NCBI GenBank assembly: GCA_020061705.1
Contig: JAGUXT010000055.1
Coordinates: 1 to 64,000, forward strand
Source of the DNA: Halothiobacillus sp.
Lineage (GTDB): Bacteria > Pseudomonadota > Gammaproteobacteria > Halothiobacillales > Halothiobacillaceae
Direction of reading: 5' to 3'
Length of the DNA stretch: 64,000 bases
The position numbers and the translations under genes are program-made. Below, in pieces: positions 1-64,000 of the stretch (position 1 is the stretch's first letter; every line of letters starts with the position of its first letter). Under the pieces are notes generated by a model. It did no database searches. It saw nothing but the letters and a program-made list of their open reading frames with translations, and had not been told where the DNA came from.

Positions 1-765
1 GGTGTTTTTCGGCAGGGTGTAGTTGTTGCAGACTTCGACAATGGCGGCACCGTTTTCGTCGTGGGCACGCACCACGCCTTCAAACGGGCTGTCGCCTTCA
101 AGGTAGATGAACTGGTTGGCGTTCCAGTCGTCGGCGAGGGGCCCGTGGATGCGATAGTAGCTGCGGCCTTCTTCCTGCCAGGCGTGCAGGTCTTTGCTGT
201 GCGTATTCCAGAAGTCGGCGGGAAGGGCGCTGATGCCGGTGTAGAGCAGGTCAACGTCATCCAGCACCTGATCGTTTTCATAGTCTTCGGCCATGATACC
301 GAGCACGGTGGCCTTGATGCGCAGGTTGATGTCCTTGGACACCAGGACCACCTGGCGGTCGGTGGTCTCGCGCATGAGGGCGAGAGTGACAGCGAGGATG
401 TCGTTGTCGGCCTTGAAACCGGCCATGGTGTCCGGCAGCTCGGTGCGCATGATGCGTGTTTGGATGAACAGGCGTCCGGAGCTGTGGCGCAGGCGACCGT
501 CGCGGAAGGGGTGGCTGATCAGTACACCTTCTTCGATTTCATTTTTATTGGAGTCGGCGACGAGATCATCGAGGAAACGCGTGGACTGGCGCACATTGCG
601 TGCGATTTCGGAGACACCTTTTTTGAGGTTATCGAGCTCTTCAAGCACCACCATCGGCAGGAAGACGTCGTGTTCCTGAAAGCGGAACAGCGCTGAGGGG
701 TCGTGAATGAGAACGTTAGTGTCTAGAACGAAGAGGCAGGGACGGTTACGCTCGTGATGAATCAT
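1..765 (-). CDS. PhoH-family protein, PIN domain part (cut by window edge)
   Basis: N-terminal 255 residues of a PIN-PhoH type protein (YlaK/PhoH2-like); the gene continues beyond base 1, so the PhoH ATPase half is not visible. The PIN nuclease fold is recognisable by its spaced acidic residues: LDTNVL at D15, VVLEELD at 42-45, KADNDI near 131 and SKDINLR near 156. Family members combine a PIN ribonuclease with a PhoH ATPase and are proposed to unwind and cleave RNA; that role is family knowledge, not shown here. The start ATG at 765 is the first in a frame that stays open to the edge. It is the last visible gene of a minus-strand group gcvR-bcp-phoH, 15 bp after the bcp stop codon. Confidence 0.85.
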   Translation of the reverse strand, partial: MIHHERNRPCLFVLDTNVLIHDPSALFRFQEHDVFLPMVVLEELDNLKKGVSEIARNVRQSTRFLDDLVADSNKNEIEEGVLISHPFRDGRLRHSSGRLFIQTRIMRTELPDTMAGFKADNDILAVTLALMRETTDRQVVLVSKDINLRIKATVLGIMAEDYENDQVLDDVDLLYTGISALPADFWNTHSKDLHAWQEEGRSYYRIHGPLADDWNANQFIYLEGDSPFEGVVRAHDENGAAIVEVCNNYTLPKNT

Positions 766-780
766 GGATTGGCCTTGGTT

Positions 781-1251
781 TTAAAAGGTTGATTGCAATT
801 CGTTCAGTTTGTTGAGGACACTTTGTGCGTGATCTTTGACCTTGACGTTGCGCCAGGCGGTTTGGATGTCTCCTTGTGGGTTGATGAGGAAGGTGCTGCG
901 TTCGATGCCCATGTATTCTCTGCCGTAGAGGCGTTTCAATTTGATGACACCAAAATATTGACACGCGATTTCTTCGGGGTCGCTGATAAGGTCAAAGGGT
1001 AGATCAAGGCGAACGCGGGCGTTGTGGTGGCTTTTCAGGCTGTCACGGGAGATGCCGAATACCCGGGTTTGTGCTTTTTGGAATTCGGGATAAAGAAGTG
1101 CGAATTCTTGGGCTTCCTGGGTGCAGCCGGGAGTGTTGTTTTTGGGGTAGAAGAACAGCACCAGCCATTGATTGAGCAGATCATCCGGCAGGTTGAGGGT
1201 ACCTTGGGTGCTGTCCAGTTGGCACGGGGGGAAGGAGGTTAGTTGCATCAT
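781..1251 (-). CDS. bcp: Bcp/PrxQ-type thiol peroxidase
   Basis: Thioredoxin-fold peroxiredoxin of 156 residues that reduces hydrogen peroxide and organic hydroperoxides in the cytoplasm. The peroxidatic cysteine is C43 in the motif TPGCTQEAQEF. Many Bcp proteins carry a resolving cysteine five residues later; here that position is Q48, so this is the 1-Cys-like variant that must be resolved by an external thiol. The frame is open to 1281, but the ATG ATG at 1251/1248 is preferred because the longer version would overlap gcvR and adds no conserved sequence. It lies 4 bp after the gcvR stop, as in the common gcvR-bcp pair, and is probably co-transcribed with it. Confidence 0.93.
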   Translation of the reverse strand: MMQLTSFPPCQLDSTQGTLNLPDDLLNQWLVLFFYPKNNTPGCTQEAQEFALLYPEFQKAQTRVFGISRDSLKSHHNARVRLDLPFDLISDPEEIACQYFGVIKLKRLYGREYMGIERSTFLINPQGDIQTAWRNVKVKDHAQSVLNKLNELQSTF

Positions 1252-1255
1252 GCTG

Positions 1256-1783
1256 TTAGCGTACCGGGTCAAGAGTGGCATCCAGGTTCAGTTCGTCGCA
1301 CAGGTCGAAGAAGGCTTCCTTGAGTAGCGCAAGCCTGAGGTTGGCGGGAATGTCGATTTGCATGCGCAGGGTCAACATGGGCGTCGCATTGTTGGGTGAG
1401 CTGTAGGGCATGGTGGCGAGGTCGCGGATGTGGATACCCTGGCCGCTGAAGAATTGGGCAAGTTGATGCGTCATGTCCGGGGTGTTCAGGCCGACAACGT
1501 CCACCGCATAGCTCAGGTGTGCTTCCACGGGGGCAGGTGCTTCGGTGCGCACCATGTGCAAGGCCATGTCATTCTCTTTGGCAACGAGCTTGAGCGCATT
1601 TTCCAGCCGAGTAAGTCGATCCCAGCTGCCTGAAATAAGCAGGGCAGCAGCAGACTGCTGGCCTAGGGAGGCAATGCGTGAATCGTGAAGCAGGCACTTA
1701 TGCTGAGCAATAGGGCGGGTAATGCGCTCGATTAGACCGAGATGATCTTGACCAAGGAGGGTGATGGCGAGGTAGGTCTGCAT
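1256..1783 (-). CDS. gcvR: GcvR-like glycine cleavage regulator (two ACT domains)
   Basis: Protein of 175 residues with two ACT domains, roughly residues 4-80 and 90-170, and no DNA-binding domain. Members of this family (E. coli GcvR) act as accessory repressors by binding GcvA in response to glycine. The opening LAITLLGQDHLGLIERITRPIA is the typical first ACT strand and helix, and the second repeat begins near YAVDVVGLNTPDMTHQLA. It is divergent from dapA and followed 4 bp later by bcp; the dapA/gcvR/bcp arrangement is widely conserved in gammaproteobacteria and supports the call. Whether it controls gcv genes in this organism cannot be told from the window. Confidence 0.88.
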   Translation of the reverse strand: MQTYLAITLLGQDHLGLIERITRPIAQHKCLLHDSRIASLGQQSAAALLISGSWDRLTRLENALKLVAKENDMALHMVRTEAPAPVEAHLSYAVDVVGLNTPDMTHQLAQFFSGQGIHIRDLATMPYSSPNNATPMLTLRMQIDIPANLRLALLKEAFFDLCDELNLDATLDPVR

Positions 1784-1960
1784 GGTGTTTTCAAACTGAT
1801 TTTTAGTGAGTGTACACGCCGAATTAGCTGGTTAAAATCGACGCTGCGTGCATTGAGTTTAGATGCGCTGTTTTCTTGCGCTTCTAGCCATCCGGCGGGT
1901 AGTATGCATCGCTTGTTTGGCTTAGCTTTTAAGTCAGGGTTTTCGCGTGGGGATGACGGC

Positions 1961-2851
1961 ATGTTTCATGGGAGTATGGTGGCTTTGGTGACCCCGATGC
2001 GGGCGGATGGTGCGCTGGATTTTGCAGCGCTCAAACGCCTCGTTGAGTGGCATATTGCTGAAGGCACGGATGTCATTGTGTCGGTCGGAACCACAGGCGA
2101 GTCTGCAACCCTGGATGTGAGCGAGCATCTTGCGGTGATTGAGCACACTTTGGAGTATGTCGCCGGACGTGTTCCTGTCATCGCGGGCACGGGCGCAAAC
2201 AGCACACGCGAGGCGATTGATCTGTCCTCACGAGCCGTCAGTTTGGGTGTGGATGGCTGCCTGTTAGTCACGCCGTATTACAACAAGCCCACTCAGGAAG
2301 GCTTGTTTCGGCATTACATGGCGATTGCCGAGGCCGTTCCTGCGCCGTTGGTGCTGTATAACGTGCCGGGGCGTACCGCCTGCGACATGCAGCCCGCTAC
2401 GGTTGAGCGCCTGGCTGATATAGCGAATATCGTCGGCATCAAGGAAGCTTCCGGTTCCCTGAAGCGTGTTGAAGAGCTCGTTGCACGCCTTGGCAGACGA
2501 GTAGCCGTGTACTCCGGGGATGATGCCATCGCGCGTGAGGTGATGTTGCATGGTGGGCGCGGTGTGATTTCGGTCACGGCGAATGTCGCACCGCGTGCCA
2601 TGGCGGAAATGTCCAAAGCGGCGCTTGCGGGTGATGTGGAGCGCGCTGCGGCATTGGATGCGCCTTTGGCTGAACTGCACCAAAAATTGTTTGTCGAATC
2701 GAATCCGATTCCGGTGAAATTTGTGCTGCACGCCATGGGAATGATTGAAGCGGGCATTCGCCTGCCATTGACTTGGCTTTCGGCAGAACACCATGCGACA
2801 TTGCGTAAAGCAATGGACGCAGCAAATATTCAAAACGTCATTTCGGCATAA
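1961..2851 (+). CDS. dapA: 4-hydroxy-tetrahydrodipicolinate synthase
   Basis: DapA (296 residues) condenses pyruvate with aspartate semialdehyde, the first committed step of lysine and diaminopimelate synthesis. The protein has the family's TIM-barrel length, the GTTGES pyruvate-binding loop near residue 45, the catalytic-tyrosine segment VTPYYNKPTQEG near 133 and the Schiff-base lysine in GIKEASGS near 161. The frame is open upstream to 1742, but those 73 codons lie in the intergenic region divergent from gcvR and are not family-like; the ATG at 1961 (MFHGSMVALVTP) fits the family N-terminus. bamC follows within about 40 bp, so the two are likely co-transcribed. A second lysine-pathway gene, lysA, is at 16.7 kb. 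Confidence 0.97.
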   Translation: MFHGSMVALVTPMRADGALDFAALKRLVEWHIAEGTDVIVSVGTTGESATLDVSEHLAVIEHTLEYVAGRVPVIAGTGANSTREAIDLSSRAVSLGVDGCLLVTPYYNKPTQEGLFRHYMAIAEAVPAPLVLYNVPGRTACDMQPATVERLADIANIVGIKEASGSLKRVEELVARLGRRVAVYSGDDAIAREVMLHGGRGVISVTANVAPRAMAEMSKAALAGDVERAAALDAPLAELHQKLFVESNPIPVKFVLHAMGMIEAGIRLPLTWLSAEHHATLRKAMDAANIQNVISA

Positions 2852-2887
2852 CTTCTAATGAACTTTAAGGCTTGGAGATTGAGAAAG

Positions 2888-4018
2888 ATGCAATTTAAGG
2901 TTCCTGCGAGCGCGTTGACGTACAAAATTTGGATACCTGTGGCGGTCATGTTGACCATGACTGCGTGCTCTTCAATTCCAGGCATGGGCAAGGAGGACCC
3001 ACGTGATGCACGGCGCTATGGCACCTTGCCGAATCTTGAAGTGCCGCCTGCATTTACTGCGCCTGACCCATCCTTGAACACGAATGTGCCGCGTGCGGCT
3101 TCGGCGGTGGGGGATGCGTCCAAGGGCGAACGAATTGGCAGCAGCGGCGTTTTGCCCAAGTCGGCAGTGGTAAGTGTCGAAGGTCCGCCTGATGCGCGTT
3201 GGCTCAATGTCGCAGCTGCGCCGGATTCTGTCTGGCCACGTTTGATTAACTTCATGCAAATGGAAGGTTATCCACTGCAACGACAGGATCCCAAGCTTGG
3301 GGTGATGGAGTCAGATTGGGTAGGCAAGGGGCAAAATGCGCCGGATAAACCCGGTTGGGAGTCGTTGCTCAAGGGAATTACGACATTCTTTTTCAAGCCT
3401 GAATACATGGATCGCATCCGCATTCGGATTGAGCGTGGTGAGGGTGATACGCAAACGCGTGTATTCCTTACCAGCCAACGCATGGATCTGACGGAAAGGA
3501 AAGAAGCGATCAATGGGAATGACTATGAGGGCTTCAAGTGGTCATCTGCGCCAGAAAATCGTGAATTTGATGCGGAAATGCTTGAGCGTTTGATGGTGAC
3601 TTTGACAGGGGATGAAACCCAGTCCAAGCAAAAAATCGCCGCTTCCTTGCAGCCGCGCGTCAGCTTTGTTAACGAAGAAAACAAGCAATACCTGTTACTC
3701 GAGCAGTCCTTGCCAGTGGCCTTTAACCGCTCGCGTGCGGCGGTAGAGCGCCTGGGCTTTGATATTGTGAAAGGCGATTTGGCCAGCGAGTCCCTACAAT
3801 TAAGCCATCCGAATCCTCGTAATCTGTACCAAGGCATAGTGCTGCGCGGTGTGGAGTTGAAACCAACCATAGGAACGACCCCGGTGACGTTGACCTTGAG
3901 TCTCAAGCCTCTGACGGCTGGAAGCACGCAGATCAATATGCAGGACATCAAGGGCGATAAGGAGTTGCCGCAGTTCACTACCGTACTGGGACAGCAACTT
4001 TCCAATCAGCTGCGTTAA
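2888..4018 (+). CDS. bamC: BamC-like outer-membrane assembly lipoprotein
   Basis: Lipoprotein of the NlpB/BamC family (376 residues from this start), an accessory component of the beta-barrel assembly machine. It has a signal peptide ending in the lipobox LTMTAC, then a proline-rich, probably extended stretch (DPRDARRYGTLPNLEVPPAF) that in BamC contacts BamD, and two helix-grip-type regions further on. The ATG at 2888 is chosen because a purine-rich GAGAAAG lies directly before it; an in-frame ATG at 2858 would add ten residues. It follows dapA, the usual position. Its partner BamA is encoded separately at 51.7 kb. Confidence 0.85.
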   Translation: MQFKVPASALTYKIWIPVAVMLTMTACSSIPGMGKEDPRDARRYGTLPNLEVPPAFTAPDPSLNTNVPRAASAVGDASKGERIGSSGVLPKSAVVSVEGPPDARWLNVAAAPDSVWPRLINFMQMEGYPLQRQDPKLGVMESDWVGKGQNAPDKPGWESLLKGITTFFFKPEYMDRIRIRIERGEGDTQTRVFLTSQRMDLTERKEAINGNDYEGFKWSSAPENREFDAEMLERLMVTLTGDETQSKQKIAASLQPRVSFVNEENKQYLLLEQSLPVAFNRSRAAVERLGFDIVKGDLASESLQLSHPNPRNLYQGIVLRGVELKPTIGTTPVTLTLSLKPLTAGSTQINMQDIKGDKELPQFTTVLGQQLSNQLR

Positions 4019-4024
4019 CGTGCG

Positions 4025-4894
4025 GTGGGGGTTGGTGAAGTGAGCCACGCAGGGCTAGATGCTGATGTGTCACTGGTGATGCGTGCCCAGCATGAGGCAG
4101 CGCAGCGTCATGCTTTGAGTTCGCATTTTACTGAGCATGTTGTGGTGGGGAGCGAAGGCTTTGATGTGGCGCTGGCGGTGATTCCGTCCGGTGCCTTTTT
4201 TATGGGCTCGCCGCTGAAGGAGTTTGCACGCCAGGACAGTGAAGGTCCTCAGCATAAAGTCACCGTGCAACGTGATTTTGCCCTGATGCGCCATAGCGTG
4301 ACTTTGGGTGACTATGCACGTTTTTGCGCTAACACGGGGCATCCACAGCCGCGTCGTTATAGTTGGACGGATACTCGACTCCCGGTATTCAACGTGTGCT
4401 TTGTTGATGCACAAGCCTATGCCGAATGGTTAACGGCACAAACGGGTCATCATTATCGTCTGCCGACTGAGGCCGAGTGGGAGTATGCCGCGCGTGCGGG
4501 TACCGAGACAGCTTTTGCTTTTGGCGACAAGATTCATCGTAGTGAAGTGAATTGTTCCGGTGGTCTGCATTGCACGCGCGGTTTTTATTTTTGTGGTCTG
4601 AGTCGTCCGGTCCCGGTTGGCAGTTTGCCCGCAAATGCCTGGGGTTTGCATGAGATGCACGGCAATATGCAGGAGTTGGTGCTCGACCATTGGCGCGAGA
4701 AATATTCCGGCTTGCCACGTTTAGCGCATGAGCCTTGGCTTGAGGGCGATGCGCGCTTGCGTGTGGTGCGTGGTGGTTCGTGGTTCGACGCGCCGGGCAT
4801 GGCGCGCAGTGCGGCACGCTGGTACCGCGAACGAGCGGAGTTTGATTTGAATTTGAGTTTTCGTTTGTTGCGTGAATTGGATGGTTTGACATGA
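4025..4894 (+). CDS. SUMF1/FGE-sulfatase domain protein, non-canonical
   Basis: Protein of 289 residues dominated by a formylglycine-generating-enzyme-like (SUMF1) domain from about residue 50: IPSGAFFMGS, LPTEAEWEYAARAG, NAWGLHEMHGNMQE and VVRGGSWFDAPGMARSAAR are the family blocks. True formylglycine-generating enzymes carry a redox-active cysteine pair in the segment after GGSW; here it reads WFDAPGMARSA with no cysteine, so oxidation of sulfatases is unlikely. Many such domains serve other, often unknown, roles. No signal peptide is visible. The start is a GTG; 4025 or 4040 are possible. It lies 6 bp after bamC and overlaps the next gene by 4 bp (ATGA), so it belongs to that transcription unit. 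Confidence 0.7.
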   Translation: MGVGEVSHAGLDADVSLVMRAQHEAAQRHALSSHFTEHVVVGSEGFDVALAVIPSGAFFMGSPLKEFARQDSEGPQHKVTVQRDFALMRHSVTLGDYARFCANTGHPQPRRYSWTDTRLPVFNVCFVDAQAYAEWLTAQTGHHYRLPTEAEWEYAARAGTETAFAFGDKIHRSEVNCSGGLHCTRGFYFCGLSRPVPVGSLPANAWGLHEMHGNMQELVLDHWREKYSGLPRLAHEPWLEGDARLRVVRGGSWFDAPGMARSAARWYRERAEFDLNLSFRLLRELDGLT

Positions 4895-5562
4895 GCCTCG
4901 CTGTAAAGCCCTCGCCGACCATTGCTTTGGGTGCATGGGATTGGCGACATACTGAGTGGAACGGGCGCTTTTATGCCGATGACCTGCCTGAAGAGTGGCG
5001 TTTGACCTTTTACTCCAATGAATTTGATGCAGTGGGTTTGTACGCAGCAGGGTGGGTGACCGCCCCGATCAGCGAGATGGAGCAATGGGTTGAAGATACT
5101 CATGAGGGCTTTCGCTTTCACTTGGTCATGCCTTCAATGGTGTTGAAGGGTGACGAGGATGTGTTTGCGGGTATTGCCGAGCGCTTGGCGCTTTTGCAGC
5201 CGCGTCTGGGATCGATTTTACTCAGCGTAGCTTCGGATACGTGCATCTCACTGTTGAATTTGATGGTTCCAGAGAATGTTCCTCGCTATGGGCTTCATGC
5301 TGGGCGTTTAGTACCACACGCCATGCCGGATTTTCATGCCGTGATGGATATGGGCACCGCGCCTTTGGTTATTTTGGGTGCTGAACCCGAAGGTGTCTCG
5401 ACCGACCTGGGTTTGCGTAGTCAGCAACGTAGCCTTCGCGCTGGAATGGATGCCTTGGCCTTGCGCGGAAAAGGCACGATTTTGGTGCAGGATGAGCCGC
5501 TAAAAATGTTGGCTCGCCTTGAGGCCATGCGCTCCATGCGCGCCTTGTTGGGCTGGCAATGA
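4891..5562 (+). CDS. DUF72-like (YecE-type) protein
   Basis: Cytosolic protein of 223 residues resembling DUF72/YecE proteins, which have a TIM-barrel-like fold and no firmly assigned reaction. The recognisable part is the N-terminus: GAWDWRHTEWNGRFYADDLP followed by EEWRLTFYSNEFDAVG, matching the family pattern of a G-x-W-x(n)-W-x-G-x-FY opening and a later YS-x-F. The C-terminal half is divergent and the protein is somewhat shorter than typical members. It is translationally coupled on both sides: ATGA overlap with the SUMF1-like gene upstream and with mlaF downstream. No function can be assigned. Confidence 0.65.
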   Translation: MSLAVKPSPTIALGAWDWRHTEWNGRFYADDLPEEWRLTFYSNEFDAVGLYAAGWVTAPISEMEQWVEDTHEGFRFHLVMPSMVLKGDEDVFAGIAERLALLQPRLGSILLSVASDTCISLLNLMVPENVPRYGLHAGRLVPHAMPDFHAVMDMGTAPLVILGAEPEGVSTDLGLRSQQRSLRAGMDALALRGKGTILVQDEPLKMLARLEAMRSMRALLGWQ

Positions 5563-6416
5563 TGCCTCCAGATGCCGCCGAAATGCATGAGCGGCCTTTA
5601 ATTGACATTAGAAACCTGAGTTTTCGTCGCGGTTCCAGGCTGATTTTTGATGACATCAGCCTGACGATACCGCGCGGCAAAATCACCGGCATTATGGGGC
5701 CGAGCGGCACCGGAAAAACCACGTTACTGAAACTCATCGGCGGGCAATTGCGTCCCGATCGTGGTGAGGTTTGGGTGGACGGGCAAAATGTCCATGCTCT
5801 GTCACGCAGCGCCTTGTTTGCCCTGCGGCAACGTATGGGCATGTTGTTTCAGCATGGTGCGTTGCTGACTGATTTGTCAGTGTTTGAAAACGTGGCTTTT
5901 CCTCTGCGCGAACATACACGTTTGCCAGAGTCGATGATTCGTGATCTGGTGTTGATGAAACTGAACGCGGTAGGCCTGCGTGGGGCACGTGATTTGCAAA
6001 CTGCTGAATTATCCGGCGGCATGGCGCGGCGTGTGGCTTTTGCGCGCGCGTTGGCGCTTGATCCCATGCTGGTCATGTTTGATGAGCCCTTTACCGGCCA
6101 GGATCCCATTACCCTGGGGGTATTGGTGCGTCTGATTCGTGATTTGAATGCGGCCTTGAACTTGACCAGTATGGTGGTCTCGCATGATGTGGCAGAGACA
6201 TTGTCAATTGCCGATCATTTATACGTGCTTGCGGAAGGGCGTGTGATTGCCTCAGGCACGCCGCAAGAGATTCAGGCGGAAAGCTCGCCTTGGGTGCGTC
6301 AGTTCATGCAGGGTTTGGCCGATGGCCCGGTGCCGTTTCAGTACCCGGCAGCGACATTGCAGGATGATTTTTGTCTTTCGATGACCCATTCAGGGGCACG
6401 GGAACGCAGCACATGA
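5559..6416 (+). CDS. mlaF: MlaF, phospholipid-transport ABC ATPase
   Basis: ATPase subunit (285 residues) of the MlaFEDB inner-membrane complex that moves phospholipids between inner membrane and periplasm to keep outer-membrane lipid asymmetry. Visible motifs: Walker A GPSGTGKT at 47-54, Q-loop in MLFQHGALL, signature LSGGMARR (an A in place of the usual Q, as in MlaF proteins), Walker B LVMFDEP and switch histidine in VVSHD. A C-terminal tail of about 30 residues extends past the core. The ATG overlaps the stop of the DUF72 gene and its own stop overlaps the mlaE start, so translation is coupled. Confidence 0.95.
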   Translation: MMPPDAAEMHERPLIDIRNLSFRRGSRLIFDDISLTIPRGKITGIMGPSGTGKTTLLKLIGGQLRPDRGEVWVDGQNVHALSRSALFALRQRMGMLFQHGALLTDLSVFENVAFPLREHTRLPESMIRDLVLMKLNAVGLRGARDLQTAELSGGMARRVAFARALALDPMLVMFDEPFTGQDPITLGVLVRLIRDLNAALNLTSMVVSHDVAETLSIADHLYVLAEGRVIASGTPQEIQAESSPWVRQFMQGLADGPVPFQYPAATLQDDFCLSMTHSGARERST

Positions 6417-7204
6417 TGCGTCACGTGTTGAATGTGTTGGCGCGACTGGGTCGTGGGGTGTTGGATGCCTTGGCGCGCATGGGGCGTTGGTTTGTCTTTA
6501 TGTTGGGGTTATTGCCTGCGCTTCCCGCGTCCCTGCTGCGTCCACGCTTGATTGTGGATCAGATTTACCAAGTTGGTGTGCTGTCTTTACAAATCATTCT
6601 GGTGGCAGGGGCGTTCGTCGGCATGGTACTGGGTTTGCAGGGCTATTCGATTCTGGCCACCTACGGTTCGGCCGAATCGCTTGGCGTGGTGGTGGCCTTG
6701 TCCCTGGTGCGTGAGTTGGGGCCGGTGCTCACGGCTTTGTTGTTTGCCGGGCGAGCGGGTTCGGCGTTAACGGCGGAGTTGGGTTTAATGAAGTCAACCG
6801 AGCAACTCGCCGGTATGGAGATGATGGCGGTTGATCCGCTCAAGCGCGTGGTTGCGCCCCGTTTCTGGGCGGGCGTGGTGGCTATGCCTCTGCTGGCGGC
6901 GTTATTCTCGCTGGTCGGTGTATTGGGTGGCTTTGCGATTGGTGTTGGCTTGTTGGGTGTGGATAGCGGTTCGTATTGGTCGCAAATTCAATCGCAGGTC
7001 GATTTCCGTGAAGACATTATCAACGGCATCATTAAAAGCGTGGTTTTTGGGGTCGTGGCGGTGTGGATTGCCTTGTTTGAAGGCTATGATTGTCTGCCAA
7101 CGGCCGAGGGCGTGAGCCGGGCGACGACGCGCACCGTGGTGAATACCTCACTTGCGGTATTGGGTTTGGATTTTATTATGACCGCGCTCATGTTCAATGT
7201 ATAA
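6413..7204 (+). CDS. mlaE: MlaE, phospholipid-transport permease
   Basis: Permease subunit (263 residues) of the Mla ABC transporter. It has the MlaE/YrbE pattern: an N-terminal amphipathic region, then hydrophobic segments including ILVAGAFVGMVLGLQGY, the conserved block LVRELGPVLTALLFAGRAGSA, and MEMMAVDPLKRVVAPRFWA. The frame is open from 6371, but the ATG at 6413 overlaps the mlaF stop (ATGA) and gives the normal family length. A 101 bp palindromic element separates it from mlaD. Confidence 0.95.
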   Translation: MMRHVLNVLARLGRGVLDALARMGRWFVFMLGLLPALPASLLRPRLIVDQIYQVGVLSLQIILVAGAFVGMVLGLQGYSILATYGSAESLGVVVALSLVRELGPVLTALLFAGRAGSALTAELGLMKSTEQLAGMEMMAVDPLKRVVAPRFWAGVVAMPLLAALFSLVGVLGGFAIGVGLLGVDSGSYWSQIQSQVDFREDIINGIIKSVVFGVVAVWIALFEGYDCLPTAEGVSRATTRTVVNTSLAVLGLDFIMTALMFNV

Positions 7205-7214
7205 AGTATCCTCG

Positions 7215-7315
7215 GGACTTAGGCAAAAGTGCTCCGGCATGGCAAAGCGACGAAGACAGTACAATTTAGTACGGCGAGGCGCTTTAACACCGCTGGGGCG
7301 GTTTTGCGTAAGTCC
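7215..7315. repeat. 101 bp palindromic element between mlaE and mlaD
   Basis: The ends are imperfect inverted repeats: 7215-7238 against the complement of 7292-7315 match at 19 of 24 positions, both beginning GGACTTA-GCAAAA. The inside continues the symmetry: AAAGCG (7244-7249) pairs with CGCTTT (7280-7285) and GTAC (7259-7262) faces GTAC (7269-7272). The whole can fold into one long hairpin. It has no coding capacity. This looks like a small non-autonomous mobile or REP-like element; no clear target duplication is visible and no second copy was found in the window. Confidence 0.65.
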
Positions 7316-7338
7316 TGATTCTCACTTAGGTCTTTTAA

Positions 7339-7812
7339 ATGCAAGAAAATAATACGCGTGATATTTGGGTTGGACTGTTTGTTGCACTTGGTTTGGCAGC
7401 GTTGACTTTGTTGTCGCTTAATGTAAGCAATTTGTTGAGTTTGCCTTCAGGTAAGGGTTATGTCGTTACTGCGGAGTTCGATAATATAGGCGGTTTGAAA
7501 GTGCGCGCACCGATTAAGCTCGGTGGTGTGGTGGTAGGTCGTGTCGAAAGTATTTCTATTGATCCGCAAAGTTTTCGCGCCGTCGTAGGTATGAATATCG
7601 AATCAAAATACACGATCTTCCCCAAGGACAGCTCGGCAGCAATATATACCTCCGGCCTTTTGGGTGAACAATATATTGGCATTTCACCGGGCGCCGAAGA
7701 TGCCGTGCTGAAGTCGGGTGATCGCATTGCCTTGACCCAATCGGCGATTGTTTTGGAAACTTTAATCAGTCAGTTTTTATTCAATAAAGCCGCCGAAGGC
7801 GACGAAAAATAA
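7339..7812 (+). CDS. mlaD: MlaD, MCE-domain lipid-binding subunit
   Basis: Membrane-anchored periplasmic subunit (157 residues) of the Mla transporter. One N-terminal transmembrane helix (about residues 10-30, WVGLFVALGLAALTLLSL) is followed by a single MCE domain whose opening VTAEFDNIGGLKVRAPIKLGG is diagnostic; YTSGLLGEQYIGISPG is the conserved central block. MCE domains form a hexameric ring through which lipid passes. The gene is separated from mlaE by the palindromic element at 7215-7315, so its expression relative to mlaFE could differ. A TolC-like gene follows 15 bp downstream. Confidence 0.95.
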   Translation: MQENNTRDIWVGLFVALGLAALTLLSLNVSNLLSLPSGKGYVVTAEFDNIGGLKVRAPIKLGGVVVGRVESISIDPQSFRAVVGMNIESKYTIFPKDSSAAIYTSGLLGEQYIGISPGAEDAVLKSGDRIALTQSAIVLETLISQFLFNKAAEGDEK

Positions 7813-7827
7813 ATCGGGGTTAACGCA

Positions 7828-9213
7828 ATGGACATTATTTCGGGCGTGAAAAAACAACGGTTGAATTCTATCCTGCTGGCAGCTTTGCTTTGCGCTGCAC
7901 CGGGAGCGACTTGGGCGGTGAGTGTCAATCTGGATCAGGCGGTGGATATGGCTCTGAACAGCGATCCGCGCATCAGGGAGCGCGAAGCGGTGGTCGAGCG
8001 GGCGCGAGGCCTGTTGGATGAGGTGCATGGACGTGCGGGATTGCGCATTGACGCCAATGCCTATGTCTCGGCGGTTCCGGGGGTAGATGGTGGCATTTTT
8101 CAGAATGGCGCAAGCACCTGCACTACCTGCACTTTGCGTGATGATGCCGGCAAGTTTGACGATGGCATTTCCGTGCTGGCGGGTTTGCAGTTTGCGCTGG
8201 TGCATCCCTTGTACACCTTTGGCAAGGTCGAGAATTATTCCGAGGCGGCACGCAACAATATCCAAGTGCGTGAAGGCGATGTGCGCCTGACTCGCGCGCA
8301 GACGCAGCTGGATGTGCGCCGCGCCTATTACGGTTATCTGACCGCGCGTGATACCAAGGTGTTTCTGGGGGATTTGCTTTCCAAGGTGGACTCGGTGATT
8401 GCGGGGATCGAAAAGCGCAAGGCCTCCGGCAAGCCGACCTCCGAGGGGAATCTGTACGCAGTTCAGGCCGTGCGCGGCTCGGTCGGGCGTTATCTTGCCC
8501 AGGCCAAGGCCATTGAGGCCGTGTCGATGGATGGTCTGAAAACCCTCGTCGGCGTGCCACTCTCGGCGCAGTTAGAGGTTAGTGATGCACATATCGAGCC
8601 GGTGGCATTGCCCGAAGGTTCGGTGGATGAACTGGTCAAGACCGCGCTGGCGCAGCGCGAGGAAATGGCGCAGGTCGAAGCCGGCATGACCGCACTGCGT
8701 GCCATGGTCAAGGCGCGGCGTGCCGAGATGTACCCGGATGTTTATGCCGCCGTGGTTGGTGGCGCTGCAGTTGCGCCGGGACGCGATACGCTGGATAACC
8801 CGTATATCTTCGATAATTTTAACCATGCCTACGCCGCCCCGGTGTTGGGGGTGGGCTGGAATATCCGTCCAGGGATGGTCAATGCGCAGACGCGCCAGGC
8901 CGAAGCGGATTTGCGCGAAGTGACTGAAAAGGCCAATTTTGCGCGCATCGGCATTCCCTTCCAGGTGGCGGAAGCCTATCACCGCTCCAAGGGCGGGCAG
9001 GAAGCCGCGCAGCAATTGAAAGAAGGGTTTATCGCCGGTCGCCGCTGGTTTACCACGGTGTTTATGGATAGTGAGGCCGGGGCGGTGGATATGGCCTTGC
9101 TGGTTGAGGCTTTCCGTACCTACACCACCATGTACGGCGATTATCTTTTGGGTATCAATGATTACAACATGCAGGTCGCGCAATTGCGTCATGCGCTGGG
9201 TGAGTGGAAGTAA
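7828..9213 (+). CDS. TolC-family outer-membrane efflux protein in the mla cluster
   Basis: Protein of 461 residues with a signal peptide (about residues 1-30, ending ATWA) and the outer-membrane-efflux-protein repeat pattern: LDQAVDMALNSDPRIREREAVVERARG at the start, the mid-protein RRAYYGYLTARDTKVFLGD, and a second coiled-coil half with LRAMVKARRAEMYPDVY. TolC relatives form trimeric outer-membrane channels. It stands between mlaD and mlaC, where most mla operons have no such gene. Its stop is 11 bp before the mlaC start, indicating co-expression. Whether it acts with Mla is inference from position only; there is no adjacent membrane-fusion protein or RND pump. Confidence 0.82.
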   Translation: MDIISGVKKQRLNSILLAALLCAAPGATWAVSVNLDQAVDMALNSDPRIREREAVVERARGLLDEVHGRAGLRIDANAYVSAVPGVDGGIFQNGASTCTTCTLRDDAGKFDDGISVLAGLQFALVHPLYTFGKVENYSEAARNNIQVREGDVRLTRAQTQLDVRRAYYGYLTARDTKVFLGDLLSKVDSVIAGIEKRKASGKPTSEGNLYAVQAVRGSVGRYLAQAKAIEAVSMDGLKTLVGVPLSAQLEVSDAHIEPVALPEGSVDELVKTALAQREEMAQVEAGMTALRAMVKARRAEMYPDVYAAVVGGAAVAPGRDTLDNPYIFDNFNHAYAAPVLGVGWNIRPGMVNAQTRQAEADLREVTEKANFARIGIPFQVAEAYHRSKGGQEAAQQLKEGFIAGRRWFTTVFMDSEAGAVDMALLVEAFRTYTTMYGDYLLGINDYNMQVAQLRHALGEWK

Positions 9214-9224
9214 AGGGAGTGGGC

Positions 9225-9851
9225 ATGAACGGTTTGTCGCGAAGGGCGTTTTTGAGCGGTTTGGTGCTGTTGGCCTCCAGCGGTTTGAGTGCGGCATCGG
9301 TGGTCGATGACGCGCCGATGGTATTGATTAAAACCACCTCGGACGAGGTATTGGCGGCGATTAAGGACAATAGCGAGAAAATCAAAACCGATCCCAAGCT
9401 GGTCAGCGGCCTGGTGGAGAAAATGGTCTTGCCGCATATTGATTTCCAAACCATGAGCAAACTGGTTCTGGCGGTGAATTGGCGCAAGGCCAGCGCGGCG
9501 CAGCAGGCGGCCTTTACGCAAGAGTTCCGCGAATTGCTGGTGCGTACCTATTCCAAATCGCTGGGCGAATACGATGGACAAAAGGTGACCTATTTCCCCA
9601 TGCGTGCGGAAACCGATCCCAAAGAGGCTTTGGTGCGCACGGAAATTCAGGCGAAATCGGGTATGCCGATTCCCGTGGCTTATCGTTTGCGTAAAAACGA
9701 GCAGGGCGCATGGAAAATTATCGACGTGGTGATTGATGAGGTCAGTCTGGTCACCAATTACCGCAATACCTTTGCGCAGGATGTGCAGCGCGTGGGGATT
9801 GATGGTTTGATTAAGCAATTACGCCAAAGCAATGCGGATGGTGGGGTTTGA
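9225..9851 (+). CDS. mlaC: MlaC, periplasmic phospholipid carrier (Tat-like signal)
   Basis: Soluble periplasmic lipid shuttle (208 residues) that carries phospholipid between the outer-membrane Mla component and MlaFEDB. Family blocks include VEKMVLPHIDFQTMSKLVL, FTQEFRELLVRTYSKSL and AWKIIDVVIDEVSLV. The start at ATG 9225 follows GGGAG; the open frame begins at 9204 inside the preceding gene. The signal peptide begins MNGLSRRAFLSG: SRRAFL at residues 5-10 matches the twin-arginine consensus, suggesting Tat export rather than the Sec route used by E. coli MlaC. The stop abuts that of the convergent znuB gene with no intergenic base. Confidence 0.92.
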   Translation: MNGLSRRAFLSGLVLLASSGLSAASVVDDAPMVLIKTTSDEVLAAIKDNSEKIKTDPKLVSGLVEKMVLPHIDFQTMSKLVLAVNWRKASAAQQAAFTQEFRELLVRTYSKSLGEYDGQKVTYFPMRAETDPKEALVRTEIQAKSGMPIPVAYRLRKNEQGAWKIIDVVIDEVSLVTNYRNTFAQDVQRVGIDGLIKQLRQSNADGGV

Positions 9852-10619
9852 TTAAGCCTTGGTGTTTTTGGCGAGCGGAGCACTCGCCAATGCAGCGACC
9901 AGCAGGATAAGTGTCAGCACCGGGCCGTAGGGTTGATCGAAATGCAGGGCGAGGAAAAAGGCCACCAAGTGCGCCAGCAGACCAAGGGCGAGGGCAAGCA
10001 TGACGGCGTGTGACCAACGCGAGGCGAAGCGGAAAGCGATGCGCGCGGGGATAAAGGCCAGCGCAAATGCAGCCATCACGCCGATGCTGGCGGCGGCGAG
10101 CGCGAGGCAGCCTGCGAGGATAAATTCAATGAGCAGGCTGTGCATCCGGCTCATCGGCTGAGCGGGAAACAGGAGTTCGCGCTGGATGCGGCGGCTTAGA
10201 CCCGGCAGGAGGACGCTGGCCACAAGCAGGCCGATGGCGAGGCCAATGGCGTGTTCCAGACGGGTGAAGTAGAGCTGGCCGTCGATCAGCATGCGCCCGA
10301 TGTGCTCGCCCGAGGGCAGGTTGGCGACCAGAAGCAGGCTCAGTCCCCAGGTGGCGAGGAGTAGCACGATCAGGCCGTCTGCCGAACGTGCCAACCACGG
10401 CTTGACCAGGGCGGCGGCGGCTGCGCCGAGCAAGGCGCTGGGTAGCGTCGCCCAACCCAGCAACGGGGCAGCCACCATGCCCAAACCACCCGCTTGGGCA
10501 TAACTCAGTGCGGCAAGGCTTTCACTGCGCAGGCGCAAGAGCAGGCCGCACCACGCCAGCACGAGCGCCGCCAGCGTGCCGCTGAGTAAGGGGAGGTAAA
10601 AGATGCTGTCCATATTCAT
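9852..10619 (-). CDS. znuB: ZnuB-like metal ABC transporter permease
   Basis: Inner-membrane permease (255 residues) of the ABC-3 family that transports zinc or manganese. About eight hydrophobic segments are visible, e.g. LPLLSGTLAALVLAWCGLLL and FILAGCLALAAASIGVMAAFAL. ABC-3 landmarks are the ALSYAQAGGLGM segment near residue 40 (where ZnuB proteins have a SHA-x-(L)-G loop; here the histidine is replaced) and the PARIAFRF region. It is the last gene of the minus-strand group: porin-like gene, znuA, ATPase, znuB. Metal specificity is inferred from the operon rather than from this protein. Confidence 0.85.
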   Translation of the reverse strand: MNMDSIFYLPLLSGTLAALVLAWCGLLLRLRSESLAALSYAQAGGLGMVAAPLLGWATLPSALLGAAAAALVKPWLARSADGLIVLLLATWGLSLLLVANLPSGEHIGRMLIDGQLYFTRLEHAIGLAIGLLVASVLLPGLSRRIQRELLFPAQPMSRMHSLLIEFILAGCLALAAASIGVMAAFALAFIPARIAFRFASRWSHAVMLALALGLLAHLVAFFLALHFDQPYGPVLTLILLVAALASAPLAKNTKA

Positions 10620-10628
10620 AAGCCCTAT

Positions 10629-11186
10629 CTACGCAGCGGGCAGTTCAATCACGCGCGCGCAGTGCGCTTGTAGCCAGGCGTGATCGTGGCTGATGACGAG
10701 TATGGCAGCGCGGCTATGATGCAGCGCCGTGGAGAACCATTGCGCAGCAGACGGGTCGAGATGGTGGCCCGGTTCATCCAGCAAAATCAGCTCCGCTGCA
10801 TGGCCTAATGTCACGCTCAGGGCAAGCTGCTGGAATTGGCCGCCACTGAGTGCGTCACAGCGCGCATCCAGCAGCCCACGCAGCGACTCTGGCAATACCG
10901 AAGGCGCAAGCCCGGCGAGTTGGAGGTAATCACGCACCGAGAGCGGCCAGCCCAGTGGGCGCGGAGGGTGCTGCGACTGGTAGCTGATTTTGAGCTCGGG
11001 GCGCATGACCAGCTCGATATTGGCGCTGCGGCGCAAACCGGCAATGTGTTCGAGCAGGGTGGTCTTGCCGCTGCCATTGGCGCCGCACAGGCCGAGCTTC
11101 TCGCCGCTATGCAGTTCAAAAGCAAAGGCGGGGAGCGGTTGAGCGTGGCGGCGCAGGCGCAGCAGCGGTTCAGGGTTGTTTGGCAA
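10629..11186 (-). CDS. znuC: Metal-transporter ABC ATPase (ZnuC-like, short)
   Basis: ATP-binding subunit for the adjacent permease and binding protein. Walker A is CGANGSGKTT, the signature is LSGGQFQQLA, Walker B is LILLDEP and the switch histidine is in VISHDH. The start is uncertain: the open frame reaches 11351 but would run deep into znuA, and no in-frame ATG lies between the znuA stop region and the core. A TTG at 11186, overlapping the znuA end by 17 bp, gives 185 residues, short for a ZnuC (about 250) because the region before Walker A and the C-terminal tail are both abbreviated. All nucleotide-binding motifs are intact, so it should be functional. Confidence 0.78.
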   Translation of the reverse strand: MPNNPEPLLRLRRHAQPLPAFAFELHSGEKLGLCGANGSGKTTLLEHIAGLRRSANIELVMRPELKISYQSQHPPRPLGWPLSVRDYLQLAGLAPSVLPESLRGLLDARCDALSGGQFQQLALSVTLGHAAELILLDEPGHHLDPSAAQWFSTALHHSRAAILVISHDHAWLQAHCARVIELPAA

Positions 11187-12066
11187 GCGTGCTGACCCAT
11201 AGTTCGAGCATGGCCAGATAGCCTTGCAAATCCGCATTGGCGGCGGGTTCCATTGGCAGGGCAACCGCTTTCCAGCCGAGTTCATGTGCCAGCATGGCGG
11301 CACCATCGTCGGCCTGATATGGGGCGCGAATGACCACACCGCGCTTGCCACGCAGGGCTTGCATCAGCTCTTGCAAATGCGTTGCACTGGGCGGGACACC
11401 GGGGGATGGCTCCAGCGTGCCGAGCAGAGGAATGTTAAAGCGGGTGAGGAAATACAGCGCATCTTCGTGGTAGAGCACCACACCGGGCGCGCCCTGCAGT
11501 TGCGCACTGGCTTTTTGGCTGAAGGCCAGCAGACGCTGGGCGCTTTGTTGGGCACGGCTGCGATATTCGGCGGCGTGAGGCGTGTCCAGGTGCGCCAGCC
11601 ATTCGCCCAATGTGGTGGCCATGCTGGCCATGCGCACAGGATCCATGTGGATATGCGGGTTGCCCTGCTTGTGGATATGGCCGAAAAACGGGTTGCCTTC
11701 ACGGGTTTCCTTAATCAATTCAACATGCTGGGTGGCAATCAAGGCACCGGGCTGACCCGGCTGAATGCGCGGGTTCCCCGCTTGCTCGAGCACGGCAGGC
11801 AGCCAGCCTTCTTCCAAGCCTGCACCGATACTCACCAGTCCGTCCGCCGAGCGGGCAAGGCTGAGCAAGCTGGGCTTGGCGGTCAAATCATGCGGGTCTC
11901 GATCCGGCGGAGCCATCACGCTCACCTTGACCTGATCGCCGCCAATCTCGCGGGTCAGTGCGCCAAGGCTGGCCGTGGTGGTCAAAATATCCAGGGCCTG
12001 GGCGGAAAAACTGAGCAACAGACCAAGGTATGCGGCAGCAGCGCTCAATAATGTATTTGATTTCAT
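11170..12066 (-). CDS. znuA: ZnuA-like periplasmic metal-binding protein
   Basis: Substrate-binding protein (298 residues, TroA/ZnuA fold) of the ABC importer. A signal peptide covers about residues 1-25 (LLSAAAAYLGLLLSFSAQA). Candidate metal ligands are histidines in PDRDPHDLTAKPS, in the GHIHKQGNPHIHMDP segment and in LYHEDALYF, with an acidic residue expected in the C-terminal lobe (QADDGAAM). The charged His-rich loop seen in enteric ZnuA is short here. The start at 12066 lies 4 bp after the stop of the upstream porin-like gene; an in-frame ATG at 12081 is possible. The upstream His-rich gene and candidate Zur site favour zinc over manganese. Confidence 0.9.
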   Translation of the reverse strand: MKSNTLLSAAAAYLGLLLSFSAQALDILTTTASLGALTREIGGDQVKVSVMAPPDRDPHDLTAKPSLLSLARSADGLVSIGAGLEEGWLPAVLEQAGNPRIQPGQPGALIATQHVELIKETREGNPFFGHIHKQGNPHIHMDPVRMASMATTLGEWLAHLDTPHAAEYRSRAQQSAQRLLAFSQKASAQLQGAPGVVLYHEDALYFLTRFNIPLLGTLEPSPGVPPSATHLQELMQALRGKRGVVIRAPYQADDGAAMLAHELGWKAVALPMEPAANADLQGYLAMLELWVSTLAKQP

Positions 12067-12070
12067 AGGC

Positions 12071-13420
12071 TTAGAATCCATGTGCGCCGTGGGTGCCAAA
12101 GCTGATTTGGTATTGCAGGAAAAATTCGTTGTAGGTTTTGTGCACGGCTTGTTCTTTTTCCATGCCCGCCACCGCCTCGGCGAAACTGCCGGAAACATTC
12201 GAGACCTGGAAGCGCAACAGCTGATTGTGGCTGATATTCCAGGTGACGACCGCGCTGATTCGATCAAGATTATCGAAGGTACTGGTATTGGTGGGCCCGA
12301 AGGTGGCGTTCGCCCGGCTGGCTTCGTGAGTCATCCCGGCAGACTCGATACGCGCACCGATTTTCCAGCGCGGGAAGATGCCATACAGGGCTTGAATGTA
12401 GGCCGAATCGACGGTGAGATCGCGTGGTTGCCCGACCAACTTGGGCTTGAGCTCGTGATAAACCAGACTCATATCCTTGTTTTGTAACCAGTATTCACCC
12501 TGAAGACTGAAGTCACCCACGCCGCCTTCACCGGGTGCGTCGTAGCGATACAGCATATCCACGCCAAACATGGACGCTTCGCCTTGCAGGCCATGTGTCG
12601 CATCGTTAATGCCGGGATGGTATTCGTGCAGCTCTTGATGCAGGTCGGAACGCACCCAGGACAGGCCGCCGAGCACCTCGTGATTGGGCGCAATTTCGCC
12701 ACCCATTTTGGCAAAGGCCGTCCACACGTTCGGCCAGTTACCCTTGCTGTCGAAATAAATCGGCTCCCCGGTTTCATCATTGCTGGTCGGGCCTATGCTG
12801 GCGGCAATACCCTCATTGCCGCCGGTCAAAGCCTCCACGCCAAAGCGCAGATGGAACGGTGTCGGCGCCAGCCAGTTAAGTTGTACTCCGGTGCCATTCA
12901 GACCGCCTGCAAAAAGCATCTGGTAGGGCAGCGCCTGGTCGACAAAATCCCAGGCGTGGGGATGCTTGTTGTTCAAATAGCCGATGTCGCTCAGCATCTT
13001 TCCCGCTTTGAGTTGTAGCCCGCCCGGCAAAAACTGGGTGCGCAACCAGGCCTCCTCCAGCTCAAGTCCGTCGCTGCTCATCGATAAATTCATGCGCCCA
13101 TCCAGCCATCCGGGGGCAAGCACACCAAAAGCCGCCTCGGCATTATTCAGGTTTAGGCCCTTGTCCAGACTACCGCCGTGGCTATGACTGTGGCCACCTT
13201 CGCCTTCGCCCTCATGTCCATGCGAGCCATGCACGTTATAGATGCCCAAGGAGTCTTGCACCGTCAGATCCTTGGTCGCATCGTAGGCCACACCATCGAC
13301 AAAAAAGGCCGCAGAAAAGCGCACATCCGGCAGGTCGTTTTCAGGCGGGGTGTCGGCCTGTACAGAAAGCGAAAGCAGGGAGGAGCCGAGCAACGCGGCA
13401 GACAATAACGGGCGGCGCAT
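12071..13420 (-). CDS. Histidine-rich outer-membrane protein of the zinc operon
   Basis: Protein of 449 residues with a Sec signal peptide (about residues 1-22, ending SVQA) and the alternating pattern of a porin-like beta-barrel; the final residues end in an aromatic (HGAHGF), the usual barrel-assembly signal. Near residue 65 is a loop HGSHGHEGEGEGGHSHSHGG, very rich in histidine and acidic residues, suited to metal capture. It is the first gene of the operon with znuA, an ATPase and znuB, separated from znuA by 4 bp. By position it is probably an outer-membrane entry pore for zinc. This is not a TonB-dependent receptor: no plug domain or TonB box is visible. Confidence 0.75.
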   Translation of the reverse strand: MRRPLLSAALLGSSLLSLSVQADTPPENDLPDVRFSAAFFVDGVAYDATKDLTVQDSLGIYNVHGSHGHEGEGEGGHSHSHGGSLDKGLNLNNAEAAFGVLAPGWLDGRMNLSMSSDGLELEEAWLRTQFLPGGLQLKAGKMLSDIGYLNNKHPHAWDFVDQALPYQMLFAGGLNGTGVQLNWLAPTPFHLRFGVEALTGGNEGIAASIGPTSNDETGEPIYFDSKGNWPNVWTAFAKMGGEIAPNHEVLGGLSWVRSDLHQELHEYHPGINDATHGLQGEASMFGVDMLYRYDAPGEGGVGDFSLQGEYWLQNKDMSLVYHELKPKLVGQPRDLTVDSAYIQALYGIFPRWKIGARIESAGMTHEASRANATFGPTNTSTFDNLDRISAVVTWNISHNQLLRFQVSNVSGSFAEAVAGMEKEQAVHKTYNEFFLQYQISFGTHGAHGF

Positions 13421-13434
13421 GAATGATCCTTTTG

Positions 13435-13447
13435 GTTACTTTATAAC
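13435..13447 (-). promoter_or_regulatory. Candidate Zur operator
   Basis: On the minus strand the sequence is GTTATAAAGTAAC, an interrupted palindrome (GTTA-N5-TAAC). It resembles the gammaproteobacterial Zur box core GTTATANTATAAC at 11 of 13 positions (the central N counted as a match). It lies just downstream of a candidate -10 box and 15 bp before the start codon of the metal-operon's first gene, a suitable place for repression by zinc-bound Zur. Confidence 0.45.
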
Positions 13448-13458
13448 GTATTCAGGGC

Positions 13459-13486
13459 ATTATACACGTCAACGCGAAGAGGACAA
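13459..13486 (-). promoter_or_regulatory. Candidate sigma-70 promoter of the zinc operon
   Basis: Read on the minus strand: TTGTCC (13486-13481), a 16 bp spacer, then a consensus TATAAT (13464-13459). The predicted transcription start, about 7 bp further on, would fall immediately before the candidate Zur operator. Confidence 0.5.
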
Positions 13487-13526
13487 GGTGACTCGCTACT
13501 GGTAACAGTCAAGGGTCTCAGCGCAA

Positions 13527-15341
13527 TTACCCAGCCTCATGCCCATAAAGTTTGTGATACAGCCCGCGCTGCTCCAGCAGGGCATCATGGCCACCTTCTT
13601 CAACAATGCGTCCGTTTTCAAACACCAGCACGCGCTCGGCCTGGCGCACGGCGGAGAGGCGGTGGGCGATGATGATGACGGTGCAGCCAGCCAATTCGGT
13701 GTGCAGATTGTCGTGCACTCGGGCTTCGGTGGTGTTGTCGAGCATCGAGCTGGCTTCGTCCAGAATCACCAGCTCGGGTTTGCTCAAGACCATGCGTGCA
13801 ATGGCGAGACGTTGGCGCTGGCCGCCGGAGAGGCGGATGCCTTGCCGTCCGACCAGTGTATCCAAACCCTCGGGCATGGCGGCGACGGTTTCACGCAGTT
13901 CGGCGACTTCGAGTGCCTTCCATAACGCATCATCGGGATAATCGTGCCCCAGGGTCAGGTTGGCGCGCAGGCTGTCGTTGAACAGGGCGGGCTGTTGCAG
14001 CACCACGGCGACATATTCGCGCACACGCGGTAGGCCGATCTGTTCCAGCGGAATGCCGTCATACAACACCTCGCCGGATTGTGGCGCATACAGGCCGAGC
14101 AGCACTTGGGCGAGGGTGGACTTTCCGCCGCCACTGGCACCGACCAGGGCGACTTTTTCGCCGGGCGCAATGTCCAGACTCACGCCGTCGAGCACGGGCT
14201 GGTCGTCGCGGTAGGCAAAATGCACATCCACCAGGCTCACACCGACGGCTTGTTTGCCCTCGAACGGGTTGTGCAGGGCGGGGTAGTCGGGTTCGGGCTT
14301 CAGATCGGCGAGGGCATTCAGCCTGGTCAGCGCTGCATTGGCGCCGTACCAGCCGAATTGCACCGAGAGCAATTCCTGCACCGGCCCCATCATGAACCAC
14401 AGGTAGCCGAACACGCCGATCATCACGCCGATGGAAAGGTCGGAAAACACCACGGTGAGCATGGCCACGGCGCGGAAAATGTCGAAGCCGAACAGGAACA
14501 CCATGAACGACAGGCGGTTGAGTGCGTCGCTCTGCCAGGCATGCGCGGTAGCTTGGTCGCGCACATCGCGCGCCAGTAGGGAAATGCGTGAAAGGTAGTG
14601 CTTTTCGCGGTTGGCGGCGCGCACTTGCTGCATCACGTCCAGCGTTTCGGTCAGGGCTTGCTGGAAAGTTTCAAACGCCTTGTTCTCGCGCTTTTTCAGC
14701 TCTTTGACCCGTTTGCCCATCTGCATGGTGAGCACGATCACCAGTGGGTTAAACAGCAAAATAATCAGTGCGAGCTGCCAGTTGATGTAGAGCAACACCG
14801 CCGCCGTGCCGATCAGCATCAGGATATTGACCAAAAAACGCGCCACGGTCTGGCCAAGGAAGCTGTCGATGGTTTCCACGTCCACATTCAGCCGCGAGGC
14901 CGCGCCGCCGGAACCCAGGGTTTCGTATTCGGCCATCGACACGCGCCCGAGTTTATCCAGCAGCGCCGAGCGCAGACGATAGCTGACATCCTTGCTGATC
15001 TGGGTGAAGGCGCGCATTTGAAATACGTTCAAACCGAGTGCAATCAGGCGCAACAGCAGGGTCAAAAGCATGACGGCCACTACGTACAACACCGGCCCCC
15101 ACCAGCTTTCAGGGAAGATTGCCTGGGTGGTGTGTACCAGAAAGCCCGGTTTGTGCAGCAAAACTTCATCGACCAGCAGCGGCAGCAGCATGGGCAGCGG
15201 AATGCTGGCGGCGGCGGCGAGGATGGCGACGATATTGGCTTGAATCAGCGCCGAGCGGTGTTCAAGCGCCCAAGCTGAAATGCGTTTCCAGCTGAAACTT
15301 TCGGTTTTGTTTGCGGATTTTTGGGAGGTCGAAGGCTGCAC
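13527..15341 (-). CDS. ABC exporter, fused TM and ATPase domains
   Basis: Half-transporter of 604 residues in the type IV ABC exporter family (MsbA/LmrA-like). Residues about 25-320 form a six-helix transmembrane domain (IPLPMLLPLLVDEVLL, VAVMLLTLLLRLIALGL, VNILMLIGTAAVLLYINW, GVMIGVFGYLWFMMG). The ATPase domain follows: Walker A GASGGGKST, Q-loop VLQQPALFND, signature LSGGQRQRLAIAR, Walker B LVILDEASS and switch histidine IIAHRLS. It would work as a homodimer. The substrate cannot be read from sequence; the essential lipid flippase MsbA is one possibility, but there is no neighbouring lpxK, so another export substrate is equally likely. It is divergent from lptM. Confidence 0.88.
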   Translation of the reverse strand: MQPSTSQKSANKTESFSWKRISAWALEHRSALIQANIVAILAAAASIPLPMLLPLLVDEVLLHKPGFLVHTTQAIFPESWWGPVLYVVAVMLLTLLLRLIALGLNVFQMRAFTQISKDVSYRLRSALLDKLGRVSMAEYETLGSGGAASRLNVDVETIDSFLGQTVARFLVNILMLIGTAAVLLYINWQLALIILLFNPLVIVLTMQMGKRVKELKKRENKAFETFQQALTETLDVMQQVRAANREKHYLSRISLLARDVRDQATAHAWQSDALNRLSFMVFLFGFDIFRAVAMLTVVFSDLSIGVMIGVFGYLWFMMGPVQELLSVQFGWYGANAALTRLNALADLKPEPDYPALHNPFEGKQAVGVSLVDVHFAYRDDQPVLDGVSLDIAPGEKVALVGASGGGKSTLAQVLLGLYAPQSGEVLYDGIPLEQIGLPRVREYVAVVLQQPALFNDSLRANLTLGHDYPDDALWKALEVAELRETVAAMPEGLDTLVGRQGIRLSGGQRQRLAIARMVLSKPELVILDEASSMLDNTTEARVHDNLHTELAGCTVIIIAHRLSAVRQAERVLVFENGRIVEEGGHDALLEQRGLYHKLYGHEAG

Positions 15342-15377
15342 GGGTTATGCTCTGCGTACTTTTTTGGAGGACGAATT

Positions 15378-15494
15378 ATGCGCTTAAGTGTCGTGCTCAC
15401 CACCCTGGTTTTGCTTGGGATGCTGGTCGGATGTGGGCAAAAAGGTGATTTGTATCTGCCGGACAAGCCTACGGCGGCGCAGTCGAAGCAGTGA
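15378..15494 (+). CDS. lptM: LptM-like small lipoprotein (YifL family)
   Basis: A 38-residue lipoprotein. Signal peptide MRLSVVLTTLVLLGMLVGC with the acylated cysteine at residue 19, then the family signature GQKGDLYLP directly after the cysteine. LptM (YifL) in E. coli assists oxidative maturation of the LptDE lipopolysaccharide translocon; it commonly sits just upstream of lysA, as here, although two other genes intervene. A strong ribosome-binding site (GGAGG at 15366-15370) precedes the ATG. Confidence 0.88.
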   Translation: MRLSVVLTTLVLLGMLVGCGQKGDLYLPDKPTAAQSKQ

Positions 15495-15653
15495 GATCGC
15501 GCATGTTGTGGTGTGGGTATGTCTGTCGGTTTTCCGACGCAGCCTGAATTGAAGTCATTTCTTTTTAATATAAATCAATAGGATATATGTCTATTGTATC
15601 TGGCTCGCTTCTTGCTTCTTCTGATGGGATTCAGGCAAACCCAGACACGAGCC

Positions 15654-16247
15654 ATGCACGCCCAGCAAAAACTGCAACAACTTGAAAACCGCATCGTCCG
15701 ACTTCATGACCACCGCGAAGGTCTGAAGCGTGCGCTGGAAGTCGGCACGCTCCACCCGCGTCGGGGCTTTGCCCTGCTGAACGGCATCGATAGCGAGCTC
15801 TCCTGGATGGACTCGCTGTTCAAAAATGTACTGAATAACACCAAGCCCGCAGCCGCGCCCAGCGAACACCCGGCGGCGGCGTGGGCGCGCGATACCGTTT
15901 TTGATGCCGCGCAGCTCGACTGCATTATTGCCATCATGCTCAAAATTCTTGATGGCAAATGCAAGATGGAAGACGCCGACAAGAGCGCCCTGACCGCTGT
16001 TTACGATGCGCTCAAGGTACAGTTGGGGCATGAATTCGGCCAGTGTTTCGGCGATGCGACCCACACCCTGATCGAAAACGCACGCCAGAATCGGGGTGAA
16101 AACGGCGCGTTGGTGCAGCAAATCAGCGAAGCGCGTGTGCAGGCCGAAGCGACCATTCCCAAGCCGGTGATGAAAGCCTTCAAGCAACGCTTGCAGCGCG
16201 CCATGCCCCGGCTCGCGCCCCAGGAATCCATTCGAGACACGCATTGA
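15654..16247 (+). CDS. Unknown protein between lptM and lysA
   Basis: A 197-residue predicted cytosolic, largely helical protein that I do not recognise. It starts MHAQQKLQQLENRIVRLHDHREGLKRALE, a probable coiled coil, and contains two cysteines in the middle (AAQLDCIIAIMLKILDGKCKMED) and one in FGQCFGDATHT. No signal peptide or membrane segment is visible. The open frame begins at a TTG at 15594; ATG 15654 is preferred, with ATG 15624 as alternative. Its stop overlaps the TTG start of the rhodanese gene (TTGA), so the two are translationally coupled and may act together. Confidence 0.6.
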   Translation: MHAQQKLQQLENRIVRLHDHREGLKRALEVGTLHPRRGFALLNGIDSELSWMDSLFKNVLNNTKPAAAPSEHPAAAWARDTVFDAAQLDCIIAIMLKILDGKCKMEDADKSALTAVYDALKVQLGHEFGQCFGDATHTLIENARQNRGENGALVQQISEARVQAEATIPKPVMKAFKQRLQRAMPRLAPQESIRDTH

Positions 16248-16561
16248 GCTACCACGACATTCACGCCGCCGAGCTCGGCACCCTGTTGGGTGAACCCGAG
16301 CTGCTTATCCTCGACATTCGCGACGCGTCAAGTTTTGCGCAGGCGCATCTTGATCATGCCGAGCCTGCCAGCGAAGCCACCATTCAGCGCTTGTTTGCCA
16401 GTCGCCAGCGTCAACGTCCGATCCTGGTCTACTGCTACCACGGCCATAGCAGTCGTGATATGTGCGACTTTATCGCCGGTTTCGGCTTCCAGCGCGTGCA
16501 CAATCTGGTCGGCGGCTGGCAGGCCTGGGAGCAGTTCGCGTCCGAACAGACCGGGGGTTAA
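16244..16561 (+). CDS. glpE: GlpE-type single-domain rhodanese
   Basis: Single rhodanese domain of 105 residues, the length of GlpE, which transfers sulfane sulfur from thiosulfate to thiol acceptors such as thioredoxin. The active-site loop is CYHGHSS; E. coli GlpE has the near-identical CYHGNSS, with the first cysteine forming the persulfide. Other family blocks are LLILDIRDASSFAQAHLDHA and VHNLVGGWQAWE. The start is a TTG that overlaps the stop of the preceding unknown gene. The cytosolic location follows from the lack of a signal peptide. Confidence 0.85.
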   Translation: MSYHDIHAAELGTLLGEPELLILDIRDASSFAQAHLDHAEPASEATIQRLFASRQRQRPILVYCYHGHSSRDMCDFIAGFGFQRVHNLVGGWQAWEQFASEQTGG

Positions 16562-16676
16562 ATCCTGATATGTTGGCTCTGCCGGGCGCAGTGTTAGGCT
16601 TTGAAAAATTCAGCCTTCCCCTAAGCCCCACCAGAGTAGGATAATCGGCGCACTTTTTTTGTGCGATCCTTCTCCC

Positions 16677-17933
16677 ATGACTCCTGTTGATTCTGTTTTT
16701 AAGCTGCGTGTTGGTGTTTTGCACGCGGAAGATGTGGCCTTGTCGGCGATTGCGGCGGCGCATGGTACGCCGACTTATGTGTATTCGCGCACGGCGATTG
16801 AGGCGAATTTTCTTGCCTATGAACAGGCTTTTGGCGCGCATCCGCATCTGGTGTGCTTCGCGGTCAAGTCGAACAGCAATTTGGCGGTGTTGAATCTGCT
16901 GGCGCGCCTGGGTGCGGGCTTTGACATCGTCTCCGGCGGCGAGTTGGAGCGTGTGCTGGCGGCAGGTGGCGAGGCGAGCAAGGTGGTGTTTTCCGGTGTG
17001 GGCAAAAGCCATGCGGAAATGCTGCGTGCCTTGAGTGTGGGGATACGCTGTTTCAATGTCGAATCCTTGCCGGAGCTGGAGCGCCTGAACGAAGTAGCGG
17101 TGGCGGCGGGCAAGCGTGCGCCGGTGTCGCTGCGGGTTAATCCGGATGTGGATGCCAAAACCCATCCGTATATTTCCACCGGTCTGAAAGACAATAAATT
17201 CGGCATTGCGATTGAAGATGCCGAAGCGGCCTATGTGCGTGCGGCGGCCTTGCCGGGCTTGGATATCGTGGGGGTGGATTGCCATATCGGTTCGCAACTG
17301 ACCGAGCTGACCCCTTTTCTGGATGCGCTGGATCGCGTGCTGGCTCTGGTCGAGCGTTTGGCAGCGCGCGGCATCACGCTGCATCACCTGGATCTGGGCG
17401 GGGGCTTGGGTATTCGTTATCGTGACGAAACACCGCCTACGCCGGATGCGCTGGTCACGGCCTTGATGGCACGTTTGGCCGGAATGAATGTCGAGGTCAT
17501 GGTCGAGCCGGGGCGCTCGATTGTGGGCAATGCGGGAGTCTTGCTAACCAGGGTCGAGTTGCTGAAGCATTCGCCGCACAAGGATTTTGCCATTGTCGAT
17601 GCGGCGATGAACGATTTGATGCGTCCGGCCTTGTATGGCAGTTGGATGGACATCGTGCCGGTTGTGCCGCGTGCGGGAGACGAGCGCGAATACGATGTGG
17701 TCGGGCCGGTGTGCGAAACCGGTGATTTTCTCGGCAAGGCGCGTCGCCTGAGTCTTGAGGAAGGCGATCTGCTGGCGGTCATGGGGGCGGGCGCATACGG
17801 GTTCACCATGAGCTCCAACTACAACACCCGCCCGCGCGCCGCCGAGGTCATTGTGGATGGCTCAAGCGTGCATGTGGTGCGTGAGCGCGAACTGCTGCCG
17901 GATTTATGGCGTGGCGAGCGTTGCTTGCCGTGA
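16677..17933 (+). CDS. lysA: Diaminopimelate decarboxylase
   Basis: LysA (418 residues), the PLP enzyme that decarboxylates meso-diaminopimelate to lysine. The PLP lysine is K64 in CFAVKSNSN; HIGSQLTE, the glycine-rich phosphate loop LDLGGGLGIRY, EPGRSIVGNAG and the C-terminal substrate cysteine in GPVCETGDFL are all present. ATG 16677 is chosen over the upstream TTG of the open frame because the family N-terminus begins there. Just before it, CGCAC and GTGCG flank a run of seven T's (16649-16665), a small hairpin in the leader. The DUF815 ATPase starts 2 bp after its stop. Confidence 0.97.
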   Translation: MTPVDSVFKLRVGVLHAEDVALSAIAAAHGTPTYVYSRTAIEANFLAYEQAFGAHPHLVCFAVKSNSNLAVLNLLARLGAGFDIVSGGELERVLAAGGEASKVVFSGVGKSHAEMLRALSVGIRCFNVESLPELERLNEVAVAAGKRAPVSLRVNPDVDAKTHPYISTGLKDNKFGIAIEDAEAAYVRAAALPGLDIVGVDCHIGSQLTELTPFLDALDRVLALVERLAARGITLHHLDLGGGLGIRYRDETPPTPDALVTALMARLAGMNVEVMVEPGRSIVGNAGVLLTRVELLKHSPHKDFAIVDAAMNDLMRPALYGSWMDIVPVVPRAGDEREYDVVGPVCETGDFLGKARRLSLEEGDLLAVMGAGAYGFTMSSNYNTRPRAAEVIVDGSSVHVVRERELLPDLWRGERCLP

Positions 17934-17935
17934 GA

Positions 17936-18739
17936 ATGCCGCCCAAGAGCGTTGTCATGAACATACATTGGGACAACACTTACGCGGCATTGTGGCGAGC
18001 TCGTCGCCAGATGCTCAAGGCGGTGGACGAGGCCGATCTTGATACCCCGCCGCTGGAAAGTCTGCTTGGGATCGAGCGGCAGAAAGCGGCTTTGCTCGAT
18101 AATCTGCGCCGCTTCGCCCATGGTCAGCCTGCGAATCACACCTTGCTCTGGGGGGCGCGCGGTTGTGGCAAGTCTTCATTAGCCAAGGCGGCATTCGGCG
18201 CACTGCGTCATGAGGGACTGCGGCTGGTGCAGATTGATAAGGACGACTTGCTTGACCTGCCCGATCTGTCCGACGAGCTGCGTCATCAGCCGCAGCGTTT
18301 CATGGTGTTCTGCGATGACCTCAGCTTTCAGGTGGGTGATCCGGCCTTTCGTGCGCTGAAGACGATCCTGGACGGCTCCATCGAGCGAGCGCCGGACAAT
18401 ATCCTGCTGGTGACTACCTCCAACCGCCGTCATCTGGTGCCTGAGCGCATGACGGACAATCAGACCGCCAGCTATGTCGATGGTGAGTTGCACCTTGGTG
18501 ATGCGGTCGAGGAGCAGATGGCATTGGCGGATCGGTTCGGACTTTGGCTTTCATTTTATCCGCCCGATCAGGACACCTACCTTGCCATGGTTGCCGGGCG
18601 CGGTGTTGCTCTGGATGCGCAGGTGCGTCTGGAAGCGGTTCGCTTCGCCACCACGCGCGGCGGACGCAGTGGACGTGCCGCACGTCAGTTCGGCCAGTCA
18701 CGTGACAACTCACGCGATAACGATGGGCAGGATGTATGA
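17936..18739 (+). CDS. DUF815-family AAA ATPase
   Basis: ATPase of 267 residues in the DUF815 (AAA-like) family. Walker A is GARGCGKS at 73-80 and a Walker-B-like MVFCDDLSF follows near 120; RPDNILL-type strand IERAPDNILLVTTSNRRHL and the motif GELHLGDAVEEQMALADRFGLWLSF are the family's conserved core. The function of DUF815 proteins is unknown. The ATG at 17936 follows lysA by 2 bp; ATG 17957 (MNIHWDNTY) is an alternative. Its stop overlaps the mprF start by 4 bp, so lysA, this gene, mprF and the VirJ-like gene form one coupled unit. Confidence 0.82.
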   Translation: MPPKSVVMNIHWDNTYAALWRARRQMLKAVDEADLDTPPLESLLGIERQKAALLDNLRRFAHGQPANHTLLWGARGCGKSSLAKAAFGALRHEGLRLVQIDKDDLLDLPDLSDELRHQPQRFMVFCDDLSFQVGDPAFRALKTILDGSIERAPDNILLVTTSNRRHLVPERMTDNQTASYVDGELHLGDAVEEQMALADRFGLWLSFYPPDQDTYLAMVAGRGVALDAQVRLEAVRFATTRGGRSGRAARQFGQSRDNSRDNDGQDV

Positions 18740-21420
18740 CGCAGGTCAGTCCATCAAATATGCACGAGCCGATGTCTGAGCAAGTTACTGAGCGGGGGGA
18801 TAGCCTTCTTGCGCGCGTGAGACGTCTGGTTTCCGCCAAATGGGTGATGCCCACGATCACCCTGCTGATGTTCGTGCTGGCCGTGTCGGCGATGTACCAC
18901 ATGCTGCGCGAGATTTCGCCCACGCAGTTGCTGGAGGGAATGCGGGCGATTCCCGGGAGCAGCCTTGCCCTGTCAGTGCTGTTTATGGCACTGAGTTTCC
19001 TGTTCATGGTCGGTTACGACGCTTCCGCGCTGTTTTATCTGAAAAAACGCCTGCCCTGGCGCACGGTGGCGCTGGGCGCGTTTACCGGCTACGCGTTTTC
19101 CAACACGGTGGGGATGGCGCTGGTGTCCGGGGCGTCGATCCGCTACCGGATTTATGTCGAGGCCGGGCTGGATGGCATGGATATCGCCAAGATCGCGGCC
19201 TTTTGTGCCCTGGCCTTTGGTATCGGCGCGCATGTGGTGGCGGCGGCGGGTCTGGCGCTGCATCCGCAATTGCTGGCCGACCGACTGAGCCTTCCGGCGG
19301 ATGTGTTACGCGGTGTAGGGATTTTCGGTCTGGCACTGGCGGCAGTGGTGTTGCTCTGGCTGGTGCCCAAGCCCAGGCATATCACGCTGTGGAAGTGGCA
19401 GGTGAACATGCCGGGCTGGCGTTTAAGCTTGACCCAGCTGGCGATTACAGTGTTCGACATCCTGTTTTCTGTAGCCTGCCTGTACGTTCTGTTGCCTGCG
19501 GGCAGCGTACCATTTGGCACCCTGGTGCTGGTATTCGTGCTGGCAGCGGCGCTGGGTGTGGCCAGTCATGTGCCCGCTGGCCTTGGGGTATTCGAGGCAG
19601 TCATGATTGCGGCGCTGGGCGACCATGTGCCGGTGGCGCAGTTGATGGTGGCGCTGGTGTTGTTCCGCATTATTTATTACCTGCTGCCGCTGTCGCTGGC
19701 CATGCTGCTATTGACCTGGCGCGAGGTGCGCCTGGCGCGCGGACAGTCAGTGAGCAGTCTGCTGGATGAGTCGCCGACCGTGGCTTCCCGCTGGGGTGGA
19801 TGGCGCGCGCCGATGGGTGCCTTGGGCGATTGGAGCGCGCGTCTGGTTCCGCTGGCGGTGGCCGGGCTGATGTTCATCGCGGGTCTGGTGATGCTGGCCT
19901 CGGCGGCCTTGCCGGGGGTTCCTGCTCGACTGGCCATGCTGGATGAAAACCTGCCGTGGGAGCTGGTGGAGATTTCGCATGTGCTGGCGGCGCTGGTGGG
20001 CTTAAGCCTGCTTTTTCTCGCGCGCGGCTTGCAGCGGCGGCTTAACGGAGCGTATGTGCTGAGTATGGTGTTGCTCGGGCTGGGCGTGATGTTCAACCTG
20101 TTCAAGGGGGTGGATTACGAAGAGGCTGGCATGCTGGCGAGCGTTGCACTGGTGCTTTTTTTGAGCCGCAAGGAATTTTACCGGCGTACCCGCTTGCTGG
20201 ACTCACCGTTCTCCGGGGGCTGGTTCGCGGCGGTGCTGGCGGCGCTGGTCGGCATGTTGGCGCTGTCGTTTTTCGCCTTCAAGGATGTGACCTACACCCA
20301 TGCGCTGTGGTGGCAGTTCGGACTGGATCAGGAGGCGGCGCGTTCCTTGCGCGCCACGCTGGGCGTGGGTGTGGGCGTGGCATTTTTGGGGCTGATGGTC
20401 TTGCTGCGTCCACCCTTGCGTGTGCCGCACGAGCCCAATGCTGCAGTGCTGGCTCATGCGCAAGCGATTGTTGCGCACCAGGATAACGCCGCCGCCAACC
20501 TGGTTTTGCTGGGCGACAAGTCAGTGATGATTAACGATGAGGGGGATGCCTTCATCATGTTTGCGCGCCAGGGGTCGAGTTTTATCGCCCTGGGTGATGC
20601 AGTAGGCGGGGCGGCTGAGGACTTGAACTGGCAGTTCCGCGAACTGGTGAGCCGCGAGGGTGGGCGCATCGCATTTTATCAGGTGCGGCCTGCCATGTTG
20701 CCGCTGTACCTGGACATGGGGTTGACTCCGCTGAAAATCGGCGAGGAAGCCGTGGTGCCGCTCATGGATTTTGAGCTGAAGGGCAAGCGACACGAGGCCA
20801 ATCGCTATGTGCTGAACCGTGGTGAACGCGTGGGGTTGAGCTTTGAGTACATTGAGGCGTCGCGCTGGGACGAGGTTTTTGACGAGGTGCGTGCCATTTC
20901 GGATGCCTGGTTAGCGCAACGCAAGGCGCGTGAGAAGCAGTTTTCGCTGGGCATGTTTGATGCCGCTTATGTGCGTCATTTCGATCTGGCCGTGGTGCGC
21001 TTTCAGGGGCGGATTGTGGCTTTCGTCACGCTGCTGAGCACGGCGAGCCGGGTCGAGGTGACCACGGATGTGATGCGTCAACTGGCCGACGCGCCGCGCG
21101 ATGCGGTGCGCTTTATGCTGCTGAAGCTGATGCTGTATCTGAAACCCCTTGGGGTGCGGCGCTTTTCCATGGCCATGGCGCCTTTGTCGGGCTTGGAGGG
21201 GCATCGTTATGCACCGGTGTGGCAGCGTATCGGCGCGGCGGTTTATCAATATGGCGGCGCGTATTACAACTTTTCCGGCGTGCGCCAGTTCAAGGAACAG
21301 TTTTACCCGCAGTGGGAACCGCGTTATCTGGTGACCCAGGGTGGCCTTGATCCTGCCATTATTTTGGCGGATATCGCCATGCTGGTGGGTGGCGGGATGC
21401 GTGGGGTGTTGGGCAAGTGA
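18736..21420 (+). CDS. mprF: MprF, aminoacyl-phosphatidylglycerol synthase/flippase
   Basis: Large membrane protein of 894 residues. The N-terminal half (about residues 30-540) contains over ten hydrophobic segments and the flippase-type block SNTVGMALVSGASIRYRIY, FGIGAHVVAAAG and HVPAGLGVFEAVM. The C-terminal part (about 570-890) is the DUF2156 aminoacyl-tRNA-dependent transferase: GDKSVMINDEGDAFIMFARQGSS, FYQVRPAMLPLYLDMGLTPLKIGEEA and FSMAMAPLSGLEGH. MprF adds lysine or alanine to phosphatidylglycerol and flips the product, lowering membrane negative charge and sensitivity to cationic peptides. It overlaps the VirJ-like gene by 4 bp (GTGA), which is a known functional pairing. Confidence 0.93.
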   Translation: MTQVSPSNMHEPMSEQVTERGDSLLARVRRLVSAKWVMPTITLLMFVLAVSAMYHMLREISPTQLLEGMRAIPGSSLALSVLFMALSFLFMVGYDASALFYLKKRLPWRTVALGAFTGYAFSNTVGMALVSGASIRYRIYVEAGLDGMDIAKIAAFCALAFGIGAHVVAAAGLALHPQLLADRLSLPADVLRGVGIFGLALAAVVLLWLVPKPRHITLWKWQVNMPGWRLSLTQLAITVFDILFSVACLYVLLPAGSVPFGTLVLVFVLAAALGVASHVPAGLGVFEAVMIAALGDHVPVAQLMVALVLFRIIYYLLPLSLAMLLLTWREVRLARGQSVSSLLDESPTVASRWGGWRAPMGALGDWSARLVPLAVAGLMFIAGLVMLASAALPGVPARLAMLDENLPWELVEISHVLAALVGLSLLFLARGLQRRLNGAYVLSMVLLGLGVMFNLFKGVDYEEAGMLASVALVLFLSRKEFYRRTRLLDSPFSGGWFAAVLAALVGMLALSFFAFKDVTYTHALWWQFGLDQEAARSLRATLGVGVGVAFLGLMVLLRPPLRVPHEPNAAVLAHAQAIVAHQDNAAANLVLLGDKSVMINDEGDAFIMFARQGSSFIALGDAVGGAAEDLNWQFRELVSREGGRIAFYQVRPAMLPLYLDMGLTPLKIGEEAVVPLMDFELKGKRHEANRYVLNRGERVGLSFEYIEASRWDEVFDEVRAISDAWLAQRKAREKQFSLGMFDAAYVRHFDLAVVRFQGRIVAFVTLLSTASRVEVTTDVMRQLADAPRDAVRFMLLKLMLYLKPLGVRRFSMAMAPLSGLEGHRYAPVWQRIGAAVYQYGGAYYNFSGVRQFKEQFYPQWEPRYLVTQGGLDPAIILADIAMLVGGGMRGVLGK

Positions 21421-22856
21421 AACACGCGTGGTTGCTGTTGTGGGCTTGCATGTTCTGGGGCTTGCAGTGCTGCGGCAGTGCGGCGGCGGGGCAGATCGAA
21501 CAACTGCCTAGCCGTGAATGGGGTACGATGGAACTGTATCGCCCCGATGCGGCAACGGGTGATGTGCTGCTGATGTTTTCCGGGGCAGGCGGCATCGAAG
21601 CGCAGGATCGCAAGGCGGCGCAACGTATGCTCGCCGAAGGGCGCACTGTGGCGCTGGTGGATGGCGGTGCAGTTTTGCGCGGGGCGAAGGCGGCCTCTGG
21701 AAGCTGTCTGGAGCTGGCATCCATCGGGCAATGGCTGAGCCAAACCGTGCAGCAATACATGGGGGCGGGTGATTTTCGTGCAGCGCTGCTGATCGGACGC
21801 GACGAGGGCGCCTGGGTGGTGCATTCCCTACTGGCGCAAGCGCCTGAGGGCGTGTTCAAAGCTGGCCTGAGCGTGAATTTCAGGCCGGGCAATCCCACGG
21901 CACGCCCCCTGTGTGGGGTTGGCGTGGTGGCCGCTGACCGCCGCATTGCCCCAGATACACCTCTAAACGGGGTGTGGGCGGTAGCGGACACTCATGCACT
22001 GCGTTTCGACGCGGCGCGCTATGCCCGACAGGCGGCATCGGTCAGCGGGCAGGGTGAGCTCTGGGTGATGTCCGGGATTGATTATGCTGAGCTGGCCAGT
22101 CGCTTTATGCGCGGGGTGAGTGCACCGAACACGTTGCGACGGGGTGCGAAGACAGGCACGACGGCGCTGCCGCTGATCGAACTTCCGGCTCAGATGGACG
22201 AGCAAAACCTCGCGTTCAAGGATGTCAGTGTGTTGTTTGTCTCCGGCGATGGTGGCTGGCGCGATATTGACCAGCAGGTCGGGCGCGTGCTGGCCGACAA
22301 CGGCCTGCATGTGCTGGGTGTGGATGCGCTGCGTTATTTCTGGCGCAAACGCACGCCGGAATCGGTCGCTGCCGATCTCACCGCACTGCTGGAAAAGCCT
22401 GAGGCGGGGCAGGGCGCAACCCGGTTTCCCATTGGGCATCGGCTGGTCTTCATCGGCTATTCCTTCGGCGCCAATATCCTGCCGCTGGTTTACGCGCATC
22501 TGCCGCAAGAACTGCGCGAGCGTGTGGTGCTGACCGTGCTGCTATCCCCGGAATTGCGCACCGACTTTGAAATCCACATGGCCGGCTGGCTGGGTGCGCA
22601 GGCGGGCGGAGATGCCATGCCGATTTTGCCCTCGTTGTTGAACATCCCCGCGCCACGGATTTTATGTGTGCAAGGGCTGGACGAAGGCGCAAGCAGTCTG
22701 TGCAGTCAGCCTGCCCTGGCTCAAGCGGGCGTTGAAATCTGGCGTCTGCCTGGCGGGCATCATTACGATGAGGATTATCCGGCGCTGGCCATGAAAATCA
22801 TCCACGCGCTGCGAAGGCACCTAGATACAATGGGAACATGCCGGACAGGTTGTTAA
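21417..22856 (+). CDS. AcvB/VirJ-type periplasmic hydrolase
   Basis: Protein of 479 residues with a signal peptide (about 1-24, MKHAWLLLWACMFWGLQ then AAAG). The C-terminal VirJ domain shows an alpha/beta-hydrolase set: VLFVSGDGGWRD near 275, nucleophile serine about 349 in GYSFGAN, and histidine about 448 in GGHHYDEDY. The N-terminal region is a divergent repeat of the same fold lacking a clear nucleophile (GRDEGAW in that place). AcvB of Agrobacterium, encoded with the MprF homologue LpiA, hydrolyses lysyl-phosphatidylglycerol; the same coupling here predicts the same role. The start is GTG 21417 overlapping the mprF stop. The last codons overlap convergent aroE by 4 bp. Confidence 0.85.
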   Translation: MKHAWLLLWACMFWGLQCCGSAAAGQIEQLPSREWGTMELYRPDAATGDVLLMFSGAGGIEAQDRKAAQRMLAEGRTVALVDGGAVLRGAKAASGSCLELASIGQWLSQTVQQYMGAGDFRAALLIGRDEGAWVVHSLLAQAPEGVFKAGLSVNFRPGNPTARPLCGVGVVAADRRIAPDTPLNGVWAVADTHALRFDAARYARQAASVSGQGELWVMSGIDYAELASRFMRGVSAPNTLRRGAKTGTTALPLIELPAQMDEQNLAFKDVSVLFVSGDGGWRDIDQQVGRVLADNGLHVLGVDALRYFWRKRTPESVAADLTALLEKPEAGQGATRFPIGHRLVFIGYSFGANILPLVYAHLPQELRERVVLTVLLSPELRTDFEIHMAGWLGAQAGGDAMPILPSLLNIPAPRILCVQGLDEGASSLCSQPALAQAGVEIWRLPGGHHYDEDYPALAMKIIHALRRHLDTMGTCRTGC

Positions 22857-23677
22857 CGCATGCTGATTCGTAACGTCTGCGTATCAGGCCTGATGCCGCG
22901 CCACAGATAAAAACTCTCCGCGGCTTGCTCGATCAACATGCCTAGCCCGTCCAGCGCCAGGCTTGCACCGTGGGCTTGTGCCCAGCGCTGGAAGGCGGTG
23001 GGTTCGCTGCCGTAAGCCATGTCGTAGGCTAAACCGCCCGGCTTGAGCAGGTCGTCGGGCAGGGGCGGGAGTTCGCCACTCAGGCTGGCCGAGGTACCGT
23101 TGACAATAATGTCGAATGTTTGCCCGCTTAGGTCAGCATAACCGCATCCGTGCAAGCGGGTGCGGGGGGCGCACAGGTCGGAAAAGTCCTGTGCGAGTTG
23201 AACTGCCTTGTCGGCGGTGCGGTTGGCAATGACCAGACTGGCAGGGTGTTCACTCAGCAGGGGGGCGAGAACGCCGCGCACCGCGCCACCGGCACCCAAG
23301 ATCAGGATGTCGGCATCCTGGAGGGTGACATGGTGATACAGCAGGTCGCGCACTAAACCAATGCCGTCGGTGTTGTCGCCTTCAATGCGACCATCGGGGT
23401 GAAAAATGAGCGTGTTGACCGCGCCGGCACGCTGGGCGCGTGGGCTAATGATGTCTGCAAGTTGATAGGCTTCAAGTTTGAAGGGGACGGTGACATTCAG
23501 TCCGCGCCCACCTGTGGTATGGAAATCAAAAACGGTTTGCTGGAAGCCGTCCAGCGGCGCAAGCAGGCGCACATAATCCATGTCTTGTACGGTTTGCTCA
23601 GCGAAATGTGTATGGATTTGCGGCGATTTGCTATGCGCAATCGGGTTGCCGATGACGGCGTAGTGGTCGATGTGCAT
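22853..23677 (-). CDS. aroE: Shikimate dehydrogenase
   Basis: AroE (274 residues) reduces 3-dehydroshikimate to shikimate with NADPH. Motifs: GNPIAHSKSPQIHTHFA (substrate serines), GLNVTVPFK with the catalytic lysine, DNTDGIGLVRDL with the partner aspartate, the nucleotide-binding GAGGAVRG, and IVNGTSASLSG. Start ATG 23677 gives MHIDHYAVIGNPIAHS, the normal N-terminus. Its 3' end overlaps the end of the VirJ-like gene on the opposite strand by 4 bp. It is divergent from the peroxiredoxin-glutaredoxin gene. Confidence 0.97.
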   Translation of the reverse strand: MHIDHYAVIGNPIAHSKSPQIHTHFAEQTVQDMDYVRLLAPLDGFQQTVFDFHTTGGRGLNVTVPFKLEAYQLADIISPRAQRAGAVNTLIFHPDGRIEGDNTDGIGLVRDLLYHHVTLQDADILILGAGGAVRGVLAPLLSEHPASLVIANRTADKAVQLAQDFSDLCAPRTRLHGCGYADLSGQTFDIIVNGTSASLSGELPPLPDDLLKPGGLAYDMAYGSEPTAFQRWAQAHGASLALDGLGMLIEQAAESFYLWRGIRPDTQTLRISMR

Positions 23678-23701
23678 GTTTATCAGTTAGCTTTGGATTG
23701 G

Positions 23702-23716
23702 ATAGTAATTAACTAT
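23702..23716. promoter_or_regulatory. ATAG-N7-CTAT motif, OxyR-like half site
   Basis: ATAG-N7-CTAT is one half of the OxyR recognition pattern (ATAG-N7-CTAT-N7-ATAG-N7-CTAT). Only one clear half is present; the outer elements are poor (CTTT upstream, GTTT downstream). It is 25 bp upstream of aroE and about 285 bp upstream of the peroxide-defence gene, so a role in peroxide control is only a suggestion. Confidence 0.25.
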
Positions 23717-23877
23717 GAAGTGCGTTTGAAATTTCAATTTCACAGTCCGGGTTTTGACGACTATGCTCAAGCAGAACTCCAAAATCGTTGGGAGTGTTCG
23801 CAAGGGCAAGCAACCTGTCGGGCTTTAGGAAATCGGCTGCAAATCCGTCTGGACGGTGCAGATTTCATCGCTTTTTT

Positions 23878-23901
23878 GGGCAATAGAACCCACTATTGCC
23901 C
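23878..23901. promoter_or_regulatory. Perfect 9 bp inverted repeat upstream of prx-grx
   Basis: GGGCAATAG and CTATTGCCC are perfect 9 bp arms around a 6 bp centre (AACCCA). There is no T-tract after it on either strand (a run of T's precedes it on the plus strand), so it is not a standard terminator; an operator about 100 bp before the peroxiredoxin start is the simplest reading. Confidence 0.45.
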
Positions 23902-23999
23902 TGCAAATGCGGCAAAATCTGCCCTCGCCCAGCCAGATTTTCGCTACGATTCCTAAAGTCCGACAAGCTGCTAGTTTTAACTTTATCGAGGTAGTGATT

Positions 24000-24740
24000 A
24001 TGTTCGAAAATCGTGAAGGCCAGAAGGTGCCAAATGTTGTGTTCCATACCCGCAAGAACAATGCGTGGGTCGATGTGAGCACAGATGATTTGTTCAAGGG
24101 AAAAACAGTGATCGTGTTTTCACTGCCAGGCGCGTTTACTCCGACCTGTTCGTCAAGCCATGTGCCGCGTTTCAATGAGCTTGCGCCGCTGTTTTTCGAG
24201 AACGGTGTGGATAGCATTTTATGTATGTCGGTGAACGACACGTTCGTGATGAACGAGTGGGCTAAGGATCAGGGTGCGCCGAATATCACCTTTATTCCTG
24301 ATGGTAACGGTGAGTTTACCGAAGGCATGGGCTTGTTGGTGGATAAGGACGATCTCGGTTTCGGCAAGCGTTCATGGCGCTATTCCATGCTGGTACGCGA
24401 CGGCGTGATCGAGAAAATGTTTATCGAACCCAATGTTCCAGGCGATCCGTATGAAGTTTCCGATGCGGATACCATGATGGATTACCTTGCGCCGGGTGCA
24501 AATAAACCCGCTTCGGTGCTGGTGTTCAGCCGTGACGGTTGCCCGTTCTGCGCCCGTGCCAAGGGTATGCTTGCCGACGCGGGCATGGTTTACGACGAAG
24601 TGACGGTGGGTGGCAATGAAATCACACTGCGTGGTTTACGTGCAGCCACCGGGCGCGAAACAGTGCCGCAGGTGTTTATCGATGGCAAGCATATCGGTGG
24701 TTCGGATGATCTGGCTGCCTGGTTTGCCGCAAAGTCATAA
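24000..24740 (+). CDS. Hybrid peroxiredoxin-glutaredoxin
   Basis: Fusion of 246 residues: a Prx5-type peroxiredoxin (about 1-160) with peroxidatic cysteine C50 in [12 protein letters not shown], and a glutaredoxin domain (about 170-246) with the CPFC redox site at 181-184 and the later [14 protein letters not shown] glutathione-binding segment. Such fusions (Haemophilus PGdx) reduce peroxides using glutathione directly, the glutaredoxin part recycling the peroxidase. ATG 24000 follows a GAGGTAG ribosome site; the upstream open frame is not conserved. The next gene, glutathione reductase, supplies reduced glutathione, so the two make a complete NADPH-to-peroxide chain. Confidence 0.95.
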
Positions 24741-24803
24741 GAATGACGTGCAACTAAAGTCATAATCGACCCATGGCGGGTGGCTCAGGCTGCCCGCAGT
24801 TCA

Positions 24804-24956
24804 GGGCACTTCTATAAATCCGCTGAGGCCGCGCTTGCTGCGTCAAAATACGGATCAAAATGCTCACATACTGCGCGTATGCTGCGCTTTTTCGCCGGAT
24901 TTTGTCTTGCCAAAATCAAGAATTTGGTCGGCTTGATCGAATTTATAGAAGTGCCC
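24804..24956 (-). mobile_element. MITE-like inverted-repeat element, copy A
   Basis: Non-coding 153 bp element with terminal inverted repeats GGGCACTTCTATAAAT at one end and its exact complement at the other, flanked by a perfect 4 bp duplication TTCA (24800-24803 and 24957-24960). Its sequence matches, in the opposite orientation, the element at 39295-39434 over nearly its full length, apart from a roughly 13 bp length difference and scattered substitutions. It lies in the leader of the glutathione reductase gene. No transposase is encoded; it is presumably moved by one encoded elsewhere. Strand is given relative to copy B. Confidence 0.85.
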
Positions 24957-25051
24957 TTCAGAGACTGTTCCAAATCGAGATTAACGGATGCAATGCGCGG
25001 TTTAGCGAGATTTCGAACAGTCTTACAACTTTAAGAGACCGAAGAGGAAGG

Positions 25052-26428
25052 ATGATGAGTACGACCCAAGGCTATGATTTGATTGTGTTAGGTGGCGGAA
25101 GTGGTGGCTTGGCAGCAGCAGAACGTGCAGCGCAATTGGGCAAGCGCGTGGTATTGATCGAGCCTCATGCCTTAGGCGGAACCTGCGTGAATTTGGGTTG
25201 TGTACCAAAGAAGTTGATGTGGTACGGCTCTCAAGTAGCGGAAAGCTTGCGTAATGCGGCAGGCTTCGGATTTGATGTGCAGGTGAACGGTTTTTCGTGG
25301 AAAAAACTGGTGGATGCACGCCGCGCACGGGTTAAAGGCATTGGCGACTGGTGGGAAGGATATGCCACCAAGGATTTGGGTATTAAGGTGGTCAAGGGCT
25401 ATGGCTGTCTGGTGAACGCCAACACTGTAGCGGTGGGTGGGGTTGAATACAGCGCGCCGCATATCGTGCTCAGCACTGGCGGGCATCCGTTTGTGCCGCC
25501 GGTTCCCGGTGCAGAGTTGGGCATTACTTCGGATGGTTTTTTTGCGCTGGATGAGTTGCCCAAACGTGTGGCGATTTTGGGCGGTGGCTATATCGGTGTG
25601 GAAATCGCTGGCCTGATGCGCTCATTCGGTTCAGAAGTGACGGTGGCGGATATTGCTCCGCGTATTTTGATGCCTTTCGATTTGATGTTGAGTGAAACCC
25701 TGAGCCAGCACATGCTTCACGAAGGTATTGAGCTGAGTATGCCGTTCAAAACCTCCGGATTGCGCAAGACTGACGACGGTATCGTGATTGACGGTGCAGA
25801 GGGCGAGGCACTTGGTCCATTTGATTGTGTGATCTGGGCGGCGGGGCGCAAGCCGAATACTGTGGGCATCGGTCTGGAAGCGGCGGGTATCGAAGTTCAG
25901 CCCAATGGCTTTGTGCCGACGGATGAGTATCAAAACACCAATGTGCCAGGTATCTATGCAATTGGCGATATGACCGGGCGCCTGGCACTCACCCCGGTGG
26001 CGGTGGCGGCAGGGCGACGTTTGATGATGCGTTTGTTCGCTGATCAGCCGCAGGCCAAGCTGGATTACAACAATGTGCCGAGCGTGGTGTTTTCGCACCC
26101 ACCGATGGGCAGCGTGGGCATGACCGAATCCCAGGCACGTGAGCAATTTGGTGCCGATGTAACTATTTATCAGACTGAATTTACGCCAATGAAATACGCC
26201 ATGGCAGCCCACAAGTCACCGACGGCCATGAAGTTGGTTTGCGCAGGTGCGGATGAAAAAGTGGTCGGCATTCATATCATTGGTGATGGTGCCGATGAGA
26301 TGCTGCAAGGCTTTGCGGTCGCAGTGAAAGCCGGACTGAACAAGGCGGATTTCGACAATACAGTGGCGATTCACCCGACCAGCAGCGAGGAATTGGTGAC
26401 GTTGAAGGTGCCGAATCCCGCGATTTGA
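25052..26428 (+). CDS. gor: Glutathione reductase (class I disulfide oxidoreductase)
   Basis: Flavoprotein of 458 residues that reduces glutathione disulfide with NADPH. FAD-binding [14 protein letters not shown] at 14-27, redox-active disulfide C45/C50 in [16 protein letters not shown](P)-binding [12 protein letters not shown], the FAD-contact motif YAIGDMTG, and the C-terminal active-site HPTSSEE of the partner subunit. The start at ATG 25052 (or 25055) follows GAGGAAGG; the open frame runs back to 24860 through the mobile element and is not family-like. Trypanothione or mycothione reductases share the motifs, but the glutaredoxin-fused peroxidase next door favours glutathione. Confidence 0.93.
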
Positions 26429-26485
26429 TAGAGTCGCAGAACAGGCTACTGAAATACTCATTTCAGCCCCCTGATAAATAAAAAA

Positions 26486-26511
26486 CGCCGGATAACAATC
26501 CGGCGTTTTTT
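26486..26511. terminator. Bidirectional rho-independent terminator
   Basis: CGCCGGAT and ATCCGGCG form a perfect 8 bp stem around a 4 bp loop, with an A-run before (26480-26485) and T-run after it. It can therefore terminate both gor (plus) and the convergent lipoprotein gene (minus). Confidence 0.93.
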
Positions 26512-26531
26512 ATTGGTGTGTATGCGAAAAA

Positions 26532-26858
26532 TTAGCGCGCTGGGTAAGGACCTGCGTTTTTCTGCTCGGCCGCTTGTTTAACTGCCATGTCGCCCTGGAA
26601 TTTGGCTTTTTCCGCCAGCTTGGTTGCCTTGGCATAGTCGCCAGCAGCGGCAGCAGTTTCAGCTTGCTTGACCAAATCTTCCTTGTAGAACCATTGATTA
26701 TTGGCTTTCTTGGCAGCTGCTTGCGCTGTTTTGGCTTCAGAGAGCGCCTTATCGTAGGCATCCGCAGAACCCGTTGACTCAGGCGTGCTGGCGCAAGCGG
26801 TCAACAAAGCCAATGCAGCGGCAATTGATAAGGTCTTGAACATGGCGCGTGGGTTCAT
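26532..26858 (-). CDS. Small helical lipoprotein, SoxXA-binding-protein-like
   Basis: Lipoprotein of 108 residues: signal peptide with lipobox LTAC (C22), then an alanine/lysine-rich helical region. The mature part, with KANNQWFYKEDLVKQAETAA, AGDYAKATKLAEKAKFQGD and the end EQKNAGPYP, resembles from memory the SoxXA-binding proteins (SoxK/SAXB) of sulfur-oxidising bacteria, which enhance SoxXA cytochrome activity. No sox genes are in the window, so this is tentative; a general Lpp-like envelope lipoprotein is the alternative. The ATG at 26858 is preceded by GAGGATAC. It has its own promoter region and shares a terminator with gor. Confidence 0.6.
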   Translation of the reverse strand: MNPRAMFKTLSIAAALALLTACASTPESTGSADAYDKALSEAKTAQAAAKKANNQWFYKEDLVKQAETAAAAGDYAKATKLAEKAKFQGDMAVKQAAEQKNAGPYPAR

Positions 26859-26926
26859 CTTGTATCCTCGTGGGTTGATGTTTGGGGGTGAATAGATTTT
26901 GTTATTCGACCGATTCCACGATTGAG

Positions 26927-26955
26927 TTTACCCGGCTTGGGTCAATCTCTATAAT
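26927..26955 (+). promoter_or_regulatory. Candidate sigma-70 promoter of guaB
   Basis: TTTACC at 26927-26932, a 17 bp spacer and a consensus TATAAT at 26950-26955, 33 bp before the guaB start codon. Confidence 0.55.
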
Positions 26956-26987
26956 CGCAAAAATTGTTGCAAAGGAAAGTCTATCTT

Positions 26988-28448
26988 ATGGTTCGCATTC
27001 TTGAGGAAGGCCTAACCTTCGACGACGTACTCCTCGTCCCCGCGCACTCGGTCGTTTTGCCGAGAGATGTTTCCCTGGTCACGCGCTTTACGCGCGATAT
27101 TGCGCTGAATATCCCCATGGTGTCGGCGGCCATGGATACGGTGACCGAAGCTGCGTTAGCCATTGCGCTTGCCCAGGAAGGCGGTATTGGAATTATTCAT
27201 AAAAACATGTCGGCCGAGCAACAGGCGCGACATGTGCGCCAAGTGAAAAAATACGAAAGCGGCGTGATTAAGGACCCGATTACGGTCACGCCCCAGACCA
27301 CGATCCGTGAAGTCAATCAAATGGCGCGTTTGCACAACATCTCCGGCTTTCCGGTGGTGGATGGTGCGAACCTGATGGGTATTGTCACGCATCGGGATTT
27401 GCGTTTTGAGACACAACTTGACGCTCCGGTCAGTACGGTGATGACGGGGCGCGATAAGTTGGTCACTGTACAGGAAGGCGCCAGCCGCGATGAGGTCTTG
27501 GGACTTCTGCACAAGCATCGTATCGAAAAAATTCTTGTCGTGAATGATGTGTTTCACTTGCACGGCATGATTACCGTGAAGGACATTCAGAAGTCCACTG
27601 ATTTTCCGAATGCTTCTAAAGACAGCTATGGCAGTCTGCGCGTGGGTGCCGCAGTCGGGACGGGTGCCGACACCGAAGCGCGTGTGGCGGCGCTGGTCGA
27701 AGCAGGTGTGGATGCCATTGTGGTCGATACCGCGCACGGTCATTCGCAAGGCGTGCTGGATCGCGTGCGTTGGATCAAGCAAAACTTCCCGCAGGTGCAG
27801 GTGATCGGCGGTAACATCGCCACGGGTGCGGCGGCGCTTGATCTGGTCAAGGCCGGGGCGGATGGAGTGAAAGTCGGCATTGGCCCTGGCTCCATCTGCA
27901 CCACGCGCATTGTTGCGGGTGTGGGTGTGCCTCAAATCACGGCGATCAAGAATGTCTCCAAAGCACTGGAAGGCACGGGCGTGCCGATGATTGCCGACGG
28001 CGGCATCCGTTTCTCCGGCGATTTGGTCAAGGCTATGGTCGCAGGTGCGGATTGCGTGATGGTCGGTGGCATGTTTGCCGGTACGGAAGAAGCGCCGGGC
28101 GAGGTTGAGCTGTATCAGGGGCGTTCCTACAAGGCCTATCGCGGTATGGGTTCGATTGGTGCCATGCAACAGGGCTCGTCCGACCGCTATTTCCAGGGCG
28201 AGAATGCCGCCGACAAACTGGTGCCGGAAGGCATTGAGGGTCGCGTACCCTACAAGGGGCCGATGGCGGCGATTGTGCATCAACTGATGGGCGGTTTGCG
28301 CTCTGGTATGGGTTACGTGGGATGTGCGGATATTGAGCAACTGCGCACCAAGCCGTCGTTTGTGCGCGTGACTTCGGCGGGCTTGCGTGAAAGCCATGTC
28401 CACGATGTGCAGATCACCAAGGAAGCGCCCAACTACCGCATGGATTGA
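26988..28448 (+). CDS. guaB: IMP dehydrogenase
   Basis: GuaB (486 residues) oxidises IMP to XMP with NAD+, the committed step of guanine nucleotide synthesis. It has the catalytic (beta/alpha)8 barrel interrupted by two CBS domains (about residues 95-205, e.g. [21 protein letters not shown] and [20 protein letters not shown]). The active-site loop is [12 protein letters not shown] with the catalytic cysteine; the flap [18 protein letters not shown] and [12 protein letters not shown] are present. ATG 26988 ([16 protein letters not shown]) matches the family start; the open frame begins 24 bp earlier. It is followed by a palindromic element and guaA, the normal order. Confidence 0.98.
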
Positions 28449-28469
28449 TCGTTTTTTTAAAGCATTTTT

Positions 28470-28542
28470 GCCACAGAGGCCACAGAGCACGCAGAGAATG
28501 AACGGATTGTTTTAACTCTGCGCACGCTGTGTCCTCTGTGGC
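28470..28542. repeat. Palindromic repeat between guaB and guaA
   Basis: Arms of 27 bp (28470-28496 and 28516-28542) match as inverted repeats at 23 of 27 positions, starting GCCACAGAGG, with a 19 bp loop. On the plus strand the stem is followed by TTAATTTTTTTTG, so it could also act as a terminator or attenuator for guaB. CCACAGAGG-type palindromes are scattered in many proteobacterial genomes, so I read it as a dispersed repeat with possible secondary function. Confidence 0.7.
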
Positions 28543-28577
28543 TTAATTTTTTTTGTAGTCATTTTCGGATTTATTCC

Positions 28578-30155
28578 ATGCAGCACGACATTCATTCTGA
28601 CCGTATCCTGATTCTCGATTTCGGCTCGCAATACACCCAACTCATTGCTCGTCGTGTGCGCGAGGCTGGCGTGTTTTGTGAGCTGCATCCCTGGGATATG
28701 GACGATGCCGCGATTCGCGCCTTTGCGCCCAAGGGCGTGATTCTCTCCGGCGGGCCGGAATCGGTGACGGAAGACAACCCGCCGCGTGCTGCGGATGCCG
28801 TGTTTCAACTCGGCGTTCCGGTGCTGGGCATCTGCTACGGCATGCAAACCATGGCGGCGCAATTGGGCGGCAAGGTCGAAACCCATCATCACCAGGAATT
28901 CGGCTTTGCCCAGGCACGCGCACGCGGGCATACCGCCTTGCTCAAGGACATTGAAGATCACAAGACCGCCGAAGGTTTTGGCTTGCTGGATGTCTGGATG
29001 AGTCACGGCGACCGCGTCGTCGATATGCCGCCCGGCTTCAAACTCATGGCCAGTTCCGAAGGTGCGCCGATTGCAGGCATGGCTGATGAGGTGCGTCACT
29101 ATTACGGCGTGCAATTTCACCCCGAAGTCACCCACACGCGCCAGGGCGAGCGCATCCTGAATCGTTTTGTGCATGAGATTTGCGGCTGTGCGGGCTTGTG
29201 GACTCCGGCCAACATTATCGAAGAGAGTATTGAAAAAATTCGCGCCCAAGTCGGTACGGATGAGGTCATCCTCGGCCTGTCCGGCGGGGTTGACTCCTCC
29301 GTGGTGGCGGCCTTGTTGCATCGCGCCATCGGCGACCAGCTCACCTGCGTGTTTGTCGATAACGGCCTTTTGCGCCTTAACGAGGGCGATCAGGTGATGG
29401 CGACCTTCGCCCAGCACATGGGTATTCGCGTCATTCGCGTCGATGCCGAACAGCGCTTCCTGAGTGAGTTGGCAGGCGAGGCCGACCCTGAAGCCAAGCG
29501 CAAAATCATCGGTCGTGTATTTGTCGAGATTTTTGAAGAAGAATCCAACAAGCTGCCCAACGCCATGTGGCTGGCGCAGGGCACCATCTACCCGGATGTC
29601 ATCGAGTCGGCGGGTAGCAAAACCGGCAAGGCGCATGTCATCAAGTCCCACCACAACGTCGGCGGCCTGCCTGCGCACATGCGCCTGAAATTGCTCGAAC
29701 CACTGCGCGAACTGTTCAAGGACGAGGTGCGCAAGCTGGGGCTGGAACTTGGCTTGCCGTATGACATGGTCTATCGCCACCCCTTCCCAGGCCCCGGCTT
29801 GGGCGTACGCATTCTGGGTGAAGTAAAAAAGGACTACGCCGATTTGCTGCGCAAAGCGGATGCGATTTTTATCGAAGAGCTGCGCAAGCACGACCTGTAC
29901 GACAAAACCTCACAAGCATTTGCCGTGTTCCTGCCGGTGCGCTCGGTCGGTGTGATGGGCGACGGGCGGCGTTATGACTTTGTTGTGGCTTTGCGTGCCG
30001 TTGAGACCATCGACTTCATGACCGCACGCTGGGCGCATCTGCCTTACGATTTCCTTGATCTGGTCTGCCGTCGCATCGTCAACGAAACACGCGGCATCTC
30101 GCGCGTGGTGTACGACATCACCGGCAAGCCGCCCGGCACGATTGAGTGGGAATAA
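28578..30155 (+). CDS. guaA: GMP synthase (glutamine-hydrolysing)
   Basis: GuaA (525 residues) converts XMP to GMP. The N-terminal class I glutamine amidotransferase (about 1-200) has the nucleophile C86 in GICYGMQ and the HPEVTHT histidine/glutamate pair; the ATP-pyrophosphatase domain follows with the P-loop LSGGVDSS near 236; the C-terminal dimerisation domain ends in the conserved KPPGTIEWE. Start ATG 28578 gives the normal N-terminus [21 protein letters not shown]. Many gammaproteobacteria have tadA next; here two other genes and then only a tadA fragment follow. Confidence 0.98.
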
Positions 30156-30165
30156 GCAGGCAATC

Positions 30166-31773
30166 ATGCTGCGCATAAACGAACTGAAACTGTCGCTTGA
30201 ACATCTGCCCGAGGCGCTGTGGGCGGCGATTGTGCAGCGCTTGAAGATTAAAGCGGATGAGCTTTTGGGCTTTACGATCTTCAAGCGCAGTCATGATGCG
30301 CGCAAGAAAAATAACCTGCTGCTGATTTACAGTGTGGATGTGGAGCTCAAGGACGAGGCGGCGGTGTTGCAGCGCTGCGCTGATGACCGTCACTTGGTGC
30401 CTACGCCGGACATGGCTTATCACTTCGTTGCTCAAGCGCCTGCGAGTCTTGCGCATCGTCCGATTATTGTCGGCTTTGGCCCGTGCGGGATTTTTGCGGC
30501 GCTGGTGTTGGCGCAGATGGGCTTTCGGCCGATTGTACTGGAGCGCGGCAAGGCAGTGCGTGAGCGTACCAAGGATACCTGGGGCTTGTGGCGCAAGGGC
30601 GAGCTGAATCCGGAATCGAATGTGCAATTCGGTGAAGGCGGGGCGGGGACGTTTTCCGATGGCAAGCTCTACAGCCAGATCAAGGATCCGAAGCACTATG
30701 GGCGCAAGGTGATAGCCGAGTTCATCAAGGCCGGTGCGCCGGACGAAATTGCCTGGATTGCCAAGCCGCATATCGGCACCTTCCGATTGGTCGGTGTGGT
30801 GGAAACCATGCGTCACGAGATTGAGCGTTTGGGCGGCGAGGTGCGTTTTCAGCAGCGTGTGAGCGATGTGTTGATCGAGGCTGGGCATGTGCGCGGTGTG
30901 ACACTTGCCAGTGGTGAAACCCTGCGCAGTGATCATGTGATTCTGGCGCTGGGGCATAGTGCGCGCGATACCTTCGAGATGCTGCATCAGCGTAGTGTGT
31001 TCATGGAAGCCAAGCCGTTTTCGATTGGATTTCGCATCGAACATCCGCAATCCTTGATTGATCGGGCGCGATTGGGTGTGAATGCGGGCAATAAGCTGCT
31101 TGGTGCGGCGGATTACAAGCTGGTGCATCATGCCAAAAATGGACGCGCGGTGTACAGCTTCTGCATGTGTCCCGGCGGTACGGTGGTGGCGGCGACCTCG
31201 GAAGTCGGGCGGGTGGTGACCAATGGTATGAGTCAGTATTCGCGTGACGAGCGCAATGCCAATGCCGGTATGGTGGTCGGCATTACCCCGGCAGATTATC
31301 CGGGTGGCGTGCTGGCGGGTGTTGAGCTGCAACGCCAGCTTGAGTCGCGTGCCTATGTTTTGGGTGGCGAGAGCTATGCCGCCCCGGCGCAACTGGTGGG
31401 AGATTTTATGCAAGGCGTGGCTTCAAGTGGGGTTGGTGGTGTTGAGCCTTCGTACAAACCCGGTGTGCATTGGACGGATTTGGCGCCCAGTCTGCCGGAA
31501 TACGCGATTGCCGCCATGCGCGAGGCTTTGCCGGAATTCGATAAGCAGATCAAGGGCTTTGCCATGCGTGATGCGGTGTTGACTGGCGTGGAAACCCGCA
31601 CCTCGTCGCCCATACGCATCACGCGCGGTGATGACATGCAAAGCCTGAATGTGAAGGGTCTGTATCCGGCAGGCGAGGGCGCGGGCTATGCAGGCGGCAT
31701 TCTTTCGGCGGGTGTTGACGGGATTCGCGTGGCCGAGGCGGTGGCCTTGAATATGGTCAAATTGACGCGTTAA
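30166..31773 (+). CDS. FAD-dependent dehydrogenase (COG2509 type)
   Basis: Predicted flavoprotein of 535 residues. An N-terminal domain of about 95 residues (LRINELKLSLEHLP, the KADELLGFTIFKRSHDARKK block) precedes the FAD Rossmann fold with GFGPCGIFAALVLAQMG near 102. Other family features are NVQFGEGGAGTFSDGKLYS, FCMCPGGTVVAA with two cysteines, VETRTSSPIRITR and the C-terminal GLYPAGEGAGYAGGI. This is the large group annotated as uncharacterised FAD-dependent dehydrogenases; the substrate is unknown. ATG 30166 follows GCAGG, 10 bp after the guaA stop, so it is probably co-transcribed with guaA. Confidence 0.85.
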   Translation: MLRINELKLSLEHLPEALWAAIVQRLKIKADELLGFTIFKRSHDARKKNNLLLIYSVDVELKDEAAVLQRCADDRHLVPTPDMAYHFVAQAPASLAHRPIIVGFGPCGIFAALVLAQMGFRPIVLERGKAVRERTKDTWGLWRKGELNPESNVQFGEGGAGTFSDGKLYSQIKDPKHYGRKVIAEFIKAGAPDEIAWIAKPHIGTFRLVGVVETMRHEIERLGGEVRFQQRVSDVLIEAGHVRGVTLASGETLRSDHVILALGHSARDTFEMLHQRSVFMEAKPFSIGFRIEHPQSLIDRARLGVNAGNKLLGAADYKLVHHAKNGRAVYSFCMCPGGTVVAATSEVGRVVTNGMSQYSRDERNANAGMVVGITPADYPGGVLAGVELQRQLESRAYVLGGESYAAPAQLVGDFMQGVASSGVGGVEPSYKPGVHWTDLAPSLPEYAIAAMREALPEFDKQIKGFAMRDAVLTGVETRTSSPIRITRGDDMQSLNVKGLYPAGEGAGYAGGILSAGVDGIRVAEAVALNMVKLTR

Positions 31774-31893
31774 TCAGCGCGTGGTGGATACACAACATTA
31801 TTCATGGATTGCACCGCAAAGAGCACTCTTCACCGCTAAACTCGCGGAGGTTTTTTACTGACCTCCCATCCTTTTCAAAATCGGTCGCTCTTC

Positions 31894-33264
31894 ATGAAAA
31901 AAATTGCTCTTGCCCTCGCTATTGCTACGCCCTTTGTCGCTTTCCCCGCTGCAAGTTGGGTGATTGGCGGCCAGATTGATTCCATTTTTGAACGTCAATA
32001 CGCTCAACTTAAAGACAACCCGTTTGTGGATATTGTCGAGCGCAAAACTCAGCGCGGAATATTCAGCACCGACGAAGTCACTACGTTTGCCTTGAAGCCC
32101 GAATTCACCGAGCAATTTGAGATTCAGAATGCCGGCGCGCCAGTGCAAGTTCCGCCCAAGCCGGTGCAGTTTGTGGTGCGCACCCGTATCAATCACGGTC
32201 CCATGCCTGCTTTCTCCGGAATCGGTCTTGCAAGTGCGCACTCCGAACTTGAGCTGGACAACCCGCTCATCAAGAAGCTGTATGCAGGAAAGTCACCATT
32301 GACCGTTGATACGCAGATTGATTTTGCGGGCGCGGGGCGTGAACAGGTTCGCAGCCCTGCCGTGGAGGGCAGTGTTGATGGCATTGAGCAGCTGGCTTGG
32401 GGTGAGCTGGCGGTCGATATTGATTTCAACAACGACTTCAGTGTCTGGAACATGCAGGGTGTGTGGCCTTTTTTGAAGGCACGCGGTACGAATGGATCGG
32501 ATCAGTTTGAGATGAAGGGCTTGGCAATGGAAGGGCGGCAGACGCGCCTATCCGCTGACAAACCGGATTTGTATACCGGACCTTTCAAAATCAGCCTGCA
32601 AAGTTTTGAATCCCAATCCAGGGATGCAGAGCGTCCGCCCATGCTTTTGGAAAAGCTCGTATTCAAAAGCGATGTCAAGGAAAGCGCTGGATTTATCGAC
32701 GTTTTTGCAGGCTATGAAGTGAATTCAATGCGTGTCGGCGAACAGGTCTTCCGTGCTGCCCATTTTGACCTTGCACTGCGACATCTTGAGTCGGCTGCAC
32801 TGGCCGATCTCAATAAAGTCTCGAACAGCATGAATTCCTCCAGTGAAAGCATGGACATGGAACAGATCAAACCACTGCTACGCCCACTTCAGGTTCTGCT
32901 TGAAAATAGTCCGGAGATTGCCATCGAACGCATGGGCATGAGCACGCCGCAAGGTGACATCAAGGCAAGCGCCCTGGTTAGGCTGCCCAATGCCAATGTC
33001 GGCAACCTTGAGACGGCGGCGGAAAACCCGATGCTGCTCATGAGTCTGGCCACAGTGCTGCAAGCTGATGCGCAGATTGCTCTGCCGGAAGTTCTGCTCA
33101 GGGAAAACCTCACGGCTCAGCAGACCGAGATGCTGGCTGCCATGGTTCAGGCAGGGTACGTCTTGAACAAAAGCGGCCAGCTTTCGACGGCTCTCAGCTA
33201 TGCCCAAGGCAATCTGACCGTCAACGGCCAGCCGCTCAATCCAGCGATGATGGGGATGCAGTGA
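31894..33264 (+). CDS. YdgA-family (DUF945) protein
   Basis: Protein of 456 residues in the YdgA/DUF945 family. One N-terminal hydrophobic segment (MKKIALALAIATPFVAFPAASWVIGG) acts as an anchor or signal, placing the rest in the periplasm. Family blocks: IERQYAQL-like IFERQYAQLKDNPFV, IVERKTQRGIFSTDEVT and the INHGPMPAF segment. The C-terminal part contains NLTVNGQPLNPAM, the usual end. The function is not established. It is the last intact gene before the disturbed region with the attC site and truncated tadA. Confidence 0.82.
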   Translation: MKKIALALAIATPFVAFPAASWVIGGQIDSIFERQYAQLKDNPFVDIVERKTQRGIFSTDEVTTFALKPEFTEQFEIQNAGAPVQVPPKPVQFVVRTRINHGPMPAFSGIGLASAHSELELDNPLIKKLYAGKSPLTVDTQIDFAGAGREQVRSPAVEGSVDGIEQLAWGELAVDIDFNNDFSVWNMQGVWPFLKARGTNGSDQFEMKGLAMEGRQTRLSADKPDLYTGPFKISLQSFESQSRDAERPPMLLEKLVFKSDVKESAGFIDVFAGYEVNSMRVGEQVFRAAHFDLALRHLESAALADLNKVSNSMNSSSESMDMEQIKPLLRPLQVLLENSPEIAIERMGMSTPQGDIKASALVRLPNANVGNLETAAENPMLLMSLATVLQADAQIALPEVLLRENLTAQQTEMLAAMVQAGYVLNKSGQLSTALSYAQGNLTVNGQPLNPAMMGMQ

Positions 33265-33281
33265 GTGCTGGGGGATGCAAA

Positions 33282-33350
33282 GCCTAACGTTTATATTCAA
33301 CTGCTTCGTATGTTTTTTTGCGCAAGCTTCGTTGAAATGATGGGTTGGGC
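33282..33350 (-). other. Integron attC site (69 bp), isolated
   Basis: All four attC boxes are present with symmetric spacing. On the plus strand: GCCTAAC (33282-33288), 7 bp, TTCAAC (33296-33301), a central variable part, GTTGAA (33331-33336), 7 bp, GTTGGGC (33344-33350). The outer boxes fit RYYYAAC and GTTRRRY and the inner boxes are exact complements. The centre adds further imperfect pairing (GCTTCG with CGCAAGC). The length is typical of attC sites. Orientation is given as minus because the adjacent ORF on that strand reads through the site and stops in GTTAGGC, as cassette genes often do. No integrase gene or second attC was found in the window. Confidence 0.85.
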
Positions 33351-33637
33351 TCCGACGCGAAAGAGTCTTTAGAACTTGACCCGTGAATGGGCACTGCTGC
33401 TCTTGCTGAAGTCTCGGAGCGCTTGGGGACGCGGCGTGGCAGACCGTGAGCTTGGGATTGGTCGAATAGCGTACGGAAACGATATATCGATGCTGTTTTG
33501 CCACCGTGCTTAACGAGGACAAAACAGCGCGTACCTTGCGGAGTGGTTTGGGTCGAGATTTTAACGACACCATCAAATCCTTTTTGCGGCCATTTGTCGT
33601 GAAAGTGGAATAGCTCAAACAGAAATGGCGCGACCAC
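33284..33637 (-). CDS. Possible gene-cassette ORF, function unknown
   Basis: Reading frame of 117 residues from a GTG at 33637, ending inside the attC site: its last 22 or so codons are the attC sequence itself (NPSFQRSLRKKTYEAVEYKR, stop in the GTTAGGC box). That arrangement is common in integron cassettes. The N-terminal half, WPQKGFDGVVKISTQTTPQG and CFVLVKHGGKTASIYRF, looks protein-like but I do not recognise it. No good ribosome-binding site is seen. It may be a real small cassette protein or a decayed one. Confidence 0.4.
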   Translation of the reverse strand: MVAPFLFELFHFHDKWPQKGFDGVVKISTQTTPQGTRCFVLVKHGGKTASIYRFRTLFDQSQAHGLPRRVPKRSETSARAAVPIHGSSSKDSFASEPNPSFQRSLRKKTYEAVEYKR

Positions 33638-33641
33638 TATA

Positions 33642-33866
33642 TTAAATCGTCCGCCGGGGACGACGCTGTATGTGACGCTGGAACCGTGTCCGATGTGTGT
33701 GGGGGCAATGATTCATGCGCGGGTGGGGCGGGTGGTGTTTGCGGCGCACGGTCTGAAAACGGGGGTGTGTGGAAGCACGCTCAACCTGCCTGAATATCCC
33801 AGCCATAACCATCGTTTGTTGGTGGAAGGAGGGGTGTTGGTCGAGGAAGCGGCAGACTCGCCGTGA
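33642..33866 (+). pseudogene. tadA: 5'-truncated tRNA adenosine deaminase
   Basis: C-terminal part of TadA only, the enzyme that makes inosine at position 34 of tRNA-Arg(ACG). The retained piece begins near LNRPPGTTLYVTLEPC and contains the second zinc motif PCPMCVGAMIHARV and the family-like VCGSTLNLPEYPSHNH. The first 70 or so residues, with the catalytic HAE motif and the GEVPVGAV segment, are absent, and nothing upstream encodes them in any frame I checked. Without the HAE site it cannot deaminate. The homology stops abruptly beside the cassette-like ORF, about 33640-33648, so this is a rearrangement breakpoint. TadA is normally essential, so an intact copy is expected elsewhere. Confidence 0.8.
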
Positions 33867-33918
33867 GCATTTTTCATGGAAGACGTGTGAGTTTTGCAAA
33901 TGACTCCGACAAAAGAAA

Positions 33919-33938
33919 AGCCCGCATAAAGCGGGCTT
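33919..33938 (-). terminator. Rho-independent terminator after pal
   Basis: AAGCCCGC and GCGGGCTT form an 8 bp stem with a 4 bp loop (ATAA/TTAT); on the minus strand it is followed by TTCTTTTG. It is placed 44 bp after the pal stop codon. Confidence 0.8.
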
Positions 33939-33981
33939 GGTCGTTTTCTGCGAGGTATTGAAAGCCTCGCGTCGGCTGCGA

Positions 33982-34485
33982 TTAGCGCTTGCCGTAAACC
34001 ATTTCAGCACGACGTTCCTGGCCGTAGCAGCTCTCGGAAGCATCGTTGCAGCTTGGCTTTTCTTCACCGTAGCTGACGATGGAAATTTGCGCGCTGTTCA
34101 CGCCTTGCAGTACGAGTGCATCACGCACGGCCATGGCACGCTTTTCTCCCAGGGCGATGTTGTATTCGGCGCTGCCACGCGGGTCGGTGAAGCCTTCGAT
34201 GGTGACTTGACGCTGGGCGTTGGCACCGAGGAAGGTGGCGTTTTCAGTGATGATGGGACGGTATTGTTGGCTGACAACGTAGCTGTCGTAGTCAAAGTAC
34301 ACGGTTGAGTTGATTTGTGAGGGCTTGCCCGCGTAGAGCTTGCTTTCGTCATAGTCGGATCCACTCAGGCCGGTAGTGCCGGCTCCAGCGCCTGCGCCAG
34401 CCCCGCTTCCGACTTCTGGGGTTTCGCTACAGGCGGCCAGGCCGAGCATGGCAAGGATAAGGGCTGAGGTTTTGAGCATGCGCAT
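33982..34485 (-). CDS. pal: Pal, peptidoglycan-associated lipoprotein
   Basis: Outer-membrane lipoprotein of 167 residues. Signal peptide with lipobox LAAC (C19), a flexible glycine/alanine linker (GSGAGAGAGAG), then an OmpA-type peptidoglycan-binding domain: STVYFDYDSYVV, TIEGFTDPRGSAEYNIALGEKRA and ISIVSYGEEKP, where the D and R of the GFTDPRG/RA blocks bind diaminopimelate. Pal normally anchors the outer membrane and works with Tol proteins; no tol gene is next to it here, so it could be Pal proper or a Pal-like OmpA lipoprotein. The start may be 34485 or the ATG at 34479. It has its own terminator. Confidence 0.85.
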   Translation of the reverse strand: MRMLKTSALILAMLGLAACSETPEVGSGAGAGAGAGTTGLSGSDYDESKLYAGKPSQINSTVYFDYDSYVVSQQYRPIITENATFLGANAQRQVTIEGFTDPRGSAEYNIALGEKRAMAVRDALVLQGVNSAQISIVSYGEEKPSCNDASESCYGQERRAEMVYGKR

Positions 34486-34739
34486 GGTTTTGAATCCCTA
34501 AGCTAAAGTTTAAAAAAAACGTGCCCGCAGGCAGTTGTCGGATGATTTTATAGGAGTATCGGTATTTTTGGTAAATCCGATGTGGTTTTTCTAGCACATT
34601 TCGCGCCTGTTTTTATGAATTACATTTACAGAGATGGTCTGGATGCGCCGCAATGCGGGCGAATGAAGGCAACTTCATGCGAGAATGCGCACGTTTGTGG
34701 CTCGTATGGGCAGGTCTGTTGCTATGAAAGATATTAAAA

Positions 34740-37238
34740 ATGAATGCAGTGAATAAGTTGAACGCTAAAAAACGCACATCTGTGCCCCAACACGGGGCGG
34801 AGAATAAGCATCGTGCGGCCATGCTGACGCTGCATGTCGGACGTTTTTTGCGAGAGTCGGTGCTGTATATCGCCACAGCGCTGGGTGTGTTTTTGTTGTT
34901 TGTGTTGTTGTCGTTTGATGTGCGCGATCCCGGCTGGTCGCAAGCGAGTAATGCCAAACAGATTTTCAACGTTGGCGGTGTGCTGGGGGCGTGGATTGCC
35001 GATGTCTTGTTTTATTTGAGTGGCTACGCAGCGTATGTGGTTCCGTTTGGGGTTTTGGTCACGGGATGGCTGGTTCGCGGAGGCGGCAACCGAACGCGGC
35101 TTTTTTCCAAAACCTGGCTTGCGCTGCGTCTCATGGGGTTGGTGTTGGCCTGGCTTGCTTTGGCAGCGTTGTTCTTTTTGCACGGCAAGGCCGGGCAAGA
35201 TGTTCTTAGCATGGGCAGTGGCGGTGTGTTGGGGCAATGGGTGGCTTTGCTGATTACGCCGTGGTTGGGACTGGTGGGTGCGACAATCATTTTTTTACCG
35301 ATCGCCATCCTTGGTTTGACCTTGTTCAGCGGCTTTTCATGGTTTGGTTTGTTCGATGTGGTGGGCGATCGCCTGTTTGCGTTGTTTGCCTGGATGAGCG
35401 GGCGACGTAACGAGGAGGATGCGCAGGATGCAGTGCAGGAAACAGGGGCTTTCGAAATGCCGGATATCGCCTATCCCGATGACTCGCGTCAAGAGGTGGC
35501 GGATTACGCACCGCTGAATCGTTATGACGATGATCCGCCCTGGGTGACAATGCCCACGAGTCATGACGATGAACTTGTCGATGAGTTCGTCGTTTCCGGT
35601 GATGATGCTGAACTGGAAAATCCCACGTCGAGCGTTATGCCCGTGGTGCCAGCACCTCAAGCCACGCCTCCCCAGCCTGCGCCAGTCGTTCCCCGCCCCG
35701 TGCCCCGTCCTGCTCCCGCACGGTCGAATGTGCAGGGTGTACCTCATTTACCGGACATTTCACTTCTTGATCCGCCGCGCGTACGTGTGGGTGGCTATTC
35801 CGTTGAAACATTGAACAGCATGTCGCGTTTGATTGAGGAACGGTTGCACGAATACGGCGTGCAGGCACGGGTGGTCGTGGCGCAGCCGGGGCCGGTGATT
35901 ACGCGCTTTGAGCTGGAGTTGGCACCAGGAGTCAAGGTGAGCCAGATCACTAATCTGGCCAAGGATCTGGCGCGCTCATTGGCGATGATCAGCGTACGTG
36001 TGGTGGAGGTTATTCCCGGTAAATCAACGGTTGGTCTTGAGGTTCCTAATGTTCAGCGTGAAGTGATCGCCTTCTCGGAAATGATCGGTTCGAAGATATA
36101 TCAGGAGGCGACCTCGCCGGTGACCCTAGTGTTGGGCAAGGATATTGCCGGGCAGCCGGTGGTGGCGGATCTGGCGAGGATGCCGCATTTGCTGGTGGCG
36201 GGGACGACCGGTTCGGGCAAGTCGGTCGGCGTGAACGCCATGTTGATGTCGATGTTGTTCAAATCCACTGCCGATGAGGTGCGTTTGATTCTGATCGACC
36301 CGAAGATGCTGGAGTTGTCTATTTACGAGGGCATTCCGCATCTGCTCGCGCCGGTGGTCACCGATATGAAAGAGGCAGCGAACGCGCTGCGTTGGGCAGT
36401 AGGCGAGATGGAGCGGCGCTATCGTCTGATGTCGGCCTTGGGTGTGCGTAATTTGGCCGGGATGAATAAAAAGGTACGTGAGGCGCGCGAGAGGGGAGAG
36501 CCGATTCGTGACCCGCTGTACAACCATGCCGAGGCGTTAGATCCCGATCTGCCAGCACCTGAGTTGGAGACGTTGCCTTATATCGTGATTGTTGTGGACG
36601 AATTCGCCGACATGATTATGGTCGTGGGCAAGAAGGTGGAGGAGCTGATTGCGCGCATTGCACAAAAGGCGCGAGCGGCGGGCATACATTTGATTGTGGC
36701 GACGCAACGGCCTTCGGTGGATGTGATTACCGGCTTGATTAAAGCCAATATTCCAACTCGCATTGCCTTCCAGGTTTCGAGCAAGATTGATTCGCGCACC
36801 ATTCTGGATCAAATGGGCGCAGAAGCGCTGCTAGGGCATGGCGATATGCTTTATCTCGCACCGGGAACCGGCTTGCCGGTACGTGTACATGGTGCATTTG
36901 TTTCCGATCAGGAAGTGCATCATGTGGTGGAGATGCTCAAGGCTTGCGGCGAGCCACGCTATATCGAGGGCGTACTGGAAGAGCAGTCGGTGACGTTGCC
37001 AGGTGAAAAGCCAGCGGCGGGTGAGGGTGGCGGCGAGGCCGATGCGCTTTACGATCAGGCGGTTGCTGTGGTGTTGGAGTCGCGTAAAGCCTCTATTTCG
37101 TATGTGCAGCGTCGTCTGAAAATCGGTTACAACCGCTCGGCGCGCTTGATGGAAGATATGGAAGCCGCCGGTGTGGTGGGTGCGCTACAAGCCAATGGGC
37201 AACGCGAGGTGCTTGCGCCTCCGCCTCGGCGGGATTGA
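34740..37238 (+). CDS. ftsK: FtsK DNA translocase
   Basis: FtsK (832 residues) couples septation to chromosome dimer resolution. Four or five N-terminal transmembrane segments (about 40-210), a short proline-rich linker ([21 protein letters not shown] near 305), then the RecA-like motor with Walker [16 protein letters not shown] near 487 and Walker [15 protein letters not shown], and the C-terminal winged-helix gamma domain ([38 protein letters not shown]) that reads KOPS sequences. The linker is shorter than in E. coli FtsK, as in many bacteria. lolA and rarA follow in the common order ftsK-lolA-rarA. Confidence 0.97.
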
Positions 37239-37308
37239 GCTTGCTTTGAACTTCGTCAGGTCTTGTGCACCCAAGATCTGTATTACTTTTTTAACGGATA
37301 CCTAGCGA

Positions 37309-37938
37309 ATGCGTTTTTTGAATTTTTATAGCCTGCTTCTAACCCTGATGATTTTTCCCTTGAGCGTTCATGCCGGGCAGGGTTTGGATGGTTTGGACAG
37401 TTTTCTGAAAAACATGAAGACCCTGCAAGGCCAGTTTGTGCAGACCCAGTTCAATGCCGACCGGCGCGAAACGCAGCGTGCCAGTGGTACGCTGGAGCTA
37501 TCCCGTCCCGGCAAGTTTCGCTGGGTCTATACGCAGCCCTACCACCAGGAGCTGGTCGCGGATGGTGAATCGCTGTGGATTTACGATCAGGATCTGGAGC
37601 AGGTGACGCAAAAGCCTTTGCTGCAAGCCACCGCGCAGGCACCGATCATGTTGCTGTTGGAAAAAAAATCGCTGGATAAGGACTATCTGTTGACTGAGCT
37701 CGGCAACGATCAGGGGCTGGATTGGGTTGGTTTGAAACCACGCAAGGATGAGGCGGATGTGCGCGAGGTCAAGCTGGCGTTTGAGAAAAAAATGTTGTCG
37801 CGGATGCAGCTGACCGACGCGTTTGGTCAGATCACGCTGATTGAGTTCAAGGATATGAAACTGAATCCCGCGTTGGCTGACAATGGCTTTGTCTTTGTGC
37901 CACCCGCTGGTGTGGATGTGGTGCGTGCGGCGCAGTAA
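37309..37938 (+). CDS. lolA: LolA, periplasmic lipoprotein carrier
   Basis: Protein of 209 residues with a signal peptide (about 1-22, ending SVHA) that shuttles lipoproteins from the LolCDE complex to LolB. Family features: LDSFLKNMKTLQGQFVQTQ near the mature N-terminus, ASGTLELSRPGKFRWVYTQPY with the conserved arginine, and WIYDQDLEQVTQKPL. It lies between ftsK and rarA, its usual place, and its stop is 8 bp before the rarA start. Confidence 0.95.
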   Translation: MRFLNFYSLLLTLMIFPLSVHAGQGLDGLDSFLKNMKTLQGQFVQTQFNADRRETQRASGTLELSRPGKFRWVYTQPYHQELVADGESLWIYDQDLEQVTQKPLLQATAQAPIMLLLEKKSLDKDYLLTELGNDQGLDWVGLKPRKDEADVREVKLAFEKKMLSRMQLTDAFGQITLIEFKDMKLNPALADNGFVFVPPAGVDVVRAAQ

Positions 37939-37946
37939 TCCTTGAG

Positions 37947-39281
37947 ATGACCGATCTTTTCATGCCTTCCACACAGCCCTGGCAGCCCTTGGCGGATCGG
38001 ATGCGCCCCGCGTCGCTGGATGAAGTGGTGGGGCAGGCGCAGTTATTGGATGCCGGACGTGCCTTGCGCCGGGCGCTGGATGCAAAGCATTTGCACTCGA
38101 TGCTTTTCTGGGGGCCGCCGGGTACGGGCAAGACCACGCTGGCTCGCCTGATGGCCGAGGCGTTTGGCGCGCGTTATCTCACGCTTTCGGCGGTGCTGGC
38201 CGGCGTGAAAGAGGTGCGCGAGGCGGTGGAGCAGGCGCGTCAGTTTGCGCTTGAAGCCGGCAAGCCGACCTTGCTGTTTGTGGACGAAGTGCATCGCTTC
38301 AACAAGGCGCAGCAGGATGCGTTTTTGCCGCATATCGAATCCGGTACGTTGGCGCTGGTGGGCGCAACCACGGAAAACCCCTCGTTTGCTTTGAATAACG
38401 CGCTGCTTTCGCGCCTGCGAACCTATGTGCTCAAGCCGCTGGATGCCGAAGTCCTGGCGGAACTGTTGCGCCGTGCCTTGCTGGATGTCGAGCGTGGTCT
38501 TGGGGCATTGAATTTGCATGCCGAGGATGCAGCGCTTTTGCGTCTGGCGCAGGCAGCGGATGGTGATGCGCGGCGTGCGCTGAATATGCTGGAAATGGCG
38601 GCGGACTTTGCCAGTGCTGGCATCATCGACGAGGCGGCGCTGGCGCAAGTGGCCGAACAGGCACCGCGTCGTTTCGATCACGGCGGCGATGTGTTTTATG
38701 ACCAGATTTCGGTGCTGCATAAAGCCCTGCGCGGTTCTGACCCGGATGCAGCCCTGTACTGGTTGGCGCGTATGTTGGATGGTGGTGCCGACCCGGAATA
38801 CATTGCTCGTCGTCTGGTGCGTGTGGCCTCCGAGGACATTGGTAATGCCGACCCGCGCGCCCTGAGTTTGACGCTGGAGGCTTGGCAGGCCTACCAGCGC
38901 CTGGGCTCACCCGAGGGCGAGCTGATGTTGGCGCAGGCCGTGGCGTATCTGGCGCTGGCACCAAAAAGCAATGCGGTGTACATGGCCTTCAAGGCGGTGA
39001 TGAAGGAAGCGAGCGAGCGCGGCAGCCTTGAAGTTCCCATGCATCTGCGCAATGCGCCGACCCAATTGATGAAACAGCTCGATTATGGCAAGGGTTACCG
39101 CTACGCTCATGACGAGCCGGATGCGTTTGCCGCCGGTGAAACCTATCTTCCGGATGCGTTGATCGGGCGACAGTGGTATCAGCCGGTGGCGCGGGGTTTT
39201 GAGATTAAGCTGAAGGAAAAACTCGATCATCTGCGTGAGCAGAATGCGCGAGCAGGCGCGAAAAAACGGGAGGAATCATGA
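37947..39281 (+). CDS. rarA: RarA/MgsA replication-associated ATPase
   Basis: AAA+ ATPase of 444 residues related to clamp loaders and RuvB, acting at stalled replication forks. Walker A WGPPGTGKTTLARLMAEA near 57, Walker B LLFVDEVHRFNK, sensor VGATTENPSFALN with the arginine-containing LLSRLRTYVLKPL, and the C-terminal tetramerisation part including KSNAVYMAFKAV and PMHLRNAPTQLMKQLDYGKGYRYAHD. Its final codons overlap the ATG of the downstream cytochrome gene by 4 bp. Confidence 0.96.
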   Translation: MTDLFMPSTQPWQPLADRMRPASLDEVVGQAQLLDAGRALRRALDAKHLHSMLFWGPPGTGKTTLARLMAEAFGARYLTLSAVLAGVKEVREAVEQARQFALEAGKPTLLFVDEVHRFNKAQQDAFLPHIESGTLALVGATTENPSFALNNALLSRLRTYVLKPLDAEVLAELLRRALLDVERGLGALNLHAEDAALLRLAQAADGDARRALNMLEMAADFASAGIIDEAALAQVAEQAPRRFDHGGDVFYDQISVLHKALRGSDPDAALYWLARMLDGGADPEYIARRLVRVASEDIGNADPRALSLTLEAWQAYQRLGSPEGELMLAQAVAYLALAPKSNAVYMAFKAVMKEASERGSLEVPMHLRNAPTQLMKQLDYGKGYRYAHDEPDAFAAGETYLPDALIGRQWYQPVARGFEIKLKEKLDHLREQNARAGAKKREES

Positions 39282-39856
39282 TGAAAACGTTCAAGGGTGC
39301 TTCTATAAATTCAATCAAGCCGATGATGGCAAGGCAAAATGCGGCGAAAAAGCGCAGCATAGACAGCTATGTGAGTATTTTGAGTCGTATTTTGACGCAG
39401 CCAGCGCGGCTTCAGTGGATTTATAGAAGTGCCCTCAAAACTTTGGGCATGTTGTTGTGTGTTATGCCGATGCTGGCCTGGGCCGAAGGCGAAAAAGCCC
39501 CTGAGCGCGAGGTGATGAAACTTGCCCCCGAGCATGAGGCGCATGTGCGTTATGAAATGCGCGGTTTTCTGGTGTCCTTGCAGGGGATCAACGAGGCTTT
39601 GGCCAAGCAGGATTTCGAGGCTGTGGCGCGTTATGCGCGTCAATCCGGCGCGTCTGCGCCGCAGGCTGCGCCGCGTGGTCTGGGCAAGGCGCTGCCACCG
39701 CGTTTCCGCGAAATGGGTGGTGCGACTCACGCGGCCTTCGACCAGCTCGCGGTGGATGCGCAGACCATGGGCGATACCCGCGTGGTGCTGGAGCAGGTGT
39801 CCGGCATCATGAAACAGTGCATTCAATGCCACGCGGCTTATCGCTTTGGCAAGTAA
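39278..39856 (+). CDS. Cytochrome c'-like protein with MITE insertion in its leader
   Basis: Periplasmic c-type cytochrome of the c'/c556 helical-bundle type: the single haem site CIQCHAAYR is at the extreme C-terminus, as in that family. The gene is interrupted near its 5' end by the inverted-repeat element at 39295-39434. Removing the element and one copy of its target duplication restores MMKTFKTLGMLLCVMPMLA followed by WAEG, a normal signal peptide. Element plus duplication is 144 bp, a multiple of three without stops, so the frame stays open and the protein would gain 48 N-terminal residues. Translation from the original ATG or from the internal ATG at 39449 are both possible; the latter lacks the basic n-region. 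Confidence 0.8.
   Translation: MMKTFKGASINSIKPMMARQNAAKKRSIDSYVSILSRILTQPARLQWIYRSALKTLGMLLCVMPMLAWAEGEKAPEREVMKLAPEHEAHVRYEMRGFLVSLQGINEALAKQDFEAVARYARQSGASAPQAAPRGLGKALPPRFREMGGATHAAFDQLAVDAQTMGDTRVVLEQVSGIMKQCIQCHAAYRFGK
39295..39434 (+). mobile_element. MITE-like inverted-repeat element, copy B
   Basis: A 140 bp element, ends GGGTGCTTCTATAAAT and the complement of GGGCACTTCTATAAAT, flanked by a perfect 4 bp duplication TCAA (39291-39294 and 39435-39438). In reverse complement it aligns along its length with copy A at 24804-24956, including shared inner blocks GCTGCGTCAAAATACG and ATGCTGCGCTTTTTCGCCG. It lies within the 5' coding region of the cytochrome gene. Confidence 0.88.
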
Positions 39857-39862
39857 GTCCGC

Positions 39863-40258
39863 ATGATGGCAAGCATGAGTCCCGCGTTCTGGCTGGCGCT
39901 CGGTCTGGCCGGGGCGTTGGGGGCAATGGCGCGCTTTGGCCTGAATTACTGGATGATGCAGTGGTTCGGGCGTGAGTTCCCCTGGGGAATTTTCAGCATC
40001 AATATCCTTGGTTCGTTTCTGATCGGCTTTCTGGGCGTGTTCCTGCTCTCCAAGTTGCACTGGGATGAGCCGCAGCGCATCGTGGTACTGACCGGATTTC
40101 TGGGCGCGTTCACCACGTTTTCCGCGTTTAGCATCGACGCGCTGACCTTGCTTGAGCGTGGGACGTGGTTGCTCGCCATGTTTTATATCGTCGGCAGCGT
40201 GACGTTTGCCCTTTTGGCTGCGCGTGGCGGAATGTTGCTGGCTGAACGGCTGTTGTAA
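39863..40258 (+). CDS. crcB: CrcB/FluC fluoride channel
   Basis: Small membrane protein of 131 residues with four transmembrane helices, forming dual-topology dimers that export fluoride. Diagnostic blocks: GLAGALGAMARFGLNYWM, the NILGSFLIGFLGVFL helix and GFLGAFTTFSAFSIDAL, which contains the phenylalanines and polar residues of the fluoride pore. No fluoride riboswitch is seen in front of it: only 6 bp separate it from the cytochrome gene, and queG starts 2 bp after it. Confidence 0.95.
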   Translation: MMASMSPAFWLALGLAGALGAMARFGLNYWMMQWFGREFPWGIFSINILGSFLIGFLGVFLLSKLHWDEPQRIVVLTGFLGAFTTFSAFSIDALTLLERGTWLLAMFYIVGSVTFALLAARGGMLLAERLL

Positions 40259-40260
40259 AC

Positions 40261-41322
40261 GTGGACAAGGCTGCGCTGGTCGAGCGCATCAAACTCTGGG
40301 GCAAGGCGCTGGGCTTTCAGCAGGTCGGCATTACCTCCCCTGATTTAAGCCGCTTTGAAGCCGGTTTTGTGCGTTGGCTTGATGCCGGGATGCACGGTGA
40401 AATGGACTACATGGCGCGTCATGGTCTCAAGCGTTTGCGCCCGGCAGAGCTGCAATCCGGCACACGCAGCGTGATTAGCGTGCGCATGGATTACATGCCT
40501 GACGCGCTGGCCGACGCGCCGCGTGTCATGCAGGACGGGCGTTTGGGCTATGTCAGCCGCTACGCGCTGGGGCGTGATTATCACAAGTTGATGCGCGCAC
40601 GCCTGCAACAGCTGGCTGAACGCATCGAGGCCGAGATTGGCGCCTTCGGGCATCGGGTATTTGTGGACAGCGCGCCGGTGTATGAAACCGGGCTGGCGGA
40701 AAATGCCGGGCTGGGCTGGAAGGGTAAGCATTCGCTGATTCTTAACCGTGGCGCAGGCTCGTGGTTTTTCCTGGGCGAGCTGTTCGTTGATCTGGATTTG
40801 CCGCTCGATACGCCAAGTGAGCAAGGGCATTGCGGGCGTTGCACCGCTTGCATGGACGTGTGTCCCACTAAGGCCATTGTGGCCGAAGGCGTGGTCGATG
40901 CGCGTTTGTGTATTTCGTATCTGACCATTGAACACGCGGGCGCGATTCCCGTCGAGTTGCGCCCGCTGCTGGGCAATCGCATTTACGGCTGTGATGATTG
41001 CCAGTTGATCTGCCCGTGGAATCGCTTTGCCCAGCCCACCGACGAGGCGGATTTCAAGCCGCGTCATGGCTTGCAGTCTGCCGATTTGCTGGATTTGTGG
41101 GCGTGGACGGAAGAAGAATTCCTGCGCCGCACCGAAGGCTCTGCCATCCGCCGCATCGGCTATGAACGCTGGCGGCGCAATCTTGCAGTGGCCTTGGGTA
41201 ATGCGCCGGGGGATGGCGGAATTGTTGAGGTTTTGCAGCGTGATTTGCCGCAAGCTAGCCCGCTCGTGGCCGAGCATATGCTTTGGGCGCTGGAAAGGCA
41301 GTTAATGAACGTTCGACGCTAA
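40261..41322 (+). CDS. queG: Epoxyqueuosine reductase
   Basis: QueG (353 residues) is a cobalamin and iron-sulfur enzyme that performs the last step of queuosine synthesis in tRNA. Two 4Fe-4S clusters are indicated by CGRCTACMDVCPTKAI and CDDCQLICPWN, and FVDSAPVYETGLAENAGLGWKGKH is the highly conserved catalytic and cobalamin-contact block. It starts at GTG 40261, 2 bp after crcB. The C-terminal HEAT-like part (YERWRRNLAVALGNAP) is complete. Confidence 0.96.
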   Translation: MDKAALVERIKLWGKALGFQQVGITSPDLSRFEAGFVRWLDAGMHGEMDYMARHGLKRLRPAELQSGTRSVISVRMDYMPDALADAPRVMQDGRLGYVSRYALGRDYHKLMRARLQQLAERIEAEIGAFGHRVFVDSAPVYETGLAENAGLGWKGKHSLILNRGAGSWFFLGELFVDLDLPLDTPSEQGHCGRCTACMDVCPTKAIVAEGVVDARLCISYLTIEHAGAIPVELRPLLGNRIYGCDDCQLICPWNRFAQPTDEADFKPRHGLQSADLLDLWAWTEEEFLRRTEGSAIRRIGYERWRRNLAVALGNAPGDGGIVEVLQRDLPQASPLVAEHMLWALERQLMNVRR

Positions 41323-41374
41323 CGCCAGAGTTATGCGCAGGTAAGCGACGGGTGTGCGGACAATGCGATTTGCA

Positions 41375-41638
41375 TCATTCGTAATGTGACCACATGCGCA
41401 GAACCTTGACGATATTTTGCTCTGGCAGCACTTCATAAACGAGGCGATGTTGAATGTTGATGCGTCGCGAATACGCACCAGACAAATCGCCGACGAGTTT
41501 TTCGTAGGGTGGCGGGTTTTGAAACGGGTTTTCCTTGAGGATGGCAAGCAGCTCTTGGGCTTTGCTTTTCAAGCCAGTTGCGGCAAGTTTTTGTGCGTCC
41601 TTTTGCGCGTGTTTGGCGTAAACAACGTCCCAACTCAC
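41375..41638 (-). CDS. yoeB: YoeB-type mRNA interferase toxin
   Basis: Toxin of 87 residues in the RelE/YoeB family that cleaves mRNA in the ribosomal A site. Residues known to be catalytic in E. coli YoeB are conserved at the same positions: E46 (PYEKL) and R65 (QHRLVYEV), with the C-terminal histidine-tyrosine pair at 85-86 (WSHYE). Its ATG overlaps the antitoxin stop by 4 bp, the usual coupling for this module. Confidence 0.95.
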   Translation of the reverse strand: MSWDVVYAKHAQKDAQKLAATGLKSKAQELLAILKENPFQNPPPYEKLVGDLSGAYSRRINIQHRLVYEVLPEQNIVKVLRMWSHYE

Positions 41639-41877
41639 CAGTCAAGCTCCTTGGCGCATGTGTCCGGGGCTTGAGTCATACCTTCCTTGATTGACTCGCG
41701 CATACCCGGCACGGCGAGCAGGTGGAGTGTTTCCTGAATGGCTTGCCAGTCTTCAGCAGCCAGAAGCACAACGTCATGACGCTTACCCGCAATGGTGATG
41801 GGCTGATGCGATTCGGCGGCCTGATCCATAAGGCGGTAAAGGTTGGCGCGTGCTTCGCTTGCAGTGAGTGTTTGCAT
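41635..41877 (-). CDS. yefM: YefM/Phd-type antitoxin
   Basis: Antitoxin of 80 residues: the Phd/YefM DNA-binding N-terminus (LTASEARANLYRLMDQA, then the PITIAGKRHDVVLLAAEDWQAIQETLHLL core) and an acidic, probably disordered C-terminal tail that wraps the toxin. It represses its own operon in known cases. AGGAG lies 7 bp before the ATG. A GTAC-GTAC operator candidate lies 23 bp upstream. Confidence 0.95.
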   Translation of the reverse strand: MQTLTASEARANLYRLMDQAAESHQPITIAGKRHDVVLLAAEDWQAIQETLHLLAVPGMRESIKEGMTQAPDTCAKELDW

Positions 41878-41899
41878 GATGATCTCCTAAAGCACAAAG

Positions 41900-41917
41900 C
41901 GTACGCCTATGAGTACG
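41900..41917 (-). promoter_or_regulatory. Candidate YefM operator
   Basis: CGTAC and GTACG are perfect inverted arms around 8 bp; the two GTAC cores are centred exactly 12 bp apart. In E. coli, YefM binds TGTACA-type sites whose centres are also 12 bp apart. The site is immediately upstream of the antitoxin's ribosome-binding site, suited to autorepression. Confidence 0.55.
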
Positions 41918-42102
41918 AGTCGTCAATGCCCATTGATCAATTTCTCGCTCACATGCTTCGGGGGTCGGATAAAGTCTGCTGGTGAGCGGGTGGTTCACGG
42001 CTTGTTACATTGAATTGTGTTTACAGAGTTAAGAGTGCAGCGCAAATATCAGGGGGGGCAGTCTGGCCCTTTTGACTCGTTGGTTAAGTCGGCTTCCTAC
42101 AG

Positions 42103-42549
42103 TCACACAACGTCCCGAATGTGTTTTGATAGTCCAAGGTAGTACGCGGCGAGACATATGCTGGAAATAATGAGGTCAAAAGCGTTGAACTCATCACTGT
42201 TGATGCCCACTGCATAGGCCACCGTATATATGAGCACGAGTGTCGGCAATGCAATAGCCGAATACCTCAAAAAATAGACGAATGAAAGTGACACATACCG
42301 TTCCAAAAAGTTCTGCCCCATAGACCCACCATTGATCCTGTATAGCCATACAGTCCCGGCCGCTGTCAGCACCAAATTCATCAGGCCAGAACCAATAGCC
42401 CAGTCGTTCATATCGTATGTGCTAATGGGGAATGAAATAAATGCGCTGGTCAGAAGCACGCTCATAAGCAAATACGAGAATTTCGCTGCCTCAGAGAGTT
42501 TTCGTTCACTTAACTGAGTCTTTAATTCGTTGATTTTCCACCAGATCAT
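42103..42549 (-). CDS. Small four-helix membrane protein, unknown
   Basis: Predicted inner-membrane protein of 148 residues with about four hydrophobic segments (FSYLLMSVLLTSAFISFPI, IGSGLMNLVLTAAGTVWLY, VYFLRYSAIALPTLVLIYTVAYA, FDLIISSICLAAYYLGL). A short basic/amphipathic N-terminus precedes them. I do not recognise the family. ATG 42549 is preferred (AAGGA about 9 bp before it); the frame is open to 42594. The sequence is visibly richer in A+T than the neighbouring purB, and the gene stands alone between a toxin-antitoxin pair and purB, which suggests acquired DNA. Confidence 0.6.
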   Translation of the reverse strand: MIWWKINELKTQLSERKLSEAAKFSYLLMSVLLTSAFISFPISTYDMNDWAIGSGLMNLVLTAAGTVWLYRINGGSMGQNFLERYVSLSFVYFLRYSAIALPTLVLIYTVAYAVGINSDEFNAFDLIISSICLAAYYLGLSKHIRDVV

Positions 42550-42648
42550 TACGTAAATCCTTAGTTGTTTGAATTTATGGGTGCTGCGCTGCAATATTGC
42601 GCAGCGTCCGGTGAATGAAGGAAACGAGCTCGACCGTCGAGTTGGGTG

Positions 42649-45058
<2,410 letters not shown>

Positions 45059-45106
45059 TTCTGTGCTCGCTAACTCGTCACGTTGTTGACGCTTGAATTT
45101 CTACGC

Positions 45107-45131
45107 ACGGGTCCTTATGACCCGTTGTTTT
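45107..45131 (+). terminator. Intercistronic hairpin between rpsB and tsf
   Basis: ACGGGTC and GACCCGT form a perfect 7 bp stem with a 5 bp loop, followed by TGTTTTT. It is placed 49 bp after rpsB and 23 bp before tsf, so it probably acts as a partial terminator lowering tsf relative to rpsB, as described for rpsB-tsf in E. coli. Confidence 0.75.
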
Positions 45132-45153
45132 TGTCAGCTTTATGGAGAATTTT

Positions 45154-46035
45154 ATGAGTACGATTTCTGCAAGTCTGGTCAAAGAACTGCGCGAGCGCAC
45201 CAGCGCTGGCATGATGGAATGCAAAAAAGCCCTGGTCGAAGTCGGTGGTGACATCGAAGCGGCGATCGAGTGGATGCGCAAGCAAGGTATGGCCAAGGCC
45301 GATAAGAAATCAGGCCGTACTGCAGCTGATGGTGTGGTCGTGATTGCGGTCGCTGACGATGGTAAATCTGCGGCACTGGTGGAAATCAACAGTGAAACCG
45401 ACTTTGTGGCCAAGAGCGAAGACTTCGTCAAGTTTGCCAATGAAGTGGCTCAAGTGGTTCTGACCCAGAATCCGGCGGATATCGACGCCTTGCTGGCTGC
45501 AAAAATGTCAAATGGCGAAGATGTCAACACCGTGCGTTCTGCGCTAATCGCCAAGATCGGCGAAAACCTGCAAGTGCGTCGTTTTGTGCGTATCGAGACC
45601 ACGGGTGTTATCGGTGCTTACCGTCATGGCGAGCGTATCGGTGTTCTGACTGAATTGACGGGCGGTGATGTTGCTGTCGCCAAGGATGTGTCCATGCACA
45701 TCGCGGCAAGTCGTCCAGTCTGCGTTTCCGAGTCCGATGTACCGGCTGAATTGATCGAGAAAGAGCGTGCGATTTTCCTGGATCAGGCCATACAAAGTGG
45801 TAAGCCTGCTGAAATTGCGGCCAAGATGGTTGACGGACGTATTCGCAAGTACCTCGCTGAAGTGGCTCTGACCGGTCAGCCTTTCGTCAAGGATGCCGAT
45901 GTAACTGTCGGCGCAATGCTGAAAAAGTCAGGTTGCGAGGTGACTCAATTCGTGCGCTTTGAAGTAGGCGAAGGCATTGAAAAGCAGACCACTGACTTTG
46001 CAGCCGAAGTGGCGGCACAAGTTGCTGCCAGCTAA
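45154..46035 (+). CDS. tsf: Elongation factor Ts
   Basis: EF-Ts (293 residues), nucleotide-exchange factor for EF-Tu. N-terminal UBA-like domain with [20 protein letters not shown], the [10 protein letters not shown] core that contacts EF-Tu, and the C-terminal dimerisation module. ATG 45154 is preferred because GGAG lies at the right distance; an ATG at 45142 would add four residues. Confidence 0.98.
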
Positions 46036-46112
46036 TAGCTAAGGGTGACTGCAAAGTCATCCTTCAGTACGGCTTGAACGTGTATTTTTTAACTTAAACT
46101 TAGGGTCAAATC

Positions 46113-46844
46113 ATGCAAACTCCTGCGCTCCGTTACCGTCGTGTCCTTCTCAAATTGAGTGGCGAGGCGTTAATGGGCGCGTGTGATTACGGCATTGACC
46201 CTGAAGTTCTCCACCGTCTTGCGACTGAAATCCTGAACCTGCAAAGAATGGGTGTGGAAATTGGTCTGGTGATTGGCGGTGGCAATATTTTCCGTGGTGC
46301 GGGTCTGGCCGAAGGCGGCATGGATCGTGTCACGGGCGACCATATGGGTATGTTGGCCACGGTGATGAATGCCCTGGCGATGCAGGATGCCATTGAACGT
46401 CAGGGTGGCGAAGTGCGCGTCATGTCGGGGTTGTCCATTCATCAGGTGTGTGAGGATTACGTGCGCCGCCGTGCGGTGCGCCACCTTGAGAAGGGACGTG
46501 TGGTGATATTTGCCGCAGGCACGGGCAGCCCATACTTTACGACGGATACGGCGGGCAGTCTGCGTGCGATTGAAGCGTGCTGTGATGTGCTGATTAAGGC
46601 CACGAAGGTGGATGGGGTTTATGATTGTGACCCGATGAAGCACCCGCACGCCTGTCGCTACGAAACCTTGACCTATGATGAAGCCATTACGCGTCAGCTT
46701 GGGGTAATGGATGCGACGGCACTGGTGATGTGTCGTGATAATGATTTGCCTCTCATCGTCGCCGACATCAATACACCGGGTTTGTTGCAAAGCCTGGTCA
46801 TGGGCGAGCGTGTGGGAACTTTGGTGACAAGGGAGATACAGTGA
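46113..46844 (+). CDS. pyrH: UMP kinase
   Basis: PyrH (243 residues), the bacterial UMP kinase of the amino-acid-kinase fold, making UDP. Motifs: [44 protein letters not shown] and [17 protein letters not shown]. It is regulated by GTP and UTP in other bacteria. frr starts 1 bp after its stop codon. Confidence 0.98.
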
Positions 46845-46845
46845 A

Positions 46846-47403
46846 ATGATTGAAGCACTACGTAAAGATGCCGAATTGCGCATGGGTAAAAGTTTGGAAG
46901 CTTTGAAGTCGGAGCTATCGAAAGTGCGCACCGGGCGTGCGCATCCATCCATTCTCGATCACGTTAAGGTCGATTATTACGGTCAAGAAGTTCCCCTGTC
47001 CCAGGTTGCCAAGGTGGTGGCTGAAGATGCACGCAATCTCAGCGTTACGCCCTGGGAAAAAGACATGGTGAGCAAGATCGAAAAAGCCATCATGACTTCC
47101 GATCTTGGCTTGAATCCGATGAGCATGGGGATGGTGATTCGCGTTCCGCTCCCAGCGCTGACCGAAGACCGTCGCCGTGATTTGGTGAAAGTGGTGCGTA
47201 GCGAAGCCGAAGCTTCGAAAGTGGCCATTCGTAATATTCGCCGCGATGTGAATGGCACCTTGAAAAATCAACTCAAGGATAAGTTGATTAGCGAAGACGA
47301 GGAGCGCCGTGCGCAAGATGTCATCCAAAAGCTAACCGATAAGGCGGTGGCGGATGCGGATGCCATTCTTGCGGTGAAAGAAAAGGAATTAATGGAAGTT
47401 TGA
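46846..47403 (+). CDS. frr: Ribosome recycling factor
   Basis: RRF (185 residues) splits post-termination ribosomes with EF-G. Complete family sequence: [21 protein letters not shown] in the first helix and hinge, [22 protein letters not shown], and a long C-terminal helix with [15 protein letters not shown]. It follows pyrH directly, the normal order. Confidence 0.98.
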
Positions 47404-47470
47404 GTCCGAGGCCGGGTTCGGTTAAGGGTTCTTAAGTCGGGCATTTTGACTTTTTTAATATGGCACGGCT

Positions 47471-48220
47471 TTGAACGTTTCTTCTACATCTGCATCTATT
47501 CCGCGTCACATCGCCATCATCATGGATGGTAACGGACGTTGGGCGAAGCAGCATGGTTTGCCGCGCGTTATTGGGCATCGTCGTGGTGCGACTGCCTTGC
47601 GCCATGTGGTGCGCGCCTGTGTTCAGCGTCAGGTTCAGGTATTAACAGTATTCGCGTTTTCAAGTGAAAACTGGCATCGGCCTGAAACCGAGGTTAAAGC
47701 GCTGATGGTTCTTTTTATGCACTCCTTGCGTCGTGAGGTTGAAAAACTGCATGAGGCGGGGGTGCGTTTGCGTTTTATTGGTGAACGTGGACGTTTTGAT
47801 CGAGCCCTGCAGCAAAAAATGGAGGCTGCAGAGCATCTTACGGCGAATAATTCGTGCATGACGATGGTGATTGCCGTGAATTATGGAGGGCGTTGGGATT
47901 TGGTTCAGGCGGCGCGCGCTTTGGCGGAAGATGTGTCGGCGGGGCAAATTGCTCTTGGTGATTTGAATGAACAGGCTCTGTCCGGGCATTTGGCTCTGGC
48001 CGATCTGCCTGAGCCGGATTTACTCATTCGAAGCGGCGGCGAGCAACGCATCAGCAATTTTCTGTTGTGGCAGATGGCCTACACCGAGTTGTATTTTACT
48101 CCAACCTTGTGGCCCGATTTCCGTGTGGATGATTTGGAGCGGGCACTGACCTGGTTTGCCGGGCGTGAGCGGCGTTTTGGGCGAGTTGAAAGCACGCACC
48201 CGAGGCTGGGACATGCTTAA
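47471..48220 (+). CDS. uppS: Undecaprenyl diphosphate synthase
   Basis: cis-Prenyltransferase (249 residues) that makes the C55 lipid carrier for peptidoglycan and O-antigen synthesis. Motifs: HIAIIMDGNGRWAKQHG with the catalytic aspartate, GHRRGATALRHVVRAC, FAFSSENWHRPETEV, NYGGRWDLVQAARAL and PDLLIRSGGEQRISNFLLWQ. No ATG precedes the core; a TTG at 47471 (MNVSSTSASIPRH) is the probable start. It overlaps cdsA by 8 bp. Confidence 0.96.
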   Translation: MNVSSTSASIPRHIAIIMDGNGRWAKQHGLPRVIGHRRGATALRHVVRACVQRQVQVLTVFAFSSENWHRPETEVKALMVLFMHSLRREVEKLHEAGVRLRFIGERGRFDRALQQKMEAAEHLTANNSCMTMVIAVNYGGRWDLVQAARALAEDVSAGQIALGDLNEQALSGHLALADLPEPDLLIRSGGEQRISNFLLWQMAYTELYFTPTLWPDFRVDDLERALTWFAGRERRFGRVESTHPRLGHA

Positions 48221-49052
48221 AAAACGCATTGTGACCGCATTGGTTCTGGCCATTGTTTTTTTAACGACGCTTTTTTGGTTGCCGCCGCTTGCCTTTCAGC
48301 TTTTGATGGCTCTCGTTGTGGCTTTGGTGGCCTATGAGTGGGCGGCTTTGGCTGGCTGGCGTGGGTTGGTACGCCTGGGCTATGTCTTCGGCATCGTGTT
48401 TGGTGGTGCGGGGTTGGTTTTTGCCCCTTTGGGCGGCTCCTTTCACCTTGGATTATTGATCGCCGGTTTGGTGCTTTGGGCTTTGCTGAGTTTGCGTGTC
48501 TTTTTGGGAGCGCATGTTCCAAATGTTTTACATCATGCTCATTTCAAGCTGTTGCTTGCGCCGCTGGTGCTATGGCCCGCATGGTTTGCCCTGGAATATC
48601 TGCATTCATTGCCTGATGGGGCGTGGTGGGTGTTGGGAACTTTAATGGTGGTTTGGGTGGCGGATAGCGCAGCATTTTTTGCGGGCCGCATGTTTGGTCG
48701 CGTTAAATTGGCTCCCCACATCAGTCCGGGAAAAACTGTTGAAGGTTTGCTGGGAGGACTATCAGGTGTAACCGCCTACGCTCTTATCGCCCATGGGTTT
48801 GAGCCGTTTGCGCAGCTACCTTTGTGGGCATGGTGTGCTTTGACTATCACGGTCACGTTGTTTTCAGTCATTGGGGATTTGCACGAAAGCTTGCTTAAGC
48901 GAGAAGCAGGGGTAAAAGATAGCGGAACCTTGTTGCCAGGGCATGGCGGGGTGTTCGATCGGGTGGACAGTCTTTTGGCCGCCGCACCAATCATGGCGTT
49001 TGGCTTGTTCTTGCTTGATGTCAATGGACTCGGCATGGGTGGCTTGGTGTGA
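48213..49052 (+). CDS. cdsA: Phosphatidate cytidylyltransferase
   Basis: CdsA (279 residues), a multi-spanning membrane enzyme making CDP-diacylglycerol for all phospholipids. About eight hydrophobic segments; the C-terminal signature is complete: [31 protein letters not shown] and [39 protein letters not shown] 48213 starts [16 protein letters not shown] and overlaps the uppS end; the longer frame is not conserved. It supplies the precursor of phosphatidylglycerol, the substrate of MprF at 18.7 kb. Confidence 0.96.
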
Positions 49053-50254
49053 TGCAGTCATCCCGGCAGGGCGTGTGCGTTCTCGGTGCGACCGGTTCGA
49101 TTGGGCAAAGTACGCTGGATGTATTGCGCCGCCACCCTGAGCGCTGGTGGGTTGAGTCGCTGGGTGCCAATCAGGATGTCGAAGGCATGCTGGCGGCGTG
49201 TATCGAGTTCAGGCCGCGCGTGGTTGCGATGGCCGATGAGCAGGCGGCAGCGCGCTTAACGCAGGCACTCGGGGCGGCGGGATTGCTGACCGAGGTTTTG
49301 TCGGGCGAAGCAGGCATGGAGGCGATTGCTGCGGATGCAGCGAGTACGGTGGTCGTGGCGGCGATTGTTGGGGCGGCGGGTCTGCGCTCGTCCCTTGCGG
49401 CGGTGCGTGCGGGCAAGCGGGTATTGCTGGCGAACAAGGAAGCGCTGGTTATGTCGGGCGCCTTGTTTATGGCAGAAGTCGCTGCACATGGCGCAATACT
49501 TATTCCGCTGGATAGTGAGCACAATGCATTGTTTCAATGTTTGCCCGCTATTGATGCGCAGACACAGCGCTCATTGGCGGGTATTGATTCTTTGCTGCTG
49601 ACTGCGTCCGGTGGGCCTTTTCTGGATTGGCCGCTGGAGCGTTTGTTGACAGTTACGCCTGAGCAGGCATGTACGCACCCCAACTGGTCGATGGGCAGGA
49701 AGATTTCGGTGGACTCTGCCAGCTTGATGAACAAGGGGTTGGAGGTGATTGAAGCCTTTTGGTTGTTTTCCATGCCTTTGGAGCGCATCAAAGTGGTGGT
49801 TCACCCGCAAAGTATTGTGCACTCCATGGTGGCGTATGCGGATGGTTCAGTATTGGCGCAACTCGGTTTGCCCGATATGCGTACCCCAATTGCTCATGCT
49901 TTGGCGTGGCCTGAGCGTGTGCCATCGGGTGTGGCTGCGCTGGATTTGACCCAAGTGTCCCAATTGACGTTTGTGCCGCCCGATACACAGCGATTTCCAT
50001 GCTTGCGCCTCGCCTATGATGCCTTGCGCCAAGGGGGCGTGGCACCGGCGATATTGAATGCGGCGAATGAGGTGGCGGTGGACGCGTTTTTGCATCGGCA
50101 TATGGGCTTTATGCAGATTCCGGCACTGATTGAGTCCGTGCTTGACTGTGTGGCATCCGGTAGTGTGCAGACATTGGATGAAGTTTTTGCTGCGGATGTG
50201 CAGGGGCGTGTCTTAGCCAAAGAGTGGGTTCAACAGCACGGTAGAGCCGCATGA
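49052..50254 (+). CDS. dxr: 1-deoxy-D-xylulose 5-phosphate reductoisomerase
   Basis: Dxr (400 residues) makes MEP in the non-mevalonate isoprenoid pathway feeding UppS. NADPH-binding [27 protein letters not shown], the metal site [12 protein letters not shown], the LTASGGPF flexible loop, [20 protein letters not shown] and [11 protein letters not shown] are all intact. The ATG overlaps the cdsA stop (TGATG); a GTG at 49049 is an alternative. Overlaps rseP by 4 bp. Confidence 0.97.
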
Positions 50255-51633
50255 CACATTTAATGTTTAGTGTTCTTGGTTTTTTGCTCGCCGTCGGCCT
50301 GCTGGTCGTGGTGCATGAGTGGGGGCACTTTTGGGTGGCGCGCCGCCTTGGGGTCAAAGTATTGCGTTTTTCCATCGGTTTTGGCCCGGTGTTGTACAAG
50401 TGGCAGCGCGGCGAAACTGAATATGCTTTGAGTGCCATTCCGCTGGGTGGCTACGTCAAAATGCTGGATCACCGCGAGGGCGAGGTCGACCCTGCGGAGG
50501 CAGGGCGTGCATTTGACCGCCAATCATTGGCTACACGCGCGGCGATTGTGGTCGCCGGGCCTCTGGCCAACCTGATTTTTGCCGTTCTTGCGTACACAGC
50601 GATGTTTATGGTCGGCGTGCAGGGCTTGGCTCCTATTTTGAGTACCCCTCCATTGGGTACGGCGGCGCAACTTGCCGGGCTAAATGCGGGAGCCGAGGTG
50701 GTTACAGTCAATGGCCATGCAATCAATACATTCGATGCCTTGCGAGTTGCGGTGATGCAAGCTGCGGCGAGTGACCAAAGCATCAGCCTTGGTGTGCGTG
50801 ACGATGCTTTGAATTCGAGCTCAAGCTCGGTACACGAGTTCACGTTGCCAGGTGCACCCTATCAACTCTTTGCCAGCCGTGAAGACCCCTTGGCACAGCT
50901 TGGATTGCGCCCCTGGCGGCCAGACAATGCGAACCTGATTGTAAAGGGTGTAGTTCAAGGTGCGCCCGCCGAGCGGGCTGATTTGCGCGTGGGTGATGTG
51001 ATCACTGGCATTCAAGGGGTGGAAAATGCACAAGCGAACCAAGTCATCGACTTGATTCGCAGTCATCCCGGGCAGCGCATAACCCTGGATATATTGCGCG
51101 ATGGTCAGGTTATGCATCTGGATATGCTTCCCGGCAGCAAGACCGACAAGGTTGGGGACTTTGGCTATATTGGCGCCAGTTTCGCCCTGGACATCCCGCA
51201 AAGCGTGCGTGAACGCCTGTGGCGAGTGGATCGTCAAAATCCTTGGACGGCTTTTACAGCAGCAAGCATAAAAACTTGGGATATGACTGTGCTAAGTCTG
51301 CAAGTCATGGGTAAAATGCTCACCGGTCAAGCAAGCATCGAGTCCATCAGTGGGCCACTAGGTATTGCCGACATTGCAGGTCACGCCTTGGTTCTTGGTC
51401 TGTCCACGTTTTTGGGTTTGCTAGCCTTGATCAGTTTGAGTCTTGCGATTTTAAACTTGTTACCGATCCCCATCCTGGATGGTGGTCTTTTGATGTTTTA
51501 TGCCATCGAAGCCGTACGTGGGCAGCCGCTATCCGAGCAGGCACAACTTGTGGGTCAGAAGCTGGGGATGTCCTTGCTACTTGCACTTATGGCTCTGGCC
51601 ATGTTCAATGACCTTTCACGGCTGTTTTTTTAA
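50251..51633 (+). CDS. rseP: RseP site-2 intramembrane protease
   Basis: Zinc metalloprotease of 460 residues that cleaves RseA to release sigma-E and clears signal-peptide remnants. The metal-binding HEWGH is at residues 22-26 in the first membrane helix; the second zinc site is in [12 protein letters not shown]. Two periplasmic PDZ domains lie between (about 110-215 and 225-310; [22 protein letters not shown] is typical). Four transmembrane segments. It is coupled to dxr by an ATGA overlap and precedes bamA, the usual order. Confidence 0.97.
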
Positions 51634-51669
51634 TTCTCTGCTACGCACTCAACGGGATACTTTGTTTTA

Positions 51670-54003
51670 ATGAATAGGTTCGCAAAAATTCTATTAAGTG
51701 TTGGGGTGGCATTGAGTTTAGGGACACATGCTCAAGCCGCAACCACAGTCAAACTCAGTGATATTGAGTTGCAAGGCTTGCAAAATCTTGATTCAGGCAC
51801 GGTGTTTACCTATCTCCCCTACCGCGTAGGTGATGAGTTCAGTGAGGCAGACAGCACGCGTGTCGTACGTGATTTATACAAAACAGGTTTCTTTAAGCAG
51901 GTTGAGGTCGATCAGCGCGGCGATGTACTGATCGTGAAGCTAGACGAGTTGCCCACAATTGGTGAGCTCAAGTTTTCCGGCAACGATAAAGTTGATAAAG
52001 CTGATTTGGAGAAAGCACTCAAGTCAGCGGGCTTGGTCAAGGGACGCATTCTTAACCGTGCTGTTTTAGAGCAAATGGAACAAGAGTTACAACGCTTGTA
52101 CTTCAGTATGGGCCTGTACGGTATGCGCGTTGAAGTCAAACAAACCGACTTGGGCGGCAATCGTGTCGGCCTTGATATCGAAATTTTAGAAGGCACTGAG
52201 TCCGCAATTCGTAGCGTTTCATTTGTTGGGAACAGCGTATTTTCAGAACAAACACTGGCCAGCCAATTTGATCTTGGCCCAAAAAGTTGGTGGGAATTTT
52301 ATTCAAGTAAGGATCAGTATTCACGGCAGAAGCTTGCTGCGGATTTGGAGAAGCTTCGCTCGTTCTATCTGGATCGTGGCTATGTGAAATTCAATATTGA
52401 ATCCACAGAAGTTTCCATGTCACCCGATCGCAAAGATATTTACATCACGATTGGTGTTAAAGAGGGCGACCAGTACAAAGTATCCGGTGTTGATTTCGCT
52501 GGTGCCAAAGTGGTCGATGAAGCCGAACTGCGTAAGTTGGTATTGATTAAGAGTGGTGAGGCTTTTTCACGTAAGGAGTTGACCGAGTCAACAAGCGCAA
52601 TGGTTAAGCGTATCGGTAATGAGGGGTATGCCTTTGCCAACGTTAACCCGGTTCCACAGCTTGATGAGACGAACAAGACTGTCAAATTGACGCTATATGT
52701 TGATCCCGGCAAGCGTGTCTATGTGCGCAATATAAATATTCAAGGCAATTATCTTACGGATGAAGAGGTATTCCGCCGAGAATTGCGCCAGATGGAGGCA
52801 TCCTGGTATTCCGGGGAAAAGTTGGATCGTTCGAAGACCAGATTACAGCGCTTGCCTTATGTCGAAAATGCGAGCATTGAAACCAAGCCGGTTGCAGGCA
52901 AGGCGGATGTCGTTGACGTGAATGTGGGTGTTACTGAGAAAATGTCAGGCCAGTTCAGCGTGGGTGTGGGGTACTCGCAATCTGCGGGTGTGCTTTTCAA
53001 CCTGAACGTGGCTCAATCAAACTTTCTAGGCACAGGAAACCTGGCTTCAATTAAACTAGATCGTAGTGCATCCTACAGTTCCTACAGTCTTTCATTATTG
53101 GATCCTTACTGGACGATTGATGGCATCAGTGCTGGTGTGAGTGCTTTTTACACCAAAACAGATACGGAAAACTTAAACACTACTGTGATTAGTCGATATA
53201 TTCTTGACTCCTATGGCGCTGACTTGAAGTTTTCTATGCCGGTTTCGGAGTCCGTAAGCGCACGGTTAGGGTTTGGCTTGTCTAATGCTGCTCTTAAAAC
53301 AACGGTTGAATCGCCTGATTGGGTTACTAACAACAGTTATGATTTCCTATCGATTACCCCAGGTGTCTCGATGGATACACGTGATCGCATTGTTTTTCCT
53401 AATTCTGGTATTTTCACGGGCGTATATGCGGATGTGACTCTTCCAGGCAGTGGATTGGAATTCTACAAAATTAATGCGGACTATGCGCAATATTTTAGTG
53501 TATATAAAAACTTTGTTTTAAAGGGGTATGGCACGGTAGGACTTGGAGATAGTTATGGAAAAAGCTATTCCTACGTTAACAACCAAGGGGTTACTATTGA
53601 AACTCCTCTGCCACCCTTCAGAAATTATTATGCCGGTGGCGTACGTTCGGTTCGTGGTTATGAAGACTATAGCTTAAGCTCTGGTCCCGCTACGCTTGAC
53701 AGCAATGGCGACCCTCAAGGTGGTGCTTTTAAGGTCGTTGGTGGTGCTGAATTTTCTGCGCCACTTCCTTTTCTTGGTCCGGAAGTTGAGAAAAATGTAC
53801 GTTTGAGTTTGTTTTATGATGTGGGCAACGTTTATTATGACTACAGTTCATTCGACTCAAATGAATTGCGTATGTCTTTTGGGGTTTCGTTAAACTGGAT
53901 ATCCCCTATTGGGCCTTTGATTTTAAGTTATGCTGTTCCATTTAACGATCAGCCTGGCGATAAACTACAGGCTTTCCAGTTTTCTGTTGGCTCTGGTTTC
54001 TGA
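51670..54003 (+). CDS. bamA: BamA, outer-membrane protein assembly factor
   Basis: Omp85-family protein of 777 residues, the central BAM component. A signal peptide (about 1-24, ending HAQA) is followed by five POTRA domains (about 25-425; GLQNLDSGTVFTYLPYRVGDEF starts POTRA1, RNINIQGNYLTDEEVFRRELRQMEASWYS starts POTRA5) and the 16-strand barrel with GGVRSVRGYEDYSLS, which contains the conserved VRGF/Y-type lid motif. It ends in F after SVGSG, the barrel-assembly signal. skp follows 21 bp downstream. Confidence 0.98.
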   Translation: MNRFAKILLSVGVALSLGTHAQAATTVKLSDIELQGLQNLDSGTVFTYLPYRVGDEFSEADSTRVVRDLYKTGFFKQVEVDQRGDVLIVKLDELPTIGELKFSGNDKVDKADLEKALKSAGLVKGRILNRAVLEQMEQELQRLYFSMGLYGMRVEVKQTDLGGNRVGLDIEILEGTESAIRSVSFVGNSVFSEQTLASQFDLGPKSWWEFYSSKDQYSRQKLAADLEKLRSFYLDRGYVKFNIESTEVSMSPDRKDIYITIGVKEGDQYKVSGVDFAGAKVVDEAELRKLVLIKSGEAFSRKELTESTSAMVKRIGNEGYAFANVNPVPQLDETNKTVKLTLYVDPGKRVYVRNINIQGNYLTDEEVFRRELRQMEASWYSGEKLDRSKTRLQRLPYVENASIETKPVAGKADVVDVNVGVTEKMSGQFSVGVGYSQSAGVLFNLNVAQSNFLGTGNLASIKLDRSASYSSYSLSLLDPYWTIDGISAGVSAFYTKTDTENLNTTVISRYILDSYGADLKFSMPVSESVSARLGFGLSNAALKTTVESPDWVTNNSYDFLSITPGVSMDTRDRIVFPNSGIFTGVYADVTLPGSGLEFYKINADYAQYFSVYKNFVLKGYGTVGLGDSYGKSYSYVNNQGVTIETPLPPFRNYYAGGVRSVRGYEDYSLSSGPATLDSNGDPQGGAFKVVGGAEFSAPLPFLGPEVEKNVRLSLFYDVGNVYYDYSSFDSNELRMSFGVSLNWISPIGPLILSYAVPFNDQPGDKLQAFQFSVGSGF

Positions 54004-54024
54004 TTTTTACTTGGAGATTTATTT

Positions 54025-54543
54025 GTGATTAAGCACACGCGCGTTTTATCGGTTATGTTCCTTTTGGCTCTTTCTGGAGTTGCCTCGGGTACAGCATTCG
54101 CCAAAGAACTCAAGGTTGGGTTTGTTAATTCGGCCTTGTTGCTTGATAAAGCACCACAAGCTGAAGTGGCTCGCGTTCAGCTTGAAAAGGAGTTTTCCGG
54201 ACGTGAACGCGATCTTGTGGAAAACCAAAAAGCCGCTCAGGCCATTGAGCAAAAGCTCAGTAAAGATGGCGCCACAATGAGTGATGCAGAGCGCTCTCGC
54301 CAAGAGCGTGATTTAAATCGTCGTATGCGTGAGCTTCAGCGTCAACAAGTTGAGTTTCGTGATGATTTGAATTTGCGTAAAAACGAAGAGTTGGCCAAGC
54401 TTCAACGTACTGTATATCAAGTTATTAGTGAGATGGCCAAAAGCGAAGAATTTGATCTGATTTTGAGTGACGGTGTAGTTTTTGCCAGCCCAAGTGTTGA
54501 TATCACCAACAAAATCCTGGAACGTCTGCAATCTGCTAAGTAA
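54025..54543 (+). CDS. skp: Skp/OmpH periplasmic chaperone
   Basis: Chaperone of 172 residues that holds unfolded outer-membrane proteins on the way to BamA. Signal peptide (about 1-26, ending TAFA), then KVGFVNSALLLDKAPQAEVARVQLEKEFSGRE and two long coiled-coil helices (RQERDLNRRMRELQRQQVEFRDDL), ending in the short beta segment FDLILSDGVVFASPSVDITNKI. The start is GTG. The placement between bamA and lpxD is standard. Confidence 0.94.
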   Translation: MIKHTRVLSVMFLLALSGVASGTAFAKELKVGFVNSALLLDKAPQAEVARVQLEKEFSGRERDLVENQKAAQAIEQKLSKDGATMSDAERSRQERDLNRRMRELQRQQVEFRDDLNLRKNEELAKLQRTVYQVISEMAKSEEFDLILSDGVVFASPSVDITNKILERLQSAK

Positions 54544-54574
54544 TTTATTTAGTCACTGACAAGCTAGTTTAATT

Positions 54575-55612
54575 GTGAATCTTGCTGAACTTGCTCAAAA
54601 ACTAGGCATCCCCTTGGTTGGGGATGCCTCTTTTGTTGTTGGTGGAGTTGCTGCTCTTGATCGCGCAGAAAATACTTCACTTTGTTATGTGCAAGATAGC
54701 GCCTACTTGGATGCGGCCCTTAATTCTTGTTGTGGTGTCTTAATAATTTCATCCAAGCACTTACCGAATATGGGTCAAGCTAGGTGTTCAAATTTTCTAA
54801 TAAGCGATCATCCCCATCTTGCATTTGCTAAAGCGGCCAACATTCTTCATCCAGCCAAAGCTCGTCGAGGGATCCATCCAACAGCGGTTATAAGTCCTGA
54901 CGCAAAGATTGATTCCACGGCGTGGATTGGTCCTTTCGTCGTAATTGAAGACTATGTTTCTATTGGCCGTGATGTTCAGATTGGATCTCACTGCCATATT
55001 GGATCTATGAGTCATATTTCTGATGAAACACAATTATTTCCTCGTGTTACGATTTTGCATGACGTACACATCGGAGCTCGCTGTCGAATTTTATCCGGTG
55101 CGGTGATTGGCTCGGATGGTTTCGGTTTGGTCCAAGAGAGAGGTACTTGGCAGCATGTGCCACACTTGGGGCGGGTCGTTATCGGCAACGATGTTGATAT
55201 TGGTGCCAATACTACCGTTGATCGTGGAACGCTCTCGGATACCCTGATTATGGACGGAGTGAAAATCGACAATCTGGTTCAGATTGCGCATAACGTTGTT
55301 ATTGGTCGTCACTCGGCAATTGCGGGTTGTGCAGGTTTGGCTGGAAGTTCTGTTGTGGGTGAGTATTGTTTATTGGCGGGAGGCGTTGGTCTTGCGGGTC
55401 ATTTAAAACTTGCAGATAAGGTGCACATCACAGGAATGTCGATGGTGACAAAATCAATTCAACAATCAGGTGTTTATTCATCCGGGACACCGTTGGATGA
55501 AAATAGGAATTGGCGTCATAATGCCGCTCGATTTAAGACGCTTGATTCATTGGCGCGCCGCCTGGGCAAGGTTGAGCGTCATCTTGGTTTTCGGGAAATA
55601 TCAGAGGATTGA
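54575..55612 (+). CDS. lpxD: LpxD, UDP-3-O-acylglucosamine N-acyltransferase
   Basis: LpxD (345 residues) adds the N-linked hydroxyacyl chain in lipid A synthesis. It has the N-terminal uridine-binding domain (LAQKLGIPLVGDASFVVGGVAALDRAE), a left-handed parallel beta-helix of hexapeptide repeats with catalytic histidine in NLVQIAHNVVIGRH, and a C-terminal helix. The start is GTG 54575. fabZ follows 3 bp downstream. Confidence 0.97.
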   Translation: MNLAELAQKLGIPLVGDASFVVGGVAALDRAENTSLCYVQDSAYLDAALNSCCGVLIISSKHLPNMGQARCSNFLISDHPHLAFAKAANILHPAKARRGIHPTAVISPDAKIDSTAWIGPFVVIEDYVSIGRDVQIGSHCHIGSMSHISDETQLFPRVTILHDVHIGARCRILSGAVIGSDGFGLVQERGTWQHVPHLGRVVIGNDVDIGANTTVDRGTLSDTLIMDGVKIDNLVQIAHNVVIGRHSAIAGCAGLAGSSVVGEYCLLAGGVGLAGHLKLADKVHITGMSMVTKSIQQSGVYSSGTPLDENRNWRHNAARFKTLDSLARRLGKVERHLGFREISED

Positions 55613-55615
55613 TGC

Positions 55616-56068
55616 GTGAGTCGTATTATAAATATTCAAGACGTTATGCGTCATTTGCCCCATCGCTACCCTTTCTTGCTTGTTGATAGGGTTTTGGATT
55701 GGGCTCCCAATGATTATCTTATTGCGCTCAAGAACGTCACATATAATGAAAATTTCTTTCAAGGTCATTTTCCTGTACGTCCAGTAATGCCCGGTGTATT
55801 GATAACCGAAGCATTGGCGCAAGCGACTGGGATTTTAGCTTTTGCCAGCTTGGGCGATAAGCCTAATGACAATACATTGTATATGCTTGTTGGGTTAGAT
55901 AACGTAACGTTTAGGCGCATGGTTGAACCAGGTGATCAACTTACCTTACATGTTAAGCAAAAGCGGTTAGTGCGTAATTTGGGTATTTTTGAGTGTGAAG
56001 CACTTGTGGGTGAGGAGCTTGCGGCCAAGGCCACAATTAAATGTATCGCAAAGGATGTCACTGCATGA
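55616..56068 (+). CDS. fabZ: FabZ, hydroxyacyl-ACP dehydratase
   Basis: Hot-dog-fold dehydratase (150 residues) of type II fatty acid synthesis. The catalytic histidine is in NFFQGHFPVRPVMPGVLI and the glutamate in TEALAQATG. LPHRYPFLLVDRVLDW is the typical N-terminus. It competes with LpxA for hydroxymyristoyl-ACP, which explains its place in the lpx cluster. Start GTG 55616; the stop overlaps the lpxA ATG. Confidence 0.97.
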   Translation: MSRIINIQDVMRHLPHRYPFLLVDRVLDWAPNDYLIALKNVTYNENFFQGHFPVRPVMPGVLITEALAQATGILAFASLGDKPNDNTLYMLVGLDNVTFRRMVEPGDQLTLHVKQKRLVRNLGIFECEALVGEELAAKATIKCIAKDVTA

Positions 56069-56832
56069 TTGATGTTCGTGCTGTAATTGACCCATCGGCA
56101 AAATTGGGTGAGGGTGTTTTCGTTGGTCCATTTTCAATCATCGGCCCAGATGTTGAAATTGGTGATCACACTTGGATAGGGCCTCATGTTGTCATTAATG
56201 GGCCTACGCGCCTTGGTGCACATAATCGAATTTTCCAATTTGCCTCGGTAGGTGAAGCTCCTCAGGATCTCAAATATAACGGAGAGCCGACACGACTCGA
56301 AATGGGAGATCGCAATACGATACGTGAAAATTGTACGATTCACCGTGGAACGGCTCAGGGCGATGGAGTAACCTCAATTGGGAGTGATAATCTCTTTATG
56401 GCTACGGTACATATTGCCCATGATTGTCACATTGGAAATCATGTCATTATGGCCAATGCGGCTTCACTTGCTGGGCATGCTGTGGTTGAAGACTGGGCTA
56501 TTCTTAGTGGCTTTTCTGTGGTGCATCAGTTTTGCCGTATTGGTGCGCATAGTTTCGCTGGTGGATTTACCAAAATAACCCAGGATATTCCACCGTATGT
56601 GATGGTCGATGGCGCACGTGCACGACCTATAGGTATTAACAAACATGGATTAAAGCGACGTAATTTTACAGAAGAGTCAATTCGTGAGTTACATCGAGTA
56701 TTTAAATTGTTAGTAAGGAATCGTCCTACTAAAGAAAATTGGGATGAGGCCGAAGAAATGGCGGCAACCTGCAATGAAGTTAGGTTTTTTATTGATTTCA
56801 TTCGCGCGAGTCAGCGAGGGATTGTGCGTTAA
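56065..56832 (+). CDS. lpxA: LpxA, UDP-N-acetylglucosamine acyltransferase
   Basis: First enzyme of lipid A synthesis (255 residues), a beta-helix of hexapeptide repeats with catalytic histidine in VHIAHDCHIGNHVIMAN and the C-terminal helical part LKRRNFTEESIRELHRVFKLL. ATG 56065 overlaps the fabZ stop. In many gammaproteobacteria lpxB and rnhB come next; here fumC follows after 3 bp, so lpxB must be elsewhere. Confidence 0.97.
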   Translation: MIDVRAVIDPSAKLGEGVFVGPFSIIGPDVEIGDHTWIGPHVVINGPTRLGAHNRIFQFASVGEAPQDLKYNGEPTRLEMGDRNTIRENCTIHRGTAQGDGVTSIGSDNLFMATVHIAHDCHIGNHVIMANAASLAGHAVVEDWAILSGFSVVHQFCRIGAHSFAGGFTKITQDIPPYVMVDGARARPIGINKHGLKRRNFTEESIRELHRVFKLLVRNRPTKENWDEAEEMAATCNEVRFFIDFIRASQRGIVR

Positions 56833-56835
56833 GTG

Positions 56836-58251
56836 ATGCAAAGCGATATTAATTCAAATGTACGCATTGAGCGCGACAGCATGGGCGACCTTCATGTGCC
56901 TGCAGATGCACTGTGGGGCGCTCAAACACAGCGGGCGGTAAATAATTTTTCAATCGGTGAGCGACCTATGCCCCGGGCGTTTATCCGGGGTATGGGTTTG
57001 GTTAAGGCGGCATGCGCAAGGGCCAATCAAGACTTAGGTTTGCTGGATGCTGCACGTGCCGAATTAATAAGTAAGTTTGCGCTTGAAATCGCAAATGGTC
57101 GATTTGATAAGCAGTTTCCTGTGGACGTTTTTCAAACGGGATCAGGTACGTCAAGTAATATGAATGCCAATGAAGTCATTGCACGATTAACGAGTGTAAG
57201 CGGGTTGGAAATTCATGCGAATGACCATGTTAATATGGGACAAAGCTCGAATGATGTAATTCCAACTGTGGTTCATCTGAGTGCTAGCATTGAGATTAGT
57301 AATCGCTTACTTCCTTCGCTACGTCATTTGCGTAAGACTATTGACAATCGCGCACAGCAATTTTCACGAATCATTAAAACAGGGCGTACCCATTTAATGG
57401 ATGCGATGCCTATAACACTTGGGCAGGAGCTTTCCGCTTGGTCGGCTCAGCTTGAGGCCGCTGAAAGTCGATTGCGTGATAGTTTGGAGCGCCTTCGTGT
57501 GTTACCACAAGGTGGAACTGCAGTAGGTACCGGTATCAATACAACCGAGGACTTTGGTCGGCGTGTGTGTGACAAGCTTACCGAGTTTACCAGCATTGAG
57601 TTTAGACCCATGAATAATCTATTTATGGGTTTGTCTTGCCAAGATACAGCGGTAGAAATTAGTGGACAATTGCGTACGCTTGCCGTCGCATTGATGAAAA
57701 TTAGTAATGACTTGAGGTGGATGAATTCAGGTCCAATGTCAGGATTAGCTGAGATCCGATTGCCTGCTCTGCAGCCTGGAAGTTCGATAATGCCTGGTAA
57801 GGTTAATCCAGTGATTCCTGAGGCAGTCATGATGGCCTGTACGCGCGTTATGGGACATGACACTGCAATTGCTATTGCTGGTCAATCTGGTAATTTTCAG
57901 CTTAATGTGATGCTGCCCCTAATAGCTGATAGTTTGCTGGATTCGATTTCACTTATGGCTAACGCATCTCAATCTTTGGCTGATCAGGCGATCATGGATA
58001 TGCAGATCAATACCAAGAATCTTGATGAAGCTTTGCAGCGTAATCCGATTCTGGTAACTGCTCTTAACCCAGTGCTTGGTTATGAAAAAGGTGCGGCGTT
58101 AGCGAAACGTGCCTATGCCGAAGGTCGAACCTTGTTGGATGTGGCCTTGGAGGACACGGATCTTGATGAAATCACCCTCCGTCGCTTACTTGATCCAGCC
58201 GCACTTGCAGCTGGTGGTATTCAGCCTGGATTGAATGGGTTGGGTGGCTGA
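56836..58251 (+). CDS. fumC: Class II fumarase
   Basis: FumC (471 residues), oxygen-stable iron-free fumarase of the TCA cycle. Motifs: RIERDSMGDLHVPADALWGAQTQRA at the start, QTGSGTSSNMNANEVIA, KTGRTHLMDAMPITLGQE and the signature loop GSSIMPGKVNPVIPEA. Aspartase shares the fold, but TGINTTEDFGRRV fits fumarase. It begins 3 bp after lpxA (GTG 56833 also possible) and may ride on the lpx transcript. It is convergent with the large DUF1631 gene, with no obvious terminator between. Confidence 0.95.
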   Translation: MQSDINSNVRIERDSMGDLHVPADALWGAQTQRAVNNFSIGERPMPRAFIRGMGLVKAACARANQDLGLLDAARAELISKFALEIANGRFDKQFPVDVFQTGSGTSSNMNANEVIARLTSVSGLEIHANDHVNMGQSSNDVIPTVVHLSASIEISNRLLPSLRHLRKTIDNRAQQFSRIIKTGRTHLMDAMPITLGQELSAWSAQLEAAESRLRDSLERLRVLPQGGTAVGTGINTTEDFGRRVCDKLTEFTSIEFRPMNNLFMGLSCQDTAVEISGQLRTLAVALMKISNDLRWMNSGPMSGLAEIRLPALQPGSSIMPGKVNPVIPEAVMMACTRVMGHDTAIAIAGQSGNFQLNVMLPLIADSLLDSISLMANASQSLADQAIMDMQINTKNLDEALQRNPILVTALNPVLGYEKGAALAKRAYAEGRTLLDVALEDTDLDEITLRRLLDPAALAAGGIQPGLNGLGG

Positions 58252-58307
58252 TTTGAGGAATAGGTTTGATTTTAATGGGTCATGTGAACTAGGAAAGAAA
58301 ATGTGTC

Positions 58308-61300
58308 TCAGTGATCTGATCGTACTGGTGCGGTCAAGTTTTCTAATGGCATTGGTGCGTGCAAATAGTATCCCTGTGCATAATCAACTCCGATATCACG
58401 CAAACATTTAATGGCATCAATACTATCGACATGCTCTGCAACTGTGTGCATTCCTAATGAATGAGCAATTTCATTCATTGATTTAACCATTGCATAATCT
58501 TGACTACTTTGAGCAATGTCTTTGACAAAAAATCCATCGATTTTAAGCTCATTAGTATTGAGGTTTTTTAGGTGTGTGTAGGAGGAGTGACCTGAACCGA
58601 AATCATCTATGCTAAATCGACAACCGTAGTGGCGCATTTGATCGATAAATTTTTGTGCGGCATTGTAGCCTTCAATGGCAACCGTTTCCGTAATTTCAAA
58701 AAATAGTTTTGTGGCTATATTTCTTTGAAGGACGAATTGGTCATGAAGAAAATTCAATATATCCAAATTACTCAATGAAAGTGCAGAAATATTGATGGAA
58801 AAACTGTCAATAGAGTCAAATATTTTTTCATTGTCACTTGCCCAGTCAAAAAACTCAGCAAGAACCCATAAATCAATCTCATGAATGCGCCGTAGACGCT
58901 CTAGAATCGGAATAAACTCAGACGGATGGATCGTTTCACTGTTTTCACTGTTATCAGAGTGTATCCCAAGTAATATTTCATAGCGCGGCATGAATGCTAC
59001 GCTATTATTCAATGGAATAATCATCTGGCATCGCAAGAAGAATCTATTATTTTGGAACATTCGATCAATTTGACCCGCCCACTTGGCTAGGGATTGTTGC
59101 TCCTCAAATGCCAAATTGGTATTGTCATACCATTGCATCGTGTTTCTTCCTGATTTTGTTGCTGCGTTGTATGCGGCGTCAGCGCGACGTATTCCTTCTT
59201 CGGGTGATGTTATTGAAGGAACATAAGAAACAAGACCGATGTTTATTCCTAGGCTGTATGTTTCGTCCCTGTGTGTGAAACTAAAGTTCTTAAACTGATT
59301 CATTATTTTATCAGCAACGCCTTGTGTATATGGCTGGTCAACATTGAGGAATAGAAGAGCGAAACTGCATTCTGTAAATATAGCCAATACGTCTTCCTTT
59401 CTCAGCTGCGTTATGAATTTCTCGGCGATACTCTGAATTAGATGATCGCCTGCCTCCATGCCTCGTTGCGTGTAAATCATTCCAATTTGATCAAATCCTA
59501 TGACCATAAGGACGTGGGTCTGATCATAACGTCGTCGATCTCGTGATACATTAGTCAAATTTAGCATGAAGCCGTTGCGGTTCCATATGCCCTGAATATG
59601 GCTATGTGTAGCTTGGTGTTTTATTTTACGAATGACATCATCAACCACTGCATATTCTGCACGCTCCAACATCGGGAGATTTAGGTCTTCACCTTCTCGA
59701 ATGAGATTTGAGTTTAATTTGAGATTGAACTCCTCTAAGTTCACTTCTAATTGTTCCGTGGCAGATCTATTTGTGAACAGGCATAATCCCGGGGGATGGC
59801 TCATCCATATAAGCTGCATTGGCATCCAGTTTCCGCCTTTGAGGAATTCCCACCACTCGCCAATTTTAAGACGATCAATTAGGAAGGTATATTGTTCCTG
59901 TAATTTATTATCGATTGAATCAAGTGGTAGGAAATAATGTTCTGGAATATATATTTTGTGTAATGGTCGTGATGTTGGGGGTAGCGTTTGTTCAAGGGAT
60001 TTTTTTGCAAGTGCCATAAATATCTTAACTCGATCTAAGTCTTCGCAAATGGTTGTTAGATGGCGTTCAACCATTGCCAGCCACGCACTAACTTCGAAGC
60101 GATGTTTAGTGTTTGGTTTAAATGTTGCTTCAGACCAAGTCATTAGACGCTCAAGCGCAATTTCTCCCTGACTCCATCCTGTGCCATGCATGCCATCTCG
60201 CAGAATTATCATTAACAGATAACTTTCCCAGCCTTCTCTAAGAAGCTGTTCAATTAGTTCAGCAACCTCATGTCCGGCAAAACGTGCTTCAAGATATTCT
60301 TTAATTTTTCTATGCGCATCACGTGTATGCGCATTTTTTTCAGCGATTTCTTGGAATTCTGAAATGCGCTTTAAACGATCTTTTTGCAATGGATCAAGTA
60401 GCCTTTCCAGCGTTTGCTTCGCAGTTTCTAAATAGGCTGACCCACCGCTTTCAAAATCATTCTTAATTTTTTCAACAACATCATCTAGATTTTTTTGGAT
60501 AATGCTATCCAGCATAGAGCCATTAGAATCTGTCGCGATTGAAAATTGCTCAACCAAATTGACAACATTTCTAGCTGGGTGATTCCTCGTTTGGACTATG
60601 GACTCATCTGATAAAGCTGCCTTCAGTAGTGGGGCTTCAAGTTGCTTGGTTAGTTCGGTGATACTTGTTGGTTTTGATGTAGATGGAATGGCTTTGTCGT
60701 AGAGTAGTGATACAGTATCTAATGCTTCCCGCTCCTTGTCGGTCATTAACCGTAATTCATTTGAATTGGCGTTAATTTCATCCTCGATCCGCTTGCTCAG
60801 TGGAAGTGGTATTTCAGTGCTAAGTTGAGTATCCAACCTGTCAATCGCATCTTTGATGTCTTTTTTTGGTGCTGGTATGGATTGCTTATTTTGATTGATA
60901 ATCGGATTTGTTTCTCCAACTAATGATTTGCCAAGTTGGCTAAGGCGTTGCATTAAACCTATAAATAGATTTTGATTATTAAATCCGAGTATTGTGGTTG
61001 ATTTATTATGATTGTCATTCTCGCTGTTTATGGTTGTGTCGTGTGAGGTATCGAGTGCTTGCATTACTTTGTTGAACGCAAGCAAATTATTAATTGATTC
61101 ATCCTGATTTGATTTAATGGATTCTAATTTGTTTTCAGTCTCTGCGTCATTTTCTTGAATATCAGCAGCTTTGGATTTTTTATGCTTTATGGATTTTCTT
61201 GATAGCGCTGGAATGGTTCTATCAATGTCTTGAATAAAGTAGGCGTAATCTGTTCGTAGTACATTACCGAATTCCTCATAAAAGAAATTTCTTATTTCAT

Positions 61301-62165
61301 TTTCATTTTCAATATTTTTTATGTTGCTTTGCAATGATTCTCTTAGACTTTCCATTAGTGCTGAAGGAGAGAATGGATTATCCTTGTCATTCAATGGTTG
61401 ATTGACAAAATCTGCTATCCGTTGCCCCATCTCGCTCAGTTCACGTTGGAATTTTTCATTTAACTGGGTGGCAACACTTGAAGCATGTATCCAGTCATCC
61501 ATTTCACTATGACTAACAAGTGATAGTGAGCTTACTGTGATTTTCTTGTTATCTTCCAAGTAGGGTGTGTCATTGCGAAGCACCCTCTTTTTTACGGCCA
61601 GAACAAGATCATTGTGGATTTTATGTTTGTTTGATTTTATAAATTTGCTGGCATATCTGTATGTACCTTGGTCTGTTATGCTCATACTTTCATCGTGAGC
61701 TATATTGAGTCGGATATCTATGCGTTCAAAGAGTTTATTTGTCGCAATATCAATCATTTTCTGTAAATGATTCAATGACTCACTCATCACATTTTGTATG
61801 TTCTTTCCATCATTGGTTGAGTTCGTATTTACTGGTATGTGAGCATTGTTCGAACGTATAGCTTGGAATGCCTCTGGTTGAAATGAGGGTATTTTTAAAC
61901 CGATTTCATGTTCTGATATTTGAGCCGTGATGCCAATGACCTGAAACAATCTTGATTGATTATTCCAGTTTGCTGTGAATTGGATGATTAGTTTTTGTCC
62001 CGCTCGTATATCTGTTTCTTCAGATAGACTATTGGTGTTCGGGATGCTCAATCGCATTCCATGAATGCAAAAGTCAATAATTACACAATCGTATTTTTTC
62101 GAATTTTGTGTAATGAATTGAGCATCAAGTTTTGCTTTTAATCGTGTGTAATTTCTTTGTTCCAT
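58308..62165 (-). CDS. PilZ-DUF1631-GGDEF-EAL c-di-GMP protein
   Basis: A 1285-residue cytosolic signalling protein. Order of domains (rough): PilZ-like (1-110; RLKAKLDAQF, CVIIDFCIHGMRLSIP), DUF1631 (about 120-800, helical), degenerate GGDEF (about 880-1020) and EAL (about 1035-1280). The GGDEF motif reads TECSF, so cyclase activity is unlikely. The EAL half looks active: YEILLG for EAL, N in SINIS, E in FEITET, IDDFGSGHSSY, LKIDG and AEHVD with YAQGY. It is therefore probably a c-di-GMP phosphodiesterase, perhaps regulated by its PilZ and GGDEF parts. ATG 62165 is chosen over a TTG at 62192. The gene is visibly richer in A+T than most of the window. Confidence 0.85.
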   Translation of the reverse strand: MEQRNYTRLKAKLDAQFITQNSKKYDCVIIDFCIHGMRLSIPNTNSLSEETDIRAGQKLIIQFTANWNNQSRLFQVIGITAQISEHEIGLKIPSFQPEAFQAIRSNNAHIPVNTNSTNDGKNIQNVMSESLNHLQKMIDIATNKLFERIDIRLNIAHDESMSITDQGTYRYASKFIKSNKHKIHNDLVLAVKKRVLRNDTPYLEDNKKITVSSLSLVSHSEMDDWIHASSVATQLNEKFQRELSEMGQRIADFVNQPLNDKDNPFSPSALMESLRESLQSNIKNIENENEIRNFFYEEFGNVLRTDYAYFIQDIDRTIPALSRKSIKHKKSKAADIQENDAETENKLESIKSNQDESINNLLAFNKVMQALDTSHDTTINSENDNHNKSTTILGFNNQNLFIGLMQRLSQLGKSLVGETNPIINQNKQSIPAPKKDIKDAIDRLDTQLSTEIPLPLSKRIEDEINANSNELRLMTDKEREALDTVSLLYDKAIPSTSKPTSITELTKQLEAPLLKAALSDESIVQTRNHPARNVVNLVEQFSIATDSNGSMLDSIIQKNLDDVVEKIKNDFESGGSAYLETAKQTLERLLDPLQKDRLKRISEFQEIAEKNAHTRDAHRKIKEYLEARFAGHEVAELIEQLLREGWESYLLMIILRDGMHGTGWSQGEIALERLMTWSEATFKPNTKHRFEVSAWLAMVERHLTTICEDLDRVKIFMALAKKSLEQTLPPTSRPLHKIYIPEHYFLPLDSIDNKLQEQYTFLIDRLKIGEWWEFLKGGNWMPMQLIWMSHPPGLCLFTNRSATEQLEVNLEEFNLKLNSNLIREGEDLNLPMLERAEYAVVDDVIRKIKHQATHSHIQGIWNRNGFMLNLTNVSRDRRRYDQTHVLMVIGFDQIGMIYTQRGMEAGDHLIQSIAEKFITQLRKEDVLAIFTECSFALLFLNVDQPYTQGVADKIMNQFKNFSFTHRDETYSLGINIGLVSYVPSITSPEEGIRRADAAYNAATKSGRNTMQWYDNTNLAFEEQQSLAKWAGQIDRMFQNNRFFLRCQMIIPLNNSVAFMPRYEILLGIHSDNSENSETIHPSEFIPILERLRRIHEIDLWVLAEFFDWASDNEKIFDSIDSFSINISALSLSNLDILNFLHDQFVLQRNIATKLFFEITETVAIEGYNAAQKFIDQMRHYGCRFSIDDFGSGHSSYTHLKNLNTNELKIDGFFVKDIAQSSQDYAMVKSMNEIAHSLGMHTVAEHVDSIDAIKCLRDIGVDYAQGYYLHAPMPLENLTAPVRSDH

Positions 62166-62247
62166 TTCGAGACTCTGATTACGAATTTTCAAACATTTTG
62201 AATCTGGGTTGTTGTGGTGCCACTATTACATTTTTATGTTTCAATTT

Positions 62248-62529
62248 TTATTCGTTTGAGCTTAACTTGCCAAGCGCGCAACTTACCAATGATTTGGCTT
62301 TTGATCTCAGAGCGCTCAAACCTTCGGATTGCCCTTTTTCTGGATATCCCAGGCTATTCAGTGTTTCAATGGCTTCTATTCGTACATCATGATCCGACGT
62401 TATGATTACAATTTCACCTTGAATATCAACTTCAATGGTCAATATCCCATTAATTTTTGCCAACTTCTGACGAATACTGTTCGCACATCCGCCACATTTG
62501 ATGTTGTCAACTGCAATCAGAATGTCCAT
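62248..62529 (-). CDS. Heavy-metal-associated (HMA) domain protein
   Basis: Small cytosolic protein of 93 residues with one HMA fold (about residues 1-70). The metal-binding loop is IKCGGCANSI, a CxxC variant of the usual GMTCxxC; the glycine before the second cysteine and the lack of the methionine differ from CopZ. DSLGYP-like TLNSLGYPEKG ends the domain, followed by a short lysine/serine tail containing another cysteine. It probably binds copper or another soft metal, but no transporter ATPase is adjacent. The start at 62529 has GAGGA about 10 bp upstream; an ATG at 62547 is an alternative. It is divergent from ilvD. Confidence 0.78.
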   Translation of the reverse strand: MDILIAVDNIKCGGCANSIRQKLAKINGILTIEVDIQGEIVIITSDHDVRIEAIETLNSLGYPEKGQSEGLSALRSKAKSLVSCALGKLSSNE

Positions 62530-62611
62530 GTTGATGTCCTCGGTCATGGAAAATTTTCTCGTATCGACTGTAGAATAGACCATCTAACTACACAATGATT
62601 CGAGAACTTAT

Positions 62612-64000
62612 ATGCCAACCTATCGCTCACGTACTACGACTCATGGCCGCAATATGGCGGGTGCACGTGCCTTGTGGCGCGCTACTGGCATGAAAGACGG
62701 TGACTTCGACAAGCCAATTATTGCTATCGCAAATTCATTTACTCAATTTGTGCCGGGACATGTGCATCTAAAGGATATGGGGCAGCTCGTTGCACGCGAG
62801 ATTGAGAAGGCCGGTGGTGTGGCCAAGGAATTCAACACCATTGCAGTGGATGACGGCATTGCGATGGGGCATGGCGGTATGTTGTACAGTCTGCCGAGCC
62901 GCGATTTGATCGCTGATTCAGTTGAGTATATGGTCAACGCCCATTGTGCCGACGCGCTGGTATGTATTTCCAACTGCGACAAAATTACGCCGGGTATGTT
63001 GATGGCGGCGCTGCGCCTGAATATCCCGGTGATCTTTGTTTCTGGTGGGCCGATGGAAGCGGGTAAAACCGCGCTCGCGGGCAAGGTCATCAAACTTGAT
63101 CTGGTGGACGCGATGATTGAGGCTGCGAACCCCAAAACTTCAGATGCCGATGTCGCGCAGATTGAACGCTCGGCCTGCCCAACCTGCGGCTCGTGTTCCG
63201 GTATGTTTACGGCCAATTCGATGAACTGTTTGACCGAGGCACTCGGCTTGTCCTTGCCGGGCAATGGTTCACTGTTGGCCACGCACGCCGACCGCGAAGA
63301 TTTGTTTTTGGAAGCCGGGCGCACGATTGTGGAGCTTGCGCGCCGCTATTACGAACAGGACGATGAGCGCGTGTTGCCACGCTCGATTGCAACCTTCGAG
63401 GCGTTCGAAAACGCGGTTGCGCTGGACATCGCCATGGGCGGTTCGAGCAATACGGTGCTGCATTTGCTGGCCGCTGCGCATGAGGCCAAGGTCGAGTTCA
63501 CCATGGCCGACATTGATCGTATCAGCCGCAAAGTGCCGCACTTGTGCAAAGTCGCACCAAGTATCCAGATTTACCACATGGAAGATGTACATCGTGCAGG
63601 CGGCGTGTTTGGCATTCTTGGCGAACTAGAGCGTGCTGATTTGCTGCACACTGCCTGTCATACCGTGCATGCGCCAAGCATGGGCGAGGCACTGGATCAA
63701 TGGGATATTGCCCGCCCGACGGTGAACGAAATCGCCAAAACACGCTTCCTTGCAGGGCCTGCTGGCATTCCGACCCAGACGGCGTTCAGCCAGGCCACGC
63801 GCTGGCCGAGTCTTGATCTTGATCGCACGAATGGCTGCATCCGTGACCTTGCCCATGCGTATAGCCAGGATGGCGGGCTTGCTGTGCTTTATGGCAATAT
63901 CGCGCCGGAAGGTTGCATTGTTAAAACGGCGGGTGTGGATGCGGCAAGCCTTAAATTCACTGGGCCAGCACGTATTTTTGAAAGCCAGGATGCAGCGGTT
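62612..64000 (+). CDS. ilvD: Dihydroxy-acid dehydratase (3' end outside window)
   Basis: First 463 residues of IlvD, the iron-sulfur dehydratase of branched-chain amino acid synthesis; the frame is open at the window edge. Cluster and active-site blocks: [36 protein letters not shown] and HLLAAAHEA. The N-terminus [26 protein letters not shown] is that of the E. coli-type enzyme. The start ATG 62612 is 82 bp from the divergent HMA gene. No frameshift is seen in the visible part. Confidence 0.96.

Follow-up and report, generated by a model that had tools for sequence, protein, structure and literature searches.

Why does a recombination site of the integron type lie among housekeeping genes, close to a broken tadA, in a genome whose assembly contains no integron integrase? 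We addressed this question in a stretch of 64,000 nucleotides from Halothiobacillus sp. (contig JAGUXT010000055.1, positions 1 to 64,000), analysed as a whole and called here the window. The answer that best fits our results, to which we give roughly three chances in four, is that a chromosomal (sedentary) integron has decayed here and left the site as its scar, and that a deletion took the integrase gene intI, the attI site and half of tadA. The locus has the following features, given by position in the window:

31894-33264, plus strand: DUF945 gene, the left flank of the putative former integron (Pfam DUF945, E 1.9e-73)
33282-33350, minus strand: attC recombination site, with R'' GCCCAAC and R' GTTAGGC in array orientation; its bottom strand is the plus strand of the window
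33284-33637, minus strand: 5'-truncated, DUF3223-like cassette gene (Pfam DUF3223, E 0.0024, 18.8 bits, profile positions 20-66 of 75)
33638-33645, no strand: putative deletion junction, where the 5' end of the DUF3223-like gene stands head-to-head with the middle of tadA
33643-33875, plus strand: 3' half of tadA, a pseudogene (NF008113, profile positions 74-149 of 165, E 2.2e-23)
33982-34485, minus strand: pal, the right flank beyond tadA

A weakened attC site

The palindrome of 69 bp at 33282-33350 reads, on the plus strand, GCCTAAC-GTTTATA-TTCAAC-...-GTTGAA-ATGATGG-GTTGGGC. The outer boxes (GCCTAAC and GTTGGGC) fit the pattern RYYYAAC ... GTTRRRY and pair at six of their seven positions, with one G-T pair in addition. 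The inner boxes (TTCAAC and GTTGAA) are complementary, the 7-nt spacers are unpaired, and a 1-versus-3-nt bulge lies on the 3' side of the folded plus strand. The boxes, the spacers of 7 bp and the complementary inner boxes described in the initial annotation can thus all be read from the letters. A scan of the entire window for outer boxes complementary at 6/7 positions or more, combined with exact 6-bp inner boxes, found this architecture at one place only, the one under study, and chance produces it 0.03 times per window (100 dinucleotide shuffles). The folding of the bottom strand, proposed in the same annotation as a check, gives the shape of an attC: a 7-bp outer stem, a bubble of 7 nt on each side, a 6-bp inner stem and the 1-versus-3-nt bulge. 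The fold is weak though (-7.2 kcal/mol, z -1.2): five sister sites range from -13.8 to -34.3 kcal/mol. The site has kept its boxes and its central stem has weakened.

A covariance model, another proposed check, also recognizes the site. We built it from six attC sites, excluding that of the window, which scored 45.3 bits when held out (E = 3.8e-10). The model was trained on a single attC type, because diverse types aligned poorly (RNAalifold recovered only their outer stem), and may overlook sites of any other type in the window. Across eight aligned sites, a small alignment, six pairs of the stem have changed on both sides, which was equalled by none of 500 shuffles. When the DNA around the window attC was used as a query, it retrieved five places in the same genome and in relatives, with 70-77% identity over ~70-100 bases, and several of these sit amid further attC-like palindromes. 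Searches of Rfam with the palindrome and of a plasmid collection with the window site returned no match. A sister site matched three plasmids, and no integron integrase is annotated in the two of them whose surroundings were examined.

The same attC type occurs inside integrase-associated arrays of other Halothiobacillaceae (G006, G010 and G014). In the complete genome G006, a long array of this type starts 1.6 kb from a full integron integrase, and in G010 and G014 the model matches share a contig with intI. Matches were found in 12 of 24 related genomes; six of these 12 carry intI or a fragment of it, and neither is present in any of the 12 genomes that have no match. This is not the distribution of a dispersed repeat in integron-free genomes, the case that the initial annotation had named as speaking against an attC. 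The palindrome is a genuine, weakened integron attC that reads on the minus strand. Its orientation has consequences for what should surround it. In G006, the array reads on the plus strand, its 69-bp sites run GCCCAAC...GTTAGGC (R' = GTTAGGC), and intI stands at its left end, on the minus strand. By this orientation the window attC reads to the left, which would place intI to its right, on the plus strand.

Broken genes in the window and junctions in relatives

The attC begins 17 bp past the stop codon of the DUF945 gene. The DUF3223-like gene is oriented like a cassette gene and also ends like one, its 3' end reaching into the attC. Its score of 18.8 bits is just below the Pfam cut-off of 21, and the protein has no close relative in 57 genomes or in the plasmid collection. 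Because its resemblance to the family starts at profile position 20, the beginning of the gene is missing, and the 5' part has been lost at the same point as that of tadA. The homology to DUF3223 stops at ~33626, and the DNA homology of tadA to its relatives starts at ~33643-33646. The attC had been described as lying exactly where tadA was broken; the break is instead at ~33,640, about 290 bp to the right, with the truncated cassette gene in between. The DNA of the tadA fragment and that of the intact gene in the congener G003 are 91% identical. When aligned with the intact genes of relatives, it shows an in-frame TGA at 33864-33866 and altered conserved residues, and has therefore decayed, not merely been cut.

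Two genomes of the same genus match one side of this locus each. In G004, an intact attC (-34.3 kcal/mol) lies ~20 bp past the stop of the same DUF945 gene. The genes behind it differ from those in the window and are in cassette orientation; one is a fragment of an Acg-family FMN oxidoreductase. The tadA of G004 opens another contig and precedes pal-ftsK-lolA-rarA, in the order found in the window. In G002, contig C108 (L102) carries an intI that is a pseudogene (it has internal deletions and a TAG) and ends ~10 bp before the start of tadA. Both genes have the orientation predicted from the window attC, and on the far side of intI there are choloylglycine-hydrolase and DUF1254/DUF1214 genes in cassette orientation. 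C108 belongs to a draft bin and measures 4.5 kb, its tadA is cut by the contig end, and the bin has a second, complete tadA that is 85.6% identical over the 216 bp shared; C108 may be a stray contig from another (sister) species. The genus thus contains both the left junction (DUF945-attC, in G004) and the right junction (intI-tadA, in G002), on separate contigs. No single genome has DUF945, the attC array, intI and tadA in one piece, and the contigs of G002 and G004 break inside the region. We infer that these junctions mark the opposite ends of one ancestral platform.

The locus varies within the genus: both tadA and pal have differently arranged surroundings in G003 and G001. G003 has no remnant before pal or behind DUF945. 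Its only tadA has been relocated near bioB and comF-like genes (L104, G003:C37), and the counterpart of this place in the genome under study (C21:27954-30127) is without tadA. A search by DUF945 for named relatives found none. A search by guaA found a cave MAG labelled Halothiobacillus neapolitanus, with 96% identity, whose contig stops at guaA.

attC sites without an integrase

The initial annotation regarded the site as solitary, with neither an integrase nor a neighbouring attC in view. The missing integrase extends to the whole assembly, in which the best match to TIGR02249 reaches 78 bits against a cut-off of 265. Within the window and at the junction there is no trace of intI, the search giving only a chance-level match of 54 aa at 33% identity. 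The site is not solitary, since the covariance model identified a second, degenerate attC at a distance of 9.2 kb and three further ones on contig C44 of the same genome. The second site and the gene that follows it are:

42564-42625, minus strand: second, degenerate attC behind purB (30.3 bits, E 6.9e-6), with decayed outer boxes and a clear core
42103-42549, minus strand: cassette-like ORF of 148 aa that follows the second attC, with no Pfam or NCBIfam match

With filters off, this attC is still second-ranked (E 1.1e-6 in 10 kb). It sits between purB and the 148-aa ORF, which is in cassette position. Just past this ORF, in the same orientation, there is a pair of genes for a YoeB-like toxin and a Phd/YefM antitoxin (41375-41877, minus strand). 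Toxin-antitoxin pairs of this kind are common integron cassettes; no attC was found beside this one. On C44, two of the sites (42474-42545 and 43136-43202) frame an ORF of 204 aa and make it a proper cassette. The C44 cluster (L002, G000:C44:41636-44706) has no integrase, its 204-aa ORF belongs to no known family, and a DUF3224 gene lies beside it. Overall, five attC sites remain in the genome, and a complete integron, in which intI with attI stands beside attC sites, is absent from it for want of intI. The complete genome G008 has many matches to the attC model, at several loci (L251, L019), and no integron integrase above the cut-off. Loss of the integrase with retention of attC arrays is thus recurrent in Halothiobacillaceae.

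Clusters of attC sites lacking an integron integrase (CALIN) are read as degraded integrons by IntegronFinder (PMC9024848), and cases with a single attC can be true positives (PMC9024848). The C44 pair fits this class. The window attC resembles it by the lack of intI in the assembly, but the locus has one clear attC, and the next one, 9.2 kb off, is degenerate, which places it below the default threshold of two.

Integron scar or secondary insertion

If the site is the scar of a sedentary integron, the ancestral order would have been DUF945 (plus strand), the last attC and other cassettes with their genes on the minus strand, attI, intI (plus strand), tadA (plus strand) and pal (minus strand). 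Recombination between attI and attC, mediated by IntI on the folded bottom strand, is an established mechanism, and the cassettes would once have been acquired in this way. A deletion, probably a single one, would then have fused the last cassette gene (DUF3223-like), in its 5' part, to codon ~74 of tadA, at ~33,640, at the cost of attI, intI, whatever cassettes stood between and the 5' half of tadA. The attC, placed at the far end, would have escaped, and its stem would be drifting in the absence of the integrase.

The initial annotation left two origins side by side, the remnant of an array and a cassette inserted at a secondary site. The former is now favoured over the latter, because an intact attC occupies the same place in G004 and because intI adjoins tadA in G002. 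Under secondary insertion, a cassette would have entered an attG-type site behind DUF945 by means of an integrase from elsewhere, and an unrelated deletion would later have hit its gene and tadA. Such insertions are documented (Loot et al. 2024, in the account given by PMC12444791), and attC sites without intI are present at several loci in this genome and in its relatives. The locus also shares with solitary attG cassettes, as that account describes them, a single attC without an array, but here the position is conserved in a second species and intI lies next to tadA in a third. Random insertion does not predict that the position of the attC is kept in G004 or that intI adjoins tadA as expected in G002; both junctions would have to be coincidences, which makes this scenario unlikely.

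Far less probable is that the junction at ~33,640 is an artefact of assembly that joins two unrelated pieces, and that the real chromosome has an integron and a whole tadA. Assemblies are known to go wrong at integron repeats (PMC9024848), and this assembly has a tRNA-Arg(ACG) gene and no intact tadA. Yet the tadA fragment, with its in-frame stop and altered conserved residues, has decayed as well as been cut, and both flanks, on the DUF945 side and on the pal side, match the two contigs of G004. We give the least credit to a terminator, a REP-type element or another dispersed repeat resembling attC, for which one might invoke the weak central stem and the lone copies of this type on a few plasmids, but which is opposed by the score of the held-out site (E 3.8e-10), the presence of the type inside intI-linked arrays, the covariation of the stem across eight sites and the lack of a match in Rfam.

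The loss of an integron together with part of tadA bears on the decoding of arginine. A ribD-like match aside, the broken half at 33643-33875 is the only copy of tadA in the assembly, and the tRNA-Arg(ACG) is encoded at G000:C55:20961-21033. This tRNA is the substrate of TadA. An intact tadA match is also absent from G012, G019 and G037, so the cautious reading is that an assembly gap could explain the missing gene. It seems improbable that the organism has no functional TadA in spite of this tRNA, and that the decay of the integron forced a change in the reading of CGN arginine codons, by inosine-free decoding or by another deaminase. The missing tadA nevertheless raises a question on arginine decoding that can be checked.

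Integrons in decay and attC sites without an integrase have ample precedent (PMC9024848, PMC12444791), to which this case would add tadA as anchor and partial victim. In the sedentary integrons of Xanthomonas, intI is fixed beside ilvD, and stops, frameshifts or large deletions have often inactivated it (PMC12444791). The locus resembles them in that an integrase fixed next to a single housekeeping gene would have been inactivated or lost while attC sites remained, and differs in that the flanking gene is tadA, half of which the deletion would have removed. In the literature covered, which lies outside subscription journals, no paper links Halothiobacillus to integrons together with attC or an integron integrase, and no report of an integron in Halothiobacillaceae was found. 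Our results suggest a readable case of the death of a sedentary integron, whose integrase would have been broken in one lineage and deleted, with half of a housekeeping gene, in another. The attC ends would survive as the scars of the dying integron, and tadA is a candidate integron anchor in Halothiobacillaceae.
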